Shown: positions 1 to 64,000 of the stretch, in pieces
Position numbering within the stretch: position 1 is the first letter of the stretch
Layout: each line of letters begins with the position of its first letter
From: Streptomyces canus
GTDB taxonomy: Bacteria > Actinomycetota > Actinomycetes > Streptomycetales > Streptomycetaceae
NCBI RefSeq assembly: GCF_030816965.1
Contig: NZ_JAUSYQ010000002.1
Span: forward strand, 6,128,001 to 6,192,000
Reading direction: 5' to 3'
Length of the DNA: 64,000 nt
Notes under the pieces: model-generated
What the model was told of the DNA's origin: nothing
Seen by the model: only the letters and a program-made list of their open reading frames with translations
Databases searched by the model: none
Made by a program: the position numbers and the translations under genes

Positions 1-950
1 TGAAGCAGACCACCACCGGTGAGACGCTGTCCGACGACAAGAACCCGGTGATCCTGGAGTCCATGGACTTCCCGGCGCCGGTCATCCAGGTCGCCATCGA
101 GCCCAAGTCCAAGGGTGACCAGGAGAAGCTGGGTGTCGCCATCCAGCGTCTCGCGGAGGAGGACCCCTCCTTCCAGGTCCACTCGGACGAGGAGACCGGC
201 CAGACCATCATCGGTGGTATGGGCGAGCTGCACCTCGAGGTGCTGGTCGACCGTATGCGCCGTGAGTTCAAGGTCGAGGCCAACGTCGGTAAGCCGCAGG
301 TCGCCTACCGTGAGACGATCCGCAAGGCCGTCGAGCGCGTCGACTACACGCACAAGAAGCAGACTGGTGGTACCGGCCAGTTCGCCAAGGTGCAGATCGC
401 GATCGAGCCGATCGAGGGCGGCGACGCCTCGTACGAGTTCGTGAACAAGGTGACCGGTGGTCGTATCCCGAAGGAGTACATCCCTTCGGTCGACGCCGGT
501 GCGCAGGAGGCCATGCAGTTCGGCATCCTCGCCGGGTACGAGATGACGGGCGTCCGCGTCACGCTTCTCGACGGTGCCTACCACGAGGTCGACTCCTCCG
601 AGCTCGCGTTCAAGATCGCAGGCTCGCAGGCCTTCAAGGAGGCCGCGCGCAAGGCCAGCCCCGTGCTGCTCGAGCCGATGATGGCCGTCGAGGTCACCAC
701 GCCCGAGGACTACATGGGTGAGGTCATCGGCGACATCAACTCCCGCCGTGGCCAGATCCAGGCCATGGAGGAGCGGGCCGGTGCCCGCGTCGTGAAGGGC
801 CTCGTGCCCCTCTCGGAGATGTTCGGCTACGTCGGAGACCTCCGCAGCAAGACGTCGGGTCGCGCAAGCTACTCGATGCAGTTCGACTCCTACGCCGAGG
901 TTCCGCGGAACGTCGCCGAGGAGATCATCGCGAAGGCCAAGGGCGAGTAA
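1..950 (+). CDS. fusA: Elongation factor G, C-terminal part (5' end outside window)
   Basis: This is the 3' part of the GTPase that drives ribosomal translocation and, with RRF, ribosome recycling. The frame is open from base 3, so the gene continues upstream of the window. About 315 C-terminal residues are present, covering domains III to V. The domain IV loop and the closing motif [20 protein letters not shown] near the end are typical of bacterial EF-G. It ends with TAA at 948-950, 155 bases before tuf, the standard str-operon order (rpsL-rpsG-fusA-tuf). Identification is secure; the GTPase domain cannot be checked here. Confidence 0.97.
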
Positions 951-975
951 CGCACCGCGTTCGCACGCTTTAGGC

Positions 976-1004
976 TTGACTCCGGAGCCCGGAGGGGCAT
1001 TCAC
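976..1004 (+). promoter_or_regulatory. Candidate tuf promoter and leader hairpin in the fusA-tuf gap
   Basis: A TTGACT hexamer at 976-981 is a good -35 match. The corresponding -10 region (about 998-1004, CATTCAC) is poor, so the call is tentative. It is followed at about 995-1035 by an imperfect GC-rich hairpin (gggcattcacccgc against gcggggggagtgccc). Independent transcription of tuf from the fus-tuf gap is established for streptomycetes, which makes a promoter here plausible. Confidence 0.35.
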
Positions 1005-1105
1005 CCGCATTTGCGGGGGGAGTGCCCCCGGGCCGAGGCTTTCCAGCAAAGATCACCTGGCGCCGATGAAGCAAGGCGTTCAGAACCACTCCACAGGAGG
1101 ACCCC

Positions 1106-2299
<1,194 letters not shown>

Positions 2300-2324
2300 T
2301 CTTGACCCGGTAGGTCTCTGAAGG

Positions 2325-2356
2325 GGCCCGTACGACTTCGGTCGTACGGGCCTTTT
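2325..2356 (+). terminator. Rho-independent terminator after tuf
   Basis: A perfect 12-bp stem (ggcccgtacgac / gtcgtacgggcc) closed by a TTCG tetraloop is followed by TTTT. It lies 25 bases after the tuf stop codon and is the most canonical terminator of the window. It separates the str operon from the minus-strand remnant that follows. Confidence 0.93.
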
Positions 2357-2727
2357 CGCATGCGCGGGTTCGGATGCGGGCGACGGTTGCCGCACGGGAT
2401 GTCCGAGGGCTTCTGCGACGGCGTCGAGCTCCGGCTCGTCGAACGGCGCCTGGTCCGGATCCCGTACGGCGATCTCGAACCGGGCGAACCCGCACGGTGC
2501 GCCTCGAGCAGATCCCGTACCACTCGTGGCCGATCGCCGCCGCAGGACGGGCAGTCGATCCGGGTCAGGTTGCCGCCGCAGTCGACGGCGGTGACGGTGT
2601 CGTACCAGTTCACGGCGATCGCGGTGCCGAAGCCGCCGCCGTCCTCGGGGGCCGGCCGGGTCACGAGTGCCGCGGAGCGGTCTCCGGCAGCGTGGTCGGG
2701 CCGCCAGTACGGGTCTGCCCCGGACAA
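2357..2727 (-). pseudogene. Decayed small conserved Streptomyces protein (internal deletion with frameshift)
   Basis: Two halves of one protein lie in different minus-strand frames. The first, from TTG at 2727, reads [12 protein letters not shown], then [20 protein letters not shown] and a CPSCGG motif, ending at DLLEAH (about 2497). The second, in another frame, begins near 2495 with [20 protein letters not shown] and ends ALGHPVRQ near 2387. I recall an intact streptomycete family of about 150 residues carrying these motifs in the same order, with some 30-50 residues between DLLEAH and CGFARFEIA. That middle is missing here and the joint is out of frame. No stop follows the second half before the tuf terminator. 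Function of the family is unknown to me. Confidence 0.6.
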
Positions 2728-2753
2728 CCGAGTGGACGGTCTCGCTCACGGCT

Positions 2754-3134
2754 TCAGCCCGCCTGCGGGTCCGGCGCCGGCTGCGGGCCGACCGTCATGA
2801 GGGCGAGGGCCAGGCAGCGGACGATCGCGCCGGCCGCCAGGGCCGTGACGAAGGAGTCGACGTGCATGCCGTAGTCCAGCCGCGCGCTGATCCAGGAGAC
2901 GAGGAGCCAGACCAGCGTGTCCTGGACGATGCCGATCGCGCCGAAGAGGATCCACGGGGACGTCCTGATGGCGCTCGGGTAGCAGTGGATGAGCTGACCG
3001 ACGATCAGCAGGACCGAGCCGCTGAGGAGGAAGTCCCAGGAGGGGGTGTCGGCCACGGGGGAGACACCGGGGAGCAGGCCGGCGGCGAGGGCGGCTCCGG
3101 CGTAGGTGCCTGTGATGCGTCTTCGTTTGTACAT
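2754..3134 (-). CDS. Small four-helix membrane protein, unknown function
   Basis: A protein of 126 residues with about four hydrophobic segments: residues 7-27, 37-56, 66-90 and 95-120. It begins [11 protein letters not shown] and contains SFLLSG/DFLLSG-like and [20 protein letters not shown] stretches. The pattern resembles small actinobacterial membrane proteins related to four-TM phage holins, but nothing links it to phage here. The start at 3134 is preferred because the family I recall begins MYKRR; an in-frame ATG at 3146 is possible, and neither has a strong ribosome site. The extracellular face and role are unknown. It is transcribed divergently from the acyltransferase at 3357. Confidence 0.75.
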
Positions 3135-3356
3135 GGCTGAGATCATCGGGACGGGCGTGACGTTCTGACAAGACGTCAAGTGAAGTCTGGGGGAACTCTG
3201 CGGAGCGGTTCGGCGAGGTTTGCGGCAACTCCCCGGCGCCGGTGGGGGAAATGTTCTTGTCTGGTCGCTGTGGGGTGGTGGTGAGGGTCGTAGCCTGAGG
3301 CGTCCGGTGGCCACTCCCGGCCCCGGATTTCCTCGCGAGGACGGACGGACACGCAG

Positions 3357-4565
3357 GTGTCGATGCAGGACGCGGAGCGCCGAACGTCGATACCCCGACG
3401 GGTCGTCAGCGACCTGCAGCAGCCGCTTCCGCCCCTCACCGTGCCCGCCCCGCCGGGGCAGCCCACCCGCGCCGCCCGGCACTCCGCCGTACGCGACCGC
3501 GCCGGCCGCCGGCTGTACGCCGTCGACGGCATCCGGCTCCTCGCCGCCCTGATGGTCGCCGTGCACCACTACGCGGGCACCCATCGCGTCGACCAGCCGG
3601 GCAACCGCATCTGGGACCGTCCGGTCTCCGACCTCATGCCGACGGTCTTCCGGTTCGCCTCCTACGGCTGGATCGGCGTCGAGATCTTCTTCGTGATCAG
3701 CGGCTTCGTCATCTGCATGTCCTGCTGGGGCCGTACCCCCAGACAGTTCTTCACGTCACGGGTGATCCGGCTGTATCCGGCGTACTGGTTCGCCATCGCG
3801 TTCACCACCACCGTCCTGATGCTGCTGCCCGGCGTATGGGACCGCCTGCGCATGCGGGACGTACTCCTCAACATCACGATGCTCCAGTCCGGTTCGGGCG
3901 TCATGAACGTCGACGGCGTCTACTGGACCCTCTGGTCGGAGCTGCGTTTCTACCTGCTGTTCCTGGTGGTCGTGTGGAGCGGCCTGACCTACCGCAAGGT
4001 CGTCGTGTTCTGCTGTGTGTGGGGCGCCGCGGCCATGCTCGCCCCGATCTCGGAGCTCCCCCTGCTGGAACTGGTCGCCAACCCCGAGGGCGCCTGGTAC
4101 TTCATCGCGGGCCTCGCCCTCCATCTGATGCACCGCTTCGGCCAGGACCTGCTGCTGTGGGGCATCCTGGCGATGGCCTGGCTGATGGGCCAGCGCGAAC
4201 TGGGCATCAGGATCGACGAGGTCGAGCATGTGTCGGGGTGGCGGGGGAGCGTGGCGATCTTCACCGTGTTCCTGCTCGTCATGGTCGCCATCGCCCTCGG
4301 CGCCACGGACCGCATCCGCTGGAAGTGGCTGGTGACGGCGGGCGCGCTGACGTATCCGCTGTATCTGATGCACTACGCGGCCGGTACGGCGGTCATCAAC
4401 CGCCTGCGCGACACCATGGACGCCCGTCTGCTGGTCGTCTCCGTGATCGCCGGGTTCATGCTGCTGGGCTGGCTGGTGCACCGGCTCGTGGAACGGCCGG
4501 TGGCACGGCTGCTGAAGCGGGGCCTGGACACGTCGTTCGCGAGGCTGCGGAACGCGAACGCCTGA
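3357..4565 (+). CDS. Membrane O-acyltransferase (acyltransferase 3 / OafA family)
   Basis: Integral membrane acyltransferase of 402 residues, of the family that transfers acyl (often acetyl) groups to sugars or other hydroxyl groups of surface polymers or secondary metabolites. The first 50 residues are polar and proline-rich. The catalytic-type motif RLYAVDGIRLLAALMVAVHH lies at about 52-71, with tandem His70-His71. GVEIFFVISGF follows near 105, and about ten membrane helices run to residue 385. There is no C-terminal SGNH domain, unlike the second acyltransferase of the window at 23829. The GTG start at 3357 lacks a strong ribosome site; an in-frame ATG at 3363 is equally possible. The substrate cannot be deduced; it is monocistronic. 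Confidence 0.88.
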   Translation: MSMQDAERRTSIPRRVVSDLQQPLPPLTVPAPPGQPTRAARHSAVRDRAGRRLYAVDGIRLLAALMVAVHHYAGTHRVDQPGNRIWDRPVSDLMPTVFRFASYGWIGVEIFFVISGFVICMSCWGRTPRQFFTSRVIRLYPAYWFAIAFTTTVLMLLPGVWDRLRMRDVLLNITMLQSGSGVMNVDGVYWTLWSELRFYLLFLVVVWSGLTYRKVVVFCCVWGAAAMLAPISELPLLELVANPEGAWYFIAGLALHLMHRFGQDLLLWGILAMAWLMGQRELGIRIDEVEHVSGWRGSVAIFTVFLLVMVAIALGATDRIRWKWLVTAGALTYPLYLMHYAAGTAVINRLRDTMDARLLVVSVIAGFMLLGWLVHRLVERPVARLLKRGLDTSFARLRNANA

Positions 4566-4983
4566 GTCCCGTACGGAGCTTCCCGGTTCCTCGGCCGGCC
4601 CGGCCGGTGTTTGATCTGCGTCACTCCCGGGGTATGGTCTCCGGCTCGATTGGCCAGGCCCCTGCCCCGTATGGCAGACTAGCGGGGTTGCTCGGTCGAG
4701 TGTTGATGCTGCGCGCCTCCCGCCGGGAGGCCTGGAAGCGAGTCCCACAGTACTCGTCGCCCTAACTGCCACATGGCAGCGCTGGGGCGGACGTACGGGA
4801 ATCTTCCGGGAAGTGGAGTGCGGCACTGGCCAGGCGCCCGGTGAACTCTTTCCCAGATCAGGGATGTTCGAACAAGGGACATCTGTGTCAGTGAGAGTGC
4901 GACACGCCCGACCGCGTGGGTCGGCGAAAGTCACGGAACACCGGGTTCCAGAGCTGTAAAAGAGACAGGACTACGGAGTAGCC
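4566..4983 (+). promoter_or_regulatory. S10-operon promoter region and long rpsJ leader
   Basis: This 418-base gap holds no credible gene. A promoter candidate is TTGATC (4611-4616), 16 bases, TATGGT (4633-4638). That would give a leader of about 340 nt. The leader contains a 7-bp hairpin (gcctccc / gggaggc, 4715-4731) and a short palindrome cttccgggaag near 4810. A GC-rich run at about 4592-4608 just upstream could terminate the acyltransferase transcript. Long structured leaders fit ribosomal-protein feedback control, but I see no recognisable L4-binding structure. Confidence 0.45.
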
Positions 4984-5292
4984 ATGGCGGGACAGAAGAT
5001 CCGCATCCGGCTCAAGGCCTACGACCACGAGGTCATCGACTCCTCGGCGAAGAAGATCGTCGAGACGGTGACGCGCACTGGTGCGTCGGTCGCGGGCCCG
5101 GTGCCGCTGCCCACTGAGAAGAACGTGTACTGCGTCATCAAGTCGCCGCACAAGTACAAGGACTCGCGCGAGCACTTCGAGATGCGCACGCACAAGCGTC
5201 TGATCGACATCCTCGACCCGACCCCCAAGACCGTTGACTCTCTGATGCGACTCGACCTCCCGGCCGGTGTCGACATCGAGATCAAGCTCTGA
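4984..5292 (+). CDS. rpsJ: 30S ribosomal protein S10
   Basis: S10 of the 30S head, also the NusE component of antitermination complexes. The 102 residues are full length and begin [19 protein letters not shown], the universal S10 opening. First gene of the S10 operon, 17 bases before rplC. ATG at 4984 is preceded by an acggag element. The long 5' leader upstream suggests that regulation of the whole operon acts here. Confidence 0.98.
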
Positions 5293-5309
5293 GGCCGGTG
5301 ATCTGAACG

Positions 5310-5954
5310 ATGGCTAAGCAGATCAAGGGCATCCTGGGCGAGAAGCTCGGCATGACGCAGGTGTGGGACGAGAACAACCGTGTTGTTCCGGTCACCGTCG
5401 TCAAGGCCAGCCCCAATGTCGTGACCCAGGTCCGTACGAACGATGTCGACGGTTACGAGTCCGTCCAGATCGCGTTCGGCGAGATCGACCCGCGCAAGGT
5501 GAACAAGCCCCTCAAGGGCCACTTCGCCAAGGCCGACGTCACTCCCCGCCGCCACCTCGTCGAGATCCGTACCGCTGACGCCAGCGAGTACACCCTCGGC
5601 CAGGAGATCACCGCTGAGGTGTTCGAGGCCGGCATCAAGGTCGACGTGACCGGCAAGAGCAAGGGCAAGGGCTTCGCCGGTGTCATGAAGCGTCACAACT
5701 TCAAGGGCCTCGGCGCCGGTCACGGCACCCAGCGCAAGCACCGCTCTCCCGGTTCCATCGGTGGCTGCGCCACCCCGGGCCGCGTGTTCAAGGGCCTCCG
5801 CATGGCGGGTCGTATGGGCAACGAGCGGGTCACCACCCAGAACCTGACCGTTCACGCCGTTGACGCGGAGAAGGGCCTGCTCCTCATCAAGGGCGCGGTT
5901 CCTGGTCCGAACGGCGGCCTCGTCCTGGTCCGCACCGCGGCCAAGGGGGCCTGA
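5310..5954 (+). CDS. rplC: 50S ribosomal protein L3
   Basis: L3, an early-assembling 50S protein whose extended loop reaches the peptidyl-transferase centre. 214 residues, full length; opens [17 protein letters not shown] and carries the conserved loop with [17 protein letters not shown] near residues 150-166. Second gene of the S10 operon, five bases before rplD. Confidence 0.98.
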
Positions 5955-5959
5955 GGACT

Positions 5960-6616
5960 ATGAGCACCATTGACATTCTGTCGCCCTCCGGCGACACCGC
6001 CGGGACCGTTGAGCTCCCGGCCGAGATCTTCGACGTAGAGAAGATCAGCATTCCGCTGCTTCACCAGGTCGTCGTCGCGCAGCTGGCCGCCGCCCGTCAG
6101 GGCACGCACAAGGTCAAGCGTCGTGGCGAGGTCCGCGGTGGCGGCAAGAAGCCCTACCGCCAGAAGGGCACCGGCCGCGCCCGCCAGGGTTCGACCCGTG
6201 CGCCGCAGTTCGCCGGCGGTGGTGTCGTCCACGGCCCCACGCCGCGTGACTACTCGCAGCGGACCCCGAAGAAGATGAAGGCCGCGGCTCTGCGCCACGC
6301 CCTCACCGACCGGGCCCGCAACAACCGCATCCACGTCGTCTCCGGCGTCATCGAGGGCGAGTCGCCTTCGACGAAGGCCGCGAAGACGCTCTTCGGCAAG
6401 ATCAGCGAGCGCAAGAACCTGCTGCTCGTCATCGACCGTGCCGACGAGGCCGCGTGGCTGTCCGCTCGCAACCTGCCCCAGGTCCACATCCTGGAGCCGG
6501 GCCAGCTGAACACGTACGACGTTCTCGTCTCGGACGACGTGGTCTTCACCCAGGCCGCTTTCGAGTCCTTCGTGTCTGGCCCCAAGGCCGCTGACACCGA
6601 AGGGAGCGAAGCCTGA
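5960..6616 (+). CDS. rplD: 50S ribosomal protein L4
   Basis: L4 lines the peptide exit tunnel. The 218 residues include the tunnel loop near residues 50-100 ([20 protein letters not shown]). In E. coli L4 is the autogenous repressor of the S10 operon; whether that applies in Streptomyces is not shown by this sequence. Its stop overlaps the rplW start by one base (TGATG), so the two are translationally coupled. Confidence 0.98.
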
Positions 6617-7035
6617 TGGCTACGCGTCACCCGAGCATCGCCTCGAAGGCCGCCAAGGCAGCCAAGGCCGCGCGCGTCGCCAAGGCGCGTCGCCACGAGA
6701 CCGAGGGCAAGAACACCGTCGTCACTCCGGCGAGCAAGGCCTTCACGGACCCCCGTGACGTCCTGCTGAAGCCGGTCGTGTCCGAGAAGAGCTACGCGCT
6801 TCTCGACGAGGGCAAGTACACGTTCATCGTGGCCCCCGGCGCCAACAAGACCCAGATCAAGCAGGCCGTCCAGGCGGTCTTCTCGGTCAAGGTCACCGGC
6901 GTCAACACGATCAACCGCCAGGGCAAGCGCAAGCGGACCCGCACCGGCTTCGGCAAGCGTGCCGACAGCAAGCGCGCGATCGTGACCCTTGCCGAGGGCG
7001 ACCGTATCGACATCTTCGGCGGTCCGACCGCGTAA
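6616..7035 (+). CDS. rplW: 50S ribosomal protein L23, with actinobacterial N-terminal extension
   Basis: L23 sits at the exit of the peptide tunnel and forms part of the docking site for trigger factor, SRP and SecYEG. The protein has 139 residues against about 100 in E. coli. The extra 40 or so N-terminal residues are Ala/Lys/Arg-rich (repeated [14 protein letters not shown] units), and the conserved core begins near [16 protein letters not shown]. The start is set by the one-base overlap with rplD; this length is usual in streptomycetes. Confidence 0.97.
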
Positions 7036-7073
7036 GCGGGTCGGATCGTCCGATATCGGACGAGGACTGAGAA

Positions 7074-7910
7074 ATGGGAATCCGCAAGTACAAGCCGACT
7101 ACGCCGGGCCGTCGTGGCTCCAGCGTCGCCGACTTCGTCGAGGTCACGCGGTCCACGCCGGAGAAGTCGCTGGTCCGCCCGCTGCACAGCAAGGGCGGCC
7201 GTAACAACGCCGGTCGTGTGACCGTTCGCCACCAGGGTGGCGGACACAAGCGCGCCTACCGCGTGATCGACTTCCGTCGTCACGACAAGGACGGCGTGCC
7301 GGCGAAGGTCGCGCACATCGAGTACGACCCCAACCGCACCGCGCGCATCGCGCTGCTGCACTACGCGGACGGCGAGAAGCGCTACATCCTCGCCCCGCGC
7401 AACCTGCAGCAGGGTGACCGCGTCGAGAACGGTCCCGGGGCCGACATCAAGCCGGGCAACAACCTGGCGCTCCGCAACATCCCGGTCGGTACCACGATCC
7501 ACGCGATCGAGATCCGTCCGGGTGGCGGCGCCAAGTTCGCCCGCTCCGCCGGTGCCTCCGTGCAGCTGCTGGCGAAGGAGGGCACGATGGCCCACCTTCG
7601 TATGCCGTCCGGTGAGATCCGCCTGGTCGACCAGCGCTGCCGCGCCACGGTCGGCGAGGTCGGCAACGCCGAGCAGAGCAACATCAACTGGGGTAAGGCC
7701 GGCCGCAAGCGCTGGTTGGGCGTCCGCCCGACCGTTCGCGGTGTGGCGATGAACCCGGTTGACCACCCCCACGGTGGTGGTGAGGGCAAGACCTCCGGTG
7801 GTCGCCACCCGGTCAGCCCCTGGGGTCAGAAGGAGGGTCGTACTCGTTCGCCGAAGAAGGCTTCGAACAAGTACATCGTCCGCCGCCGCAAGACGAACAA
7901 GAAGCGCTAG
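7074..7910 (+). CDS. rplB: 50S ribosomal protein L2
   Basis: L2 is needed for subunit joining and peptidyl transfer. 278 residues, full length; the conserved [16 protein letters not shown] motif near residue 225 contains the histidine important for activity. ATG at 7074 follows a gaggactga ribosome site. It is separated from rpsS by 12 bases. Confidence 0.98.
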
Positions 7911-7922
7911 GAGCGGGTTTAG

Positions 7923-8204
7923 ATGCCGCGCAGTCTCAAGAAGGGGCCCTTCGTCGACGACCACCTGATCAAGAAGGTGGACGCCCAGAACGAAGCCGGT
8001 TCCAAGAACGTCATCAAGACCTGGTCCCGTCGCTCCATGATCGTGCCGGCCATGCTCGGCCACACGCTCGCGGTGCACAACGGCAAGACCCACATCCCGG
8101 TGTTCGTCACCGAGTCGATGGTCGGCCACAAGCTCGGCGAGTTCTCGCCGACGCGCACCTTCCGGGGTCACGTCAAGGACGACCGGAAGTCGAAGCGCCG
8201 CTAA
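7923..8204 (+). CDS. rpsS: 30S ribosomal protein S19
   Basis: S19 of the 30S head, contacting S13 and the A-site finger. 93 residues, starting [18 protein letters not shown]; full length. The ribosome site ggagcggg overlaps the end of rplB. Confidence 0.98.
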
Positions 8205-8248
8205 ACGCGGATCGCATTCAGACACGTAAGTAACTGAGAGGGACAACC

Positions 8249-8596
8249 ATGGAAGCCAGGGCCCAGGCGCGGTACATCCGCGTTACGCCCATGAAGGCCC
8301 GCCGCGTGGTGGACCTTATCCGTGGCATGGACGCCACGGAGGCTCAGGCGGTCCTGCGATTCGCTCCGCAGGCCGCCTCCGTGCCCGTCGGCAAGGTGCT
8401 CGACAGCGCCATCGCCAACGCCGCACACAACTACGACCACACCGACGCCGGCAGCCTCGTCATCTCCGAGGCGTACGTCGACGAGGGCCCGACCCTGAAG
8501 CGGTTCCGTCCGCGCGCCCAGGGCCGTGCCTACCGGATCCGCAAGCGGACCAGCCACATCACCGTGGTCGTCAGCAGCAAGGAAGGAACCCGGTAA
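8249..8596 (+). CDS. rplV: 50S ribosomal protein L22
   Basis: L22 lines the exit tunnel and its hairpin loop is the site of some macrolide-resistance changes. 115 residues, full length, ending in the conserved [11 protein letters not shown]. Its TAA stop shares one base with the rpsC start (taATG). Confidence 0.98.
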
Positions 8597-9426
8597 TGGG
8601 CCAGAAGGTTAACCCGCATGGGTTCCGGCTCGGCATTACCACGGACTTCAAGTCCCGTTGGTACGCCGACAAGCTGTACAAGGACTACGTCAAGGAAGAC
8701 GTCGCCATCCGTCGGATGATGACGTCCGGCATGGAGCGCGCCGGTATCTCCAAGGTGGAGATCGAGCGCACCCGTGACCGTGTGCGTGTGGACATCCACA
8801 CCGCGCGTCCGGGCATCGTCATCGGCCGCCGTGGCGCCGAGGCCGACCGCATCCGCGGTGACCTCGAGAAGCTCACGGGCAAGCAGGTCCAGCTGAACAT
8901 CCTCGAGGTCAAGAACCCCGAGACGGACGCTCAGCTGGTTGCTCAGGCCGTCGCCGAGCAGCTCTCCTCCCGCGTCTCCTTCCGCCGCGCCATGCGTAAG
9001 AGCATGCAGTCGGCGATGAAGGCCGGCGCCAAGGGCATCAAGATCCAGTGCGGTGGCCGCCTCGGCGGCGCCGAGATGTCCCGCTCGGAGTTCTACCGCG
9101 AGGGCCGCGTGCCCCTGCACACGCTCCGCGCGAACGTGGACTACGGCTTCTTCGAGGCCAAGACGACCTTCGGCCGCATCGGTGTGAAGGTCTGGATCTA
9201 CAAGGGCGATGTCAAGAACATCGCCGAGGTCCGCGCCGAGAACGCTGCCGCCCGTGCGGGTAACCGCCCGGCTCGCGGTGGCGGCGCCGACCGCCCGGCC
9301 CGTGGTGGCCGTGGCGGTGGCGAGCGGCGCGGTCGCAAGCCGCAGCAGGCTGCCGGCGCCGAGGCCCCCAAGGCTGAGGCTCCCGCTGCCGCCGCTCCGG
9401 CTGAGAGCACCGGAACGGAGGCCTGA
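8596..9426 (+). CDS. rpsC: 30S ribosomal protein S3, with long C-terminal tail
   Basis: S3 forms part of the mRNA entry channel and its helicase activity. The protein has 276 residues against about 230 in E. coli. The KH domain with [13 protein letters not shown] lies near residues 75-88. After residue 217 comes a low-complexity tail, first Arg/Gly-rich (RPARGGG-type units), then Ala/Pro/Glu-rich. Similar tails occur in other streptomycetes. ATG overlaps the rplV stop by one base. Confidence 0.97.
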
Positions 9427-9431
9427 CCAAA

Positions 9432-9851
9432 ATGCTGATCCCCCGTAGGGTCAAGCACCGCAAGCAGCACCACCCGAAGCGCCGTGGTCAGGCCAAGGGC
9501 GGTACGACGGTCGCGTTCGGCGAGTACGGCATTCAGGCCCTCACGCCGGCGTACGTGACCAACCGCCAGATCGAGGCGGCCCGTATCGCGATGACCCGCC
9601 ACATCAAGCGTGGTGGCAAGGTCTGGATCAACATCTACCCGGACCGCCCGCTCACGAAGAAGCCTGCCGAGACCCGCATGGGTTCCGGTAAGGGTTCGCC
9701 GGAGTGGTGGATCGCGAACGTGCACCCGGGCCGGGTCATGTTCGAGCTGTCTTACCCCAACGAGAAGATCGCCCGTGAGGCCCTTACTCGCGCAGCCCAC
9801 AAGCTGCCGATGAAGTGCCGGATCGTCAAGCGCGAGGCAGGTGAAGCGTGA
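9432..9851 (+). CDS. rplP: 50S ribosomal protein L16
   Basis: L16 organises the A-site tRNA corridor of the 50S subunit. 139 residues, full length; begins [19 protein letters not shown] and contains the conserved [20 protein letters not shown] near 78-97. Overlaps rpmC by one base (TGATG). Confidence 0.98.
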
Positions 9852-10075
9852 TGTCGGCCGGTACCAAGGCGTCCGAGCTGCGCGAACTGGGTGACGAGGA
9901 GCTTCTCAACAAGCTCCGCGAAGCCAAGGAAGAGCTGTTCAACCTCCGCTTCCAGGCGGCGACGGGTCAGCTCGAGAACCACGGTCGGCTCAAGGCCGTC
10001 CGTAAGGACATCGCGCGGATCTACACCCTGATGCGTGAGCGCGAGCTGGGCATCGAGACGGTGGAGAGCGCCTGA
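9851..10075 (+). CDS. rpmC: 50S ribosomal protein L29
   Basis: L29, next to L23 at the tunnel exit. 74 residues from the ATG at 9851, with the signature [18 protein letters not shown] near residues 40-57. A GTG directly upstream (9848) would add one residue; ATG is preferred as it gives the usual streptomycete length. Its stop overlaps rpsQ by one base. Confidence 0.97.
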
Positions 10076-10362
10076 TGAGTGAGAGCAACGTGACTGAGCA
10101 GACTGCAGAGGCCCGCGGCTTCCGCAAGACCCGTGAGGGTCTCGTCGTCAGCGACAAGATGGACAAGACCGTCGTCGTCGCCGTCGAGGACCGCGTCAAG
10201 CACGCGCTGTACGGCAAGGTCATCCGCCGTACCAACAAGCTCAAGGCGCACGACGAGCAGAACGCTGCCGGCGTCGGCGACCGGGTCCTCCTCGCGGAGA
10301 CCCGCCCGCTGTCGGCGACCAAGCGCTGGCGCGTCGTCGAGATCCTCGAGAAGGCCAAGTAA
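10075..10362 (+). CDS. rpsQ: 30S ribosomal protein S17
   Basis: S17, a primary 16S rRNA-binding protein. 95 residues with a short acidic N-terminus followed by the OB-fold core [19 protein letters not shown]. Start overlaps the rpmC stop (TGATG). The gene is followed by a 98-base gap with two perfect hairpins before rplN. Confidence 0.97.
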
Positions 10363-10363
10363 T

Positions 10364-10432
10364 TCCTGCGGGCAAACCCGCAGGACAGTTCCGCCAGGCT
10401 CCGCAGGGGCCCTCGTACTGAGGCCCCTGCGG
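10364..10432 (+). promoter_or_regulatory. Two perfect tandem hairpins between rpsQ and rplN
   Basis: Hairpin one is tcctgcggg (10364-10372), loop CAAA, cccgcagga (10377-10385): 9 bp, beginning one base after the rpsQ stop. Hairpin two is ccgcaggggcc (10401-10411), a 10-base loop, ggcccctgcgg (10422-10432): 11 bp. Neither has a T-run. The two share the cctgcgg core, so mutually exclusive pairings are possible. They could set the ratio of upstream to downstream proteins by partial termination or RNA processing. Confidence 0.7.
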
Positions 10433-10460
10433 GGAACCGGCAGACAAACAGGAGATAGAC

Positions 10461-10829
10461 GTGATCCAGCAGGAGTCGCGACTGCGTGTCGCCGACAACA
10501 CTGGTGCGAAGGAGATCCTTTGCATCCGTGTGCTCGGTGGCTCCGGTCGCCGCTACGCGGGCATCGGTGACGTCATCGTCGCCACCGTCAAGGACGCGAT
10601 CCCCGGTGGCAACGTGAAGAAGGGTGACGTCGTCAAGGCGGTCATCGTTCGCACCGTCAAGGAGCGCCGCCGTCCGGACGGCTCGTACATCCGCTTCGAC
10701 GAGAACGCCGCCGTCATTCTGAAGAACGACGGCGACCCTCGCGGTACCCGCATCTTCGGCCCGGTCGGGCGCGAGCTGCGCGAGAAGAAGTTCATGAAGA
10801 TCATCTCGCTGGCTCCGGAGGTGCTGTAA
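10461..10829 (+). CDS. rplN: 50S ribosomal protein L14
   Basis: L14, part of inter-subunit bridge B8 and the binding site for RsfS. 122 residues, full length; begins [23 protein letters not shown] start at 10461 follows caggagat. This is the first gene after the hairpin pair, matching the traditional boundary between the S10 and spc operons. Confidence 0.98.
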
Positions 10830-10831
10830 GC

Positions 10832-11155
10832 ATGAAGATCAAGAAGGGCGACCTGGTCCAGGTCATCACCGGTAAGGACAAGGGCAAGCAGGGCAAGGTC
10901 ATCGCGGCCTTCCCCCGTGAGGACCGTGTCCTGGTCGAGGGTGTCAACCGGGTCAAGAAGCACACCAAGGCCGGCCCGACCGCTCGCGGTTCGCAGGCCG
11001 GTGGCATCGTCACGACCGAGGCGCCGATCCACGTCTCCAACGTCCAGCTGGTCGTTGAGAAGGACGGCAACAAGGTTGTCACGCGTGTCGGTTACCGCTT
11101 CGACGACGAGGGCAACAAGATCCGCGTTGCCAAGCGGACGGGTGAGGACATCTGA
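10832..11155 (+). CDS. rplX: 50S ribosomal protein L24
   Basis: L24 is an assembly initiator of the 50S subunit, located near the tunnel exit. 107 residues, KOW motif at [19 protein letters not shown] near residues 4-22. The gene starts two bases after rplN and overlaps rplE by one base (TGATG). Confidence 0.97.
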
Positions 11156-11712
11156 TGGCTACCACCACGACTCCGCGTCTCAAGACGAAGTACCGCGAGG
11201 AGATCGCGGGCAAGCTGCGTGACGAGTTCAAGTACGAGAACGTCATGCAGATCCCCGGCCTCGTCAAGATCGTGGTCAACATGGGTGTGGGCGACGCCGC
11301 CCGCGACTCCAAGCTGATCGAGGGCGCCATCCGCGACCTCACCACGATCACCGGTCAGAAGCCGGCCGTCACCAAGGCCCGCAAGTCCATCGCGCAGTTC
11401 AAGCTGCGTGAGGGCCAGCCGATCGGTGCCCACGTCACACTCCGTGGCGACCGCATGTGGGAGTTCCTGGACCGCACCCTGTCGCTCGCGCTGCCGCGCA
11501 TCCGCGACTTCCGTGGTCTGTCCCCCAAGCAGTTCGACGGCCGTGGCAACTACACCTTCGGTCTCACCGAGCAGGTCATGTTCCACGAGATCGACCAGGA
11601 CAAGATCGACCGTACCCGGGGCATGGACATCACCGTGGTGACCACGGCGACCAACGACGCTGAGGGCCGTGCGCTCCTTCGTCACCTCGGCTTCCCCTTC
11701 AAGGAGGCGTGA
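11155..11712 (+). CDS. rplE: 50S ribosomal protein L5
   Basis: L5 binds 5S rRNA in the central protuberance. 185 residues, full length, with [20 protein letters not shown] near residues 40-59 and [12 protein letters not shown] near 100-111. One-base overlap with rplX; the rpsN start lies five bases after its stop. Confidence 0.98.
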
Positions 11713-11717
11713 GCGAG

Positions 11718-11903
11718 ATGGCGAAGAAGGCTCTGATTGCCAAGGCTGCTCGCAAGCCCAAGTTCGGTGTTCGCGGCTACACGCGCTGCCAGCGCTGCGG
11801 CCGTCCGCACTCCGTGTACCGCAAGTTCGGCCTGTGCCGCGTCTGCCTTCGTGAGATGGCTCACCGTGGCGAGCTGCCGGGCGTGACCAAGAGCTCCTGG
11901 TAA
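11718..11903 (+). CDS. rpsN: 30S ribosomal protein S14, zinc-binding type
   Basis: Short S14 of 61 residues with an intact zinc ribbon: Cys24-x2-Cys27 and Cys40-x2-Cys43. This is the zinc-dependent (C+) form. Streptomycetes usually also carry a Zur-controlled zinc-free paralogue elsewhere. The ATG at 11718 is chosen over the in-frame GTG at 11709 because the family begins MAKKALI and a ggaggcgtgag ribosome site precedes it. Followed by 208 non-coding bases. Confidence 0.96.
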
Positions 11904-12003
11904 TCCCCCTTTTAGGGATTCCCGAAGCTCTCGGTAAGCAATGGGCGTGTCAGGCGCCCACCCTTTCATGGCTTAGGCTTGGAGGGTTGGGCGCCTGACG
12001 CCC
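11902..12003 (+). promoter_or_regulatory. Hairpin and long inverted repeat between rpsN and rpsH
   Basis: Right after rpsN, aatccc and gggatt (11902-11920) can form a small stem around a T-rich loop. Then 11943-11964 (beginning gggcgtgtcaggcgccca) pairs with 11983-12003 (agggttgggcgcctgacgcc...) through about 20 bp with two small bulges and an 18-base loop. No T-run follows. It is placed where a terminator, attenuator or protein-binding leader of rpsH could act; S8 is the autogenous regulator of the spc operon in E. coli, but this structure does not obviously resemble that site. Confidence 0.6.
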
Positions 12004-12111
12004 GTACGACTTACTACGCCGTAGGTCCACCGCACCGCACCCGCCTCGTCTCGGATCGAGGAGAGGGATGGGCACCTGGAAACCCCGGCGAGAGAGGCCG
12101 AAGGCCAATTC

Positions 12112-12510
12112 ATGACCATGACTGATCCGATCGCAGACATGCTTACGCGTCTGCGGAACGCGAACTCGGCATACCACGACTCCGTGACGATGCCGGCGTC
12201 CAAGATCAAGTCTCACATCGCGGAGATCCTCCAGCAGGAGGGCTTCATCACGGGCTGGAAGGTCGAGGACGCCGAGGTCGGCAAGAACCTCGTTCTCGAG
12301 CTGAAGTTCGGCCCGAACCGTGAGCGCTCCATCGCGGGCATCAAGCGGATCTCCAAGCCCGGTCTCCGGGTTTACGCGAAGTCCACCTCCCTGCCGAAGG
12401 TGCTGGGCGGCCTCGGCGTGGCGATCATCTCCACGTCGCACGGGCTCCTCACCGACAAGCAGGCCGGCAAGAAGGGCGTGGGTGGGGAAGTCCTCGCCTA
12501 CGTCTGGTAG
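12112..12510 (+). CDS. rpsH: 30S ribosomal protein S8
   Basis: S8 binds the central domain of 16S rRNA. 132 residues, full length; [16 protein letters not shown] at the N-terminus and [20 protein letters not shown] at the C-terminus. Preceded by a long non-coding region with an inverted repeat, so it may be an internal regulatory point of the cluster. Confidence 0.98.
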
Positions 12511-12534
12511 CGGAAGGGAACGGAGGAAACAGCT

Positions 12535-13074
12535 ATGTCGCGTATTGGCAAGCTCCCCATCACGGTTCCCGCCGGCGTGGACGTCACCATCGACGGCCGT
12601 ACGGTTTCGGTGAAGGGTCCCAAGGGATCCCTGAGCCACACCGTTGCCGCGCCGATCGACATCGCCAAGGGTGAGGACGGCGTTCTGAACGTCACCCGCC
12701 CCAACGACGAGCGTCAGAACAAGGCCCTGCACGGCCTGTCCCGCACGCTGGTGGCGAACATGATCACCGGCGTGACCCAGGGTTACGTGAAGAAGCTCGA
12801 GATCAGCGGTGTCGGTTACCGCGTTGCGGCCAAGGGATCGAACCTCGAGTTCGCGCTCGGCTACAGCCACTCGATCACCGTCGAGGCCCCCGAGGGGATC
12901 ACCTTCAAGGTGGAGAACCCGACCCATTTCTCGGTCGAGGGCATCGACAAGCAGAAGGTTGGCGAGGTTGCGGCCAACATCCGCAAGCTGCGCAAGCCCG
13001 ACCCGTACAAGGCCAAGGGTGTCAAGTACGAGGGCGAAGTCATCCGCCGCAAGGTCGGAAAGGCGGGTAAGTAA
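12535..13074 (+). CDS. rplF: 50S ribosomal protein L6
   Basis: L6, near the factor-binding site of the 50S subunit. 179 residues in two repeats of one fold; begins [20 protein letters not shown] and ends with the conserved [16 protein letters not shown] region. Ribosome site cggagga precedes the ATG. rplR follows after three bases. Confidence 0.98.
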
Positions 13075-13077
13075 GCC

Positions 13078-13461
13078 ATGGCATACGGACAGAAGATCCT
13101 CAAGGGCGACGCTTACAAGCGTGCCGCGATCAAGCGTCGCCACATCCGGATCCGTAAGCACATCTCGGGTACGGCTGAGCGTCCGCGCCTGGTCGTGACG
13201 CGCTCCAACCGCCACATCGTGGCCCAGGTCATCGACGACATCAAGGGTCACACCCTGGCGTCGGCGTCGACCCTGGACACCACGATCCGCGGCGGCGAGG
13301 GCGACAAGTCCGCGCAGGCCAAGTCGGTCGGCGCCCTGGTTGCCGAGCGCGCCAAGGCCGCCGGTGTCGAGGCTGTCGTATTCGACCGTGGTGGCAACCA
13401 GTACGCCGGGCGCATCGCCGCCCTGGCGGACGCCGCCCGCGAAGCCGGGCTCAAGTTCTGA
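13078..13461 (+). CDS. rplR: 50S ribosomal protein L18
   Basis: L18 binds 5S rRNA with L5. 127 residues, full length; [20 protein letters not shown] near 40-59 and the C-terminal [20 protein letters not shown] are typical. The gene is 38 bases upstream of rpsE. Confidence 0.98.
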
Positions 13462-13499
13462 GCCGCTTCCGTAGCTAGCGGAAAGAGAGAGGTAATCCA

Positions 13500-14108
13500 A
13501 TGGCTGGACCCCAGCGCCGTGGAAGCGGTGCCGGTGGCGGCGAGCGGCGGGACCGGAAGGGCCGTGACGGCGGCGCTGCTGCCGCCGAGAAGACCGCGTA
13601 CGTTGAGCGCGTTGTCGCGATCAACCGCGTCGCCAAGGTTGTGAAGGGTGGTCGTCGCTTCAGCTTCACTGCGCTCGTCGTAGTGGGCGACGGTGACGGC
13701 ACCGTGGGTGTCGGCTACGGCAAGGCCAAGGAGGTGCCGGCCGCCATCGCCAAGGGTGTTGAGGAGGCCAAGAAGCACTTCTTCAAGGTCCCCCGTATCC
13801 AGGGCACCATCCCGCACCCGATCACGGGTGAGAAGGCGGCGGGCGTCGTCCTGCTCAAGCCGGCGTCCCCCGGTACCGGCGTTATCGCCGGTGGCCCGGT
13901 GCGTGCCGTGCTCGAGTGCGCCGGCGTTCACGACATCCTGTCGAAGTCGCTCGGCTCGTCGAACGCGATCAACATCGTGCACGCGACCGTGGCGGCCCTG
14001 AAGGGTCTGCAGCGTCCCGAGGAGATCGCGGCCCGCCGTGGTCTGCCCCTCGAGGACGTCGCTCCCGCGGCTCTGCTGCGTGCGCGTGCCGGGGCTGGTG
14101 CTGCGTAA
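13500..14108 (+). CDS. rpsE: 30S ribosomal protein S5
   Basis: S5 contributes to decoding accuracy and the mRNA entry channel. 202 residues, longer than the 167 of E. coli because of an N-terminal Gly/Arg-rich segment ([20 protein letters not shown]). The conserved core includes [20 protein letters not shown] near 60-80. Its TAA stop overlaps the rpmD start by one base. Confidence 0.98.
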
Positions 14109-14290
14109 TGGCTCAGCTCAAGATCACGCAGACGAAGTCGTACATCGGCAGCAAGCAGAACCACCGTGACACCCTGCGCTCCCTTGGTCTCAAGGGCATC
14201 AACACGCAGGTCGTCAAGGAGGATCGTCCCGAGTTCCGCGGCATGGTGCACACCGTCCGCCACCTCGTGACGGTCGAGGAGGTCGACTGA
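14108..14290 (+). CDS. rpmD: 50S ribosomal protein L30
   Basis: Small L30 of 60 residues: [20 protein letters not shown] at the start, then [13 protein letters not shown] and the conserved [10 protein letters not shown]. The start is the ATG sharing one base with the rpsE stop (taATG at 14106-14110). Two bases separate it from rplO. Confidence 0.96.
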
Positions 14291-14292
14291 TC

Positions 14293-14748
14293 ATGGCGGA
14301 GAACAACCCGCTCAAGATCCACAACCTCCGTCCCGCCCCGGGCGCCAAGACCGCCAAGACCCGTGTGGGTCGTGGTGAGGCGTCGAAGGGTAAGACGGCT
14401 GGTCGTGGTACCAAGGGTACGAAGGCCCGCTACCAGGTTCCGGAGCGCTTCGAGGGTGGCCAGATGCCCCTCCACATGCGTCTTCCGAAGCTGAAGGGCT
14501 TCAAGAACCCGTTCAAGACCGAGTACCAGGTCGTGAACCTCGACAAGCTGGGCGCGCTGTACCCGGAGGGTGGCGAGGTCACCGTCGAGGGGCTCGTCGC
14601 CAAGGGTGCCGTTCGCAAGAACAGCCTCGTCAAGGTCCTCGGCCAGGGCGAGATCTCCGTGGCGCTGCAGGTGACGGTCGACGCCGTCTCCGGCTCCGCC
14701 AAGGAGAAGATCACCGCCGCCGGTGGCACGGTCACCGAGCTCGTCTGA
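14293..14748 (+). CDS. rplO: 50S ribosomal protein L15
   Basis: L15, a late 50S assembly protein. 151 residues; Gly/Lys-rich N-terminal arm ([20 protein letters not shown]) and the conserved [20 protein letters not shown] near residues 53-72. Last gene before a very strong hairpin that separates it from secY. Confidence 0.98.
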
Positions 14749-14780
14749 GATCCGCAGGCGTCTCGATGACGTAAGCAGCC

Positions 14781-14819
14781 CCGACCGGGGATACCTCACA
14801 ACGAGGTATCCCCGGTCGG
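14781..14819 (+). terminator. Strong stem-loop between rplO and secY
   Basis: A perfect 16-bp stem, ccgaccggggatacct (14781-14796) and aggtatccccggtcgg (14804-14819), with a 7-base loop. Only weak T-richness follows, as is common for actinobacterial terminators. It implies that secY-adk-map are transcribed at least partly from their own promoter within 14820-14933; TAAGGT at about 14847 is one possible -10. Confidence 0.8.
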
Positions 14820-14933
14820 TCGTTCCACCGCAGGCCTTGTCGCCGGTAAGGTGGCCTGCACTGCTTTCCCACATATTCGTCGAACCTCAAGACCGTCACC
14901 CTTCGCAGTAGCGCGGGGGTCGCAGGAGGCACC

Positions 14934-16247
14934 GTGCTCACCGCGTTCGCCCGGGCGTTCAGGACGCCCGACCTGCGCAAGAAGCTGCTCTTCACGCTCG
15001 CCATCATCGTGGTGTACCGGGTGGGTACCCACATTCCGATCCCTGGCGTCAACTACACGGCAGTCCAGCAGTGTGTGACCGAGGCCTCCGGCAACCAGGG
15101 CCTCTTCGGTCTGGTCAACATGTTCAGCGGTGGCGCGCTGCTGCAGATCACGATCTTCGCGCTCGGCATCATGCCGTACATCACGGCGAGCATCATTCTG
15201 CAGCTGCTGACCGTGGTGATCCCACGCCTGGAAGCCCTCAAGAAGGAGGGCCAGGCCGGTACGGCGAAGATCACGCAGTACACTCGTTACCTCACCGTGG
15301 CGCTCGCCATCCTGCAGGGCACCGGCCTCGTGGCCACCGCTCGCAGCGGCGCTCTCTTCTCCGGCTGCACCGTCGCGTCGAGCATCGTCCCGGACCGCGC
15401 GATCTTCACCACGATCGTCATGGTCATCACGATGACCGCCGGTACGGCCGTCGTCATGTGGCTCGGTGAGCTCATCACCGACCGCGGCATCGGCAACGGC
15501 ATGTCGATCCTGATGTTCATCTCGATCGCCGCCACCTTCCCGTCCGCCCTGTGGGCCATCAAGAAGCAGGGCACCCTGGCCGACGGCTGGATCGAGTTCG
15601 GCACCGTCATCGCGGTCGGCCTGGTCATGGTCGGCCTGGTGGTCTTTGTCGAGCAGGCCCAGCGCCGTATCCCGGTGCAGTACGCGAAGCGCATGATCGG
15701 CCGTCGTTCCTACGGCGGTACGTCGACGTACATCCCGCTGAAGGTCAACCAGGCCGGTGTGATCCCCGTCATCTTCGCGTCGTCGCTGCTGTACATCCCG
15801 GCGCTGGTGGCGCAGTTCTCGAGTGGTACGTCGAGCTGGAAGACCTGGATCGAGGCCAACCTCACCAAGGGCGACCACCCGATTTACATCAGCATGTACT
15901 TCTTGCTCATCGTTTTCTTCGCGTTCTTCTATGTGGCGATCTCCTTCAACCCCGAGGAAGTCGCCGACAACATGAAGAAGTATGGTGGCTTCATCCCGGG
16001 CATCCGGGCTGGCCGACCGACCGCTGAGTACCTCTCGTACGTGCTCAACCGGATCACCTGGCCGGGGTCGCTGTATCTGGGTCTGATCGCTCTTGTACCG
16101 ACAATGGCGTTGGTCGGCTTCAACGCAAGCGGGAACTTCCCCTTCGGCGGGACAAGCATCCTGATCATCGTGGGTGTGGGTCTCGAGACGGTGAAGCAGA
16201 TCGAGAGCCAGCTCCAGCAGCGCAATTACGAAGGGTTCCTCCGCTGA
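14934..16247 (+). CDS. secY: Preprotein translocase channel subunit SecY
   Basis: The membrane pore of the Sec system. 437 residues with ten hydrophobic helices; the N-terminus LTAFARAFRTPDLRKKLLFT and the plug-region stretch after GTHIPIPGVNY (residues about 27-37) are typical, as is the cytoplasmic loop MKKYGGFIPGIRAGRPTAEY near 343-362. GTG start at 14934 is preceded by caggaggc. The last bases overlap the adk start (TGATG). Placement between rplO and adk is the classical spc order. Confidence 0.98.
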   Translation: MLTAFARAFRTPDLRKKLLFTLAIIVVYRVGTHIPIPGVNYTAVQQCVTEASGNQGLFGLVNMFSGGALLQITIFALGIMPYITASIILQLLTVVIPRLEALKKEGQAGTAKITQYTRYLTVALAILQGTGLVATARSGALFSGCTVASSIVPDRAIFTTIVMVITMTAGTAVVMWLGELITDRGIGNGMSILMFISIAATFPSALWAIKKQGTLADGWIEFGTVIAVGLVMVGLVVFVEQAQRRIPVQYAKRMIGRRSYGGTSTYIPLKVNQAGVIPVIFASSLLYIPALVAQFSSGTSSWKTWIEANLTKGDHPIYISMYFLLIVFFAFFYVAISFNPEEVADNMKKYGGFIPGIRAGRPTAEYLSYVLNRITWPGSLYLGLIALVPTMALVGFNASGNFPFGGTSILIIVGVGLETVKQIESQLQQRNYEGFLR

Positions 16248-16909
16248 TGCGTATCGTCCTCGTCGGGCCGCCGGGCGCCGGTAAGGGAACGCAGGCCGCG
16301 TTCCTCGCCCAGAACCTGTCGATCCCGCACATCTCCACGGGCGACCTGTTCCGCGCCAACATCAGCCGGCAGACGGACCTCGGCAAACTCGCGAAGTCCT
16401 ACATGGACGCGGGCAACCTGGTTCCGGACGAGGTCACCATCGGGATGGCCAAGGACCGCATGGAGCAGCCCGACGCCGAGAACGGCTTCCTGCTGGACGG
16501 CTTCCCGCGGAACGTCTCGCAGGCCGAGTCGCTCGACGAGATGCTGCAGCACGAGGGCATGAAGCTGGACGCGGTGCTGGACCTCGAGGTACCCGAGGAG
16601 GAGGTCGTCAAGCGCATCGCCGGCCGCCGCATCTGCCGCCACGACTCGGCGCATGTCTTCCACGTCTCGTACAAGGCACCGAAGCAGGACGGCGTCTGTG
16701 ACGTCTGCGGCGGCGAGCTGTACCAGCGTGACGACGACTCCGAGGAGACGGTCCGCAAGCGCCTGGAGGTCTACCACACCCAGACCGAGCCGATCATCGA
16801 CTACTACAAGGCCCAGGGCCTGGTGGTCACGATCTCGGCGCTCGGGAAGGTGGAGGACGTCACCGGCCGCGCCATGGAGGCGCTCCAGCACGAGGGCGAC
16901 GCCGCGTAG
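16247..16909 (+). CDS. adk: Adenylate kinase
   Basis: Converts ATP + AMP to 2 ADP. 220 residues. The P-loop GPPGAGKGTQAAF lies at residues 7-19, LLDGFPRN near 82-89, and a long LID domain around 125-165. The LID keeps several cysteines (ICRH...VCDVCGG), so a structural zinc as in Gram-positive enzymes is likely, though one ligand position appears to be His or Asp. Translationally coupled to secY by a one-base overlap. Confidence 0.97.
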   Translation: MRIVLVGPPGAGKGTQAAFLAQNLSIPHISTGDLFRANISRQTDLGKLAKSYMDAGNLVPDEVTIGMAKDRMEQPDAENGFLLDGFPRNVSQAESLDEMLQHEGMKLDAVLDLEVPEEEVVKRIAGRRICRHDSAHVFHVSYKAPKQDGVCDVCGGELYQRDDDSEETVRKRLEVYHTQTEPIIDYYKAQGLVVTISALGKVEDVTGRAMEALQHEGDAA

Positions 16910-16928
16910 CGGTTTTTGCGAGTACGAC

Positions 16929-16960
16929 AGCCGCGGTTCCCTTCCGAGGGGGCCGCGGCT
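16929..16960 (+). terminator. Hairpin between adk and map
   Basis: agccgcggttccct (16929-16942), loop TCCG, agggggccgcggct (16947-16960): a 14-bp stem with two G-U pairs. No T-run. Could be a partial terminator; map begins 77 bases further on. Confidence 0.6.
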
Positions 16961-17036
16961 GCTGTGTGGGTGCACGTATCGTTGAAGGCGCCCGTCCCCT
17001 GCCAGGTTTCCCCGGTTTCAGAAAGGCCACCGCCGC

Positions 17037-17873
17037 ATGGTGCAGATCAAGACCCCCGAGCAGATCGCCAAGATGCGCGAGGCGGGACTGGTCGTCGCCG
17101 CCATCCACGCGGCGACCCGAGAGGCCGCGGTGCCCGGGGCCACGACCAAGGATCTCGACCAGGTCGCGCGCAAGGTGCTCGCGGAGCACGACGCGAAGCC
17201 GAACTTCCTGGGGTACGGCGGTTTCCCGGCGACGATCTGCACCTCCGTGAACGAGGTCGTCGTCCACGGCATCCCGTCCGACGAGGTCGTCCTCAAGGAC
17301 GGCGACATCATCTCCATCGACTGCGGCGCGATCATCGACGGCTGGCACGGCGACGCGGCCTACACGGCCTTCGTGGGCTCGGGGCACGCCCCGGAGCTGA
17401 TCGAACTCTCCCGGGTGACCGAGGAGTCGATGTGGGCCGGCATCGCGGCGATGAAGCTGGGCAACCGGCTCGTGGACGTCTCCCGGGCCATCGAGACGTA
17501 CATCCGCCGCCAGCCCAAGCCCGGCGGCGGCCGCTACGGCATCATCGAGGACTACGGCGGCCACGGCATCGGCACCGAGATGCACATGGACCCGCACCTC
17601 CTCAACTACGTCGACCGCCGCCGCGGCAAGGGCCCCAAGCTGGTCCCCGGCTTTTGCCTCGCCATCGAGCCGATGGTCTCCCTGGGCACGCCGAAGACGG
17701 AGGTCCTGTCGGACGACTGGACGGTCATCACGACGGACGGCACGTGGTCGTCCCACTGGGAGCACTCGGTGGCGCTGACGGACGAGGGGCCGCTGGTTCT
17801 CACGGCTCCCGACGGGGGCAGGGCGAAGCTGGCGGAGCACGGGGTCACGGCCGCTCCCGACCCGCTCGCTTAA
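17037..17873 (+). CDS. map: Methionine aminopeptidase, type I
   Basis: Removes the initiator methionine from nascent proteins. 278 residues, pita-bread fold. The metal ligands are visible: the two aspartates in SIDCGAIIDGWHGDAAYTAF (near residues 97-108), the histidine of GGHGIGTEMHMDP (near 177), the glutamate of CLAIEPMVSLG and the glutamate of HWEHSVALT. No N-terminal zinc finger, so a type Ia/Ib-like bacterial form. ATG at 17037 follows gaaagg. Streptomycetes often have a second map gene elsewhere. Confidence 0.96.
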   Translation: MVQIKTPEQIAKMREAGLVVAAIHAATREAAVPGATTKDLDQVARKVLAEHDAKPNFLGYGGFPATICTSVNEVVVHGIPSDEVVLKDGDIISIDCGAIIDGWHGDAAYTAFVGSGHAPELIELSRVTEESMWAGIAAMKLGNRLVDVSRAIETYIRRQPKPGGGRYGIIEDYGGHGIGTEMHMDPHLLNYVDRRRGKGPKLVPGFCLAIEPMVSLGTPKTEVLSDDWTVITTDGTWSSHWEHSVALTDEGPLVLTAPDGGRAKLAEHGVTAAPDPLA

Positions 17874-17903
17874 CGATCTATGTTCCCGGGCATCCTTCCT
17901 CGA

Positions 17904-17933
17904 TTCGTGTTTCGGAGTGGCCTGACGTAGACT
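17904..17933 (+). promoter_or_regulatory. Candidate infA promoter
   Basis: TTCGTG (17904-17909), 18 bases, TAGACT (17928-17933). The -10 is good, the -35 is weak. It lies about 95 bases before the infA start, in a gap that separates map from the alpha-operon genes. Confidence 0.4.
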
Positions 17934-18027
17934 GACTCGTCGGCTCTCGTGCACTCGCATGTCCGCATGCGCCCCTCAGGGGAAAGGCAGGGGAGTCGAT
18001 CAAGGTAGTCGATTCGAAGGGCGAAGC

Positions 18028-18249
18028 GTGGCCAAGAAGCAAGGTGCCATCGAGATCGAGGGCACTGTCGTCGAGTCTCTTCCGAACGCCATGTTCAAGG
18101 TCGAGCTCCAGAACGGCCACCAGGTCCTGGCTCACATCAGTGGAAAGATGCGTATGCACTACATCCGTATCCTCCCTGACGACCGGGTCGTGGTGGAGCT
18201 GTCTCCGTACGACCTGACGCGTGGCCGGATCGTCTACCGGTACAAGTAG
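18028..18249 (+). CDS. infA: Translation initiation factor IF-1
   Basis: IF-1 occupies the ribosomal A site during initiation. 73 residues; S1/OB fold with [20 protein letters not shown] and [20 protein letters not shown]. The GTG at 18028 is chosen because the family begins MAKKQGAIE; the frame is open further upstream but has no better start. Followed 59 bases later by rpmJ. Confidence 0.97.
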
Positions 18250-18308
18250 ATCTTGCCCGCATCCCGCTGCGGCGGGGTGGTGGCACTGACCCGGAGAACC
18301 TCAATCCC

Positions 18309-18422
18309 ATGAAGGTCAAGCCGAGCGTCAAGAAGATCTGCGACAAGTGCAGGGTGATCCGCCGTCACGGTCGGGTCATGGTCATTTGCGAGAACCCGCG
18401 CCACAAGCAGCGCCAGGGCTGA
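18309..18422 (+). CDS. rpmJ: 50S ribosomal protein L36, zinc-binding type
   Basis: A 37-residue protein beginning [20 protein letters not shown] and ending HKQRQG. The zinc ligands are complete: Cys11, Cys14, Cys27 and His32, so this is the zinc-containing form. ATG at 18309; the ribosome site cggagaa is about ten bases upstream. It lies in its conserved place between infA and rpsM. Confidence 0.96.
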
Positions 18423-18606
18423 CGCACGACCGACCCTCTGCTCTCGCAGAGTTTCACGCGACGCAAGTTGAACAGTTCATACGCAGAGCCCAGACGTGCT
18501 TCGTCTGACACCCCCGGTTCGGAGGCCGGGGACCCAGTTCGTACCTGGTACGGCGGCTGGGAGCCGGTTCTGTGGAAGACCTCCGAAGATCACCAGGAGC
18601 CATTGA
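18423..18606 (+). promoter_or_regulatory. Structured rpsM leader
   Basis: These 184 bases between rpmJ and rpsM hold no gene but several short stems: ctctgc / gcagag near 18436-18451, cagacg / cgtctg near 18491-18510, and ccccggttcggaggccgggg near 18513-18532. A ribosome site (caggag) lies before the rpsM ATG. This is the position of S4 or S13 operon control in other bacteria; no specific site is recognised. Confidence 0.35.
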
Positions 18607-18987
18607 ATGGCACGCGTTTCCGGTGTTGACATCCCGCGCGAAAAGCGCGTGGAGGTCGCCCTGACCTACGTGTTCGGTATCGGCCGCACTCTGTCCCAGC
18701 TGACGCTGGCCGAGACCGGCATCGACCCGAACACTCGCGTTCGCGACCTCTCCGAGGAGCAGCTCGTCGCGATTCGTGAGTACGTCGACAACAACATCAA
18801 GACCGAGGGTGACCTCCGTCGCGAGATCCAGGGCGACATCCGCCGTAAGATCGAGATCGGCTGCTACCAGGGTATTCGCCACCGTCGTGGCCTGCCCGTC
18901 CGCGGTCAGCGCACCAGCACGAACGCTCGTACCCGCAAGGGCCCGCGTCGCGCCATCGCCGGCAAGAAGAAGCCGGGCAAGAAGTAG
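18607..18987 (+). CDS. rpsM: 30S ribosomal protein S13
   Basis: S13 of the 30S head contacts P-site tRNA and forms bridge B1. 126 residues; begins [20 protein letters not shown], with [20 protein letters not shown] near residues 92-111 and a basic tail. rpsK follows after 69 bases. Confidence 0.98.
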
Positions 18988-19056
18988 TCCTCAGCGGACA
19001 ACGCTTCATCAGCGGTCTTCGCTGTAGGACCGACCACCTCCCCGTAGGAGAAGTAG

Positions 19057-19461
19057 ATGCCCCCCAAGGGTCGTCAGGGCGCTGCCAAGAAGGTGCGCCG
19101 CAAGGAAAAGAAGAACGTCGCTCACGGCCACGCGCACATCAAGAGCACGTTCAACAACACGATCGTCTCGATCACGGACCCCTCGGGCAACGTGATCTCC
19201 TGGGCCTCCGCCGGCCACGTCGGCTTCAAGGGCTCGCGCAAGTCCACCCCCTTCGCCGCGCAGATGGCCGCCGAGTCGGCCGCCCGCCGCGCGCAGGAGC
19301 ACGGCATGCGCAAGGTGGACGTGTTCGTCAAGGGTCCCGGCTCCGGCCGTGAGACCGCGATCCGCTCCCTCCAGGCCACCGGCCTCGAGGTCGGCTCGAT
19401 CCAGGACGTCACGCCCACTCCGCACAACGGCTGCCGTCCGCCGAAGCGTCGTCGCGTCTGA
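19057..19461 (+). CDS. rpsK: 30S ribosomal protein S11
   Basis: S11 of the 30S platform. 134 residues, full length; [20 protein letters not shown] at the N-terminus and the universal ending [28 protein letters not shown] ribosome site upstream. The last 35 bases of the gene are repeated 101 bases downstream with only silent differences (see separate repeat entry). rpsD does not follow, in line with streptomycetes, which keep it elsewhere. Confidence 0.98.
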
Positions 19462-19527
19462 CGCACTGGCTCAGGGCGGCTCGGCTGTCCGCTGGGGGTG
19501 TGGGGGTCGTCCCCCACATGGTGCAGT

Positions 19528-19562
19528 ACGGCTGCCGTCCGCCCAAGCGCCGCCGCGTCTGA
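19528..19562 (+). repeat. Second copy of the rpsK 3' end in the rpsK-rpoA gap
   Basis: These 35 bases match 19427-19461 at 32 positions and re-encode [10 protein letters not shown] plus the TGA stop. All three differences are at third codon positions and silent (CCG to CCC, two CGT to CGC). The copy is not preceded by a coding sequence, so it is a gene tail without a body. A hairpin tgtggggg-TCGT-cccccaca lies between the copies at about 19499-19518. Confidence 0.85.
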
Positions 19563-19705
19563 GGCCAGGTTGTCTTGAGGTTGCGGGCGGTACGGCTCTT
19601 CGGGGCGGTGCCGCCCGTACCCTTGCAGTACCCCGCGCTTTCGCCGGTGCGGGTCCGTCGGGCGTCAAATAGCGGGCGTCCACGAAAGAAGGATCTGATC
19701 CACAC

Positions 19706-20728
19706 ATGCTGATCGCTCAGCGTCCGTCACTGACCGAAGAGGTCGTCGACGAATTCCGCTCCCGGTTCGTGATCGAGCCGCTGGAGCCGGGCTTCGGCTA
19801 CACCCTCGGCAACTCCCTCCGTCGCACCCTCCTCTCGTCGATCCCCGGCGCTGCTGTCACCAGCATCCGCATCGACGGCGTTCTGCACGAGTTCACCACC
19901 GTGCCGGGCGTCAAGGAGGACGTCACCGACCTGATCCTCAACATCAAGCAGCTGGTCGTCTCCTCGGAGCACGACGAGCCGGTCGTGATGTACCTGCGCA
20001 AGCAGGGCCCGGGTCTGGTCACCGCCGCCGACATCGCGCCCCCGGCCGGTGTCGAGGTGCACAACCCCGACCTCGTCCTCGCCACGCTCAACGGCAAGGG
20101 CAAGCTGGAGATGGAGCTCACGGTCGAGCGCGGCCGCGGTTACGTCTCCGCCGTGCAGAACAAGCAGGTGGGCCAGGAGATCGGCCGTATCCCGGTCGAC
20201 TCCATCTACAGCCCCGTGCTGAAGGTCACGTACAAGGTCGAGGCGACCCGTGTCGAGCAGCGCACCGACTTCGACAAGCTGATCGTCGACGTCGAGACCA
20301 AGCAGGCCATGCGTCCGCGTGACGCCATGGCGTCGGCCGGTAAGACCCTGGTCGAGCTGTTCGGTCTGGCCCGCGAGCTCAACATCGACGCCGAGGGCAT
20401 CGACATGGGCCCGTCCCCCACGGACGCCGCCCTTGCCGCTGATCTCGCCCTGCCGATCGAGGAGCTCGAGCTCACCGTTCGGTCGTACAACTGCCTCAAG
20501 CGTGAGGGCATCCACTCCGTGGGTGAGCTCGTCGCCCGCTCCGAGGCCGACCTCCTGGACATCCGCAACTTCGGTGCGAAGTCCATCGACGAGGTCAAGG
20601 CGAAGCTGGCCGGCATGGGCCTGGCCCTCAAGGACAGCCCGCCCGGATTCGACCCGACCGCCGCCGCCGACGCCTTCGGCGCCGACGACGACGCGGACGC
20701 GGGTTTCGTGGAGACCGAGCAGTACTGA
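19706..20728 (+). CDS. rpoA: RNA polymerase alpha subunit
   Basis: Alpha subunit for RNA polymerase assembly and activator contact. 340 residues. N-terminal domain about 1-230 with [20 protein letters not shown] near 31-50; C-terminal DNA-binding domain about 250-310, with [16 protein letters not shown] and [17 protein letters not shown]. An acidic tail ([14 protein letters not shown]) ends the protein. ATG at 19706, agaagga site upstream. Confidence 0.98.
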
Positions 20729-20812
20729 TCGGTTGTTGCCGGTGAGCATCCGCTCGCCGGGTTCCTGACCCCGGTACCTGATACGGCCGGGGCAGATACC
20801 AAGGAGAAAGAC

Positions 20813-21334
20813 ATGCCGAAGCCCACCAAGGGTGCCCGTCTGGGCGGCAGCGCCGCGCACGAGAAGCTGCTCCTCGCGAACCTCGCGAAGAGCCTCTTCG
20901 AGCACGGCCGTATCACCACCACCGAGGCGAAGGCGCGCAAGCTGCGTCCGTACGCCGAGCGTCTGATCACCAAGGGCAAGAAGGGCGACCTTCACAACCG
21001 CCGTCAGGTGCTCCAGGTGATCACGGACAAGAGCGTCGTCCACACGCTCTTCACCGAGATCGGCCCGCGCTACGAGAACCGCCCCGGTGGCTACACCCGC
21101 ATCACCAAGATCGGTAACCGCCGTGGCGACAACGCGCCCATGGCTGTCATCGAGCTGGTCGAGGCGCTGACGGTCGCGCAGGCTGCGACTGGTGAGGCCG
21201 AGGCCGCCACCAAGCGTGCCGCCAAGGACGCCGAGGCTGCTCCGGCTGCCGAGGAGACCAAGGTCGACACGACCAAGGCCGACGAGGCTGAGGACGCCGC
21301 CGAGGCTCCGGCCGAGGAGTCGAAGGACGCCTGA
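20813..21334 (+). CDS. rplQ: 50S ribosomal protein L17, with Ala/Glu-rich tail
   Basis: L17 near the tunnel exit. 173 residues; the core ([20 protein letters not shown] to about residue 118) is normal and is followed by some 50 residues rich in Ala, Glu, Asp and Lys. Such tails occur on L17 in many actinobacteria. Last gene of the ribosomal cluster, closed by a strong terminator. Confidence 0.97.
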
Positions 21335-21349
21335 CGCTTCCGCGTTGTG

Positions 21350-21379
21350 ACGGGCCTGCCCCTTTCGGGGCGGGCCCGT
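21350..21379 (+). terminator. Terminator after rplQ
   Basis: acgggcctgcccc (21350-21362), loop TTTC, ggggcgggcccgt (21367-21379): a 13-bp stem with one G-U pair, followed by a short T-stretch. It closes the alpha operon. Confidence 0.88.
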
Positions 21380-21485
21380 TTGCGTTGTGCGGGGTGAGAG
21401 AGGGCAACCTCACAGCTGGCTCATAGGTCATGCATACGCGTCGCCTATCCGGGGGCGCGCCAGATGTCTGACTTACGGGGGTCCC

Positions 21486-22907
21486 ATGACGTCTCTCGCC
21501 GCTGTGCGGCGCACCATCTCCGCCTTCGCGCTGGCCGCGCTGGCCGCTACGGCGCTCGCCGTTCCGGCCGCCGCCCAGGAGGAACCACTGCCGGTGTCCG
21601 TCGTCGGACCCGACAGCGTGAACCTCTCGCTGCAGCCGGAGTCCGGCGAACCCGGTGAGCCGGGCGAGCCGCAGATCGAACTCGGACTCCGGGCGCCCGG
21701 CGAGCCGGTACCGGACGAGAACGGAGTCATCCATCCGATCCACCAGGGCGACTACACGGTCACCGTGGACGCGAGCTCCCTGGCCGGTGTCGCTGCTGTC
21801 GACTTCTCCCGCCTCGGAGGGTGGCGGGGCTGCTCCGTCGACGGGCTGGTCGCGACCTGCAGTGACTACGAGATCTACGCCGGACAGGACTACAACGACC
21901 TCGGTGGCATCCGTCTCGACGCGACCGACGAGAGCGCCGCGGGCGACTTCGGCACCATCTCCGTCACCGCCGCGGGCGAGGGCCTGGCCTTCACCGGGCA
22001 CACGGTGGACGTGCTGGTCGGCGGCCCCGAGCTGCGGATGAAGCAGCTGGGCGAGCCGGAGGGCTTCCGGGCCGGCGACACCTTCCAGGCACCGCTGAGC
22101 TTCCGCAACCAGGGCGGTCTGGGTGGCAAGGGCGTCGTGCTGCGGGTCTCCGGCACCCGGGGCCTCTCCTTCCCCAGCACCTTCGGCAACTGCTGGTACG
22201 ACCCACGTGACCCCGACGATCTGCGCGGGTGGTCCACGGCGCTGTGTGTCTTCGACAGCGAGTTCGCCGCAGGGGCGGCGTACGGGCTGAGTGCCCCCTT
22301 CCCGATCGGGACGGCCGCCTTCGCGCTCTACGACTCGATGTCCTACACCTTCAGCGCGGTGCCCGCCGACCGGGTGGCGGACCTGCTGGCCGAGGGCGAC
22401 TACCAGCCGGGTACCGGGCCGGAGCTGGGGCTGGTGCGGCTGCCGGACGCCGATCCGGCGGGCTACACGCAGTACGCGGAGATGGACTTCCCGACGAAGA
22501 ACACCTTCGACCTCGACCTGACCGGTGAGCGGCTGCGGGCCCGCAAGGGGCAGACGGTGTCGGTGGACGTCGGTTTCGCCAACCACGGTCCCGCCTGGCT
22601 GGCCCTGCTCCGCTCCGGCGGCGAGCCGATCTCCTTCTGGGTGGACCTTCCTCCGGGGACCACGGCCACCACGGCTCCCGGGGCCTGCCGGCCCGCCGAC
22701 TGGGAGGGCGCCGAGGGCGACTACCTCTGCTCCATCGACACACCGATCCTGGAGGACGCCTCCCGCACCTTCACCTTCGGTCTCCGCGTCGACGAGGTGA
22801 TCAGGAACGCCACCGGCCGGGCGTTCTTCGCGTACACGATGCCGAACGAGGGCAATCCGGCGAACGACGCCGGCGAGATCGTGCTGAACCCCAGGGGCTG
22901 GCACTGA
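21486..22907 (+). CDS. Secreted protein of unknown function
   Basis: A 473-residue exported protein. Residues 1-29 form a Sec signal peptide (SLAAVRRTISAFALAALAA..., cleavage likely after PAAA-Q). The mature part is Gly/Pro/acidic-rich with several beta-sandwich-like segments, including stretches such as SFRNQGGLGGKGVVLRVSG and FANHGPAWLALLRSGG. These resemble extracellular CARDB/DUF11-type modules, but I cannot assign a family with certainty. Pairs of cysteines are scattered in the second half of the modules. No membrane anchor, LPXTG or enzyme motif is seen. The ATG at 21486 follows acgggggt. It stands alone between terminators at 21350 and 22930, so it is monocistronic. Confidence 0.75.
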   Translation: MTSLAAVRRTISAFALAALAATALAVPAAAQEEPLPVSVVGPDSVNLSLQPESGEPGEPGEPQIELGLRAPGEPVPDENGVIHPIHQGDYTVTVDASSLAGVAAVDFSRLGGWRGCSVDGLVATCSDYEIYAGQDYNDLGGIRLDATDESAAGDFGTISVTAAGEGLAFTGHTVDVLVGGPELRMKQLGEPEGFRAGDTFQAPLSFRNQGGLGGKGVVLRVSGTRGLSFPSTFGNCWYDPRDPDDLRGWSTALCVFDSEFAAGAAYGLSAPFPIGTAAFALYDSMSYTFSAVPADRVADLLAEGDYQPGTGPELGLVRLPDADPAGYTQYAEMDFPTKNTFDLDLTGERLRARKGQTVSVDVGFANHGPAWLALLRSGGEPISFWVDLPPGTTATTAPGACRPADWEGAEGDYLCSIDTPILEDASRTFTFGLRVDEVIRNATGRAFFAYTMPNEGNPANDAGEIVLNPRGWH

Positions 22908-22929
22908 TCGTCCTGCACGTCCGGCACAG

Positions 22930-22955
22930 CGGGTCCGCCCCTCGGGGCGGGCCCG
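22930..22955 (+). terminator. Terminator after the secreted protein
   Basis: cgggtccgccc (22930-22940), loop CTCG, gggcgggcccg (22945-22955): 11 bp with one G-U pair. The stem is very similar to the rplQ terminator (gggcctgcccc type), a repeated terminator style of this genome. Confidence 0.8.
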
Positions 22956-22981
22956 TCTCGCGTTCCTGAGAGGATCCAGGG

Positions 22982-23863
22982 GTGAGCGACGAAGTACAGC
23001 CCGGTTACGTCCGTGTCCGCCTCGACCTCTCCTACGACGGAACCGAGTTCTCCGGATGGGCCAAGCAGGCCAGGGGACGGCGGACCGTGCAGGGGGAGAT
23101 CGAGGATGCGCTGCGGACGGTGACGCGGTCGAAGGACGTGACGTACGAACTGACCGTGGCCGGGCGGACGGACGCCGGGGTGCATGCGCGAGGGCAGGTG
23201 GCGCATGTGGATCTGCCCGAGGGGCTGTGGGAGGAGCATCGGGAGAAGCTGCTGAAGCGGCTGGCGGGGCGGTTGCCGAAGGATGTGCGGGTGTGGAGGC
23301 TCACCGAGGCGCCGGCGGGGTTCAATGCGCGCTTCGCCGCTCTGTGGCGGCGGTACATCTACCGGGTGGGGGACCGGCCCGGTGGTGTGGATCCGCTGCT
23401 GCGCAACCATGTGCTGTGGCACGACTGGGAGTTGGACGTCGCGGTCATGGACGCCGCCGCCAAGTCCCTCGTCGGGGAGCACGACTTCGCGGCGTACGCG
23501 AAGAGGCGTGAGGGAGCGACGACGATCCGCGAGATCCTCGACTTCGGGGTGCGGCGGCGGGCGGACGGGGTCGTCGAGATCGAGGTCCGGGCCGATGCCT
23601 TCTGCCACAACCAGGTGCGGTCGATGGTGGGTGCCCTGTTGTTCGTGGGGGACGGGCACCGGGGAGTGGAGTGGCCCCGCAAGGTCCTCGACGCGCGGGT
23701 GCGGGACAGTGCGGTGCATGTCGTACGGCCGCACGGGCTGACGTTGGAGGAGGTCGCGTACCCGGCGGACGGTCAGCTGGCCGAGAGGCAGCTTCAGGCC
23801 CGCCGGGTACGCGGCGCGGTGCACGGGGTCAGTCGGCCAGGGCCTCTTCCAGAGTCGGCTTGA
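22982..23863 (+). CDS. truA: tRNA pseudouridine synthase A
   Basis: Forms pseudouridine at positions 38-40 of the tRNA anticodon stem. 293 residues. The catalytic aspartate is in [19 protein letters not shown] (near residues 60-78); [10 protein letters not shown] and [11 protein letters not shown] motifs follow. GTG start at 22982. The gene usually follows rplQ directly in actinobacteria; here the secreted protein intervenes. Its last 35 bases overlap the 3' end of the convergent acyltransferase gene; the final 30 or so residues are unconserved-looking. Confidence 0.96.
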
Positions 23864-25865
23864 TGAAGGGCTCCAGGGTCTTCGAGTAGCTCGACGTGAT
23901 GTGGCTCGAGTCGAAGTAGACGACCTGGTCGCCGATCACGCTCGGGCAGACGTCCTTCGTGCAGAACGCGGGCACCGTGTCGAGGATCGAGGCGCCGTAC
24001 TCCTCGGCCACCTCCCGCTCCATGGTCCGGAAGCCGGTGTACTCGAGTGCCTCGTACTGCTTCCTGTTGCAGGAGGAGATGTCGTCGACGTGGGTGGCGA
24101 GACAGTCGGGCACGTTCTGGCCAGGCTGGGGCGTGTCCGTCATGTAGACAAGTTCGGCGCCGGTCGCCTTGAGGACCTTGAACGTGGCTTCGGCGCCCTT
24201 CCTCGTCGCCTCGCGGCGCGTCCGGTCGGCGACGACGATGACATCGGGCTTGAGCTGCCCGAGTTCCTTGAAGACTGATTCCCGCCAGCTGTCGCACTCG
24301 GTGTACTCGCGGTTCAGCTCGTCGTTGATGACGCGGTACTCCTGGGGCGAGCAGCCGCCCTTCGCCATGGTCACAACCCTGACCCCGAGACTCTTCCCGA
24401 TCTCGTGGAAGGCATCGTTCCATTGCCAGGCGTGGGAGTCGCCCATGAGGACGATCGTCTTCTTCCCTTCCGGGTCGCCGATGACGCAGAAGTCCCGCAT
24501 CTTGAACTCCGCGACTTCGGTGTTGTCGATACATCCGTGCCTGGCGTAGTTGTCCGCGGTCTTGGGCAGGGCCCCCTGCACCGTTGCGGAGAGCTTCGTC
24601 CGGAGTGCTGCCGCCTCGACCGAGGTCTCGTCGGTGTATCCGACGGCGACAGCGGTGGAGGTGGATGTCGCCAGGTTCAGCGGGACGGTCATGGCCAGGG
24701 CCATGGCACCAGCCGCGCATGCGGTGGCCACACCGCCGGCCAGGATGCCCTTCCAGGGGCGTGCCACGAGCTGCACGTTGTTCCTGAACCGGCGTTCGAC
24801 GGCGTAGTGCATGGCGACGGCCAGGAGGAACGAGGCGACGGCGACGCGGAACCGGTCCGAGTACGTGACCTCCCACGACACCAGGTACGGCCAGAGGATC
24901 AGCAGGGGCCAGTGCCAGAGGTACCAGCCGTAACTGACGTTTCCGATGAAGTTGAAGACCGGATTGTCCAGGAGCCGTTCCGCACCGAGACGAGGCGCGG
25001 CACAGCCGCCGGCGATGATCATGCCGGCGCCCAGCACCGGTCCGGCCACCGCGTACCCGGGCAGCGGAGTCTCGGCCGAGATCAGGAGCGCGGTGACGAG
25101 GGTGGTGCCGAGTCCCAGCCAGGAGAGCACCGCGGCGAAACCGGTGTTCATCCGGGAGAGAAGCGGTCCGCTGACGGCGAGAAGTACGCCGACGGTGATC
25201 TCCCAGATGCGTGTGTGGGTGCTGAAATAGGCGAGGGGCTGGTTCTCGGAGGTCTGCGTGTAGCCCAGATAGGACGACCCGCCGATCACAGCCATGAGGA
25301 ACAGCACCACCAGCAAGCGGTTGCGGAAGACGAGGCGGCTGAGCCAGGCCGTGACGACGAGTGCGATCGGGGCGATGACGTAGAACTGCTCCTCGATGCC
25401 CAACGACCAGAAGTGCTGGTACGGGGACTGGCTGCCGTCATCGGCGAAGTAGTCCGTGCCGGTCTCGACGAGGCGCCAGTTCATGACGCTCAGCGAGGAG
25501 GCCAGACCGTCCTCCACGTACCCGCGGAATCGGAGAGGACTGGCGTACAGCCAGGCCAGGACGGCTGTGCCGATGATGGTGACGGCCATCGCCGGCGCAA
25601 GCCGCCGGAACCGGCGCGCCCAGAACTTGGTCAGAGAGACCTTGCCGGTCTTGTCGATCTCGGCAAAGAGCTGGCCGCCGATGAGGAAGCCGCTCAGCAC
25701 GAAGCTGACGTCCACGCCGCCGTGGATGTCCAGGATGCCGCAGTGCATGCTGACGACCATCATGATGGCCACGGCACGCAGGCCCTGGATATCCGGCCGG
25801 TACTTACGAAGACGCTCTGTCGGCGCGGCCGGTGCGAGACGGCGGGTGTGGGTGTCGGTTGTCAA
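23829..25865 (-). CDS. Polysaccharide O-acyltransferase with SGNH domain (OafA type)
   Basis: A 678-residue membrane enzyme of the two-domain type that O-acetylates surface polysaccharides. The N-terminal acyltransferase-3 part (residues about 20-390) has [11 protein letters not shown] and the histidine of SMHCG near residue 39, then [16 protein letters not shown] and about ten helices plus one linking helix. The C-terminal extracytoplasmic SGNH domain has its serine in GDSHAW (about 476) and the Asp/His pair in DSSH (about 651-654). The TTG at 25865 is preferred as the start: GGAGAG lies six bases upstream, whereas the longer open frame would run into the neighbouring gene. Last gene of the exopolysaccharide operon, 38 bases after the nucleotidyltransferase. 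Confidence 0.88.
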
Positions 25866-25903
25866 GGAACTCTCCGGTCGAGCACGCTGGCAGGCAGACG
25901 ACT

Positions 25904-27004
25904 TCAGTGGACCGTCGGGCAGGCGGCAGCCGTACCGCTGACGCGTACCCCTTGGGCGGGAATGCGGATGCCGCACGACAGCCGCAGCTGGGCGGGCAGT
26001 TCGTTGTCCGCGCCGATGTGTGCGTGGCATCCCACGACCACTTCACGCAGGAGCGAGGCCCTGCCGATCGAGGAGTCGTGGTCCACCACCGACTCATGGA
26101 TCCGGGCGTCCTCGGCCACGACGACACCGGCTCCGATGATGGAGCGGTCGACGACCACGTGCGGGCCGATCACGGCGTGCGGGCCGATGGTCGAGCCGCC
26201 CGTGACGCGGGAGGTCGGGTCGACGACAGCGGTGGGGTGGATCAGGGCCTCGGACGGCGGACCCACCAGGGACGAGGTCGCGCGGCCGGTGACCAGGTCG
26301 GCGGAGCCGTGGACGAAGGCGAGCGGGGTGCCGAGGTCACGCCAGTACTCCTCGGTCGTGTGGCCGTACACCCGGCGTCCCGCGGCGACGAGCTGCGGGA
26401 ACGTCTCCTGCTCGACCGAGACCTCGCGGTCGGCCGGTATGGCGTCGAGGACCGAGCGGCGGAAGACGTAGCAGCCGGCGTTGATCTGGTCGGTGACGCA
26501 CTCCTCCGGCGTCTTCGGCTTCTCGAGGAAGGAGAGCACCCGGCCGGACCCGTCGGTGGGGACCAGACCGAAGGCGCGTGGGTCGGGGACGCGGGTGAGG
26601 TGCAGGGTCACGTCCGCGGCCCGCTCCTCATGGCGCTCCAGGAGGGTGGGCAGATCGACGCCGGAGAGGATGTCGCCGTTGAGAATCAGCACCGGCGCGT
26701 CCGGCGAGGTGCCGTGCAGGAGACGGGCCGCGTTGCGGATCGCCCCGCCGGTGCCGAGCGGCACCTCCTCGACGGCGTAGGAGATCACCAGGTCCTGGGA
26801 GAAGTCCTTGAACTCCTCCTCGAAGAGGCTGGCGAGGTACGAGGTCGCGAAGACCACGTGCCCGACGCCCGCGTCCATCAGCTTGGCGATCTGGTGCCGG
26901 ATGAAGGAGGAGCCCGCGACGCCGAGCAACGGCTTCGGGGTGTGGTTGGTCAGGGGGCGCAGGCGGGTTCCCTTGCCGCCCACCAGAATGATGGCTTCCT
27001 GCAT
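25904..27004 (-). CDS. Sugar-1-phosphate nucleotidyltransferase, probably mannose-1-phosphate guanylyltransferase
   Basis: Makes an NDP-sugar from NTP and a sugar-1-phosphate. 366 residues. The nucleotide-binding signature GGKGTRLRPLT lies at 8-18, the PKPLLGV lysine region at about 23-29, and GDIL (metal-binding aspartate) near 107. Residues about 240-345 form hexapeptide left-handed-helix repeats (TIGPHAVIGPHVVVDRSIIG). Family resemblance is to GDP-mannose pyrophosphorylases (ManC/GMPP type) and related glucose enzymes; base and sugar cannot be fixed by eye. It lies 15 bases after the GH113-like gene in the operon, consistent with supplying the donor sugar for the adjacent glycosyltransferase. 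Confidence 0.85.
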   Translation of the reverse strand: MQEAIILVGGKGTRLRPLTNHTPKPLLGVAGSSFIRHQIAKLMDAGVGHVVFATSYLASLFEEEFKDFSQDLVISYAVEEVPLGTGGAIRNAARLLHGTSPDAPVLILNGDILSGVDLPTLLERHEERAADVTLHLTRVPDPRAFGLVPTDGSGRVLSFLEKPKTPEECVTDQINAGCYVFRRSVLDAIPADREVSVEQETFPQLVAAGRRVYGHTTEEYWRDLGTPLAFVHGSADLVTGRATSSLVGPPSEALIHPTAVVDPTSRVTGGSTIGPHAVIGPHVVVDRSIIGAGVVVAEDARIHESVVDHDSSIGRASLLREVVVGCHAHIGADNELPAQLRLSCGIRIPAQGVRVSGTAAACPTVH

Positions 27005-27019
27005 GACTGCCTCCGCTCG

Positions 27020-28264
27020 TCAGCTTGCGGTGTCGGTCCCGGGTCCTGCGTAGTCAGAGGTGAAACAGGACTTGATCGCCTTTTCGGAGAGAGGGCGTCC
27101 GGCGAAGTCGAGCCGGGAGGCAACCTTGTCGTCGGGCTTGGTGTTGGGGTCGTCGTCGAACCAGAGCGACCACCAGTAGATGCCCTGCATCTTCCGGTCC
27201 TGGACGACCTCGCAGACCGCCTTGTACCAGTTGGCCTGCACCTTCGGGTTGAGGGCACGGCGGGCGTAGAAGTCACCCGGCGCGTGGTAGGCGCCCTTCA
27301 TGGCACCGATGCCGGTCTCGGAGACGAGGATGTTCGGGAGCGGGCCGGTGGCCTTCTTGTCCAGCCAGGTGTTCCAGCCCTCGACCAGGTCGGAGACCGG
27401 GGCCGTGTCCGGCACCTTGACCGGGAAGTAGGCGTCGACGCCCAGGTGGTTGACCGGCATGTCGATGCGGCCGGTGACGTAGTTGTCCCAGTTCGCGTCG
27501 TAGGAGACCTCGCCCGGGAAGGTCTTCTCGGCGGAGGCGACCAGGGTGTCCCAGCCGGGGTCGCCCTCCAGCGAGTTGAGCTCGGTGCCGATCACGAAGG
27601 TGTTCGTCTTCGTCGCCTCGGCAGCCTTGAGGTACGGCTTGAGGAGCTTCGTGTACGAGGCGAACCAGGCCGAGCGTGAGGCGGGCTCGATGTTGCCGCG
27701 CCAGCCGTTGTTCTGCTTCAGGTTGCCCTCGTCCAGGATCGGGCGGAGCGTGGTGCGGAACCCGGCGTCCTTGAAGACCTTCAGCACCTGTTCGAGGCGC
27801 TCGGGGGACGGGGTCTTGGGCCCGGCCGACAGTTCGTCGGATGTGCGGCCCCCGATGAAGTAGGGGAATGAGAGCGACACCGAGTTCGCGCCCAGCCCGA
27901 TGAGGTACTTCGCATGCTTGCGGGCCTGGTTCTCGATGAACGTGTCGGATCGTTTCTTCGTCTCCTCCTCCCAGTAGAGCTGAACGCCCCACTGCGGCAT
28001 GCCCTTCTTCCAGGGCTTGGCGACCTGGAGGGCGTTGGTGGAGGAAGACGGGGAGGAAGAGGAGGAAGGGGAATCGGACGGAGAAGATTCCGACTTCTTC
28101 CCGGACGGGGTGGCAGAGGTCTCCGAGCCACCGATGACGACCTTGGGCAGGGCCGAACCCGCCTCCCAGCGAACCGGGTGGTTGCCGAGGACGAACGGGG
28201 CGCCCAGCACGAGGCTGAGAACGGTCACAGGGAAGATCGCGAGCAGGGGCAGTCGTGAGCGCAT
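27020..28264 (-). CDS. Exported glycoside hydrolase, GH113-like (beta-mannanase clan)
   Basis: A 414-residue exported (beta/alpha)8-barrel enzyme. Residues 5-27 form a signal peptide or anchor, residues about 48-80 a Ser/Pro linker. The barrel starts at WGVQLYWEEE. The acid/base glutamate is probably Glu228 in IGTELNS and the nucleophile Glu316 in VSETGIG, the arrangement of clan GH-A. The spacing and the flanking GANSVSLSFPYF and WWSLWFDDD motifs resemble family GH113 (beta-1,4-mannanases). It could trim or release a polymer made by the neighbouring glycosyltransferase. It lies 22 bases after that gene and 15 before the nucleotidyltransferase. Activity is inferred only from motif placement. 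Confidence 0.75.
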   Translation of the reverse strand: MRSRLPLLAIFPVTVLSLVLGAPFVLGNHPVRWEAGSALPKVVIGGSETSATPSGKKSESSPSDSPSSSSSPSSSTNALQVAKPWKKGMPQWGVQLYWEEETKKRSDTFIENQARKHAKYLIGLGANSVSLSFPYFIGGRTSDELSAGPKTPSPERLEQVLKVFKDAGFRTTLRPILDEGNLKQNNGWRGNIEPASRSAWFASYTKLLKPYLKAAEATKTNTFVIGTELNSLEGDPGWDTLVASAEKTFPGEVSYDANWDNYVTGRIDMPVNHLGVDAYFPVKVPDTAPVSDLVEGWNTWLDKKATGPLPNILVSETGIGAMKGAYHAPGDFYARRALNPKVQANWYKAVCEVVQDRKMQGIYWWSLWFDDDPNTKPDDKVASRLDFAGRPLSEKAIKSCFTSDYAGPGTDTAS

Positions 28265-28286
28265 GAGTCAGCTGTCTTCCGGGCGG

Positions 28287-29738
28287 TCAGGCGGGCTTGG
28301 CGATCACGACGAACTTGTTCTCCTCGCGCCGGATGAATCTCAGGAAGCCCTTGAAGCCACCGACACCCTCCAGCACCGAGAAGACGGGGATGCACACGAC
28401 CACCACGATCGGCTCCCACCACTTGCGCCGGCCGCTGAGCGACGCGAGCGCGTTCAGTCGCAGACCCTCCCAGTAGGTCCAGATGACGTAGGCGAAGTTG
28501 AAGGCCCACAGGATGGTGATGGACTGGGTCACCGGCGAGGTGTTCATGTCGTTGAAGAGCCAGCCGATGAGCAGCACGGCACCGATGTGCTGGAGCGGGC
28601 CGAGGATCCAGGTGGTCACGCAGATCGACAGGAACCAGCGGTAGCGCCAGGGCACGGCCTTGTTGAAGCAGAGGGCCACCAGACCCCAGGCCCACCGGTC
28701 GCGCTGCTTGATGAAGTCGGACGCGGTGGCGGGGGAGGCGCCGTAGCAGCGCCCGTTGAACCAGTCGCTCCTGCCCGGGTACTTGCGGCAGAACGTCAGG
28801 GCGAGACGGGCGTCCTCGACGATCTCCTTGGGGCCGAAGTCCCAGCCGATGGTCGCCTCGATGGACGCGCGCAGTACCAGCAGCTCGCCGTGCACGCCGG
28901 CGGCCGGGGTGCCCATGCCGGTCAGGGCGCGGAAGCGGGCGATGTCGTCGGCGGGGCGCACCGCGTCGGCGAGCCACGTGAACATGTTGACCGCGTTCTC
29001 GCGGGGGTAGGTGAGGATCCCCTGGGCCATGTGCTTGGCCTCGTCGGGGTGGGCGCGGCGCTGGCGATTGATGAACTGGGCGAGCGAGGACGCCGTGTCG
29101 GGCCCGACACCGGTGTCGTCGTCCATGTGCAGCACCCAGACGTAGTCGAGGGCCTCGCCCTCCTCGATGCGCAGCTCGTGGGCGTAGTGGTTGGCGCGGG
29201 CCTTGAAGCGGGTGCCGTTGGCCGGGACGTAGTCCTTGGGCACGGTGATCACCCGGATCAGCGGGTGCGAGTCGGCCAGCCGGTCGATGTCCGCCGCGGC
29301 CTCGCAGCCCTCCTCGGTGAGAATGTCGACGCGCAGGTACGGGAACCACTCGGGCAGGTGCTCGACGTACGAGAGGATCGAGCGCTCCAGCGCCGGGTAG
29401 GTGTCGTTCCGCCCGATGGTCGGGCAGAGGACGATCAGGAAATCCTCCTCGGCCGGTGCCGGAGGGATCATCCGGTCGCTCCTGCGGACCCGGCGGCGGA
29501 TCAGCAGAGCACCCTGGATGCCGACCAGGACGCCGACCACCGGAAGCGTCCAGACGACGGAAAGTGCCCAGCTCAGCACGGACGAACTGGGGCGGTAGCT
29601 CCACAGTCCGAAGACGACCAACAGGATGAAGGGCAGCAGGAAGGGGAGGATTCCCGGCTTCCACGCCGCGGTGCGTTTCGCGAGTTTCTGATTGTGCCGC
29701 GAATGCGGCACACCCCCGTCGACAACTGTCGATGCCAT
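28287..29738 (-). CDS. Membrane glycosyltransferase family 2, egghead-like
   Basis: A 483-residue processive-type GT2 enzyme. Two helices at about residues 28-50 and 53-75 precede the cytoplasmic catalytic domain. The motifs are HMDDDTG near 203-209 (metal-binding aspartates), ED near 306 and QRDRW near 342-346. Three to four helices follow (about 360-460). The opening PTIGRNDTYPALERSILSYV and the ED...RCYGASPATASDFIKQRDRW block resemble the egghead family, whose animal members transfer beta-mannose. First gene of a four-gene operon. ATG at 29738 is chosen; earlier starts give a basic leader without a ribosome site. Predicted role: polymerising and exporting a surface glycan. Confidence 0.82.
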   Translation of the reverse strand: MASTVVDGGVPHSRHNQKLAKRTAAWKPGILPFLLPFILLVVFGLWSYRPSSSVLSWALSVVWTLPVVGVLVGIQGALLIRRRVRRSDRMIPPAPAEEDFLIVLCPTIGRNDTYPALERSILSYVEHLPEWFPYLRVDILTEEGCEAAADIDRLADSHPLIRVITVPKDYVPANGTRFKARANHYAHELRIEEGEALDYVWVLHMDDDTGVGPDTASSLAQFINRQRRAHPDEAKHMAQGILTYPRENAVNMFTWLADAVRPADDIARFRALTGMGTPAAGVHGELLVLRASIEATIGWDFGPKEIVEDARLALTFCRKYPGRSDWFNGRCYGASPATASDFIKQRDRWAWGLVALCFNKAVPWRYRWFLSICVTTWILGPLQHIGAVLLIGWLFNDMNTSPVTQSITILWAFNFAYVIWTYWEGLRLNALASLSGRRKWWEPIVVVVCIPVFSVLEGVGGFKGFLRFIRREENKFVVIAKPA

Positions 29739-30032
29739 GGCGACTGCGGAACTCCCGTGAGATCGGCGGCGCGTTGAGGCACGACGGATCTGTGTCACGG
29801 CCTTTTGACACACCGTGACGAATGGTGTGGTTCCGAGTCCATCCCCCTCAACGCCTTCTTTGGCGCTTTCGGACAGTCGCGCTCAGATGCCCCCCCAGGC
29901 GCCCGAAGACTGACCGAACAGAACACAGATCCTTACACATATGCGTGAAACTGGAAACGCTTGTGAGAAGGATGTGTTCAAAAGTTAACCAAGTGACGTC
30001 TTGTGTGGTGATTTCCGCTCAAGATCGTTGAT
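29739..30032 (-). promoter_or_regulatory. Upstream region of the glycan operon
   Basis: This 294-base gap is clearly lower in GC than its surroundings (many runs such as ttcaaaagttaacc around 29978). No gene is evident. An inverted repeat GTCACGG (29794-29800) ... CCGTGAC (29813-29819) with a 12-base spacer lies about 56 bases upstream of the glycosyltransferase start and is a candidate operator. No confident -35/-10 pair was identified. Confidence 0.4.
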
Positions 30033-31370
30033 CTACACGTGGTGTCCGCCGGTTATCACCCTCGGTGACCCATACGTGTGTTTAACGTCGGCCGCGGTGT
30101 TCTTCCTGCGCGGTTCCGAGATGTTGTCGTACGTCAGCGCCTGGCCCCACACCGTCCACAGCACCCATGGTGTCCGGGTCAGTGTCTTCGGCTGGGCCGC
30201 GTTGAGCGGCACGTGGAAGGACTCGGCGACGATGCGCGGCCTGCGGTATCCCTCCAGACCGCGGTACCAGACCTCGGTCCAGGCGCCCTCGCCGAAGGGC
30301 TCGGCCGGGGTGTCGCTGTAGTCGTCGACTCCGACGACGTCGACGTAATCGCCGCCCGGGTAGTACGGCTGGGGGTCGCGGCCGTAGGGGCCGTTCCAGG
30401 AGTTGGGCGACCAGACGAAGATCAGGTTGTGCAGACCACGACGGTTCACGAGGTGGTCGTACGTCAGCCGCCACAGCTTGTGGAACGCGGCCGGGTCCTG
30501 CCCCGCCCACCAGAAACCGTGGCCCGGCGCGGTGTTCATCTCGTGGTACGGCCGCAGCAGCACCGGCACCCCGCGGTCGGCGAGGTAGCCGAGGTGGTCC
30601 GCGAGGAAGGCCAGGTCCCGCAGCAGGGCCCGGTGTTCGGTGGTGCCCTCGGTGACCACCCGGCCGAACCAGCCGCGGTCCTTCGCGCCGGGGGAGTTCC
30701 GGTGCAGGGTCTGCGCGTAGCCCTTGACCGGGCTGCCGGGGTAGGGCTGGTGGAAGGAGAAGCCGACCATGCCCGCGGGTGCGCCCCCGTTGTGCGGGAG
30801 GGAGACCTCGGTGCCGGTCGCGCACTCCGTGTGTGTGCCCGAGGGGCGGTACGAGCCGTCGGCCGCCCGGGGCAGCCCCGCCCACACCCCGACAGCGAGG
30901 TCCACGGCGTCCTCGACGTACCCCCAGTAGGGGCGGCAGGCCGGCCAGGCCTTGGAGTACGAGCGGGCCGTCCCCACCGCCCAGCCCGGTTGCCCGTAGC
31001 CGGGCCCGAGGTCCAACTCCACGAAGCCGGGCAGCTTCCCGGTGATGTCCCGGGCCTTGCGGTAGTAGTAGCCGGGCTGCTTGGGGCCCCGGAAATCGCC
31101 GTAGGCCTTGTTGTACCGCTCGTTGTGCAGCTCCACGTGCTGGCCGAGCACCGTGCGGGACGGGCGTCCCCGGCGCGCGTCGTTCTCCAGGCCTGCCAGC
31201 ATCGCGTAGACCCGGCGGGCCGCGGGGGTCGCCTCGGGGTCCCGCTCGTGCAGGTCGGTGGGGACGAGCCGGGGCCCCTGCGCGCTGTGCTCGGACCAGG
31301 CCCACACTCCCAGCGGGGCCAGCAGCGCCGCCCCTGCCGCTGCCCCTATGACTCTGACCCGCCCTCGCAT
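30033..31370 (-). CDS. Exported glycoside hydrolase family 26 (beta-mannanase type)
   Basis: A 445-residue exported enzyme. A signal peptide or anchor covers residues 4-24. The catalytic domain runs from about 75 to 430. The acid/base glutamate is Glu277 in LLRPYHEMNT, followed by FWW, and the nucleophile is Glu383 in IVAESFH: the GH26 arrangement. IFVWSPNSWNG and YPGGDYVDVVGVDDY between them are also typical. GH26 contains mostly endo-beta-1,4-mannanases, with some glucanases and xylanases. The start ATG at 31370 is chosen because the signal peptide follows directly. It lies upstream of the glycan operon on the same strand, separated by a 294-base regulatory region. Confidence 0.85.
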   Translation of the reverse strand: MRGRVRVIGAAAGAALLAPLGVWAWSEHSAQGPRLVPTDLHERDPEATPAARRVYAMLAGLENDARRGRPSRTVLGQHVELHNERYNKAYGDFRGPKQPGYYYRKARDITGKLPGFVELDLGPGYGQPGWAVGTARSYSKAWPACRPYWGYVEDAVDLAVGVWAGLPRAADGSYRPSGTHTECATGTEVSLPHNGGAPAGMVGFSFHQPYPGSPVKGYAQTLHRNSPGAKDRGWFGRVVTEGTTEHRALLRDLAFLADHLGYLADRGVPVLLRPYHEMNTAPGHGFWWAGQDPAAFHKLWRLTYDHLVNRRGLHNLIFVWSPNSWNGPYGRDPQPYYPGGDYVDVVGVDDYSDTPAEPFGEGAWTEVWYRGLEGYRRPRIVAESFHVPLNAAQPKTLTRTPWVLWTVWGQALTYDNISEPRRKNTAADVKHTYGSPRVITGGHHV

Positions 31371-31380
31371 GTCCAAGGCG

Positions 31381-31671
31381 CTACGCCGGTTCCACGATGA
31401 GCCACGCGACGGTCGAGGTGTCACCGGCGACTCCCTTGACGCCGAAGGACGTGCCTGGTGCGCGGCCGGAGACGGGGGTTGCACCGGCCGGGGTGCGGGT
31501 GAGCGCCCCCGTTTCGGCGTCGGCCGGACGTATGGAGGAGGCCCCTGTGAATGTGCGCTTCGGGACGTGAGGGTGTCGGTCGCCGAGGCAGCCGTACGCC
31601 GGGTCCCGCAGGTTCGGCCGGTCCGCGGCGGTGGTGAGCAGGTGGCGTCTGGACGTGTGGTGCGCGGCCAT
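31381..31671 (-). CDS. Hypothetical 96-residue protein, possibly the remnant of a larger gene
   Basis: An open frame from ATG 31671 with a ggggggac element upstream, ending 11 bases before the GH26 start. Third positions are about 80% G/C over the last 50 codons, suggesting real or formerly real coding. The C-terminal GVKGVAGDTSTVAWLIVEPA looks like a beta-strand end of an extracellular protein, whereas the first 30 residues look random. There is no signal peptide and no recognised domain. It may be a genuine small gene or a decayed C-terminus. Confidence 0.35.
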   Translation of the reverse strand: MAAHHTSRRHLLTTAADRPNLRDPAYGCLGDRHPHVPKRTFTGASSIRPADAETGALTRTPAGATPVSGRAPGTSFGVKGVAGDTSTVAWLIVEPA

Positions 31672-31746
31672 GGACGGGTCCCCCCAAGGACTGCTGATCA
31701 GCGCGTGATCGGAAAGAGGGAGGCTCTCACACGGCCGCGGACCGTG

Positions 31747-32637
31747 TCATTCGCTCGCAGCCGTAGAAGCCTGCGCCTCGCCGCGCCGGTGGATCTGGCG
31801 GAAGGTGAACTCGGCCAGGTTGTCGCCGATGCTGAAGACCGCGGTGTCCTTCTCCGTGACGTTCTTGCCGCTGGCGAAGCCGGCGATGGTGAAGTAGGCG
31901 TAGCGGCCGTAGGAGTTCGAGGTCGTGCGGCAGATCGCGGAGTTGCAGAAGGCCTTGACCGCGCCGCCGGACAGCGACTTGACGATGTCCTTCTTGGTGT
32001 TGACCTGGCTCTTCGCCTTCGCCGCCTGGGCCTCGGTGTCGAAGACGGCCACGCCGACCGTCACCGAGACGCCGTCCTTGGTGTAGCTGACCCGCATGAA
32101 CTGGGTGCAGCTGTTGGCCTTCAGGATCTTCCCGAGGCTGGGCTGGACCGTGTCGCCGGCGGCGCAGTTCTTCGTGTCGGCCGTCGTCCCCTTCTTGTAC
32201 ACGGTCGAACCCATGGTCAGCTGGGTGCCCGGGAAGAGGATCTGCGCGCCGAGCGGGGCCGTGTCCTTGGCCTTGCTGGCGATGAAGTCCCTCGGGTCCA
32301 GCGGCGGCGGGGCGCTGGTCGGTGCGAACGACGGCGTGGTCCCGGTCGCGCTCGGGATGTCGGCGGTCGCCGGCAGTGACGAGGTCGGCTTGTTCGCCTC
32401 GTCGTCGCTGTTCGCCGATACGACAGCCATCGCCACGGCGGTGCCTATCGCGACCGTGGCGACCGCGCCGCCGACGATGAAGAACAGCCGACGGCGCCTG
32501 TTGCGGATCTCGGAGGCCTCGGCGAGCGCGGCCCAGTCCGGAGTCTGCTCGCCCCCGTCGCTGCCCCACGGCTGCTGTGACTGCGGTTTCCAGGGATCCC
32601 ACTGGGACGGGGGTCCCCCCTGCTGCCCAAAGCTCAT
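31747..32637 (-). CDS. Single-pass membrane protein with extracellular domain, unknown function
   Basis: 296 residues. A cytoplasmic N-terminus rich in Gln, Pro and Trp (residues 1-48) is followed by RNRRRR and one helix at about 51-71. A Ser/Thr/Pro linker (75-110) leads to an extracellular domain of about 180 residues with cysteines in KNCAAGD, NSCTQF, AFCNSAICR, i.e. possible disulfides. The layout resembles membrane-anchored lipoprotein-like proteins of streptomycetes. ATG at 32637 has no ribosome site but TAAGAT (minus strand, 32650-32645) lies seven bases upstream, so a leaderless transcript is possible. Divergent from rplM. Confidence 0.75.
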   Translation of the reverse strand: MSFGQQGGPPSQWDPWKPQSQQPWGSDGGEQTPDWAALAEASEIRNRRRRLFFIVGGAVATVAIGTAVAMAVVSANSDDEANKPTSSLPATADIPSATGTTPSFAPTSAPPPLDPRDFIASKAKDTAPLGAQILFPGTQLTMGSTVYKKGTTADTKNCAAGDTVQPSLGKILKANSCTQFMRVSYTKDGVSVTVGVAVFDTEAQAAKAKSQVNTKKDIVKSLSGGAVKAFCNSAICRTTSNSYGRYAYFTIAGFASGKNVTEKDTAVFSIGDNLAEFTFRQIHRRGEAQASTAASE

Positions 32638-32976
32638 GGGGCGCATCTTAGACGGGGGGCGGGAGGTGCTGTGGGGCCTGTGGACACTGGCCCGGGGACC
32701 TTTCCGGCAGGGGTGCACATCTCGGTCCCCGAGGTGCTGTGACGCTTGCCGCTGCGGACTCGTTTTGACCCGTCCGGGGCGGCGCGGGTAACCTTGCGGT
32801 TTGTTATGCGTATCGGCTTGGTCGTTCTCACGCGAGAGGCCCTTACGTAGGTTCCCTGGAGCAGTTACCAGTGGGCGGCATACGGGCAGCGTCCCCGGCA
32901 TTGTCGTCCCCAGCTGCACGATCGCTTCAGTGATGCCATGTGTCAGCACCCATCCACTGAAGAAGAAGGCTGCGAA
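32638..32976. promoter_or_regulatory. Divergent promoter region, membrane protein / rplM
   Basis: 339 bases without a gene. On the plus strand TTGACC (32765-32770), 18 bases, TAACCT (32789-32794) is the best housekeeping-type promoter of the window, giving rplM a leader of about 175 nt. On the minus strand TAAGAT (32650-32645) sits exactly seven bases before the ATG of the membrane protein gene. Confidence 0.65.
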
Positions 32977-33420
32977 GTGCGTACGTACAGCCCCAAGCCC
33001 GGCGATGTGACTCGCCAGTGGCACGTCATTGACGCTCAGGACATCGTCCTGGGCCGTCTGGCTACCACCGCTGCGAACCTCCTCCGTGGCAAGCACAAGC
33101 CGACCTATGCCCCGCACATGGACATGGGCGACTTCGTCATCATCATCAACGCCGACAAGGTTCACCTGTCCGGCAACAAGAAGACCCAGAAGCTGGCGTA
33201 CCGCCACTCCGGCTACCCGGGTGGTCTGCGCTCCGTCCGTTACGACGAGCTGCTGGCGAAGAACCCCGAGAAGGCCGTCGAGAAGGCCATCAAGGGCATG
33301 ATCCCCAAGAACTCCCTGGGCCGTCAGATGCTCACGAAGCTGAAGGTCTACTCGGGCGACCAGCACCCGCACGCTGCCCAGCAGCCGGTGCCGTTCGAGA
33401 TCACCCAGGTCGCGCAGTAG
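32977..33420 (+). CDS. rplM: 50S ribosomal protein L13
   Basis: L13, an early 50S assembly protein. 147 residues from the GTG at 32977 ([20 protein letters not shown]); [20 protein letters not shown] near 23-42 and the HPHAAQQP end are typical. The frame is open to 32938 but the longer version adds an unconserved leader. Pairs with rpsI, 44 bases downstream, as in most bacteria. Confidence 0.97.
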
Positions 33421-33464
33421 TTCCGGCCACACCCCCCAAGACAGAAAAGAATCTGAGGAGCATC

Positions 33465-33992
33465 GTGGCCGAGACCACCGCTGAGCAGCCGGTCGAAGAG
33501 ACTGAGACCGAAATCGTCGACATCGACAGCTACACCACCGAGTCCGAGGTTCCCGTCGAGGGCGAGTACACCTCGGAGTCCCTCGCCGGCCGCTTCGGCG
33601 ACCCGCAGCCGGCCGCCGGCCTGGGCCGCCGCAAGAACGCCATCGCGCGCGTTCGTATCGTGCCCGGCACCGGCAAGTGGAAGGTCAACGGGCGCACGCT
33701 CGAGGACTACTTCCCGAACAAGGTCCACCAGCAGGAAGTCAACGAGCCCTTCAAGGTGCTCGAGCTCGACGGCCGCTACGACGTCATCGCCCGCATCTCG
33801 GGTGGCGGCGTCTCCGGCCAGGCCGGTGCCCTGCGCCTCGGCGTGGCCCGCGCGCTGAACGAGGCCGACGTGGACAACAACCGCGGCGCGCTCAAGAAGG
33901 CCGGCTACCTCCGCCGCGACGACCGTGCGGTCGAGCGCAAGAAGGCCGGTCTCAAGAAGGCCCGCAAGGCCCCGCAGTACAGCAAGCGTTAA
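33465..33992 (+). CDS. rpsI: 30S ribosomal protein S9, with acidic N-terminal extension
   Basis: S9 of the 30S head; its C-terminal SKR touches P-site tRNA. 175 residues against about 130 in E. coli. The first 45 residues are acidic ([20 protein letters not shown]) and the core begins at [20 protein letters not shown]. Ends KAPQYSKR as required. GTG at 33465 follows gaggagc. Such extensions are usual in actinobacteria. Confidence 0.97.
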
Positions 33993-34052
33993 TCTTCGCT
34001 GCCTGTTCTGCTTCGTACCTGCTCGTACCTGCGAGTCAGCAGTACGTCCGTT

Positions 34053-34086
34053 CGCCCCGGCGGCACGCCACAGTGCCACCGGGGCG
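34053..34086 (+). terminator. Terminator after rpsI
   Basis: cgccccggcggcac (34053-34066), loop gccaca, gtgccaccggggcg (34073-34086): a 14-bp stem with one C-A mismatch, followed by ttcgttt. It lies 60 bases after the rpsI stop. Confidence 0.82.
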
Positions 34087-34183
34087 TTCGTTTATCACGG
34101 CCTTAGGCGTATAACGGCACAAGGCGCTCAAAGGCTCATGTGATCGGATGATCTCCGTAACTGACGCTTCCTCAGGAGGACAA

Positions 34184-35542
34184 GTGGGACGACTCTTCGG
34201 CACGGACGGCGTGCGCGGTGTCGCCAACGCGGACCTGACGGCCGAGATGGCGCTCGGCCTGTCGGTCGCGGCGGCGCACGTGCTGGCCGAGGCGGGTACG
34301 TTCCAGGGCCACCGGCCGACGGCGGTGGTCGGACGGGACCCCCGCGCGTCCGGAGAGTTCCTGGAGGCCGCCGTGGTCGCGGGCCTCGCGAGCGCCGGCG
34401 TGGACGTGCTGAAGGTCGGTGTGCTGCCCACGCCCGCGGTGGCGTATCTCACGGGTGTGCTCGGCGCCGACCTCGGCGTCATGCTCTCCGCCAGCCACAA
34501 CGCCATGCCCGACAACGGCATCAAGTTCCTCGCGCGCGGCGGGCACAAGCTCGACGACGAGCTGGAGGAGCGCATCGAGGCCGTCTACGAGGAGCACAAG
34601 CGCGGTGAGCCCTGGGAGCGGCCGACCGGCGGCGGTGTCGGCCGGGTCCGTGAGTACACCGAGGGCTTCGACAAGTACGTGGCGCACCTGATCGCCGTAC
34701 TGCCGAACCGCCTCGACGGGCTGAAGATCGTTCTCGACGAGGCGCACGGTGCCGCCGCCTGGGTGTCGCCCGAGGCGTTCTCACGGGCCGGCGCCGAGGT
34801 GATCACCATCGGTGCCCAGCCGGACGGGCTCAACATCAACGACGGTTGCGGCTCCACGCATCTCGGACCGCTGAAGGCCGCCGTCGTCGAGCACGGGGCG
34901 AACTTCGGCATCGCGCACGACGGGGACGCGGACCGGTGTCTCGCCGTCGACCACACCGGTGAGGAGGTGGACGGCGACCAGATCATGGCCGTGCTCGCGC
35001 TCGCGATGAAGGACCGGTCGGCGCTGCGGTCCGACACCGTCGTCGCGACGGTCATGTCGAACCTGGGGTTCAAACTGGCGCTGGAACGGGAGGGGCTCCG
35101 GCTCGTCCAGACCGCCGTGGGCGACCGGTATGTGCTCGAGGAGATGAAGGAGCACGGGTACGCCCTCGGGGGTGAGCAGTCCGGGCACGTCATCATCCTG
35201 GATCACGCCACGACCGGGGACGGGACGCTGACCGGGCTGATGCTGGCGGCTCGCGTGGCGGAGAGCGGGCGGTCGCTGAAGGAGCTGGCTTCCGTGATGG
35301 AGCGGCTGCCGCAGGTGCTGATCAACGTGCCTGACGTGGACCGGTCGCGGGTTTCGACGTCCGGGGAGCTGGCGGCGGCGGTGACGGAGGCTGAGCGTGA
35401 ACTCGGGGCCACCGGACGGGTGTTGCTGCGGCCGTCGGGGACCGAGCCGCTGGTGCGGGTGATGGTCGAGGCCGCGGACATCGATCAGGCCCGGTCGGTG
35501 GCGGGGCGGTTGGCCGATGCGGTGAAGTCGGCGCTCGGCTGA
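34184..35542 (+). CDS. glmM: Phosphoglucosamine mutase
   Basis: Interconverts glucosamine-6-phosphate and glucosamine-1-phosphate for peptidoglycan precursors. 452 residues. N-terminal [14 protein letters not shown]; the phosphorylated serine lies in [13 protein letters not shown] (near residue 103-105); the metal loop is DGDADRC (near 244-250); the C-terminal phosphate loop is [19 protein letters not shown] at 34184 is fixed by AGGAGG at 34174-34179; the open frame upstream is not used. Together with glmS at 38408 it makes the amino-sugar pathway of this region. Confidence 0.97.
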
Positions 35543-35552
35543 GTTGCCGGGC

Positions 35553-35584
35553 GGGCGCGGGAAGGCTGATACCGCCCCGCGCCC
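35553..35584. terminator. Hairpin between convergent glmM and DUF389 genes
   Basis: gggcgcgg (35553-35560) pairs with ccgcgccc (35577-35584); an alternative stem gcgccc-CTAA-gggcgc followed by TTTC overlaps it and the end of the minus-strand gene. The ccccgcgcccctaaggg string resembles a terminator-like repeat common in streptomycete intergenic regions. Confidence 0.5.
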
Positions 35585-36505
35585 CTAAGGGCGCTTTCGC
35601 CAGAGCCACTTCTGGAAGAGCAGCGTGCCGGTGCCGGCCAGGATGATGCCCAGCAGGTTCAGCAGGAGCTGGTTCGTCGAGCCGACCGTCTGACTGGTGT
35701 CGCCGTAGGCCAGGGCGATGGCCGCGTTCGCCGCCGCGGGGACCGTGGTGACCGAGATGGCCACTCCCACCAGGGCCCCCGACTTCGCCGAGGTCAGGCT
35801 GAGGGTGCCGGCGATTCCCGCCAGGACCGCCACCACGAACGAGAAGGCGTCGGGGGCGTAGACGAAGGCGGTGTTGGGGCGGTCGCCCTCCAGGTCGGAC
35901 TTGTGGAAGAGGTTCAGGGCATCCATGAACCAGGTGAAGCCGACCGTCACCGCCATCGCCACCGCGAAGCCCACCAACAGGGCGATCAGCGAGCGCACCG
36001 CCAGGCGCGGGTGACGCTGGACGATCGCCGTGCTGAGGGCCGCCAGGGGGCCGAACTCCGGGCCCACCGCCATCGCGCCCACGATCAGGATCGCGTTGTC
36101 CAGCACCACACCGCAGGCCGCGATCATCGTGGCCAGCGTGATGAACGCGAGGTAGGTGATGGAGAGCGTCGACTCCTCGTGCGTCGCGTCGGTCAGGTGC
36201 TCCCAGAGGACCGCGTCGACGCCTTCGCCGGGTGCGTCGTCCTCGGCCTTGTCCGCGCGCTCGGAGAGTGACAGGTCGATGTTCTCGACGGCGATGGAGC
36301 CGGTCTTGTCGAGGTCCAACTTCCTTAGGGCGCCGATGAGTTCGTCGCCCGCCTCGCGGGCCACGTCGCACATCACGACGTCGCCGGCGGGGTTGCGGGC
36401 GGCTCCCGGCATCACGACGAGGTGCGTGGCGCCGACCGTCTTCTCGATCAGGCGGACCACGTCGTCGGTCTTCTCGGCCGGGGCGATCAGGCGCAGATGC
36501 AGCAT
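35585..36505 (-). CDS. DUF389 membrane protein
   Basis: 306 residues. The first 90 form a soluble ACT-like region (MLHLRLIAPAEKTDDVVRLI); from about 115 on there are six hydrophobic helices with the DUF389 signature NAILIVGAMAVGPEFGPLAA. Members are widespread in bacteria and their function is unknown; some have been called TIGR00341 or hydrophobic domain proteins. ATG at 36505. It is convergent with glmM and codirectional with coaA, whose gene ends upstream by 55 bases. Confidence 0.88.
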   Translation of the reverse strand: MLHLRLIAPAEKTDDVVRLIEKTVGATHLVVMPGAARNPAGDVVMCDVAREAGDELIGALRKLDLDKTGSIAVENIDLSLSERADKAEDDAPGEGVDAVLWEHLTDATHEESTLSITYLAFITLATMIAACGVVLDNAILIVGAMAVGPEFGPLAALSTAIVQRHPRLAVRSLIALLVGFAVAMAVTVGFTWFMDALNLFHKSDLEGDRPNTAFVYAPDAFSFVVAVLAGIAGTLSLTSAKSGALVGVAISVTTVPAAANAAIALAYGDTSQTVGSTNQLLLNLLGIILAGTGTLLFQKWLWRKRP

Positions 36506-36560
36506 GACGTCTTTCTAACAGGCGCAGGTCAACTGGAGTACGCCAACAGGGGTACGGCCT

Positions 36561-37550
36561 TCAGAGCTTGCGGAGGCTGAGCCTGCGCACCTTGTGGTCC
36601 TGGCCCTTGCGGATGACGAGGGTGGCGCGGCCGCGGGTGGGGGCGATGTTCTCCACCAGGTTGGGTTTGTTGATGGTGCGCCAGAGGGTGCGGGCGTAGT
36701 CGACCGCCTCCTCCTCGGAGACCTGGGTGTACTTCCTGAAGTACGAGTCGGGGTTCTGGAAGGCGGTCCGGCGGAGCTTCTTGAACCGGCTGAGGTACCA
36801 GCGCTCGATGTCCTCGGCGCTCGCGTCGACGTACACGCTGAAGTCGAAGTAGTCCGCGAGACCGACGCGGGTGCGGCCGTCCGTGCCGGGGAGGGCGGGC
36901 TGCAGGACGTTGAGGCCCTCGACGATCAGGATGTCGGGGCGGCGCACGGTGAGCCGCTGGTCCGGGACGATGTCGTAGATCAGGTGGGAGTAGACGGGGG
37001 CGGTGACCTCGTCCTTGCCCGCCTTGATGTCGGCGACGAAACGGGTCAGCGCGCGGCGGTCGTACGACTCCGGGAAGCCCTTGCGCGACATGAGCCCGCG
37101 GGCCTCCAGCTCCCGGGTGGGGAGCAGGAAGCCGTCGGTCGTGACCAGCTCCACACGCGGGTGCTCAGGCCAGCGGGAGAGCAGGGCCTGGAGGAGACGG
37201 GCGACGGTCGACTTCCCCACGGCGACCGATCCCGCGACGCCTATGACGAACGGGGTGCCCGACTGGGAGCCCTGTTCGCCCAGGAAGGTGTTCAGGGCGC
37301 CTCGGAGGCCGTCCGTGGCGCCGACGTAGAGGTTGAGGAGCCGGGACAGCGGGAGATAGATGTCCCGCACCTCGTCGAGGTCGATGACGTCACCGAGACC
37401 GCGCAGCTTCTCGACCTCTTCGGCGTTCAGCGGGAGCGGCGTCTTCTCGCGCAGCGCGCTCCACTCGGCGCGGGTGAGGTCGACGTAAGGAGTCGCCTCC
37501 GGCTTGTGCCGGTGGGCGCTCCGGGGCATCGGGGAGACCGGAGAGATCAC
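36561..37550 (-). CDS. coaA: Pantothenate kinase, type I
   Basis: First and rate-limiting step of coenzyme A synthesis. 329 residues. The P-loop [12 protein letters not shown] lies at about 104-115; [17 protein letters not shown] and the [10 protein letters not shown] motif (near 208-217) are characteristic of CoaA. The N-terminal part [20 protein letters not shown] is typical. It lies in the usual actinobacterial neighbourhood of glmM, glmS and acpS. Confidence 0.95.
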
Positions 37551-37680
37551 AGTCCATTGTTAACGGAGTTTGAACGGGGTGGGGGGTGGGGTGGGTCACG
37601 TCGGGCTGTGGGGGCTGTTTCTTCATGATCACGTCGCCTGAGCACCTTCGGAGCGCTCACTTGTTGTGGCACATGAAGGA

Positions 37681-37705
37681 GGCCGCACATCAGGTGTGTG
37701 CGGCC
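37681..37705 (-). terminator. Hairpin downstream of the SUKH gene
   Basis: ggccgcac (37681-37688) and gtgcggcc (37698-37705) form an 8-bp perfect stem about 30 bases past the stop codon of the minus-strand gene at 37735. No clear T-run. Confidence 0.55.
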
Positions 37706-37734
37706 CCCAGTCGGAGTCTGTTCCGTCGAGCGGG

Positions 37735-38211
37735 TCAGCTCAGGTTCTGCCGGCATTCCGCGAGGGCGAACTCGCCATAGCTGTCCGCGATCTTCTCTAT
37801 GAGTCCGCCGTCAAGCACTCCTGGGTTCCAGGCGAAGACGGGGTACTCGCCGTCCTCGTCAGGCTGGGAGGTGTCGAGGACTACGACGCCCCAGACGTCG
37901 TCGTGCATGACGACCAAGAAGTGCTGGGGAAGCCGCAGCGCGGCCCGGTCCTCCCTGGTGTGGGCGGGAGCGCCCAGCAGTTCCTCCCCTCTGGCAGGTG
38001 TCCGGTACACGCCGAGGAACTCGGTAGGCGGGACCTCCCACGTGCCGAATTCCTCGATGAGCCGCCGATAGGAGGGCGGGAAGACGAGAGCCATCTCCGC
38101 TTCCGCTCCGGCGATCATCTCCGGAGGGCAGCCGGCGCCGTGCTGAGCCAGGTCCTCGTTGTCACGCACAAGGCTGATCACCTGATCAGCCGCCCGCAGA
38201 GCCTTCGTCAT
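37735..38211 (-). CDS. SUKH (SMI1/KNR4) family protein
   Basis: 158 residues. FPPSYRRLIEEFGTWEVPPTEFLGVY (about 48-73) is the hallmark first half of the SMI1/KNR4 fold; DEDGEYPVFAWNPG and SYGEFALAE follow. SUKH proteins often serve as immunity proteins to secreted nuclease toxins, but no toxin gene is adjacent. Another use is as a general protein-interaction module. ATG at 38211 is preceded by gaagga. Base use is less G/C-biased at third positions than in neighbours, which hints at acquisition. Divergent from glmS. Confidence 0.8.
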   Translation of the reverse strand: MTKALRAADQVISLVRDNEDLAQHGAGCPPEMIAGAEAEMALVFPPSYRRLIEEFGTWEVPPTEFLGVYRTPARGEELLGAPAHTREDRAALRLPQHFLVVMHDDVWGVVVLDTSQPDEDGEYPVFAWNPGVLDGGLIEKIADSYGEFALAECRQNLS

Positions 38212-38394
38212 GAGAAGTCCTTCGCCGTGGGTCGGCTGTGATGGGAGAGGTGTGTCGATGGAGCCCTTCACCAGTAGTTGACTGAAACTGGTTGTCTGCT
38301 GACGATGTGTCACCGTAGTCGGGATGGCCGTTCTCCACCGCCGCGATATCCGGAATCGGGCACGAAGTGCCGTGTTCCGACGGCCTCCGGCCCC

Positions 38395-38408
38395 TAGGCT
38401 GCCGCGTA
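38395..38408 (+). promoter_or_regulatory. Putative leaderless promoter of glmS
   Basis: A TAGGCT -10 hexamer (38395-38400) is followed by exactly seven bases and then the glmS ATG. No ribosome site exists in front of the ATG. Both facts suggest transcription starting at the A of the start codon. The -35 region is not distinctive. Confidence 0.5.
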
Positions 38409-40255
38409 TGTGCGGAATCGTGGGATACGTGGGGTCGCAGTCGGCGCTCGATGTCGTGATGGCCGGGCTGAAGCGACTGGAGTACCGGGGGTACGACTCG
38501 GCAGGCGTCGCCGTGCTGGCGGACGGCGGGCTGGCGGCGGCCAAGAAGGCCGGGAAGCTGGTCAATCTGGAGAAGGAGCTGGTGGACCGGCCGTTGCCGA
38601 CGGGGCTCACCGGTATCGGGCACACGCGGTGGGCCACACACGGCGGGCCGACGGACGCCAACGCGCATCCTCATCTGGACAACGCGGGACGGGTCGCAGT
38701 CGTCCACAACGGGATCATCGAGAACTTCGCCCTGCTGCGGGCCGAGCTGGAGGACCGCGGACACGAGCTGGCCTCCGAGACGGACACGGAGGTGGTCGCG
38801 CACCTGCTGGCCGAGGAGTTCTCGGTGACGGCCGACCTTGCGGAGGCCATGCGGCTGGTGTGCCGGCGGCTGGAGGGGGCGTTCACGCTGGTGGCCGTCC
38901 ATGCGGACGAGCCGGACGTCGTCGTGGGCGCGCGCCGGAACTCGCCGCTGGTGGTGGGCGTGGGGGAGGGGGAGGCGTTCCTGGCGTCGGACGTGGCGGC
39001 CTTCATCGCCCACACCCGCTCCGCGATCGAGCTCGGTCAGGACCAGGTCGTGGAGCTGCGGCGCGACGGCGTGACCGTCACCGGCTTCGACGGCCGCCCC
39101 GCCGATGTCCAGCCGTACCACGTCGACTGGGACGCCTCCGCCGCGGAAAAGGGCGGCTACGACTACTTCATGCTCAAGGAGATCGCCGAGCAGCCGAAGG
39201 CGGTCGCCGACACGCTGCTCGGCCGTATCGACGCGGCCGGGTCCCTGACGCTGGACGAGGTCCGGATCTCCGCCGCCGAGCTGCGGGAGGTGGACAAGGT
39301 CGTCATCGTGGCCTGCGGTACGGCCTTCCACGCGGGGCTCATCGCCAAGTACGCCATCGAGCACTGGACCCGTATCCCCTGCGAGGTGGAGCTGGCGAGC
39401 GAGTTCCGCTACCGGGACCCGATCCTGGGCCCGCGGTCCCTCGTGATCGCGATCTCCCAGTCCGGGGAGACCATGGACACGCTCATGGCGCTACGGCACG
39501 CCCGCGAGCAGGGTTCCAAGGTCCTGGCGATCTGCAACACCAACGGATCGACGATCCCCCGGGAGTCGGACGCGGTGCTGTACACGCACGCGGGGCCCGA
39601 GGTCGCCGTGGCGTCGACGAAGGCGTTCCTGACGCAGCTCGTGGCGTGTTACCTGGTGGCGCTGTACCTGGGGCAGGTGCGCGGGACCAAGTGGGGCGAC
39701 GAGATTTCCGCCGTCGTCCGGGACCTGTCGCACATCTCCGGTGAGGTCGAGCGTGTGCTGGAGACGATGGAACCGGTGCGGGCGCTGGCGCGGTCACTGG
39801 CCGACAAGAACACCGTGCTGTTCCTCGGGCGCCACGTCGGGTATCCGGTGGCGCTGGAGGGCGCGCTGAAGCTCAAGGAGCTCGCCTACATGCACGCCGA
39901 GGGCTTCGCGGCGGGGGAGCTGAAGCACGGGCCGATCGCGCTGATCGAGGCCGATCTGCCGGTCGTGGTGGTCGTGCCCTCGCCCCGGGGGCGGTCGGTG
40001 ATCCACGACAAGATCGTGTCCAACATCCAGGAGATCCGGGCCCGGGGTGCGCGCACGATCGTGATCGCGGAGGAGGGGGACGAGGCGGTGGTGCCGTACG
40101 CCGATCACCTGATCCGGATTCCGGCCACGCCGACCCTGCTGCAGCCGCTGGTGGCGACCGTGCCGCTGCAGGTGTTCGCGTGCGAGTTGGCTACGGCTCG
40201 GGGCAACGAGGTGGATCAGCCGAGGAACCTGGCGAAGTCGGTCACTGTGGAGTAG
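38408..40255 (+). CDS. glmS: Glutamine-fructose-6-phosphate aminotransferase
   Basis: Makes glucosamine-6-phosphate from fructose-6-phosphate and glutamine. 615 residues. After removal of Met the N-terminal Cys (CGIVGYVG) is the glutaminase nucleophile; RGYDSAG, HTRWATHG and NAHPH follow. Two SIS domains (about 290-430 and 460-600) hold ISQSGETMDT and the final LATARGNEVDQPRNLAKSVTVE. ATG at 38408; there is no glmS ribozyme upstream. Its end overlaps the convergent M16 gene by 14 bases. Confidence 0.97.
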   Translation: MCGIVGYVGSQSALDVVMAGLKRLEYRGYDSAGVAVLADGGLAAAKKAGKLVNLEKELVDRPLPTGLTGIGHTRWATHGGPTDANAHPHLDNAGRVAVVHNGIIENFALLRAELEDRGHELASETDTEVVAHLLAEEFSVTADLAEAMRLVCRRLEGAFTLVAVHADEPDVVVGARRNSPLVVGVGEGEAFLASDVAAFIAHTRSAIELGQDQVVELRRDGVTVTGFDGRPADVQPYHVDWDASAAEKGGYDYFMLKEIAEQPKAVADTLLGRIDAAGSLTLDEVRISAAELREVDKVVIVACGTAFHAGLIAKYAIEHWTRIPCEVELASEFRYRDPILGPRSLVIAISQSGETMDTLMALRHAREQGSKVLAICNTNGSTIPRESDAVLYTHAGPEVAVASTKAFLTQLVACYLVALYLGQVRGTKWGDEISAVVRDLSHISGEVERVLETMEPVRALARSLADKNTVLFLGRHVGYPVALEGALKLKELAYMHAEGFAAGELKHGPIALIEADLPVVVVVPSPRGRSVIHDKIVSNIQEIRARGARTIVIAEEGDEAVVPYADHLIRIPATPTLLQPLVATVPLQVFACELATARGNEVDQPRNLAKSVTVE

Positions 40256-42014
40256 TCGGCTGCCCGGTCCGGTAGAGGTTGCGGGCGGCGTGGAGCAGCC
40301 AGAACTCCAGCGCGAATCCGGCGATCGCGGCGATACCGATCGCGGGTTCGTGGATTCCGTTGACGAGGAGGGCGACGAGGAGCACGGGCCACAGCGTGGC
40401 CAGCGCGGTCACGAAGACGAAGTGGCCCGACACCCGCCCGGACGAGCCCGACGCCCTCCGGCCTTCGGTCTGCTGGGAATCGTCCGCCGGGGTCCGCGGG
40501 GCGGGGGCCGTCCGCTCGCGCGGCTGAGGGATCTCCTCTGCCGGGCGGGCCGGAAGGGGCACGACCGCGGCGGCGGGAACAGCCTTGTCCAGTACGGCGA
40601 TCCGCTCGGCCGTGACATCCCCGTACAGGGTCGGCTCCACGGCCACGCGGAAGCCGTCGAGGCCGGTCAGGCACCGGGCCCCGTCGGGGCGGGTGGTCAT
40701 CGCGGCACAGCCGTCGTACCGCACGGTGACCAGGCCGCCCGGCGTCGACAGCGTCACGCCCGCCTCCCCGATGATCAGCGTGACGTCGTCGTCCTCCAGG
40801 GACGGGTGCAGGGTGCCGGAGACCCCGGACGGCGAGAACTGGGGGGCCGGGGTGAGGCCCGCCCAGTCGGCGCCCCGGGACGGCACCTGGAGCAGCCCGC
40901 CGTCCCACGCCTCACGGGCGACCTCGCGCAGGTCGGCGACGCCGACCGCCTCGAGTTCGGCCCGGTGCTGCTCAGGAGTCATGATCGGGTGGCCGACCAG
41001 CAGGCTGAGCGCGTACGACGGCAGCAGGGCCGCGCCGAGATCGGGGACGTCGTAGCGCTTGAGCAACTTCCCGCGCGCGGAGTTCAGTTCGGCCTGTTCG
41101 ATACGGCCCGCGCGCAGCCGGGCGAAGACGTCGACGAAGCCGCCGACCGCGGCGTCCTGCTTCTGCGGCAGCGCGTCGGCGTACGCGGTCAGGGTGGCGA
41201 AATCGGCGTCGCGCGGGGAGTAGTCGGCCTCCGCCGAGTACGAGTAGCCGCCTTTCTGGCGCAGATCCTGGAAGAGGGCGCGGCCCAGCACCTCGGCGAA
41301 CACGGAGGCCGCGGTGGAGCGGCGCAGGACGGAGGTGAAGACGAGGTGGCCGTCTTCGCCGCGGAGGTAGGCGGGCGTGACGGGAAGTGCGCTGGACGGG
41401 GCCGGGGTGGGGAAACGGCGGCCGGCGGGCAGGCTGAGGTCCAGGCCGTCGGGTACGCGGTCCGCGATGAGGAACAGCACGGCGTTGTCCCGGGTGAAGC
41501 GGGTCTCGGCCCAGTGGCGCACCTGGTCGGACGTCAGGGTGCGGGTGCCGTGTTCCTCGTAACTGGACAGGCCGTAGCCCTGGGCGCCGTACCGCCAGAG
41601 CGGCATCTGGGACAGGGCACCCTGCCCGCGGCTGCCCGCCTCCGTGCGCAGGATCTCCTTCTCCGTCTCCAGACGGTCCATCGGCAGGTCGCGCAGCGCC
41701 GCGCAGACGCTGTTGAGGTACGTGACGACCTCGTCCTCGGCGCCGGTGACGTGGAAGAGGGTGTAGGTGCTCGCCGTGGCGCCGTTGTAGTGCAGGTCGG
41801 ACAGGCCCAGGTGGTACAGGGCGAGGTGCTCCACGAGATGCGTGATGCCGGAGGTGGGCAGGGTCTCGTCGGCATGGCCCACGCGGAAGACGAGCCCGGC
41901 GGTGATCTCGCCGGGGCGGGGGGCGAAGAGGGCGGGGATGCCGTGGACGGTGGTGTGGCGGACGATGCCGTCGAGAACACCGAGGGCGGTCGCGGAAGTG
42001 TCGTGCGTGGTCAT
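40242..42014 (-). CDS. Membrane-anchored M16 family metallopeptidase
   Basis: 590 residues. The inverted zinc motif HLVEH lies at 59-63 (inverzincin HxxEH). A distal glutamate ligand is likely in the ETEKEILRTE region near 135. The M16 repeat continues to about 430. After a polar linker come two helices (about 533-578), so the enzyme is membrane-bound, probably with the peptidase facing the cytoplasm since there is no signal peptide. Single-gene bacterial M16 proteins of this size commonly process small peptides or clear signal peptides. ATG at 42014 follows GAGGAG; 14 bases upstream is the tetratricopeptide-like partner gene. The C-terminal membrane anchor is unusual for M16. Confidence 0.82.
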   Translation of the reverse strand: MTTHDTSATALGVLDGIVRHTTVHGIPALFAPRPGEITAGLVFRVGHADETLPTSGITHLVEHLALYHLGLSDLHYNGATASTYTLFHVTGAEDEVVTYLNSVCAALRDLPMDRLETEKEILRTEAGSRGQGALSQMPLWRYGAQGYGLSSYEEHGTRTLTSDQVRHWAETRFTRDNAVLFLIADRVPDGLDLSLPAGRRFPTPAPSSALPVTPAYLRGEDGHLVFTSVLRRSTAASVFAEVLGRALFQDLRQKGGYSYSAEADYSPRDADFATLTAYADALPQKQDAAVGGFVDVFARLRAGRIEQAELNSARGKLLKRYDVPDLGAALLPSYALSLLVGHPIMTPEQHRAELEAVGVADLREVAREAWDGGLLQVPSRGADWAGLTPAPQFSPSGVSGTLHPSLEDDDVTLIIGEAGVTLSTPGGLVTVRYDGCAAMTTRPDGARCLTGLDGFRVAVEPTLYGDVTAERIAVLDKAVPAAAVVPLPARPAEEIPQPRERTAPAPRTPADDSQQTEGRRASGSSGRVSGHFVFVTALATLWPVLLVALLVNGIHEPAIGIAAIAGFALEFWLLHAARNLYRTGQPTTPQ

Positions 42015-42028
42015 GGGCGTCTCCTCCC

Positions 42029-42982
42029 TCAGAGTGTCGCCAGCGCGGCGGTGCGCTGCTGCGTGAACCGGGTCTTCCAGTCGGGCAGGTACCGCCAGAA
42101 GGACTCGGAGGCGGTGTCGCCGAGGGCGGTGAAGTGCCGGGCGGCGTCCCCGAGATGGCCGCCGAGGGAGAAGGCCAGGGCGAAGGTGCTGTGGCTGCCG
42201 GTCCAGTGCCAGTCGCGACGGTGGTCGGGGTGCAGGACGGACGCGCGGGCGGCGCGGCGCAGTTCGTCGCGGACCGATACGTTCCGCAGGTACTCCGCGG
42301 CCTGGGTGCCTTCCAGATCGGTGCAGTGCTCGATGTGGGCCTCTGCGACCAGTACTCCGGCGTGCGAGCCGTCCGGTGCGGCGTTCATGCACTCCCGGGC
42401 GAAGCCGTGCGCGGCCTCCCACGAACCGCCCCACTTGGGGCACAGTTGCTGCAGCAGGTGCGACTGCGCGCGGAAGTGGTGCGGGTGGTGCTCCGCGAGC
42501 CGGTCGTAGCGCCGCCGGGCCTCGGACTGCCCCAGCGCCAGCCCGCGGGCGGTCGCCAGCCGGGCGGTCCACGCCGGGACGTACGCCGGATGCTCCGCAC
42601 ACACCTCGATCAGCAGCCGCTCCGCCTTGCGCAGCCAGTCGTGGAACTGCTCGGCCCGGTCCCACGGGACATCCTCGCCGCGGGCGTGACCGCGGGCGCG
42701 CCAGCCGAGGTGGATGTACCGCTCGGCGAGAAGGGTGCGGGGGAGAGGATCGGTGGGCTGAGCCTTCGCGGCCTTCTCCAGGAACCACTCGGTCCGTTCG
42801 ACACCGGCGAGGAGCGCTGCCGCGAAGGAGACGTCGACGGGGGAGGGGATCTTCTTGAAGAAGGCCTGCGTGGTTTCCCAGTCGCCGTCCCAGGCGGCGG
42901 TGCGGAGCGGGGCGAGTTCGGGCACCGCGTCGAACGGGTCGGTCACCGGTGGTCTGGCCCCGCCGACAGCACTTTCGCCCAT
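42029..42982 (-). CDS. Alpha-helical repeat protein, DUF4034-like
   Basis: 317 residues, predicted almost wholly helical, with aromatic-rich repeats (WDGDWETTQAFFKKI; HLGWRARGHARG; HPHHFRAQSHLLQQLCPKWG). The pattern matches tetratricopeptide-like DUF4034 proteins. No signal peptide or membrane helix. It is the first gene of a two-gene unit with the M16 peptidase, suggesting that it presents substrate to or regulates that enzyme; this is inference. Confidence 0.65.
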   Translation of the reverse strand: MGESAVGGARPPVTDPFDAVPELAPLRTAAWDGDWETTQAFFKKIPSPVDVSFAAALLAGVERTEWFLEKAAKAQPTDPLPRTLLAERYIHLGWRARGHARGEDVPWDRAEQFHDWLRKAERLLIEVCAEHPAYVPAWTARLATARGLALGQSEARRRYDRLAEHHPHHFRAQSHLLQQLCPKWGGSWEAAHGFARECMNAAPDGSHAGVLVAEAHIEHCTDLEGTQAAEYLRNVSVRDELRRAARASVLHPDHRRDWHWTGSHSTFALAFSLGGHLGDAARHFTALGDTASESFWRYLPDWKTRFTQQRTAALATL

Positions 42983-43048
42983 ACGACGGTCCCCCTGGTC
43001 TGGTCGATACGCGGTGCTGCGCAGGCTAGCAGGAGGGGTTACGCGGGG

Positions 43049-43249
43049 TTACTGAGATTCGGGGTCCGCCTTGAGGGCGTTGAGGAAGGCGAAGAAGGGG
43101 GTGGGCGGGAAGGTGAGGGTGGCGGTGGTGGGGGTCTTGGAGTCGCGGATGGATATGTGGGTGGGGTGGGTTGCGATCTCGACGCAGTTGTTGCCGTCGT
43201 CCGGACCCGAGTAGGACGACTTCCGCCAGTTCTCCATGGATGGCCTCAC
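43049..43249 (-). CDS. DUF397 protein of the XRE/DUF397 pair
   Basis: 66 residues from the GTG at 43249, which overlaps the stop of the preceding regulator gene (GTGA); an alternative start is the ATG at 43237 giving 62 residues (MENWRKSSYSG). The signature W-x-KSSYSG-x-DDGNNCVEIA and the C-terminal F-x-x-F define DUF397. These small proteins act with their paired XRE regulators; in the WhiJ system the DUF397 member affects regulator activity during Streptomyces development. Confidence 0.9.
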   Translation of the reverse strand: MRPSMENWRKSSYSGPDDGNNCVEIATHPTHISIRDSKTPTTATLTFPPTPFFAFLNALKADPESQ

Positions 43250-44082
43250 AGCTCTTTCGCCAGCCGGTTGATGAAGTCGCGCGACTGTCCGGGGTCGAGT
43301 GATACGGCTTCCACTTTACGGAAGCGCGTTCGAAAGGCGGTGAGTTGAGCCTCGGAGTCGATGAAGGCCGAGCCATGGGGCACGTCACGCACCACGGTGT
43401 CCAGTTTGGGAAGAGGGCCACCGGCATACGTCATGGTGCTGGCGGCTGAGGCGAAGCCGTCCAGGTCGAAGGGGATGACACGAATGGTGATGTTGTCCGC
43501 TTCGGAGAGTTCGAGGAGCTTGAGGAGCTGGGTTCGGGAGGCGGCGCGGTCGCTGACCCTGATGCGCAGGGCCGACTCGTGGATCACCGACTCGTACGAG
43601 AGGGTGATCTGCTGGCGTCTCATCCGGTGCCGGACGCGCAACGCGAGCTCGTCATGGGTGAGTTCGGGAACCCTGGCCGAGAAGACGGCCCGGGCGTAGT
43701 CCTCCGTCTGGAGCAGCCCCGGCACGTACAGGATCGCCACCTCGTGCAGGAATGCGGCGTGGTGTTCCAGCTCGGCGAGGTCCAGGAACGAGGTGGGTAG
43801 CTGCCCTCGGTACTCCTCCCACCAGCCGCGTGTCCGGTCGGTGGCCATCGCGACCAAGGCGTCGATGAACTCCTGGTCCGTGCAGTCGTAGTGGGATGCG
43901 AGGCGGCGTAGCCGTTCGTCGCTCACGCCCGCGAGTCCGGATTCGATCTGGGTGATCTGGACCCGGTTCGCCCCAAGTAGCGCCGCTGCCTCGATGGTGG
44001 TGAGTCCGGCCCCCTCGCGGAGCCGTCGTAACTCGACCCCCAGGCGCATTTGACGCGCAGTTGGTTCGCGCCTCAGGACCAT
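43246..44082 (-). CDS. XRE-family regulator with DUF5753 domain (WhiJ-like)
   Basis: 278 residues. Helix-turn-helix at about 12-66 (LRRLREGAGLTTIEAAALLG, then VQITQIESG). The C-terminal DUF5753 (about 90-270) contains GLLQTEDYARAVF and RQQITL, typical of this very large streptomycete family. Overlaps the DUF397 gene by four bases and is divergent from an anti-sigma-like ATPase, the classical three-gene arrangement. Ligand and targets unknown. Confidence 0.92.
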   Translation of the reverse strand: MVLRREPTARQMRLGVELRRLREGAGLTTIEAAALLGANRVQITQIESGLAGVSDERLRRLASHYDCTDQEFIDALVAMATDRTRGWWEEYRGQLPTSFLDLAELEHHAAFLHEVAILYVPGLLQTEDYARAVFSARVPELTHDELALRVRHRMRRQQITLSYESVIHESALRIRVSDRAASRTQLLKLLELSEADNITIRVIPFDLDGFASAASTMTYAGGPLPKLDTVVRDVPHGSAFIDSEAQLTAFRTRFRKVEAVSLDPGQSRDFINRLAKEL

Positions 44083-44152
44083 CGGTTGCTCCTTGGATCA
44101 ACATGCCCGCTGATGTGGCTCGTTCGGGGGCAGGTTACGCGATGCGCTTGCT

Positions 44153-44163
44153 ATGTATTACAT
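44153..44163. promoter_or_regulatory. ATGTATTACAT palindrome between divergent regulator genes
   Basis: A palindrome with arms ATGTA/TACAT around one base, in the 201-base region between the XRE gene (start 44082) and the ATPase gene (start 44284). It is strikingly AT-rich for this genome. It is a candidate operator for the XRE protein. Confidence 0.4.
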
Positions 44164-44283
44164 GAAAGCCCTACCGTCGGTGACGTAGCGCACACTCTGC
44201 GGAAGCGCACCGCTCCGTCCTGCCATGACGGCCCGGCACTGCCACCGCGCGCAACCAACCATCAGGCGAATCGGAGTTGACGT

Positions 44284-44685
44284 ATGCCCGAAAACGAACC
44301 CTGGGAGTACACGCTGTACATCCCCAACGACCTCCGAGCCGTCACCGTCGCCCGCCGCACCCTCCTTCTGATCCTCACGATGCACGGCCTGATCCGCCTG
44401 ACCGACACCGCCGAGCTGCTCGCGGCCGAGCTGGTCTCGAACGCCGTACGGCATACGAAAGGGCCGGCCGCGCTGCGGGTGCGTTGGTCGGCGGGGGTGC
44501 TGCGGATCGGGGCGTGGGACGCGGATCCTGAACCTCCGGAGCCGCCCGGTGAGGTGGGGGTGCTGGGGGAGGAGGGGCGGGGACTGGCGTTGGTGCGGGC
44601 CTGCGCGGATCTGTGGGGGTGGCAGCCGTTGGCCAGACACGGCAACCGGGGGAAGTACGTGTGGTGCGAGCTGGCCGCGGCCTGA
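44284..44685 (+). CDS. Anti-sigma-factor-like ATP-binding protein (HATPase, RsbW type)
   Basis: 133 residues with a GHKL ATPase fold: AELLAAELVSNAVRHTKGPA (N-box region, near 43-62) and GRGLALVRACADLWGW (G-box, near 95-110). Residues between are short, as in the streptomycete orphan anti-sigma-like proteins. Such genes are regularly found next to XRE/DUF397 pairs. No sigma factor or anti-anti-sigma gene is adjacent. ATG at 44284; 11 bases after its end lies the stop of the convergent phosphatase gene. Confidence 0.88.
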   Translation: MPENEPWEYTLYIPNDLRAVTVARRTLLLILTMHGLIRLTDTAELLAAELVSNAVRHTKGPAALRVRWSAGVLRIGAWDADPEPPEPPGEVGVLGEEGRGLALVRACADLWGWQPLARHGNRGKYVWCELAAA

Positions 44686-44696
44686 CCGGCGCGGGG

Positions 44697-45320
44697 TCAG
44701 ATGTGCGACTCGGGAGGGAAGCCGGTCCAGCGCAGTTCGGTGGGCAGGTGCCGCATGTCGTTGGAGACGAGGACGGAGGCCGCTCGGCCGGGCGCATAAC
44801 GGATGACCGTGAGCGCCGCGTTGCCGTGGTTGAGGCCGAGCCAGCGCCACTTCGGGGCGTGCATGGAGTCCCGGACGAGCCAGGCGACGAGGAAGTTGTG
44901 GGTGACGATCAGTTCGTGCCGGTCCTCCTCGCCGTCCACCGGTCCGGTGAACAGGTCGAGTGCCTGGAGGGCCAACGCAGCGCCCTGCTCCCGCTCGTCC
45001 TCGGTGGTGTCGGCGAGGAAGCGGAGGTAGAAGTCCGCTGCTTCGGGCGGGAGTTCGTCCCTCTGGGGTACGTAGGGCACGTAATCACCCGCGACTTCTG
45101 AGACGAGTAGGGGGACCTTCGCCAGTTGGTCGTGGATCAGACGAGCGGTCTGTGCTGCCCGCGGCAGCGGACCGTGATGCACGGCCGTGAAGGGGATGCC
45201 CTGGAGCCGTCGGCCGAGCAGTGTGGCCTGCCGTTGGCCGGCCTCCGTCAGCCCGCTCTCGTCCGGCAACGCCTCGCCGTGCCGGGCGAGATAGAGGTAA
45301 CGGGTGGCTGTGCCGGTCAT
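44697..45320 (-). CDS. Histidine phosphatase family protein
   Basis: 207 residues, branch of the phosphoglycerate-mutase-like superfamily. The catalytic motif LARHGEA lies at about 10-16 with the phosphorylated His13. A second active histidine is in IVTHNFLVAW (about 144-153); PRAAQTARLI supplies the conserved arginine-alanine-threonine motif. Substrate unknown. ATG at 45320 has GAGGAGCC upstream and is preferred over a longer frame. Confidence 0.9.
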   Translation of the reverse strand: MTGTATRYLYLARHGEALPDESGLTEAGQRQATLLGRRLQGIPFTAVHHGPLPRAAQTARLIHDQLAKVPLLVSEVAGDYVPYVPQRDELPPEAADFYLRFLADTTEDEREQGAALALQALDLFTGPVDGEEDRHELIVTHNFLVAWLVRDSMHAPKWRWLGLNHGNAALTVIRYAPGRAASVLVSNDMRHLPTELRWTGFPPESHI

Positions 45321-45453
45321 CGCAGGCTCCTCTGTGAGCGATCTCCTCGACATGTATATCTGGCGTGATCATGGTCACTTTGGCCTGGGCAAAGATCGTG
45401 AGGCTCTTGTGGGACTCGTAAAGACCGCTTAAAACTCTCTTCGTTCTTGATTC

Positions 45454-45954
45454 ATGAACGTGGGGGGTCCCGTGCGTCCGGCACGTCCGCTTGGCGTCGC
45501 TGCCGCCTTCGGGCTGGCCGCAGTCCTGACCGTCCTGTGCGTGGGCGGATGCTCGGCCGACCCCAAGGGGGCGGCCCCTTCGCCGACGAGCTCGGAGTCC
45601 CCGACGGCGGATGCCCTCAAGGCCCAGCCCTCGGTGTCCCCCTCGCCGAGCGCATCCCCCTCCGCGTCTGCCACGCCTTCGCCCTCCCCCACGTCCGCCC
45701 CGACGCGGCGGACCCGGACTTCCTCGTCTCAGGTGGGTGGGTCCGGCGGATCAACCGGTACCGGCGGTTCCGGTACGACGGGCGGCGGTTCGGGTGGCGG
45801 GTCCGGTACCGTCCCTCAGAACCCCAACCGCGGCCCGACCCCTCCGCCCGCACCGCCCCGGCCGTCCCCCACGCCGGAGTGGAGTTCGGGTGCCTGGCAG
45901 CCCGGCGATCCCGTGGAGACGACCGCCCCAGTGATGACGCCCGGGCAGGGGTGA
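45454..45954 (+). CDS. Putative lipoprotein, low complexity
   Basis: 166 residues. A hydrophobic segment (about 13-32) ends in the lipobox-like LCVGGC, predicting lipidation at Cys33 and surface anchoring. The mature part is low complexity: Ser/Pro/Thr, then Gly/Ser, then Pro-rich (NPNRGPTPPPAPPRPSPTPE). No catalytic domain. An in-frame GTG at 45472 with a gggggg element upstream is an alternative start giving a cleaner signal peptide. Function unknown. Confidence 0.65.
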   Translation: MNVGGPVRPARPLGVAAAFGLAAVLTVLCVGGCSADPKGAAPSPTSSESPTADALKAQPSVSPSPSASPSASATPSPSPTSAPTRRTRTSSSQVGGSGGSTGTGGSGTTGGGSGGGSGTVPQNPNRGPTPPPAPPRPSPTPEWSSGAWQPGDPVETTAPVMTPGQG

Positions 45955-46069
45955 CCTGCGAGGGGGACGTTTCGGCGCTCTCGAAAGGGTGAACGTACTC
46001 CGGGTTTTCGGATGGGCCGGTCGGTGATCGATCTACCTTGCGCACAGGGTCACATCAGCTCACGAGGGC

Positions 46070-46954
46070 ATGCACCGGATCTTTCTGGAGCGGCCCGAGA
46101 TTCTGGGGTCCGTGTTCGATGTGCTGGGTGTCCCGTTGTCCGCGAAGGCGACCGTGGATGCCGTCACGACGGACGTGACGGAGGCCCGGCCGCTGGAGCG
46201 GCGTGTGGACACCGTGTTGCGCATCGGCCCGTCCGACGGTGAGGACTTTCTGCTCGCCATCGAGTCGCAGTCGGGCAAGGTCGCGGGCAAGGAGGCGAGT
46301 TGGGCGTACTACGTCGCCTACCTCCAGGCGAAGTTCCGTCTGCCTGTGTTGCTGCTCGTGGTATGTCAGGACCGGCCCACGGCCAAGTGGGCCGCCGGTC
46401 CCTTCGACTGCGGCACGCGCGGCTGGACGGCCTTGCGGGTGTATCCGCTGGTCGCGGGGCCCGACAACCTGCCGGTGATCACGGATGCCAGGACCGCGGC
46501 GAAGAACCTCGCTCTGGCCGTGCTCTCCGCCCTGGCACACGCCCGCAACCCCGACTGCGACGCCATACTGGAGGCGATCAGCAGCGCCCTTCAAGAACTC
46601 CGGGAGACCGATCCCGACACCGCCGAGTACTTCTTCGACTTCCTGGAAGTCACCCTGGGCAAGACCCCAGCCGGAGAGAAATGGAATCGGATCATGTCGT
46701 TCGTCAGCTACTTCCCCGGCCGTGGGACCGTTCGTGAGACGGCCTATCTGGAAGGAAGGACGGAAGGTGAGGCCAAGGGGATCCTCTCCGTGCTGGAGGT
46801 GCGCGGCATCCCCGTGACCGACAGTGTGCGCGAGCGCATCACCAGCTGCACCGATCTCGACCGCATGGACGCCTGGCTGGAGCGTTCCCGCACCGTCGAG
46901 CGTGCCGAGGACCTGTTCACCGAGGATGGAAATGCCGACACTGCGAGCTCGTGA
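46070..46954 (+). CDS. Rpn-like PD-(D/E)XK nuclease-family protein
   Basis: 294 residues. LERRVDTVLRI...FLLAIESQSGK (about 43-72) gives the Asp and the E-x-Q/K pattern of PD-(D/E)XK enzymes, and ASWAYYVAYLQAKF...VLLLVVCQD follows, as in the large streptomycete family related to RpnA-type recombination-promoting nucleases. The C-terminal part holds GRTEGEAKGILSVLEVRGIPVTDSV, the usual repeat-bearing tail. In relatives I recall the protein begins about eight residues earlier (M-V-x-S-x-HE-x-MHRIF). Here that methionine codon is AGG (46046-46048) while the following VTSAHEGM is intact, so the ATG at 46070 is the first usable start. It may be weakly expressed. Confidence 0.75.
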   Translation: MHRIFLERPEILGSVFDVLGVPLSAKATVDAVTTDVTEARPLERRVDTVLRIGPSDGEDFLLAIESQSGKVAGKEASWAYYVAYLQAKFRLPVLLLVVCQDRPTAKWAAGPFDCGTRGWTALRVYPLVAGPDNLPVITDARTAAKNLALAVLSALAHARNPDCDAILEAISSALQELRETDPDTAEYFFDFLEVTLGKTPAGEKWNRIMSFVSYFPGRGTVRETAYLEGRTEGEAKGILSVLEVRGIPVTDSVRERITSCTDLDRMDAWLERSRTVERAEDLFTEDGNADTASS

Positions 46955-46984
46955 CCGGCGCCGGGCGGATCGTAAAGTGCCCGG

Positions 46985-47356
46985 ATGAGCATCATCGGGG
47001 TCGGTATCGACGTCGCCGAGATCGAGCGGTTCGCGGCGTCGCTGGAGCGTACGCCGGGGATGGCCCGGCGGCTGTTCCTGGACAGTGAGTTGACGCTGCC
47101 CAGCGGGGAGCGGCGGGGGGTCGCCTCGCTCGCCGCCCGGTTCGCCGCGAAGGAGGCCCTGGCCAAGGCGCTCGGGGCTCCGGCCGGGCTGCACTGGACC
47201 GATGCCGAGGTGTACGTCGAGGACAGCGGGCAGCCCCGGCTGCGGGTCACCGGGACCGTCGCCGCGCGGGCCGCCGAGCTCGGGGTCCGCTCGTGGCATG
47301 TGTCGCTCAGCCATGACGCCGGGATCGCGTCGGCCGTGGTGATCGCGGAGGGCTGA
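46985..47356 (+). CDS. acpS: Holo-[acyl-carrier-protein] synthase
   Basis: Transfers 4'-phosphopantetheine from CoA to acyl carrier proteins. 123 residues. Asp9 in GIGVDVAE-like [12 protein letters not shown] and Glu57 in [13 protein letters not shown] are the magnesium ligands; [16 protein letters not shown] is the usual end. ATG at 46985. In streptomycetes the next gene is normally the NAD(P)H-hydrate epimerase/dehydratase, which here begins only at 63758. Confidence 0.96.
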
Positions 47357-47513
47357 CCACCGACGCCGCCGTCCCGGCTTTCGGGCGGCATGGACCTGGG
47401 AGCCGTACTGCTGAGGCCGACTGCCGCCGCAGCCGGAGGCAGCTTGTGCAGACCCAGTCGCTCTCCTCCTTCGAGGTGATCGTGTTGTCAGTCCCCTCTG
47501 TCATCATCCCGCC

Positions 47514-50057
47514 ATGTTGTACGACGCCTTGGTGGCCGAATCCCGTAGGAACGACTCGCTCGACGACGTAAGGTCCGCCGCGCTCGACCGCGTCCGCTGG
47601 CTGGTCGACCTCCTGGAACGTCAGCGGTCCGAGTTCCGTCGGTTCATGGGGCTCGCGTTGCGGCGATCCAGGGCGGCGGGCGCGGCGACCCAGGCCGAGA
47701 TCGACGGGCGGCTCGCGGGCTGCGCGGACGAGGAGGGCAGGGCCGCGGTCCTGTGCCTCATGCTGGCCGCCCGCTTCGACGACAGGAACTCGTGGGAGTA
47801 CGACGCCGAGATCGAGCCCCTGATCTCGCGGGTGCGCGGCTGGACGCCCGACGAGGTCGCGGTGATGCTGCTGCGCGCCACCGAGTACGCCAAGGGCTAC
47901 CGGTTCGCCCATGCGCTTGAGCTTGTACTGAACGCCGTCGACCAGCTCGACGCCGACGGCCGCCGTGCGGTCATGCCCTGGCTGCGGCACGCACACACGC
48001 AGCTCATGGACATCACCGTCGAGGCGCGCCTGCGCGCGTCGCTGGTCCAGCGCCTCCGCGCGCTGCTCGCGAGCGTGGACGAGGCGCACATCCCCGAGGG
48101 ACTCATCCCCGCCGACGCTCCCTGGGCCGCCCCGCTGAGGGACCGCGCGAGGACTTCGCCGACGCCGGAACTGGCGGGCTTCGTACGGCACTTGGTCAGC
48201 CTGTCGGGGCCGCGTCCCCCGCAGAGATGGCGGAAGACGTGCCTCGAACTCGCGGACGCGGCATCGGCGCGGGATCTCGTGGCCGAGGTTCTGCGGTCGC
48301 TGGCCGGGGACGAGGTGCTGTGCAGCACGGACAGCGGTGCGCACACCGGCTGGATCCACGGCGATCACCACTACCACTACGTCGTCCACCAGAACGACGG
48401 CGACTTGGCGCGCGGCATCGTCTGGGCGGCAGCGCTGACCGGCGGCCCGGCCGCGGTGCAACACCTCGGCGCGCTCGCCCTGCGGACCGGCGGCCACGGC
48501 AACGGCGTGATCGAGGACCTCAAGCTCGCGGGCGCAGCGATCAACGCGCTGGCCGAGACCGGCGATCCGGCCTCGCTGGAGACTTTGTGGCGGTTGCGGT
48601 CCCGGATCAAGCACCGGGCTCTGCGCAAGCAGCTCGACACCGCGCTGGTGACGGCAGCAGGGAAGCAGGGCATCACGGCGGAACAGCTCATCGAGCGCAG
48701 CGTGCCGGACCATGGCCTGGCGCCGGACGGTTCACTGGAACGGGAGGTGGGCGGACACCGGGTACGGGTGGCGATCGAGGGCGCGGCGACCGTGCGGCTC
48801 ACCTTCACACGCCCCGACGGGGGGACGGCCCGGACCGTTCCGGCGGCAGTGAAGGACGGCTTCCCGGAGGAGCTCCGGGAGTTGAAGGCCCTGGCCAGGG
48901 AGGTGCGGGGGACCCTGTCGGCCGAGCGGGCCCGCGTCGAGGCGCTGATGTCGGCCGGGCGCGAGTGGCCGTACGACGAGTGGTGCCGCTACTACCGCGA
49001 CCATCCGGTCACCGGAGTTCTCGTCCGCGGCCTGATCTGGGAGTTCCGCGACGTGGGGGATGCCGACGGCGAGTGGCGTGCGGAGGTGCCGGGACCGATG
49101 GCCGAGCCGCCCGGCGCGCCCGAGCGCAGCGTCCCCCGCGATGGCGGTCGTACCCGCGTCCGGCTGTGGCATCCCATCCGGGCGTCGGTGGACGAGGTCA
49201 GGGCGTGGCGGGAGCGGCTCGTCGCCGAGAGGCTGCGGCAGCCGTTCAAACAGGCCTTCCGGGAGATCTACCTGCTCACCCCGGCGGAGGAGGAGACCGG
49301 CGTCTATTCCAACCGGTTCGCCGCCCACATCGTCCACTATCCGCAGCTCTACGCGCTGTTCAAGGAACGCGGCTGGCAGGCCAACTTCCTCGGCCGGCAC
49401 GAAGGGGGCTACGACGGAAGGGCGCGGGCCGAGTTCGGCGACGGCGAGTGGCGGGCCTGCTTCCACCACGAGCCCGCCGCGGACGACGACGGCGGCTACG
49501 CGCCCGAGCACGCCGCGACGGACCAGGTCCGCTTCGAGCGGCGGGACGGCCGGCGCTGGCGGGAGGTGCCGCTGGCGGAGGTGCCCTCGCTGGTGTTCAG
49601 CGAGGCGATGCGGGACGTCGATCTGTTCGTGGGCGTGACCTCGATCGCCGCCGATCCCGACTGGACCGACCGGGGCGAGGACCGCCATGCCGCGTACTGG
49701 CGCACGACGACGTTCGGTGCGCTGACGGCGAGCGCCGAAGTCCGCCGGGAGGCGCTGGAACGGATCCTGCCGCGCCTGAGGATCGCCGGCCGGTGCTCGC
49801 TCGACGGCCGCTTCCTGGTGGTCCGCGGGGACCTGACGACGTACCGGATCCATCTGGGCTCGGCCAACATCCTGATGGAGCCCGACGACGCCTACCTGTG
49901 CGTCGTCCCGTCACGCGGCAAGGGCGACGGCAAGGTGTTCCTGCCGTTCGAGGACGACCGGCTCTCCCTGATCCTCAGCAAGGCGTTCCTGCTCGCCGCC
50001 GACACCAAGATCACCGACGAGACCATCCTCCGCCAGATCAAGAGGGGTGCCCGATGA
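47514..50057 (+). CDS. DUF4132 domain protein (MolR-like)
   Basis: 847 residues, soluble, helical N-terminal half and a DUF4132-type C-terminal half. Recognisable blocks are EWPYDEWCRYYRDHPVTGVL (about 487-506), RLWHPI and RQPFKQAFREIYLLTPAEEE (near 575-594), and the end blocks FLVVRGDLTTYRIHLGSANI and LSLILSKAFLLAAD. Proteins of this type occur in multi-gene units with AAA ATPases and von Willebrand-type proteins; their role is unknown. ATG at 47514; the start of a further gene overlaps its stop by four bases, so it was once part of an operon. Confidence 0.8.
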   Translation: MLYDALVAESRRNDSLDDVRSAALDRVRWLVDLLERQRSEFRRFMGLALRRSRAAGAATQAEIDGRLAGCADEEGRAAVLCLMLAARFDDRNSWEYDAEIEPLISRVRGWTPDEVAVMLLRATEYAKGYRFAHALELVLNAVDQLDADGRRAVMPWLRHAHTQLMDITVEARLRASLVQRLRALLASVDEAHIPEGLIPADAPWAAPLRDRARTSPTPELAGFVRHLVSLSGPRPPQRWRKTCLELADAASARDLVAEVLRSLAGDEVLCSTDSGAHTGWIHGDHHYHYVVHQNDGDLARGIVWAAALTGGPAAVQHLGALALRTGGHGNGVIEDLKLAGAAINALAETGDPASLETLWRLRSRIKHRALRKQLDTALVTAAGKQGITAEQLIERSVPDHGLAPDGSLEREVGGHRVRVAIEGAATVRLTFTRPDGGTARTVPAAVKDGFPEELRELKALAREVRGTLSAERARVEALMSAGREWPYDEWCRYYRDHPVTGVLVRGLIWEFRDVGDADGEWRAEVPGPMAEPPGAPERSVPRDGGRTRVRLWHPIRASVDEVRAWRERLVAERLRQPFKQAFREIYLLTPAEEETGVYSNRFAAHIVHYPQLYALFKERGWQANFLGRHEGGYDGRARAEFGDGEWRACFHHEPAADDDGGYAPEHAATDQVRFERRDGRRWREVPLAEVPSLVFSEAMRDVDLFVGVTSIAADPDWTDRGEDRHAAYWRTTTFGALTASAEVRREALERILPRLRIAGRCSLDGRFLVVRGDLTTYRIHLGSANILMEPDDAYLCVVPSRGKGDGKVFLPFEDDRLSLILSKAFLLAADTKITDETILRQIKRGAR

Positions 50058-50131
50058 GCCTCGCCGCCCGGCTGACGCGCGTACTGACCGGCCCGGACTC
50101 CGCACTCGACGACCTTGTGTCCGTGCGGGTC
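50054..50131 (+). pseudogene. Truncated start of a gene downstream of the DUF4132 gene
   Basis: ATG at 50054 overlaps the DUF4132 stop (ATGA), the mark of a coupled operon gene. It reads MSLAARLTRVLTGPDSALDD and LVSVRV, then at about 50130 runs into the antisense of the mce-associated gene, where residues become Arg/Ser-rich and stop at 50248. The first 26 codons look genuine; the remainder does not. The gene appears cut off by the arrival of the mce block or by a deletion. Confidence 0.6.
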
Positions 50132-50942
50132 AGAGCGCGTCGACGGCGCTCACCTTCCAGCCGTCGGCCGTACGGGCCATCGTCATCCGCACCCGGTTCA
50201 GGTCCACCCGGGAGCCTGAGACCTGGGTGCTCTCGGTCACCTGGTTGACGAAGAGGAGGATCACGGCCCGGTCCGCCGAGGACGAGACCACGGAGACTGC
50301 CGGGGAGCCGCCGGTGGGCTGCGCCACCGTCGCCTTCACCACCCCGTGGTACTTCCTGGCTGTCGGCCCGACCACCGTCGTGGTGGTCTTCTGGTAGGTG
50401 TCGCGGAAGTGCCCCGTGAGCCGGGCGCGGGCCGCGGCGAAGTCGCGGTCCAGATGCCGGTAGTCGTACGACAGCACGACGGGCGCCGCCTGCCGCGCGG
50501 CCGTGACTGCCTGGACCCGGGCCTGTTCGGCCCGCACGTCCTCCCGGTAGTGCCACCCGAGCACGCCGACCGCGGCCAGGCCCGCCGCGAGCAGGACGCA
50601 CAGGACCGCGTTGAGTCGCCGCAGCGGACCGCGCCGCGTCGCCGAACCGGGGCCGGGCTTGTCCTCCTCCTGCGGCGGGTCCTCCCCGAAGGACTCCGGC
50701 GAGGGCTCGGGCGGGTCTTCCCAGCCGTCCTCCTCCGCGGCCTCGACGAGTACGGTGCGTCCGGCGGCCGGTGCCTCGGGCCGCCCCGGGACCTCCTCGT
50801 CGGTGGCCGCCGGGCCCGGCTCGCGGTGGCCGCGCTCCGCGCGCTTGGCCGCCGCGCGGGCAGCCGCGGTCATGGTGCGCCGGGTGCCGGGACCGGAGCC
50901 GCTGCCTCGGGTGGTCGTCTTCGCCACGGTCTTACTCCTCAT
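50130..50942 (-). CDS. Mce-associated membrane protein (second)
   Basis: 270 residues. The first 105 are polar, acidic and proline-rich and lie in the cytoplasm; one helix follows at about 108-128 (LNAVLCVLLAAGLAAVGVLG). The external part of about 140 residues has the Mce-associated (MAM) fold: LSYDYRHLDRDFAAARARLTG and a C-terminal VRMTMARTADGWKVSAVDAL. Such proteins stabilise Mce complexes. Start ATG 50942 or the GTG at 50927 are both possible. Last gene of the mce operon; its end borders the truncated gene at 50054. Confidence 0.85.
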   Translation of the reverse strand: MRSKTVAKTTTRGSGSGPGTRRTMTAAARAAAKRAERGHREPGPAATDEEVPGRPEAPAAGRTVLVEAAEEDGWEDPPEPSPESFGEDPPQEEDKPGPGSATRRGPLRRLNAVLCVLLAAGLAAVGVLGWHYREDVRAEQARVQAVTAARQAAPVVLSYDYRHLDRDFAAARARLTGHFRDTYQKTTTTVVGPTARKYHGVVKATVAQPTGGSPAVSVVSSSADRAVILLFVNQVTESTQVSGSRVDLNRVRMTMARTADGWKVSAVDAL

Positions 50943-50965
50943 GGTGGTACGGCGAAAGGGTGCGG

Positions 50966-51481
50966 TCAGCCGACGAACTCGACGTCGGAGGTCAGCCAGC
51001 GGCCACCCCGGTGCACCAGGTCGAGCTGCAGCCGATAGGTACGGGTCTCGCCCTCGGGCGCGGCGGTGTTGGTCACCTTGCTGTCGGCGACCACGAGGAC
51101 GCGGGCCGAGTGCTCGTCGGACCGGACGATGCCCGCTTCGAGGACCTGGCCCTCGGAGACGGACTTGTTCTCGGCGACGAGCCTGGTCAACTGCCCGGTC
51201 TGCGCGGCGAACTGCTTCTTGAAGTCGCCGGTGGCGTCCTCGAGGACGTTCGCGCTGTCCCGGTCGTAGTGCCGGTAGTCGAGCGAGGTGAAGTTCAGCG
51301 CCGACTGGCGGCCCGCGGCCAGGATGTCCTGGCGCCGCTGCTCCGCCTCGCGTTGGTCGTAGCGCTCAACGCTCAGCCAGATCGTCAGGGCGATGGTGAG
51401 GACGGTCGCCACGACGAGCCCCACCGACCACGCCCTGCCCGTCAGGGCCCTGCTCATGCCATCGGTCCAACGAGCAGCCAT
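50966..51481 (-). CDS. Mce-associated membrane protein (first)
   Basis: 171 residues: short cytoplasmic N-terminus, one helix at about 17-36 (SVGLVVATVLTIALTIWLSV) and a MAM-type external domain (NFTSLDYRHYDRDSANVLED; LDLVHRGGRWLTSDVEFVG). The ATG at 51481 has AAGGAG upstream and lies 28 bases inside the end of mceF, so translation is coupled. Paralogous to the next gene. Confidence 0.85.
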   Translation of the reverse strand: MAARWTDGMSRALTGRAWSVGLVVATVLTIALTIWLSVERYDQREAEQRRQDILAAGRQSALNFTSLDYRHYDRDSANVLEDATGDFKKQFAAQTGQLTRLVAENKSVSEGQVLEAGIVRSDEHSARVLVVADSKVTNTAAPEGETRTYRLQLDLVHRGGRWLTSDVEFVG

Positions 51482-52731
51482 TGCCACGACTCCTTTCCGA
51501 ACACGGCCTGTTGGCCGCCCGTCGAGCCGATCTCGACGGGCCTTCCGTCCGGGCCGGTGGCAGTGCCGGTCTCCGGGTCGTATGGCGTGACGTACGCCGT
51601 CTGGTTCGCACCGCCAGAAGCGGCGGACGCGCCGGGGGCGTTCTGCGCGCCCCGCACCGACGTCTTGCTTCCGCGCGGGGCCGTGCAGCGCGCGTCGGTG
51701 TTCGCCCCGCGTGTGCTGGTGTCCGCGGGGTCGCGCTGTGTCGTCCCGTATCCCTGGGTGCACGGCGGCGGGTCGTCGGCGTTCACCACCAGGCCGAAGT
51801 GGGTGGTGCCGTCGCCCGGAACGACCGTGTAGCTGCCCGCGACCACTGCCGGGAAGGTGACCAGGGTCTGCTCCACGCCGGGCAGGTGCGCCTGTGTGAC
51901 CTGGCCGCCGCTGATGAGGTTGGCCAGCAGGACCGACAGCCGTGGTCCGGTGGACTTCAGCAGCGAGTTCACCTGTTGCGCGGCCGGCGTCGCGTTGCCG
52001 ATCAGCTTGTGCAGGTCCCCGTCGCTCGACTTCAGCTGCGCGGAGAGCGCCGCCAGATCGTGCGCGAACGACTTGATCGACGAGCCCTGGTCGGCCTGCG
52101 TCTTGAGGACCTTCCGCGAGTCCTCGATGAGTGAGATCGTCTGGGGCAGCGAGTCGGACGCGGACTCGACGAGCGCGTTGCCCGAGTCCACCAGCCGGCT
52201 CAGGTTCGGTCCGGTGCCGGAGAAGGCCTTGCCCAACTCGTCGACGGTGACCCGTAGATCGTCCTTGCCGACCGAGTTCACCAGCCGGTCCAGGCTGAGG
52301 ACCAGGTCCGTCGTGGGCAGCGGCACGCGGGTGCTGCCGCGGGGGATGGAGCTGCCGTCGAGCAGATACGGGCCGTGGGACGTACGCGGCTGCAGATCGA
52401 CGTACTGCTCGCCCACCGCCGAACGGTTCGCCACCACGGCGAGCGTGTCCGCCGGGATGTGCGGTGCGCCGTCCTTGATGTCGAGGGAGACCGAGACCCC
52501 GTCGGAGCCGGTCAGCCGCAGCGCGCCGACGCGGCCCACCGGCACCCCGCGGTAGGTGACCTCGGCGCCGGAATAGATGCCCCCGGAGTCGGCGAAGTCC
52601 GCCCGCACGGTGTAACCGTGGCCCAGGACGGCGTCCACCAGGCCGGTGTACTCGGCGCCGACGTACGACACCCCGACGGCGGTGACGACGGCGAAGGCGA
52701 GCAACTGGACTTTGACCGTACGTGTGATCAC
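51454..52731 (-). CDS. mceF: Mce protein, F position
   Basis: Sixth Mce subunit of a lipid/sterol importer. 425 residues; one N-terminal helix (about 6-26), the MCE/MlaD domain at about 37-115 (GYTVRADFADSGGIYSGAEV; GVPVGRVGALRL), a helical coiled region to about 300, then a low-complexity tail with NADDPPPCTQGYG and an Ala/Gly/Thr-rich end. The GTG at 52731 overlaps the mceE stop (GTGA). Confidence 0.9.
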   Translation of the reverse strand: MITRTVKVQLLAFAVVTAVGVSYVGAEYTGLVDAVLGHGYTVRADFADSGGIYSGAEVTYRGVPVGRVGALRLTGSDGVSVSLDIKDGAPHIPADTLAVVANRSAVGEQYVDLQPRTSHGPYLLDGSSIPRGSTRVPLPTTDLVLSLDRLVNSVGKDDLRVTVDELGKAFSGTGPNLSRLVDSGNALVESASDSLPQTISLIEDSRKVLKTQADQGSSIKSFAHDLAALSAQLKSSDGDLHKLIGNATPAAQQVNSLLKSTGPRLSVLLANLISGGQVTQAHLPGVEQTLVTFPAVVAGSYTVVPGDGTTHFGLVVNADDPPPCTQGYGTTQRDPADTSTRGANTDARCTAPRGSKTSVRGAQNAPGASAASGGANQTAYVTPYDPETGTATGPDGRPVEIGSTGGQQAVFGKESWQWLLVGPMA

Positions 52732-54044
52732 GGCTGAACCCCCTTCAGCATCAGCTCCGCGAGCGCGAGGTCGATCCCCTCGGGCAGCTCTCCCCGGGTG
52801 GTGTAGCTGCTGGTGCACACCGGCGGGCACAGCGGACCGCCGCCGCCCTGCGGGGCCGACGGGGCCGACGGAACCGAGGGGACCGAGGGGGACGGCACAC
52901 TCGGGACGCTGGGCAGCGCGGTGGGCGTCGGGACGGCCGGCAGGTCCGGAAGACCGGGTACGTCGGGGGCGTCGGGATCCTTGGAGTTGCCGTCGCCGGA
53001 CGTGCCGGACTCGCCCGCCAGGTTCCCGTAGAGGTCCGACAGATCGAGGTCGGCGGTGATGTCGAGGTTGACGTAGTCGCCCTTGACGGCGTCCACCGCG
53101 TTGCGCGGGAACGGGTAGGTGGTCAGCAGTTCAAGGGAGTTGGGCAGATCGTCGCCCGCCTTGTTCAACTGCTGCAGGATCGGCCGCAGTCGCCTGAGGT
53201 TCGCGACCGTGTCGTCGTGCGAGGCCGTGACCACCCTGGTGCCCGTCGTGCCCAGCTTCGCCAGGGCGGTGAGCATCTTCGTCAGATCGCGCCGCTGGTC
53301 GGCGAGGACCTTCAGGGCGGGCGGCATCGTGTCGACGGCCTCGGCGATCGTCTTCTTCTCCTTGCCGAGCCGCTCGGCGAGCGCGTCGACGGCCTTGAGA
53401 GCACGGACGATGTCCGCGCGCTGGTCGTCCAGCCCGCCGACGAACGTGTTCAGCTCCTTGAGCAGCGACCTGACCCGGTCCTCCCGGCCGTTCAGGGCCT
53501 TGTTCAGCTCCACGGTGATCGTCTTGAGCTGGGCCACCCCGCCGCCGTTGAGCAGTGCGGACAGTGCGGACAGCACCTCCTCGATCTCCGGGTTGCGGCC
53601 GCTGCGGGACAGCGGGATGCGGTCGCCGTCGCGGAGCCGGCCCACGGGAGCGGTGCCGGGCGGGCTGGAGAGCGCCACGTACTTCTCGCCGAGCACGCTG
53701 GTCTGGCGCAGCTCGGCGACCGCGTTGGCGGGCAGCTTCACCGAGTCGGCGACCCGCAGCCGTACGCGCGCGTGCCAGCCGTTCAGCCGCACCTTCTCGA
53801 CCGCGCCCACGGTGACGTTGTTCACCTTCACCGCCGACTGCGGTACCAGGTCGAGTACGTCGCGGAACTCGACGGTGACGTGGTAGGCGTGGCCGTCCGC
53901 GGCGGCACCGCCGGGCAGTTGGACGTCGTACCAGCCGTTGAACTCGCAGCCGGTCAGCAGCAGCGAGCCGACGGCCGCCCAGGCGACCGCCCCGCCCTTG
54001 CGCAGGGCGCTCACCCGTCGTGCGCTCACGCGTCGTGCGTTCAT
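52728..54044 (-). CDS. mceE: Mce lipoprotein, E position
   Basis: Fifth Mce subunit and, as usual for position E, a lipoprotein: AWAAVGSLLLTGC gives lipidation at about Cys34. 438 residues. MCE domain about 55-135 (HVTVEFRDVLDLVPQSAVKV), helical region to about 330, then a Pro/Ser/Val repeat (VPSVPSPSVPSVPSAPSAP) before a short C-terminal piece. ATG at 54044 overlaps the mceD stop (ATGA). The N-terminus contains a small tandem repeat (ARRVSARRVSA). Confidence 0.9.
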   Translation of the reverse strand: MNARRVSARRVSALRKGGAVAWAAVGSLLLTGCEFNGWYDVQLPGGAAADGHAYHVTVEFRDVLDLVPQSAVKVNNVTVGAVEKVRLNGWHARVRLRVADSVKLPANAVAELRQTSVLGEKYVALSSPPGTAPVGRLRDGDRIPLSRSGRNPEIEEVLSALSALLNGGGVAQLKTITVELNKALNGREDRVRSLLKELNTFVGGLDDQRADIVRALKAVDALAERLGKEKKTIAEAVDTMPPALKVLADQRRDLTKMLTALAKLGTTGTRVVTASHDDTVANLRRLRPILQQLNKAGDDLPNSLELLTTYPFPRNAVDAVKGDYVNLDITADLDLSDLYGNLAGESGTSGDGNSKDPDAPDVPGLPDLPAVPTPTALPSVPSVPSPSVPSVPSAPSAPQGGGGPLCPPVCTSSYTTRGELPEGIDLALAELMLKGVQP

Positions 54045-55165
54045 GCGGCGGCCCCCAGAATTCCGCCGAGGGTGCGGTCGGTGGTGCCGGTCACCGCGGA
54101 GCCCTGAGGCACCTTCGGCAGGGAGTCGAAGAGCTCCTTGAGTTCCTTGCAGTCGGGGTTCTTGCCGCCTTCGTCGCCGGTCGTCCTCAGTACGGAGCAC
54201 AGCAGCGCGGCCGGATCCTGCGCCTGCCGGGCGTTGTTGCGGGTGTCGAGGGTGCCCGCGGACGGGTTGTAGGCGTTGTTCAGGTTCGACAGACCCGTGG
54301 GCGCGACTCTCAACAGCTCCTCCAGCGCGGCCCGTTGGGTGACGAGCACCTTGGTCACCTTGCTCAGACCCTTCACGTTCGAGGTCAGCGACTTCTTGTT
54401 CTCCTTCACGAAGTGGGACACGTCGCCGAGCGCCGCCGCCAGGTTCCGCAGCGCCGCCGCGAGGTCCTCGCGCTCACCCGCGAGCTGCCCGGCGACGTCG
54501 GCGAGGCTGGTGTTGAACGACCGCACGCTCGTGTCGTCGGCGGCCAGCGCCGCAGTGAACACCTGCAGGTTCCGGACCGTGCCGAAGAGGTCCGTGCGGC
54601 CGTCGGACAGCGTGGTGACCGCCTGCGAGAGGTCCTCGACCGTCTGGTTGAGGTTCTCGCCCTGGCCGTGGAGGTTGTCCGCGCTCACCCCGAGCAGACG
54701 TGACAGCGAGCCGTTCTTGTTGGCGCCCTGGGGGCCGAGCGCCTCGGCCGTCGTGTGCAGACTGTCGAAGACGCGGTCCAGTTCGACCGGTACGGCCGTG
54801 CGCTGCTCGGGGATGACGGCGCCGTCGCGCATCGCCGGACCACCGCGGTAGACCGGCAGCAGCTGTACGTAACGGTCGCTGACCACCGAGGAGTTGATGA
54901 TCGCGGCCTTGGCGTCGGCCGGGACCTTGCGGCCCGCGTCGTACTCCAGCTCCACGCGCACCCGGTCGCCCTGCGGCGTGATCGCCTTGACCTCGCCGAT
55001 CCGGACGCCGAGGACGCGGACGTCCGAGCCGGGGTAGATGCCGACGGTGCGGGGGAAGTACGCGGTGACGCGCACGGACTCGGAGCGCGGCCACAGCACG
55101 TAGGTGAGGGCGGCGACCAGGGCGAGTGCGGTGAGCAGGGCCAGGCGCCTCTTCGGGTTCCTCAC
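54041..55165 (-). CDS. mceD: Mce protein, D position
   Basis: Fourth Mce subunit, 374 residues. Helix at about 6-24, MCE domain about 30-110 (VTAYFPRTVGIYPGSDVRVL; SVVSDRYVQLLPVY), helical coiled region after that, with a Cys-containing end (LLCSVLRTTGDEGGKNPDC). Coupled on both sides by ATGA overlaps. Confidence 0.92.
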   Translation of the reverse strand: MRNPKRRLALLTALALVAALTYVLWPRSESVRVTAYFPRTVGIYPGSDVRVLGVRIGEVKAITPQGDRVRVELEYDAGRKVPADAKAAIINSSVVSDRYVQLLPVYRGGPAMRDGAVIPEQRTAVPVELDRVFDSLHTTAEALGPQGANKNGSLSRLLGVSADNLHGQGENLNQTVEDLSQAVTTLSDGRTDLFGTVRNLQVFTAALAADDTSVRSFNTSLADVAGQLAGEREDLAAALRNLAAALGDVSHFVKENKKSLTSNVKGLSKVTKVLVTQRAALEELLRVAPTGLSNLNNAYNPSAGTLDTRNNARQAQDPAALLCSVLRTTGDEGGKNPDCKELKELFDSLPKVPQGSAVTGTTDRTLGGILGAAA

Positions 55166-56325
55166 TGCGAGCCTCCTGTCCGCGGTGCCACCGGGGCGGC
55201 GACCAGGTTCTGGACATAGCTGTCGAACCAGCGGCCGTTGCCGAGGGCGTTGGTGAAGACCCGTACGTAGGGCGCGAGCAGCTCGACGCTCCGGTCCAGG
55301 CTGGACTCATTGCGTTCGAGCATCCGCACCACGCGGTTCAGGCCCTTGAGCGCGGGTCCGATCTCCTTCTCGTTGTCGTCGACGAGGCCGGAGAGCTCGA
55401 TGCCGAGCGTCGCGGAGCTCTTCAGCAGCTTGTGGATCGCCTCGCGCCGCCTGCTGATCTCCTGGAACAGCTTGTCGCCGTCCTTGACCAGCGCGGAGAA
55501 GTCCTTGGAGTGGTCGGCCAGTACGCCCGTGACGCCGTTCGCGTGGTCCAGGAGTTCGCTCAGCGCCTTGTCGCGCGAGGCCACGGTCCGGGAGATCTTC
55601 GACAGGCCCTCGATGGACGCCCTCACCTCGGCGGGCGAGTCCTGGAAGGTGGTGGAGATGGTGTCCAGGGCCTTCGCGAGCCGGTCGGTGTCGACGGCCT
55701 CCGTCGTCGTGGTGAGATCGCTGAACGCCTGTACGACGTCGTACGCCGGAACCGTCCGCTTCAGCGGTATCTCGCTGCCGGCCGTCAGCTGCCCCGGTCC
55801 CTTGGGGTGCAGCGCGAGGTACTTCGCGCCGAGGATGGTCTTGATCCGGATCGATGCGCCGGTCTCGGTGCCGAACTCCGGGTCGCCCTTGATCTTGAAG
55901 GTGATCTTGACGTGGTCACCGTCCAGATCGACGTCCTCGACCTTGCCGACCTTGACCCCGGCGATCCGCACCTCGTCGCCGGGCTTGAGGCCGCCCGCCT
56001 CCGAGAAGGCCGCGCTGTACGTCTCGCCGTCACCGATCAGCGGCAGGCTGTCGGCGTTGAACGCGGCCACGGCCAGCAGCCCGAGGACGGTGAGGCCGAC
56101 CGCTCCGATCACCACCGGGTTCCGCTCGCGGAACGGGGTCAGGCGCGGGCGGCGTATCCGTATGCGGGGCAGCCTGGGGGGCACGACGCGGACTCTCACC
56201 AGGGGTTCCGGGCGGCGGGGGCGGGGTGCCCGGCGCGGCAGCAGCCGTATGTTCGGGAGCTTGGGCGGCTCGACGCGGACCTTGACCAACGGCTCCGGGC
56301 GGCGCTTGCGGGAACGCTTCATCAT
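55162..56325 (-). CDS. mceC: Mce protein, C position, with repeated basic N-terminal tail
   Basis: Third Mce subunit, 387 residues. Unusually the first 70 or so residues are a basic, Pro-rich cytoplasmic tail containing a twofold repeat: EPLVKVRVEPPKLPNIR and EPLVRVRVVPPRLPRIR. The helix follows at about 72-92, the MCE domain at about 100-175 (YSAAFSEAGGLKPGDEVRIA), then a coiled region. ATG at 56325 overlaps the mceB stop (ATGA). Standard Mce proteins have only a short N-terminus. Confidence 0.9.
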   Translation of the reverse strand: MMKRSRKRRPEPLVKVRVEPPKLPNIRLLPRRAPRPRRPEPLVRVRVVPPRLPRIRIRRPRLTPFRERNPVVIGAVGLTVLGLLAVAAFNADSLPLIGDGETYSAAFSEAGGLKPGDEVRIAGVKVGKVEDVDLDGDHVKITFKIKGDPEFGTETGASIRIKTILGAKYLALHPKGPGQLTAGSEIPLKRTVPAYDVVQAFSDLTTTTEAVDTDRLAKALDTISTTFQDSPAEVRASIEGLSKISRTVASRDKALSELLDHANGVTGVLADHSKDFSALVKDGDKLFQEISRRREAIHKLLKSSATLGIELSGLVDDNEKEIGPALKGLNRVVRMLERNESSLDRSVELLAPYVRVFTNALGNGRWFDSYVQNLVAAPVAPRTGGSQ

Positions 56326-57359
56326 GCGCCGCACCTCGCCCTGGCCACGTGCAGCTCCGGTGTCAGCACCTGCTGTGTCTTCGGCAGCACGATCCGGCCG
56401 TCGAAGTCGCAGAGGTAGAAGTTGAACCACGAGCCGTAGGACGCGGTCCCCGTCAGCTCGTTCAGCTTGTTCGGCAGCCGCTTCAGGACGCCCTCCACGG
56501 TCTTCTCGTTCTTGTTGAGCGTTCCGGTCAGTTCGGTCAGCTCGGCGATGTCGTCCTTCAACGGTGGACGCGCGTCCGTGAGCAGCCCCGAGGTGGCGTC
56601 CGTCAGGTCGCCGATGCTCACCAGCGACTGCCCGATGGGCTTGCGGTCGGCGGACAGGCCCGAGATCAGCCGGCGCAACTGCGTGAGCAGCCCGGAGAAG
56701 CGGGTGCCGCGCTTGTCCAGCGTCCCCAGCACGGTGTTGAGGTTGTCGACCACCGAGCCGATCAGCTGGTCCCGGCCTGCCAGGGTCGTGGTGAGCGAAG
56801 CCGTGTGCGCCAGCAGGCTGTTCACGGTGCCGCCCTCGCCCTGGAGGGTCCGGATGATCTCGGTGGCCAGCTGGTTGACGTCCTGCGGGCTGAGCGCGGC
56901 GAACAGTGGCTTGAAGCCGTTCAGCAGTGCGTTGAGGTCCAGCGCGGGCTGCGTGCGCGACAGCGGGATCGTGGCGCCGGGCTTCAGCCGGGTGCCGTCT
57001 CCCGCGCCCTCGGTCAGGGCGACATAGCGCTGTCCGACCAGGTTCCGGTAGCGGACGACCGCGCCGGTGCTGCTGAGCAGCGGACGGTCCGCGCTGACCG
57101 TGAAGGTGACCTGCGCCAGCGTCCGGTCCTTGATGCTGATGCCCTCGACCTCGCCGACGCGTACCCCGGCCACCCGGATGTCGTCGCCCTTCTCCAGGCC
57201 GGTGACATCGCTGAACACCGCGCGGTACGTGTGCTCGGGGGTGAGGGAGATGTTGACGATGGTGGCGGCGAGCAGGGCCGTCGCCAGGATCGTCACCAGG
57301 GCGAAGAGGCTGAACTTGATCAGCGGTGCGGCGGTCTGTCGGGCTCCTGTGTTGCTCAT
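56322..57359 (-). CDS. mceB: Mce protein, B position
   Basis: Second Mce subunit, 345 residues. Helix about 13-33, MCE domain about 38-118 (YRAVFSDVTGLEKGDDIRVA; NLVGQRYVALTEG), helical stretch to about 300, and the C-terminal YGSWFNFYLCDFDGRI typical of Mce proteins. ATG at 57359 overlaps the mceA stop (ATGA). Confidence 0.93.
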   Translation of the reverse strand: MSNTGARQTAAPLIKFSLFALVTILATALLAATIVNISLTPEHTYRAVFSDVTGLEKGDDIRVAGVRVGEVEGISIKDRTLAQVTFTVSADRPLLSSTGAVVRYRNLVGQRYVALTEGAGDGTRLKPGATIPLSRTQPALDLNALLNGFKPLFAALSPQDVNQLATEIIRTLQGEGGTVNSLLAHTASLTTTLAGRDQLIGSVVDNLNTVLGTLDKRGTRFSGLLTQLRRLISGLSADRKPIGQSLVSIGDLTDATSGLLTDARPPLKDDIAELTELTGTLNKNEKTVEGVLKRLPNKLNELTGTASYGSWFNFYLCDFDGRIVLPKTQQVLTPELHVARARCGA

Positions 57360-58600
57360 GCGACGCTCACCGCCGTCCCGCGCGCCATCGGCCCGAACAG
57401 CAGGGTCGCCACCGGCGGCACCTGGTCGGCGGGCACGCCCATGACGGGTGCCACGAGTGAGCCGACGGCGCGCTGCTCGGCCCGGGTGGCGGACACGCCG
57501 GCCGGGCCGACCGGACTCCCCTTCTTCGAACCGTCGTTGAGGTGGGCCCCGGGTGCGGGCACCGGCGGACGGGGCAGGTCGCGGCAGTTGGGCCCGGACC
57601 GTTCGCCGTAGCGGGGGTATTCACCGGGTTCGTACGCCCCCTGCTGGCGGACGACCTCGAGCGTGATGTGCATCTTGCCGCCGCGGAACGCCTGCTCGGA
57701 GGCCTGCTCCTCACGGACCAGGCCGGCGAGGAGACAGGGGTACTCGGGTGAGTAACGGGCGAAGAGGTCGAGCGTGGGGCGGGAGATCCGGCCCAGGGTG
57801 ATCAGCCGGTCGCCGTTCGCGTCGAGGAAGGCGTCCGCGGTGCCCGCGGCGGTGGCCGTCGTGGTGAGCGCGGACGCGAGCCGGTCCCGCTGCTCGACGA
57901 TGGTGCGGCTGGTGGTGACGGTGTTGCGCAGGATCTTCATCAGGTCGGGAGCCGCGTCGCCGTACACCTCGGCGACGTCGGCCAGGCGTGCGAAGTCCTC
58001 GGTGAGGGACGGCAGGTGGGGGTTGAGGCGGTGCAGATAGTCCTCCACGCGCGTGAGGTTGTCGCCGATCCGGTCGCCGCGCCCTTCGAGGGCGGTGGCG
58101 AACGCGGAGAGCGTGGCGTCGAGCTTGCCGGGCTGCACGGTCCGCAGCAGCGGCAGCAGGTCGTTCATCAGCTGCTGGAGCTCGATGCCGACACGGGTGC
58201 GGTCCTGGGTGATGACGTCCCCGGCGCGGATGGGCCTCGCCGAGGACCGCGCGGGCGCGATCAGATCGACGTACTTCTCGCCGAACAGCGTCTTGGGCAG
58301 CAGGCGTGCGTGCACGTCGGACGGGATGTGCGCGACGTACTCCGGCTTCAGCGCGATGTCGAGCGTCGCCTTCGTCCCGTCGGCGTGCACCGCGCGCACC
58401 TCGCCGACCAGCAGCCCGCGCAGTTTGACGTCGGCCCGCGGATCGAGCTGGTTGCCGAGGCTGTCGGCCTCCAGCCTGATCCGTACGGCCGAGGTGAACA
58501 CCTGCTGGTACACGGCGACGGACAGGGACAGCAGCAGGCCGAGCACGGCGAGGAACACCAGGCCGTACAACCGCAGTCTCAGCACTCTCATACGGCTCAC
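57356..58600 (-). CDS. mceA: Mce protein, A position
   Basis: First Mce subunit, 414 residues from the GTG at 58600 that overlaps the yrbEB stop (GTGA); an ATG three codons later is possible. Helix about 10-31, MCE domain about 35-120 (VRIRLEADSLGNQLDPRADV; LFGEKYVDLIAP), helical region to about 300, then CLLAGLVREEQASEQAFRGG and a Pro/Gly tail. Because of the base insertion in yrbEB, the first part of that gene reads in the same frame as mceA without a stop, giving a continuous 685-codon frame. Confidence 0.92.
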   Translation of the reverse strand: MSRMRVLRLRLYGLVFLAVLGLLLSLSVAVYQQVFTSAVRIRLEADSLGNQLDPRADVKLRGLLVGEVRAVHADGTKATLDIALKPEYVAHIPSDVHARLLPKTLFGEKYVDLIAPARSSARPIRAGDVITQDRTRVGIELQQLMNDLLPLLRTVQPGKLDATLSAFATALEGRGDRIGDNLTRVEDYLHRLNPHLPSLTEDFARLADVAEVYGDAAPDLMKILRNTVTTSRTIVEQRDRLASALTTTATAAGTADAFLDANGDRLITLGRISRPTLDLFARYSPEYPCLLAGLVREEQASEQAFRGGKMHITLEVVRQQGAYEPGEYPRYGERSGPNCRDLPRPPVPAPGAHLNDGSKKGSPVGPAGVSATRAEQRAVGSLVAPVMGVPADQVPPVATLLFGPMARGTAVSVA

Positions 58601-59413
58601 CCCGCAATCCGCACGGTCGTGTTGGCGCCCCAGATCGCGAGCGACAGGAAGAAGTCCAGGACGTTGATCGCGACGATCGAGGTGCGTACGGCGCGGCCCA
58701 CGGCGACGCCGACGCCCGCCGGGCCGCCGCTCGCGTAGTAGCCGTAGAAGCAGTGCACCAGGATGATCAGGACGGCGAAGACGAGCACCTTGCCGAAGGA
58801 CCACAGCACGTCGACCGGCGGCAGGTACTGCTGGAAGTAGTGGTCGTAGGTGCCCGCGGACTGCCCGTAGTAGCCGGTGGTGATGGTGCGGGCGGCGAAG
58901 TACGAGGACAGCAGCCCGACCACGTACAGCGGGATCACCGCGACGAACCCGGCGATCATCCGGGTGGTCACCAGGAACGGCAGCGAGGGGACGCCCATTG
59001 ACTTCGAGCGCGTCGGTCTCCTCGCTGATCCGCATCGCGCCGAGCTGCGCCGTGAACCCGGCGCCGACCGTGGCGGACAGGGCGAGCCCGGCCACCAGCG
59101 GGGCGATCTCCCGGGTGTTGAAGTACGCCGAGAGGAAGGCCACGAAATTGGACGTGCCGAGCTGGTTGAGCGCGGCGTACCCCTGCAGGCCCACCTCCGT
59201 GCCGGTGAAGAACGACAGGAAGGCGATGACGCCGACCGTTCCCCCCACGACGGCGAGCGCGCCACGGCCGAAGCTCACCTCGGCGAGCAGCCGCAGGATC
59301 TCCTTCTTGTAGCGGCGCAGGGTGCGGCCGGTCCAGGCGAGCGAGCGGCCGTAGAACGAGAGTTGGGCGCCGAGTTCTTCGAGGGAGCGCAGGGGGCGCT
59401 GGAGTGGTCGCAT
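58597..59413 (-). pseudogene. yrbEB: YrbE-type permease, B position, with a one-base frameshift
   Basis: Second membrane permease of the Mce importer (MlaE family). From ATG 59413 the frame reads normally to RISEETDALEV (59000). There an extra A on this strand (T at 58998 or 58999 on the plus strand) shifts the frame; the protein resumes in the next frame with MGVPSLPFLVTTRMIAGFVA to the stop at 58597. Removing that base gives an uninterrupted 271-residue protein of normal YrbE length with the family motif EE-x-DALEVMG-x-P. All flanking genes are intact, so either this is a sequencing or assembly error, a recent loss, or a recoding site. An AGAGGGG ribosome site precedes the start; yrbEA ends three bases upstream. 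Confidence 0.88.
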
Positions 59414-59416
59414 CGG

Positions 59417-60187
59417 CTAACCCCTCTGCGGGGCGACTTGGAAGTACACCGCGGTCATCACGAAGTTCGTCACGAACAGCAACATGAAGGTGATCACCAC
59501 CGACTGGTTCACGGCGTCGCCCACGCCCTTCGGCCCGCCCTTCGCCGTAAGTCCCTTGTACGAGGCGACGATCGCCGCGATCGCACCGAACACCAGCGCC
59601 TTGATCTCGGCCGCCCACAGGTCGGACAGCTGGGCCAGCGTGGTGAAGGAGGCGAGATAGGCGCCCGGTGTGCCGTTCTGCAGTACGACGTTGAAGAAGT
59701 AGCCGCCAGCGACACCGACGACGGACACCAGCCCGTTGAGCAGCACCGCCACCACCATCGACGCCAGCACGCGCGGGACGACCAGCCGGTGAATGGGGTC
59801 GATGCCCAGCACCTGCATCGCGTCGATCTCCTCGCGGATCTTCCGCGCCCCGAGGTCCGCGCAGATGGCCGTGCCGCCGGCGCCCGCGATCAGCAGCGCG
59901 GTGACGATCGGCGATGCCTCCCGCAGCACCGCGAGGACCGAGGCGGCCCCGGAGAACGACTGGGCGCCGAGCTGCCGGGTCAGACTGCCGATCTGCAGCG
60001 CGATGACCGCGCCGAAGGGGATGGACACCAGGGCCGTCGGCAGGATGGTGACGCTCGCGACGAACCAGGCCTGCTGGATGAACTCCCTCGCCTGGAAGGG
60101 CCGTCGGGGCACGGTCCGGACGACGTCCAGCGCCATCGCAAAGAGGTGCCCCGATTGCCGGAGCGCCCCGGTCGGTGACAGGCTCAT
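59417..60187 (-). CDS. yrbEA: YrbE-type permease, A position
   Basis: First permease of the importer, 256 residues with about five helices and the MlaE-family motif KIREEIDAMQVLGIDPIHRL (near 137-156), preceded by AGAGGTAICADLGA. ATG at 60187 overlaps the stop of the ATPase gene (ATGA); a longer open frame upstream is not used. Confidence 0.94.
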   Translation of the reverse strand: MSLSPTGALRQSGHLFAMALDVVRTVPRRPFQAREFIQQAWFVASVTILPTALVSIPFGAVIALQIGSLTRQLGAQSFSGAASVLAVLREASPIVTALLIAGAGGTAICADLGARKIREEIDAMQVLGIDPIHRLVVPRVLASMVVAVLLNGLVSVVGVAGGYFFNVVLQNGTPGAYLASFTTLAQLSDLWAAEIKALVFGAIAAIVASYKGLTAKGGPKGVGDAVNQSVVITFMLLFVTNFVMTAVYFQVAPQRG

Positions 60188-61128
60188 GCGTCCGCCACCT
60201 CCTTCCGGTGCAGCTCGGCCTCGCGTCTCGCGATCGCCTCCCATCGGGGCGGGCGGGTGATGCCCGGGCCCGGCAACAGGCGGGGCGTCAGAGCCTGATT
60301 GCCGGGAGTCTTCGGGTGCGCTCCGTCGCCGAGCTGGGCCAGCTCCTGCTCGACCTGGGCGGCGTCCTTCTCCTCCGCCATGCCGATCGGGCCCTGCATC
60401 CGGCCGTTCAGGAACTGCCGTACGACCGGCTCGTCGCTGGTCAGCAGCTTCTCGCGGGGCCCGAACATGACCAGCTCGCGGCGGAACAACAGCCCGATGT
60501 TGTCCGGCACCTGCCGGGCCGAGGCGATGTCGTGCGTGACGATCAGGAACGTCGCGTTGATCTGCGCGTTGAGGTCGACGATGAGCTGGTTGAGGTACGC
60601 GACGCGCACCGGGTCGAGGCCCGAGTCCGGCTCGTCGAACAGAATGATCTCCGGGTCGAGCACCAGCGCCCGCGCCAGCCCGGCCCGCTTGCGCATTCCA
60701 CCGGAGATCTCGCCGGGCAGCTTCCCTTCGGACCCGATCAGCCCGACCATGTCCATCTTCTCGAGCACGATGCGCCGGATCTGGCTCTCGGACTTGCGGG
60801 TGTGCTCGCGCAGCGGGAAGGCGATGTTGTCGTACAGGTTCATCGAGCCGAACAGCGCGCCGTCCTGGAACAGCACGCCGAAGAGCTTCCGCACTTCGTA
60901 GAGCTCGTGCTCGCGCAGCTTGGTCACGTCCCGGCCCGCGACTTTCACGCTGCCGCGCTCCGGCTTCAGCAGTCCGACGAGCGTCTTGAGGAACACCGAC
61001 TTGCCCGTACCCGAGGGGCCGAGCATGACCGAGACCTCCCCGGCGGGCAGCGTCAGCGAGACGTCCTGCCAGATGACCTGGTGACCGAAGGACTTCGTCA
61101 GCCCTTCCACACAGATCTCGACACCCAT
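60184..61128 (-). CDS. mkl: ABC-transporter ATPase for the Mce importer (Mkl/MceG type)
   Basis: Energises the YrbE-Mce importer. 314 residues. Walker A GPSGTGKS at 37-44, Q-loop near LFQDG (about 90), signature ISGGMRKR (about 143-150), Walker B IILFDEPDSGLDP (about 163-175) and the switch histidine in IVTHD. A C-terminal extension of about 70 residues after the ATPase core is typical of MceG proteins. ATG at 61128 is chosen over GTG 61137 because GAAGG lies nine bases upstream of the ATG. In mycobacteria mceG is unlinked; here it heads the operon, as in streptomycetes. Confidence 0.93.
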   Translation of the reverse strand: MGVEICVEGLTKSFGHQVIWQDVSLTLPAGEVSVMLGPSGTGKSVFLKTLVGLLKPERGSVKVAGRDVTKLREHELYEVRKLFGVLFQDGALFGSMNLYDNIAFPLREHTRKSESQIRRIVLEKMDMVGLIGSEGKLPGEISGGMRKRAGLARALVLDPEIILFDEPDSGLDPVRVAYLNQLIVDLNAQINATFLIVTHDIASARQVPDNIGLLFRRELVMFGPREKLLTSDEPVVRQFLNGRMQGPIGMAEEKDAAQVEQELAQLGDGAHPKTPGNQALTPRLLPGPGITRPPRWEAIARREAELHRKEVADA

Positions 61129-61163
61129 CCGGTCCACCCTTCAGCCATGGAGCAGCTCTGACA

Positions 61164-61216
61164 TCTGCTCTACGGGGAGGGGCGGGGTGTCCGTCGCGAC
61201 GGACACGGATTTTTTT
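61164..61216 (-). promoter_or_regulatory. Predicted promoter of the mce operon, copy 1 of a shared motif
   Basis: Bases 61164-61197 match 63564-63597 at 30 of 34 positions. On the minus strand the conserved parts are GCGACGGAC and, 14 bases on, CGTAGAGCAGA: spacing close to that of ECF-sigma promoters. The copy lies 35 bases before the ATPase start, the same distance as copy 2 from its gene. A run of seven A (minus strand, 61216-61210) just upstream could act as an UP element. Probably read by the ECF sigma factor encoded immediately upstream. Confidence 0.65.
61188..61205. promoter_or_regulatory. 18-bp perfect palindrome in the mce promoter
   Basis: TGTCCGTCG|CGACGGACA, perfectly symmetrical, covers the predicted -35 element. 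In copy 2 of the motif one base is missing and only TCCGT...ACGGA remains. It may be the operator of a dimeric repressor that acts on the mce operon only. Confidence 0.5.
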
Positions 61217-61307
61217 CCGGGGTCTTGCGGCGGGGTTTCCGTGAGGTCGACAGCGGTGTCTTTCCCGGCGGTGCCACTGGTTCTACGGCGGCGCTCTTGG
61301 CGCGGTC

Positions 61308-62393
61308 CTACGGCAGCGGGGTCGGCGTCGGTACGCCGACCGGGGCGGAGGACGTGGCGGGAGCCTCAGGGAGGGCCGGTAGCGTCGTCGGGATCGCGGA
61401 CGCGGCCGGCAGATCGGGGAGGTGGGGGAGGTCGGACGCGTTCGGCAGGTCGGACACGCCGGGAACATCGGGAACGGCGGGAACGTCGGGGACGGACGGC
61501 ACCGCTGTCAGTGAGGCGTCCGGCAGCGGTGGCACCGACAGTGGCAGCAGCGACCGGTCGTGATCGCCGGGCGGCACGGTCGGCGTACCTTCCTGAGACG
61601 TCGAGGCGGCCGACAGATCACGGGCGTTCGGGGTGGCTGCCCGGCCGACGCCGTCGGGCCCGACGGTCCGCGTGGTCGCCTGGGACATACGGGACACCGA
61701 GGGACGGGGAGTGCCCTGCCCGTCTCTGCCGTCCCCGTCGTGGACGTACGGCAACACGAACCCCGCGACCACCAGGGTCGCGGCCGTCGAGGTCACCACC
61801 ACAGCCTGCGCGTGTCCGCCCGCGCGCAGCTTCCCGCGCCCCCACAGGAACAGGGCGACGCCCAGCGTTCCGGCCAGCGAGGTACGCAGCGTGCGCCGGG
61901 CCCGGGCGAGCAGCGACTCGACGGTCCGATAGCTGAGCCCCATGCGCACGGCGACCTGGCCGACGTCGAGGTCCTCGGACTTCAGCCGGAGCGCTTCGGC
62001 CTGGCGCGCGGGTAGTTCCCCGCTGCGCACGGCCAGCCACTTGGCCTCGGCCCGGTCGCACACCGCCTCCTCGACGGGCACCGGGCCCGGCGCGACGAGC
62101 GTGGGGCTGCTGCGTACCTCGGCCTCGCGGTTGACCTGGCGGTACCGGTCGACGCACAGCCGCATGGTCACGGTCGTCAGCCAGGCGCCGAGGCGCTCGT
62201 CGTCCAGGTCGGGGCGCTCCGCGGCGCGCAGCATGGCCTCGTGCACCGCGTCCTCGGCGTCCTCAGGGCTCATCGACCTGCGCCGGGCCACCTTGAGCAG
62301 GTGCTCGCGGTGGCTCCACATGCGCTGCCACCGGTCGTGGGCCGCCTGTATCTCCGCAGGCATGTCCGGCATGTCAGGCATGTCCATCGCCAT
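61308..62393 (-). CDS. ECF-type sigma factor with a membrane-spanning C-terminal extension
   Basis: 361 residues. Sigma region 2 about 20-85 (SPEDAEDAVHEAMLRAAERP; LTTVTMRLCVDRYRQVNREA), region 4 about 127-170 (LPARQAEALRLKSEDLDVGQ; SYRTVESLLARARRTLR). This is followed by hydrophobic segments at about 172-186 and 196-217, and then about 145 residues predicted outside the cell, rich in Pro/Val/Asp/Ser repeats (VPDVPAVPDVPGVSDLP). No separate anti-sigma gene is adjacent, so the extension may tether or sense. The N-terminus has a threefold DMP repeat. GAAGGGG precedes ATG 62393. It follows the lytic transglycosylase gene by 54 bases and precedes the mce operon. Confidence 0.85.
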   Translation of the reverse strand: MAMDMPDMPDMPAEIQAAHDRWQRMWSHREHLLKVARRRSMSPEDAEDAVHEAMLRAAERPDLDDERLGAWLTTVTMRLCVDRYRQVNREAEVRSSPTLVAPGPVPVEEAVCDRAEAKWLAVRSGELPARQAEALRLKSEDLDVGQVAVRMGLSYRTVESLLARARRTLRTSLAGTLGVALFLWGRGKLRAGGHAQAVVVTSTAATLVVAGFVLPYVHDGDGRDGQGTPRPSVSRMSQATTRTVGPDGVGRAATPNARDLSAASTSQEGTPTVPPGDHDRSLLPLSVPPLPDASLTAVPSVPDVPAVPDVPGVSDLPNASDLPHLPDLPAASAIPTTLPALPEAPATSSAPVGVPTPTPLP

Positions 62394-62447
62394 GAGGGCC
62401 CCTTCGCGCTCATCCGCCGGTCTCGTGCTGCCCGGCGGATGGCGACA

Positions 62448-63527
62448 TTACCGCCCAGTATCCGCGGTTGTGGAGGGGGTAGAGGCCATCGAGTCGACAC
62501 CGTTGCCGCCCAGCGGAGCGCCGCTGGGCAGCAGGTCGTCGCCGGGCAGTTCGATGTCCGTGCCGGGCGCGGGGAGTTGGGGTTCCCTCGTCTCCGTGGC
62601 CCCGGCTGATGGACGGGACGTGCCGGGGGTCGGCGAGCCAGGTGCCGACGGGGTCCGGGACGGCGAGGCGCTGGGACGGGGGGACGGCGACGGCTTCGGC
62701 GTGGGTTTCGGCACAGGTTTCGGCTGCGACGGCTCGGAGCGCCTCGAACCCGTCGCGGAGCTGTCCGGCACCACCCGGTGCCCTTCCAGGAAGTAGGCGT
62801 ACCAGGCTCTGACCGTGCGGAGATACGCCTGCGAGTGGTTGTAGCCGAGGACCGCCCGGTCCAACCCGGCCGGGTCGGAGAGGTCCCGCCCGCCCGCGCA
62901 CAGATAGCGCCCGGCGGCGAGTGCCGCGTCGAAGACGTTGCCCGGGTCGGCCCGCCCGTCGCCGTTGCCGTCCATGCCCCAGCGGGCCCAGGTCGACGGG
63001 ATGAACTGCATCGGTCCGACCGCCCGGTCGTAGGCCGGGTCCCCGTCGTACGCGCCGCCGTCGGTGTCCCGTACGACGGCGAAGGCGCCGCCGTCCAGCC
63101 GCGGCCCGAGGATCGGCGCCACGGTCGTCCCGTCCGCCGTCACCCGACCGCCCCGCGCCTGCCCGGACTCCACCTGGCCGATCGCGGCCAGCAACTGCCA
63201 GCGCAGCCGGCAGCCGGGAGCGGTGCGCGCGAGCTCCGCCTCGGCGCGCCGGTAGGCGGCGAACACACTCGCCGGGAGCGCGGCGCCCGCCCCCGCCGCC
63301 CCACGCACAGATGCCCCACCCTTGCGCTCCCGCGCCCGCAGCGGCGGGAGTGCGGTGCGGTACGGGGTGTCGCCCGACACGCTCGGCCCGTGCTCGACGG
63401 GTGCCTCCCGCTGGGGTACGGAGGCCCGTGCCGGGACCGCCCCCGGCGCCTGTGACGCGGTCAGCGCCGCCATGGCCGCCACCGCGATCGCCGCCCCCCT
63501 GGCGCCTCTGACCCTGTGCCCTGCCAT
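62448..63527 (-). CDS. Secreted lytic transglycosylase (MltB-like)
   Basis: Cleaves peptidoglycan glycan strands. 359 residues. Signal peptide about 1-35. The catalytic glutamate is in LLAAIGQVESGQA (near residue 117); AVGPMQFIPSTWARWGMDGN and LAAGRYLCAGG are typical of the SLT_2/MltB group, with a calcium-binding-like loop DGNGDGRADPGN. A Pro/Ser/Lys-rich tail of about 110 residues follows (PKPVPKPTPKPSPSP), suggesting wall insertion. First gene of the unit with the ECF sigma factor; ggaggga upstream of ATG. Confidence 0.92.
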   Translation of the reverse strand: MAGHRVRGARGAAIAVAAMAALTASQAPGAVPARASVPQREAPVEHGPSVSGDTPYRTALPPLRARERKGGASVRGAAGAGAALPASVFAAYRRAEAELARTAPGCRLRWQLLAAIGQVESGQARGGRVTADGTTVAPILGPRLDGGAFAVVRDTDGGAYDGDPAYDRAVGPMQFIPSTWARWGMDGNGDGRADPGNVFDAALAAGRYLCAGGRDLSDPAGLDRAVLGYNHSQAYLRTVRAWYAYFLEGHRVVPDSSATGSRRSEPSQPKPVPKPTPKPSPSPRPSASPSRTPSAPGSPTPGTSRPSAGATETREPQLPAPGTDIELPGDDLLPSGAPLGGNGVDSMASTPSTTADTGR

Positions 63528-63563
63528 GTCGCGCTCCCTCCCTGTGGGTTGATGTCGTCTGCT

Positions 63564-63602
63564 TCTGCTCTACGGGGCAGGGCGGCGCGTCCGTCGCACG
63601 GA
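63564..63602 (-). promoter_or_regulatory. Predicted promoter of the transglycosylase-sigma operon, copy 2 of the shared motif
   Basis: Same motif as at 61164 (30/34 identity), 36 bases before the transglycosylase start. The CGTAGAGCAGA block is unchanged and the GACGGAC block is conserved; the central palindrome is broken by a one-base deletion. If read by the sigma factor encoded in this operon it would be autoregulatory. Confidence 0.65.
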
Positions 63603-63757
63603 ACGGGGAGATTTCGGGAGGCGGGGTCCGCACGCGCGTCCACGCAGAGGGTCAGCGGCTCGTCGGCGCTGCGCCGGCGCACTCTCGAACCGCACCCACG
63701 TACAAGATCCACCTCCGTCTTGTTCATCTCCGCGCGCGACGGGGGAGACTCGGACCC

Positions 63758-64000
63758 ATGCGTACTGCGTACAACGTGGAGACGGTCAGGGCCGCCGAGC
63801 GGGAGTTGATGGCACGGCTGCCGGAGGGCGCGCTGATGCAGCGGGCGGCTGCCGGACTGGCCGCCGCCTGCGCGGACCTGCTGGGGCGGGTGTACGGCCG
63901 CAGGGTCGTGCTGCTCGTCGGGAGCGGGGACAACGGCGGGGACGCCCTCTATGCGGGGGCCCGGCTCGCGCGGCGGGGCGCGGGCGTGACCGCCATGCTG
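63758..64000 (+). CDS. nnrE: NAD(P)H-hydrate epimerase / dehydratase, N-terminal part (3' end outside window)
   Basis: The first 81 residues of a YjeF-type repair enzyme: MRTAYNVETVRAAERELMAR at the start and the Rossmann-like LVGSGDNGGDALYAGARLAR near 52-71. In actinobacteria it is usually a fusion of epimerase and ADP-dependent dehydratase; the second domain is outside the window. ATG at 63758, with gggggaga about 13 bases upstream. Normally sits next to acpS. Confidence 0.93.
   Translation, partial: MRTAYNVETVRAAERELMARLPEGALMQRAAAGLAAACADLLGRVYGRRVVLLVGSGDNGGDALYAGARLARRGAGVTAML

Follow-up and report, generated by a model that had tools for sequence, protein, structure and literature searches.

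Which regulator activates the mce lipid importers of Streptomyces, and could a sigma factor encoded beside one such importer be that regulator? The question is raised by a 64,000-nucleotide stretch of DNA, hereafter the window (positions 6128001-6192000 of a contig in the 10.66-Mb genome of Streptomyces canus), in which the gene for an ECF sigma factor lies between two copies of a bipartite element, one upstream of an operon of a transglycosylase and the sigma factor itself and the other upstream of an mce-linked ATPase gene. In the accessible parts of the literature, no description was found of this element, nor of a sigma factor or other regulator that activates Streptomyces mce importers. 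Comparison of sequences suggests that the two sites are very probably promoters of the sigma factor encoded between them.

The locus and its paired element

On the minus strand, the features run in the order copy 2 of the element, the transglycosylase gene (LT), the ECF sigma gene, copy 1, the mce ATPase, YrbE A, an open reading frame that joins part of yrbEB to mceA, and five Mce open reading frames:

63566..63597, minus strand: element copy 2, GCGACGGAC-N14-CGTAGAGCA, 5' of the transglycosylase-sigma operon (sequence, genome pattern search, relatives)
62448..63527, minus strand: MltB-like lytic transglycosylase (SLT_2), 359 aa, with a Pro/Ser-rich C-terminal part (Pfam SLT_2 5.9e-7, partial profile)
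62445..62479, minus strand: promoter-like block at the 3' end of the LT gene, CCCCTCCACAAC ... GGTAATGT, a possible separate sigma promoter (56-row alignment)
62412..62440, minus strand: predicted hairpin in the transglycosylase-sigma gap (folding; the alignment fold gives no support)
61308..62393, minus strand: ECF sigma factor, 361 aa, with sigma2, sigma4, one predicted membrane helix and a proline-rich tail (Pfam Sigma70_r2/r4_2, hydropathy, AF2 model)
61210..61216, minus strand: A-tract (T-run on the plus strand), 12 bases upstream of copy 1, UP-element-like (survey of A runs)
61166..61197, minus strand: element copy 1, 5' of the mce ATPase (sequence, genome pattern search, relatives)
60184..61128, minus strand: mce-linked ABC ATPase (Pfam ABC_tran; orthologs)
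59417..60244, minus strand: YrbE permease A (MlaE) (Pfam MlaE 1.1e-69)
57356..59413, minus strand: single open reading frame with the first half of yrbEB plus mceA, the yrbEB frame being interrupted relative to three relatives (MlaE profile 5-93 of 212 only)
56322..57359, minus strand: Mce protein (Pfam)
55162..56430, minus strand: Mce protein (Pfam)
54041..55165, minus strand: Mce protein (Pfam)
52728..54200, minus strand: Mce protein (Pfam)
51454..52830, minus strand: Mce protein (Pfam)

The likeness of the two intergenic regions, first pointed out in a preliminary description of the window, is real: their best ungapped 34-base match is identical at 30/34 positions, against a maximum of 25/34 when one region was dinucleotide-shuffled 2000 times and of 26/34 in 1976 random window pairs of equal lengths. 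The same description had proposed two conserved blocks about 14 bases apart, placed at nearly equal distances from two minus-strand genes, and both observations were borne out, as the two copies, read strandwise on the minus strand, have the form GCGACGGAC-N14-CGTAGAGCA and lie 35 bases from the ATG of the ATPase (61128) and 36 bases from that of the transglycosylase (63527). A search of the whole genome for the two-block motif, which had also been recommended, returned the two window copies as the only matches in 10.66 Mb when 25 positions were fixed and up to three mismatches were allowed; a search that fixed 18 positions and tolerated up to two mismatches gave three extra matches, all with two mismatches, and a reversed control pattern of the same stringency likewise yielded three. 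As far as can be read from sequence, the predicted regulon in this genome is thus two promoters. The surroundings of the two classes of site differ in that a run of at least five A lies within 30 nt upstream of the element at 54/54 mce sites and at 0/59 LT sites, an arrangement that would suit an mce promoter with an UP element.

The assignment of the transglycosylase relies on a partial SLT_2 domain (29.4 bits against a cut-off of 24.3, covering positions 155-200 of the 292 of the profile only); the protein falls below the cut-off of the NCBIfam MltB models and weakly matches solved SltB3 structures (E 0.002). These results suggest an MltB-like lytic transglycosylase, that is, a predicted glycan-cleaving enzyme. 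The importer was earlier described as complete, which does not hold for the assembly: beside the ATPase and YrbE A, Mce (MlaD) domains are present in six open reading frames, and the frame of the second permease, yrbEB, is broken, since a single open reading frame of the window aligns to two frames in each of three relatives (L033, L034 and L062). Either a genuine change or a fault in the assembly could account for the interruption.

Conservation of the element among relatives

Named loci were collected through the LT protein (n=72, of which 68 are from Streptomyces); the sigma gene is present in 55 of them, and the order LT-sigma-ATPase-YrbE is found in all of these except one (L090), which breaks off within the sigma match. 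The closest site in the 250 bases 5' of the ATPase start was compared with the closest one in a stretch of equal length from within the ATPase gene itself. Upstream of the ATPase, 50 of the 54 testable loci carry the exact element and four carry it with one mismatch, whereas the best site in the control stretch has 6-8 mismatches. Upstream of LT, in a count that omits loci with fewer than 350 upstream bases or with a match that begins beyond residue 30, the 50 sigma-linked loci comprise 35 exact sites, nine with one mismatch, five with two, and one (L062) with seven, in which both blocks are intact and the spacer is one base longer. The comparison of orthologous upstream regions that the preliminary description had called for therefore places the element at 54/54 mce ATPase loci and 49/50 sigma-linked transglycosylase loci, which, together with the tracking of the sigma gene by a looser form of the element across 150 genomes (see below), supports the sigma-linked regulon that it had proposed.

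Ten LT loci without a sigma match could also be tested, and they fall into six with the exact element, one with a single mismatch and three with 5-8 mismatches. The seven that bear the site are cut short, the contig ending at the LT match or within about 130 bases of it, and the remaining three (L091, L095 and L096) encode LT relatives of 50-61% identity. No conservation was seen in the upstream flank of copy 2 beyond the two blocks. As the rows of the conservation profile were selected for an exact CGTAGAGCA, the value of 100% in that block holds by construction, and the selection-free count is the mismatch test upstream of the ATPase and LT.

Co-occurrence with the sigma factor and with one class of importer

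Strong matches to the sigma protein (E<1e-50) are confined to the genus in a sample of 61 genomes (the S. canus genome itself, 36 of the genus, 15 of the order and nine of the class). In a set of 150 Streptomyces genomes, an ortholog of the sigma factor (E<1e-90) is encoded in 27, and the looser pattern GCGACG-N17-CGTAGAGC is present in 27/27 of these genomes as against 4/123 of the others (Fisher p 7e-26, which is no true probability because the genomes are related). A few chance matches are to be expected, given that the reversed control pattern occurs in 12/150 genomes. The four genomes with the pattern and without the ortholog are G123, G101, G112 and G165, the latter three having single matches. 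In G123 the exact element lies 5' of an ATPase of class A (see below), on a contig whose first stretch resembles the tail of the sigma factor (43% over 89 residues, of low complexity); no sigma factor was found in this genome at 1e-20.

The mce ATPases of these genomes form two classes. Class A, with 28 members at 83-100% identity, is found in the 27 sigma genomes and in G123, and class B, at 67-72% identity and in 45 genomes, is the class without the site. Both classes are present in G006 and G153, where class A has its site; among genomes with class B only, the pattern occurs in 2/43 (G101 and G112), on another contig or 1.7 Mb from the mce ATPase.

A sigma factor with a predicted membrane anchor

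The sigma protein matches Pfam Sigma70_r2 (1.1e-11) and r4_2 (3.4e-9) and scores 59.8 bits with TIGR02937 (cut-off 42.9). Family models find sigma2 and sigma4 only, as in ECF sigma factors (sigma70 group 4), and comparison of genomes gives a bipartite motif common to its own operon and a target. An AAC core in the -35 block, a common trait of ECF promoters and not a strict criterion, is absent from this block, which is GCGACGGAC here and GCGACGCAA in a paralog.

Behind sigma4, a link of about 20 residues leads to a predicted membrane helix (residues ~194-217), followed by a tail of about 143 residues that is 20% proline. Of the 55 sequences that are 300 aa or longer, 54 contain, after residue 150, a 19-residue window with hydropathy above 1.6, the other reaching 1.58. 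An AlphaFold2 model (mean pLDDT 58.8) renders sigma2 with confidence and sigma4 fairly well, and its tail is disordered; outside sigma2 and sigma4 the model is low in confidence, and the topology rests on hydropathy. No zinc finger was found in the sigma factor, whether by Pfam, in the sigma4-helix gap or in the model, and no carbohydrate-binding domain was matched by Pfam, the tail being predicted as disordered. The C-terminal helix probably tethers the sigma factor to the membrane, with the proline-rich tail outside; the architecture of the protein and the described relatives suggest that it could be released by regulated proteolysis on an envelope signal (PMC8999054).

Among those relatives, ECF52 (SCO4117 of S. 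coelicolor) carries a zinc finger after sigma4, a membrane region, a proline-rich extension and a C-terminal carbohydrate-binding domain, and the motif CSGYN-17-SRHA has been reported for SCO4117 in 29 promoters (PMC5826349). The window sigma factor is like ECF52 in being an actinobacterial ECF with a C-terminal membrane segment and a proline-rich extension, both predicted here, and in its proposed positive autoregulation; unlike ECF52, it has no zinc finger or carbohydrate-binding domain that could be found, and it is therefore not ECF52 as characterised in the accessible text of PMC5826349. It also differs from SCO4117, with its other motif and 29 promoters, in that its close sites number two in its own genome. 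Proteolytic regulation has been proposed for ECF48, ECF52 and ECF53 and shown for IutY (ECF243) (PMC8999054). Like ECF48, ECF53 and IutY, the window protein combines a sigma factor and a membrane anchor in one chain; unlike these proteins, as portrayed in the accessible text, it has a sigma4-helix link of only some 20 residues, no zinc finger that was found and a tail predicted to be disordered.

Paralogous sigma factors

Sigma paralogs at 49-52% identity (group A) occur in four genomes (G009, G030, G109 and G121). In the 150-genome set, a variant site, GCGAC(G/A)CA-N15-CGTAGAGC, lies beside the paralogous sigma gene in 4/4 of these genomes, located behind the gene with unchanged spacing, and it is the only site found at the four loci; at three of them the next gene encodes a 491-492-aa protein, for which a PepSY domain was assigned on the L183 copy. 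Across 295 genomes, the variant site is present in six, beside a paralogous sigma gene in five of the six, and the reversed control of the variant pattern in 3/295.

The upstream block of group A is GCGACGCAA, compared with GCGACGGAC in the orthologs, and the downstream block is the same. The sigma4 recognition-helix consensus likewise differs, being SYRTVES in the ortholog and SYRAVQS in paralog A, and a region 2 stretch, LTTVTMRLCVDR, is common to both, so that a changed recognition helix and a kept region 2 stretch match a changed upstream and an unchanged downstream block. Such a pattern is expected if the sigma factor itself reads the DNA; the two proteins also differ at many other residues. 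In a more distant group B (five genomes, 43-47% identity), region 2 differs as well; pattern search found no recognisable site in the five genomes, and the alignments contain conserved stretches and no similar pair of blocks.

A candidate third target

An exact site is found in seven genomes (G141, G167, G171, G192, G235, G257 and G316) on the 5' side of a gene whose product, a BNR-repeat protein of some 605 aa, has the look of a secreted one (the BNR Pfam assignment was made on the L138 copy only), and a small predicted lipoprotein gene then follows in 6/7 regions. Two of the genomes have this site 11 kb beyond the mce site, and in G141 the distance is 6.7 Mb. The sigma gene is present in 7/7 of these genomes, which were first found through the motif itself; an independent protein search located the BNR gene in 3/150 genomes (G141, G167 and G171), all with the sigma gene and the exact site, and gave no match to the BNR protein in the S. 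canus genome, which is among the 150. The cassette genes descend together, so that their co-occurrence across related genomes does not count as independent evidence; only this third target and the group A paralog break the co-inheritance, with small numbers in both cases.

Proposed regulation and alternative explanations

The assignment of both sites to the linked sigma factor draws on the conservation of the element, its spacing, its co-occurrence with the sigma gene and the matched change in the paralog, each of which is observed by comparison. In the proposed mechanism, GCGACGGAC would be a -35-like block read by sigma4 and CGTAGAGCA, 14 bases apart from it, a -10-like block read by sigma2. 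Through copy 2 the sigma factor would positively control its own operon, with the transglycosylase, and through copy 1 it would drive the mce lipid importer and, in some species, a further site would bring the secreted-looking BNR-repeat protein under its control; an envelope signal would lead to proteolysis and thereby free the sigma factor from its membrane anchor. Direct binding, the transcription start sites and autoregulation are what we infer from these comparisons.

The element might instead be the operator of a separate DNA-binding regulator of both operons, the sigma gene being a third co-regulated gene whose product does not read the site, as bipartite blocks at fixed spacing can be a dimer site and copy 1 of the window, like the copy in L064, lies within a palindrome. 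We regard such an operator as quite improbable, because the two blocks are neither repeats nor inverted repeats of each other, the palindrome is missing by eye in most relatives, and a paralogous sigma gene with different neighbours adjoins the same -10-like block and spacing. Streptomyces genomes also hold many ECF sigma factors, with 65 sigma factors in S. coelicolor (PMC5826349), and the cassette order is kept in 54/55 loci, so that the element could in principle serve as promoter for a different sigma factor, be it the housekeeping one or another ECF, and be conserved only through cassette inheritance. This would leave the presence of the looser pattern in every sigma holder and in so few other genomes unaccounted for, and a widely used sigma factor would be expected to have many close sites in the genome and not two, which makes the idea very improbable. 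The blocks are, moreover, unlike the promoter blocks TTGACA/TANNNT.

The origin of the sigma transcript is a separate matter. The preliminary description had the sigma gene transcribed from copy 2; read-through from there is likely across the LT-sigma gap of 54 bases, and a block at the end of LT may also drive sigma. In 56 alignment rows anchored on GTAAYST, this block, carried by the final 30 bases of LT, is almost invariant, five third codon positions being invariant and two others variable, and it may be a separate sigma promoter. That the sigma factor is made mainly from this promoter, with copy 2 controlling LT and sigma autoregulation being minor, is a serious possibility, if somewhat short of probable, and does not conflict with the reading of the mce and transglycosylase sites as promoters of the sigma factor. 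The position of the group A sites, behind the sigma gene, speaks for it; the likely read-through speaks against it, as do the chance that the conserved block reflects the protein C-terminus and the lack of alignment-fold support for the intergenic hairpin. Although a hairpin is predicted in many of 52 folded gaps, 22 of the folds being listed, it was rejected as a regulator, as the fold of a 40-sequence alignment is without it and has a covariation term of -0.15.

Beyond the assignment of the two promoters to the linked sigma factor, a one-chain envelope sensor can be imagined, although we consider it rather doubtful: a membrane-tethered sigma factor without anti-sigma domain or partner would probe, with its disordered proline-rich tail, the wall remodelled by the co-transcribed transglycosylase, and its release would turn on the lipid importer and so link lipid uptake to the turnover of the wall, in a regulon of only two to three promoters, while the paralog would be a duplication that changed only the -35 reading head.

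Relation to known mce systems

As in actinobacterial mce6 operons, a class in which SCO2422 and SAV5902 have been placed, an Mkl-type ATPase lies directly 5' of the yrbE and mce genes (PMC1810536); in the accessible text of that source, the Streptomyces mce operons are named without a sigma factor or promoter, unlike the window locus. SCO2423 is listed as a secreted protein (PMC3087709), and S. coelicolor may therefore be arranged differently. The mycobacterial mce1 operon is repressed by a FadR-like regulator (PMC1810536), and in M. abscessus the loss of SigH raises mce expression (PMC13340314). The window locus resembles these systems in that mce expression appears tied to a dedicated regulator, the deletion of an ECF sigma factor altering mce expression in M. 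abscessus, and differs from them in that its linked sigma factor appears to activate mce. One linked sigma factor, with a promoter that is nearly its own, would offer a testable candidate switch for Streptomyces mce importers; the ortholog and its paralog, with their matched recognition-helix and -35-like changes, amount to a natural experiment in how ECF sigma factors tell promoters apart, and could be of use in Streptomyces as an orthogonal expression part.

Further sites

The BNR regions account for seven of 12 extra-site regions, the others being one 5' of an LT remnant and four of another kind. The LT remnant, of 49 residues, is in G274 (L145), where no sigma factor was found at 1e-20. 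The four others (two in G034, one in G308 and one in G113) were rejected as a shared target, for they have no gene in common. A reversed control at up to one mismatch gave 19 matches in 18 of 295 genomes. Some of the one-mismatch matches, in several genomes, share nearly one word, GCGACGGACGGCGTGGACATCTTCGTCGAGCA, and may be coding sequence. By eye, an upstream run of at least five A was seen at 4/4 paralog A sites and at 1/7 BNR sites, three other BNR sites having four A.

Sequence Context of the Element

The features that surround the two copies of the promoter-like element in the window, together with one in the importer genes, are as follows.

61210-61216, minus strand: A-tract upstream of the element (comparison of mce and transglycosylase sites)
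61150-61170, minus strand: inverted repeat GAGCAG-N-CTGCTC (mce promoter loci compared)
61187-61216: palindrome to which copy 1, the element before the mce ATPase gene, belongs, with the T-run that follows (window sequence)
62445-62479, minus strand: nearly invariant promoter-like block (56 aligned rows)
57356-59413, minus strand: yrbEB permease frame continuing into mceA, near 58990 (frame comparison with relatives)

The A-tract lies 5' of the element at all mce sites (54/54) and at none of the 59 transglycosylase sites. Of 54 loci, 41 carry the inverted repeat at the mce promoter, where it overlaps the -10-like block and extends past it. The palindrome to which copy 1 belongs is followed by a T-run on the plus strand; judged by eye, it is absent from most relatives and present in L064. 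The promoter-like block spans the end of the transglycosylase gene, and its near-invariant bases include five third codon positions.

Within the importer, the mceA frame is entered directly from the yrbEB permease frame, whereas the two frames are separate in the three relatives compared (L033, L034, and L062); the fusion is either a real frame change or an assembly error.

Variation Among Related Loci

In seven loci (L135-L141), the exact element precedes a putative third target, a gene for a BNR-repeat protein, secreted by appearance, which is accompanied in six by a small predicted lipoprotein. The distant sigma paralogs (L187-L191) are preceded by a small gene whose product contains the stretch QEISDADLD.VSGG and looks like a peptide precursor.

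Locus L145 (genome G274) is apparently a decayed cassette: the exact element is followed by a 49-residue transglycosylase remnant, and a search of G274 for the sigma gene at a cut-off of 1e-20 did not find it. In L102 (1966-7367), approximately 3.8 kb of other sequence splits the transglycosylase match; the two CGTAGAGCA blocks are still present, as is the sigma gene.
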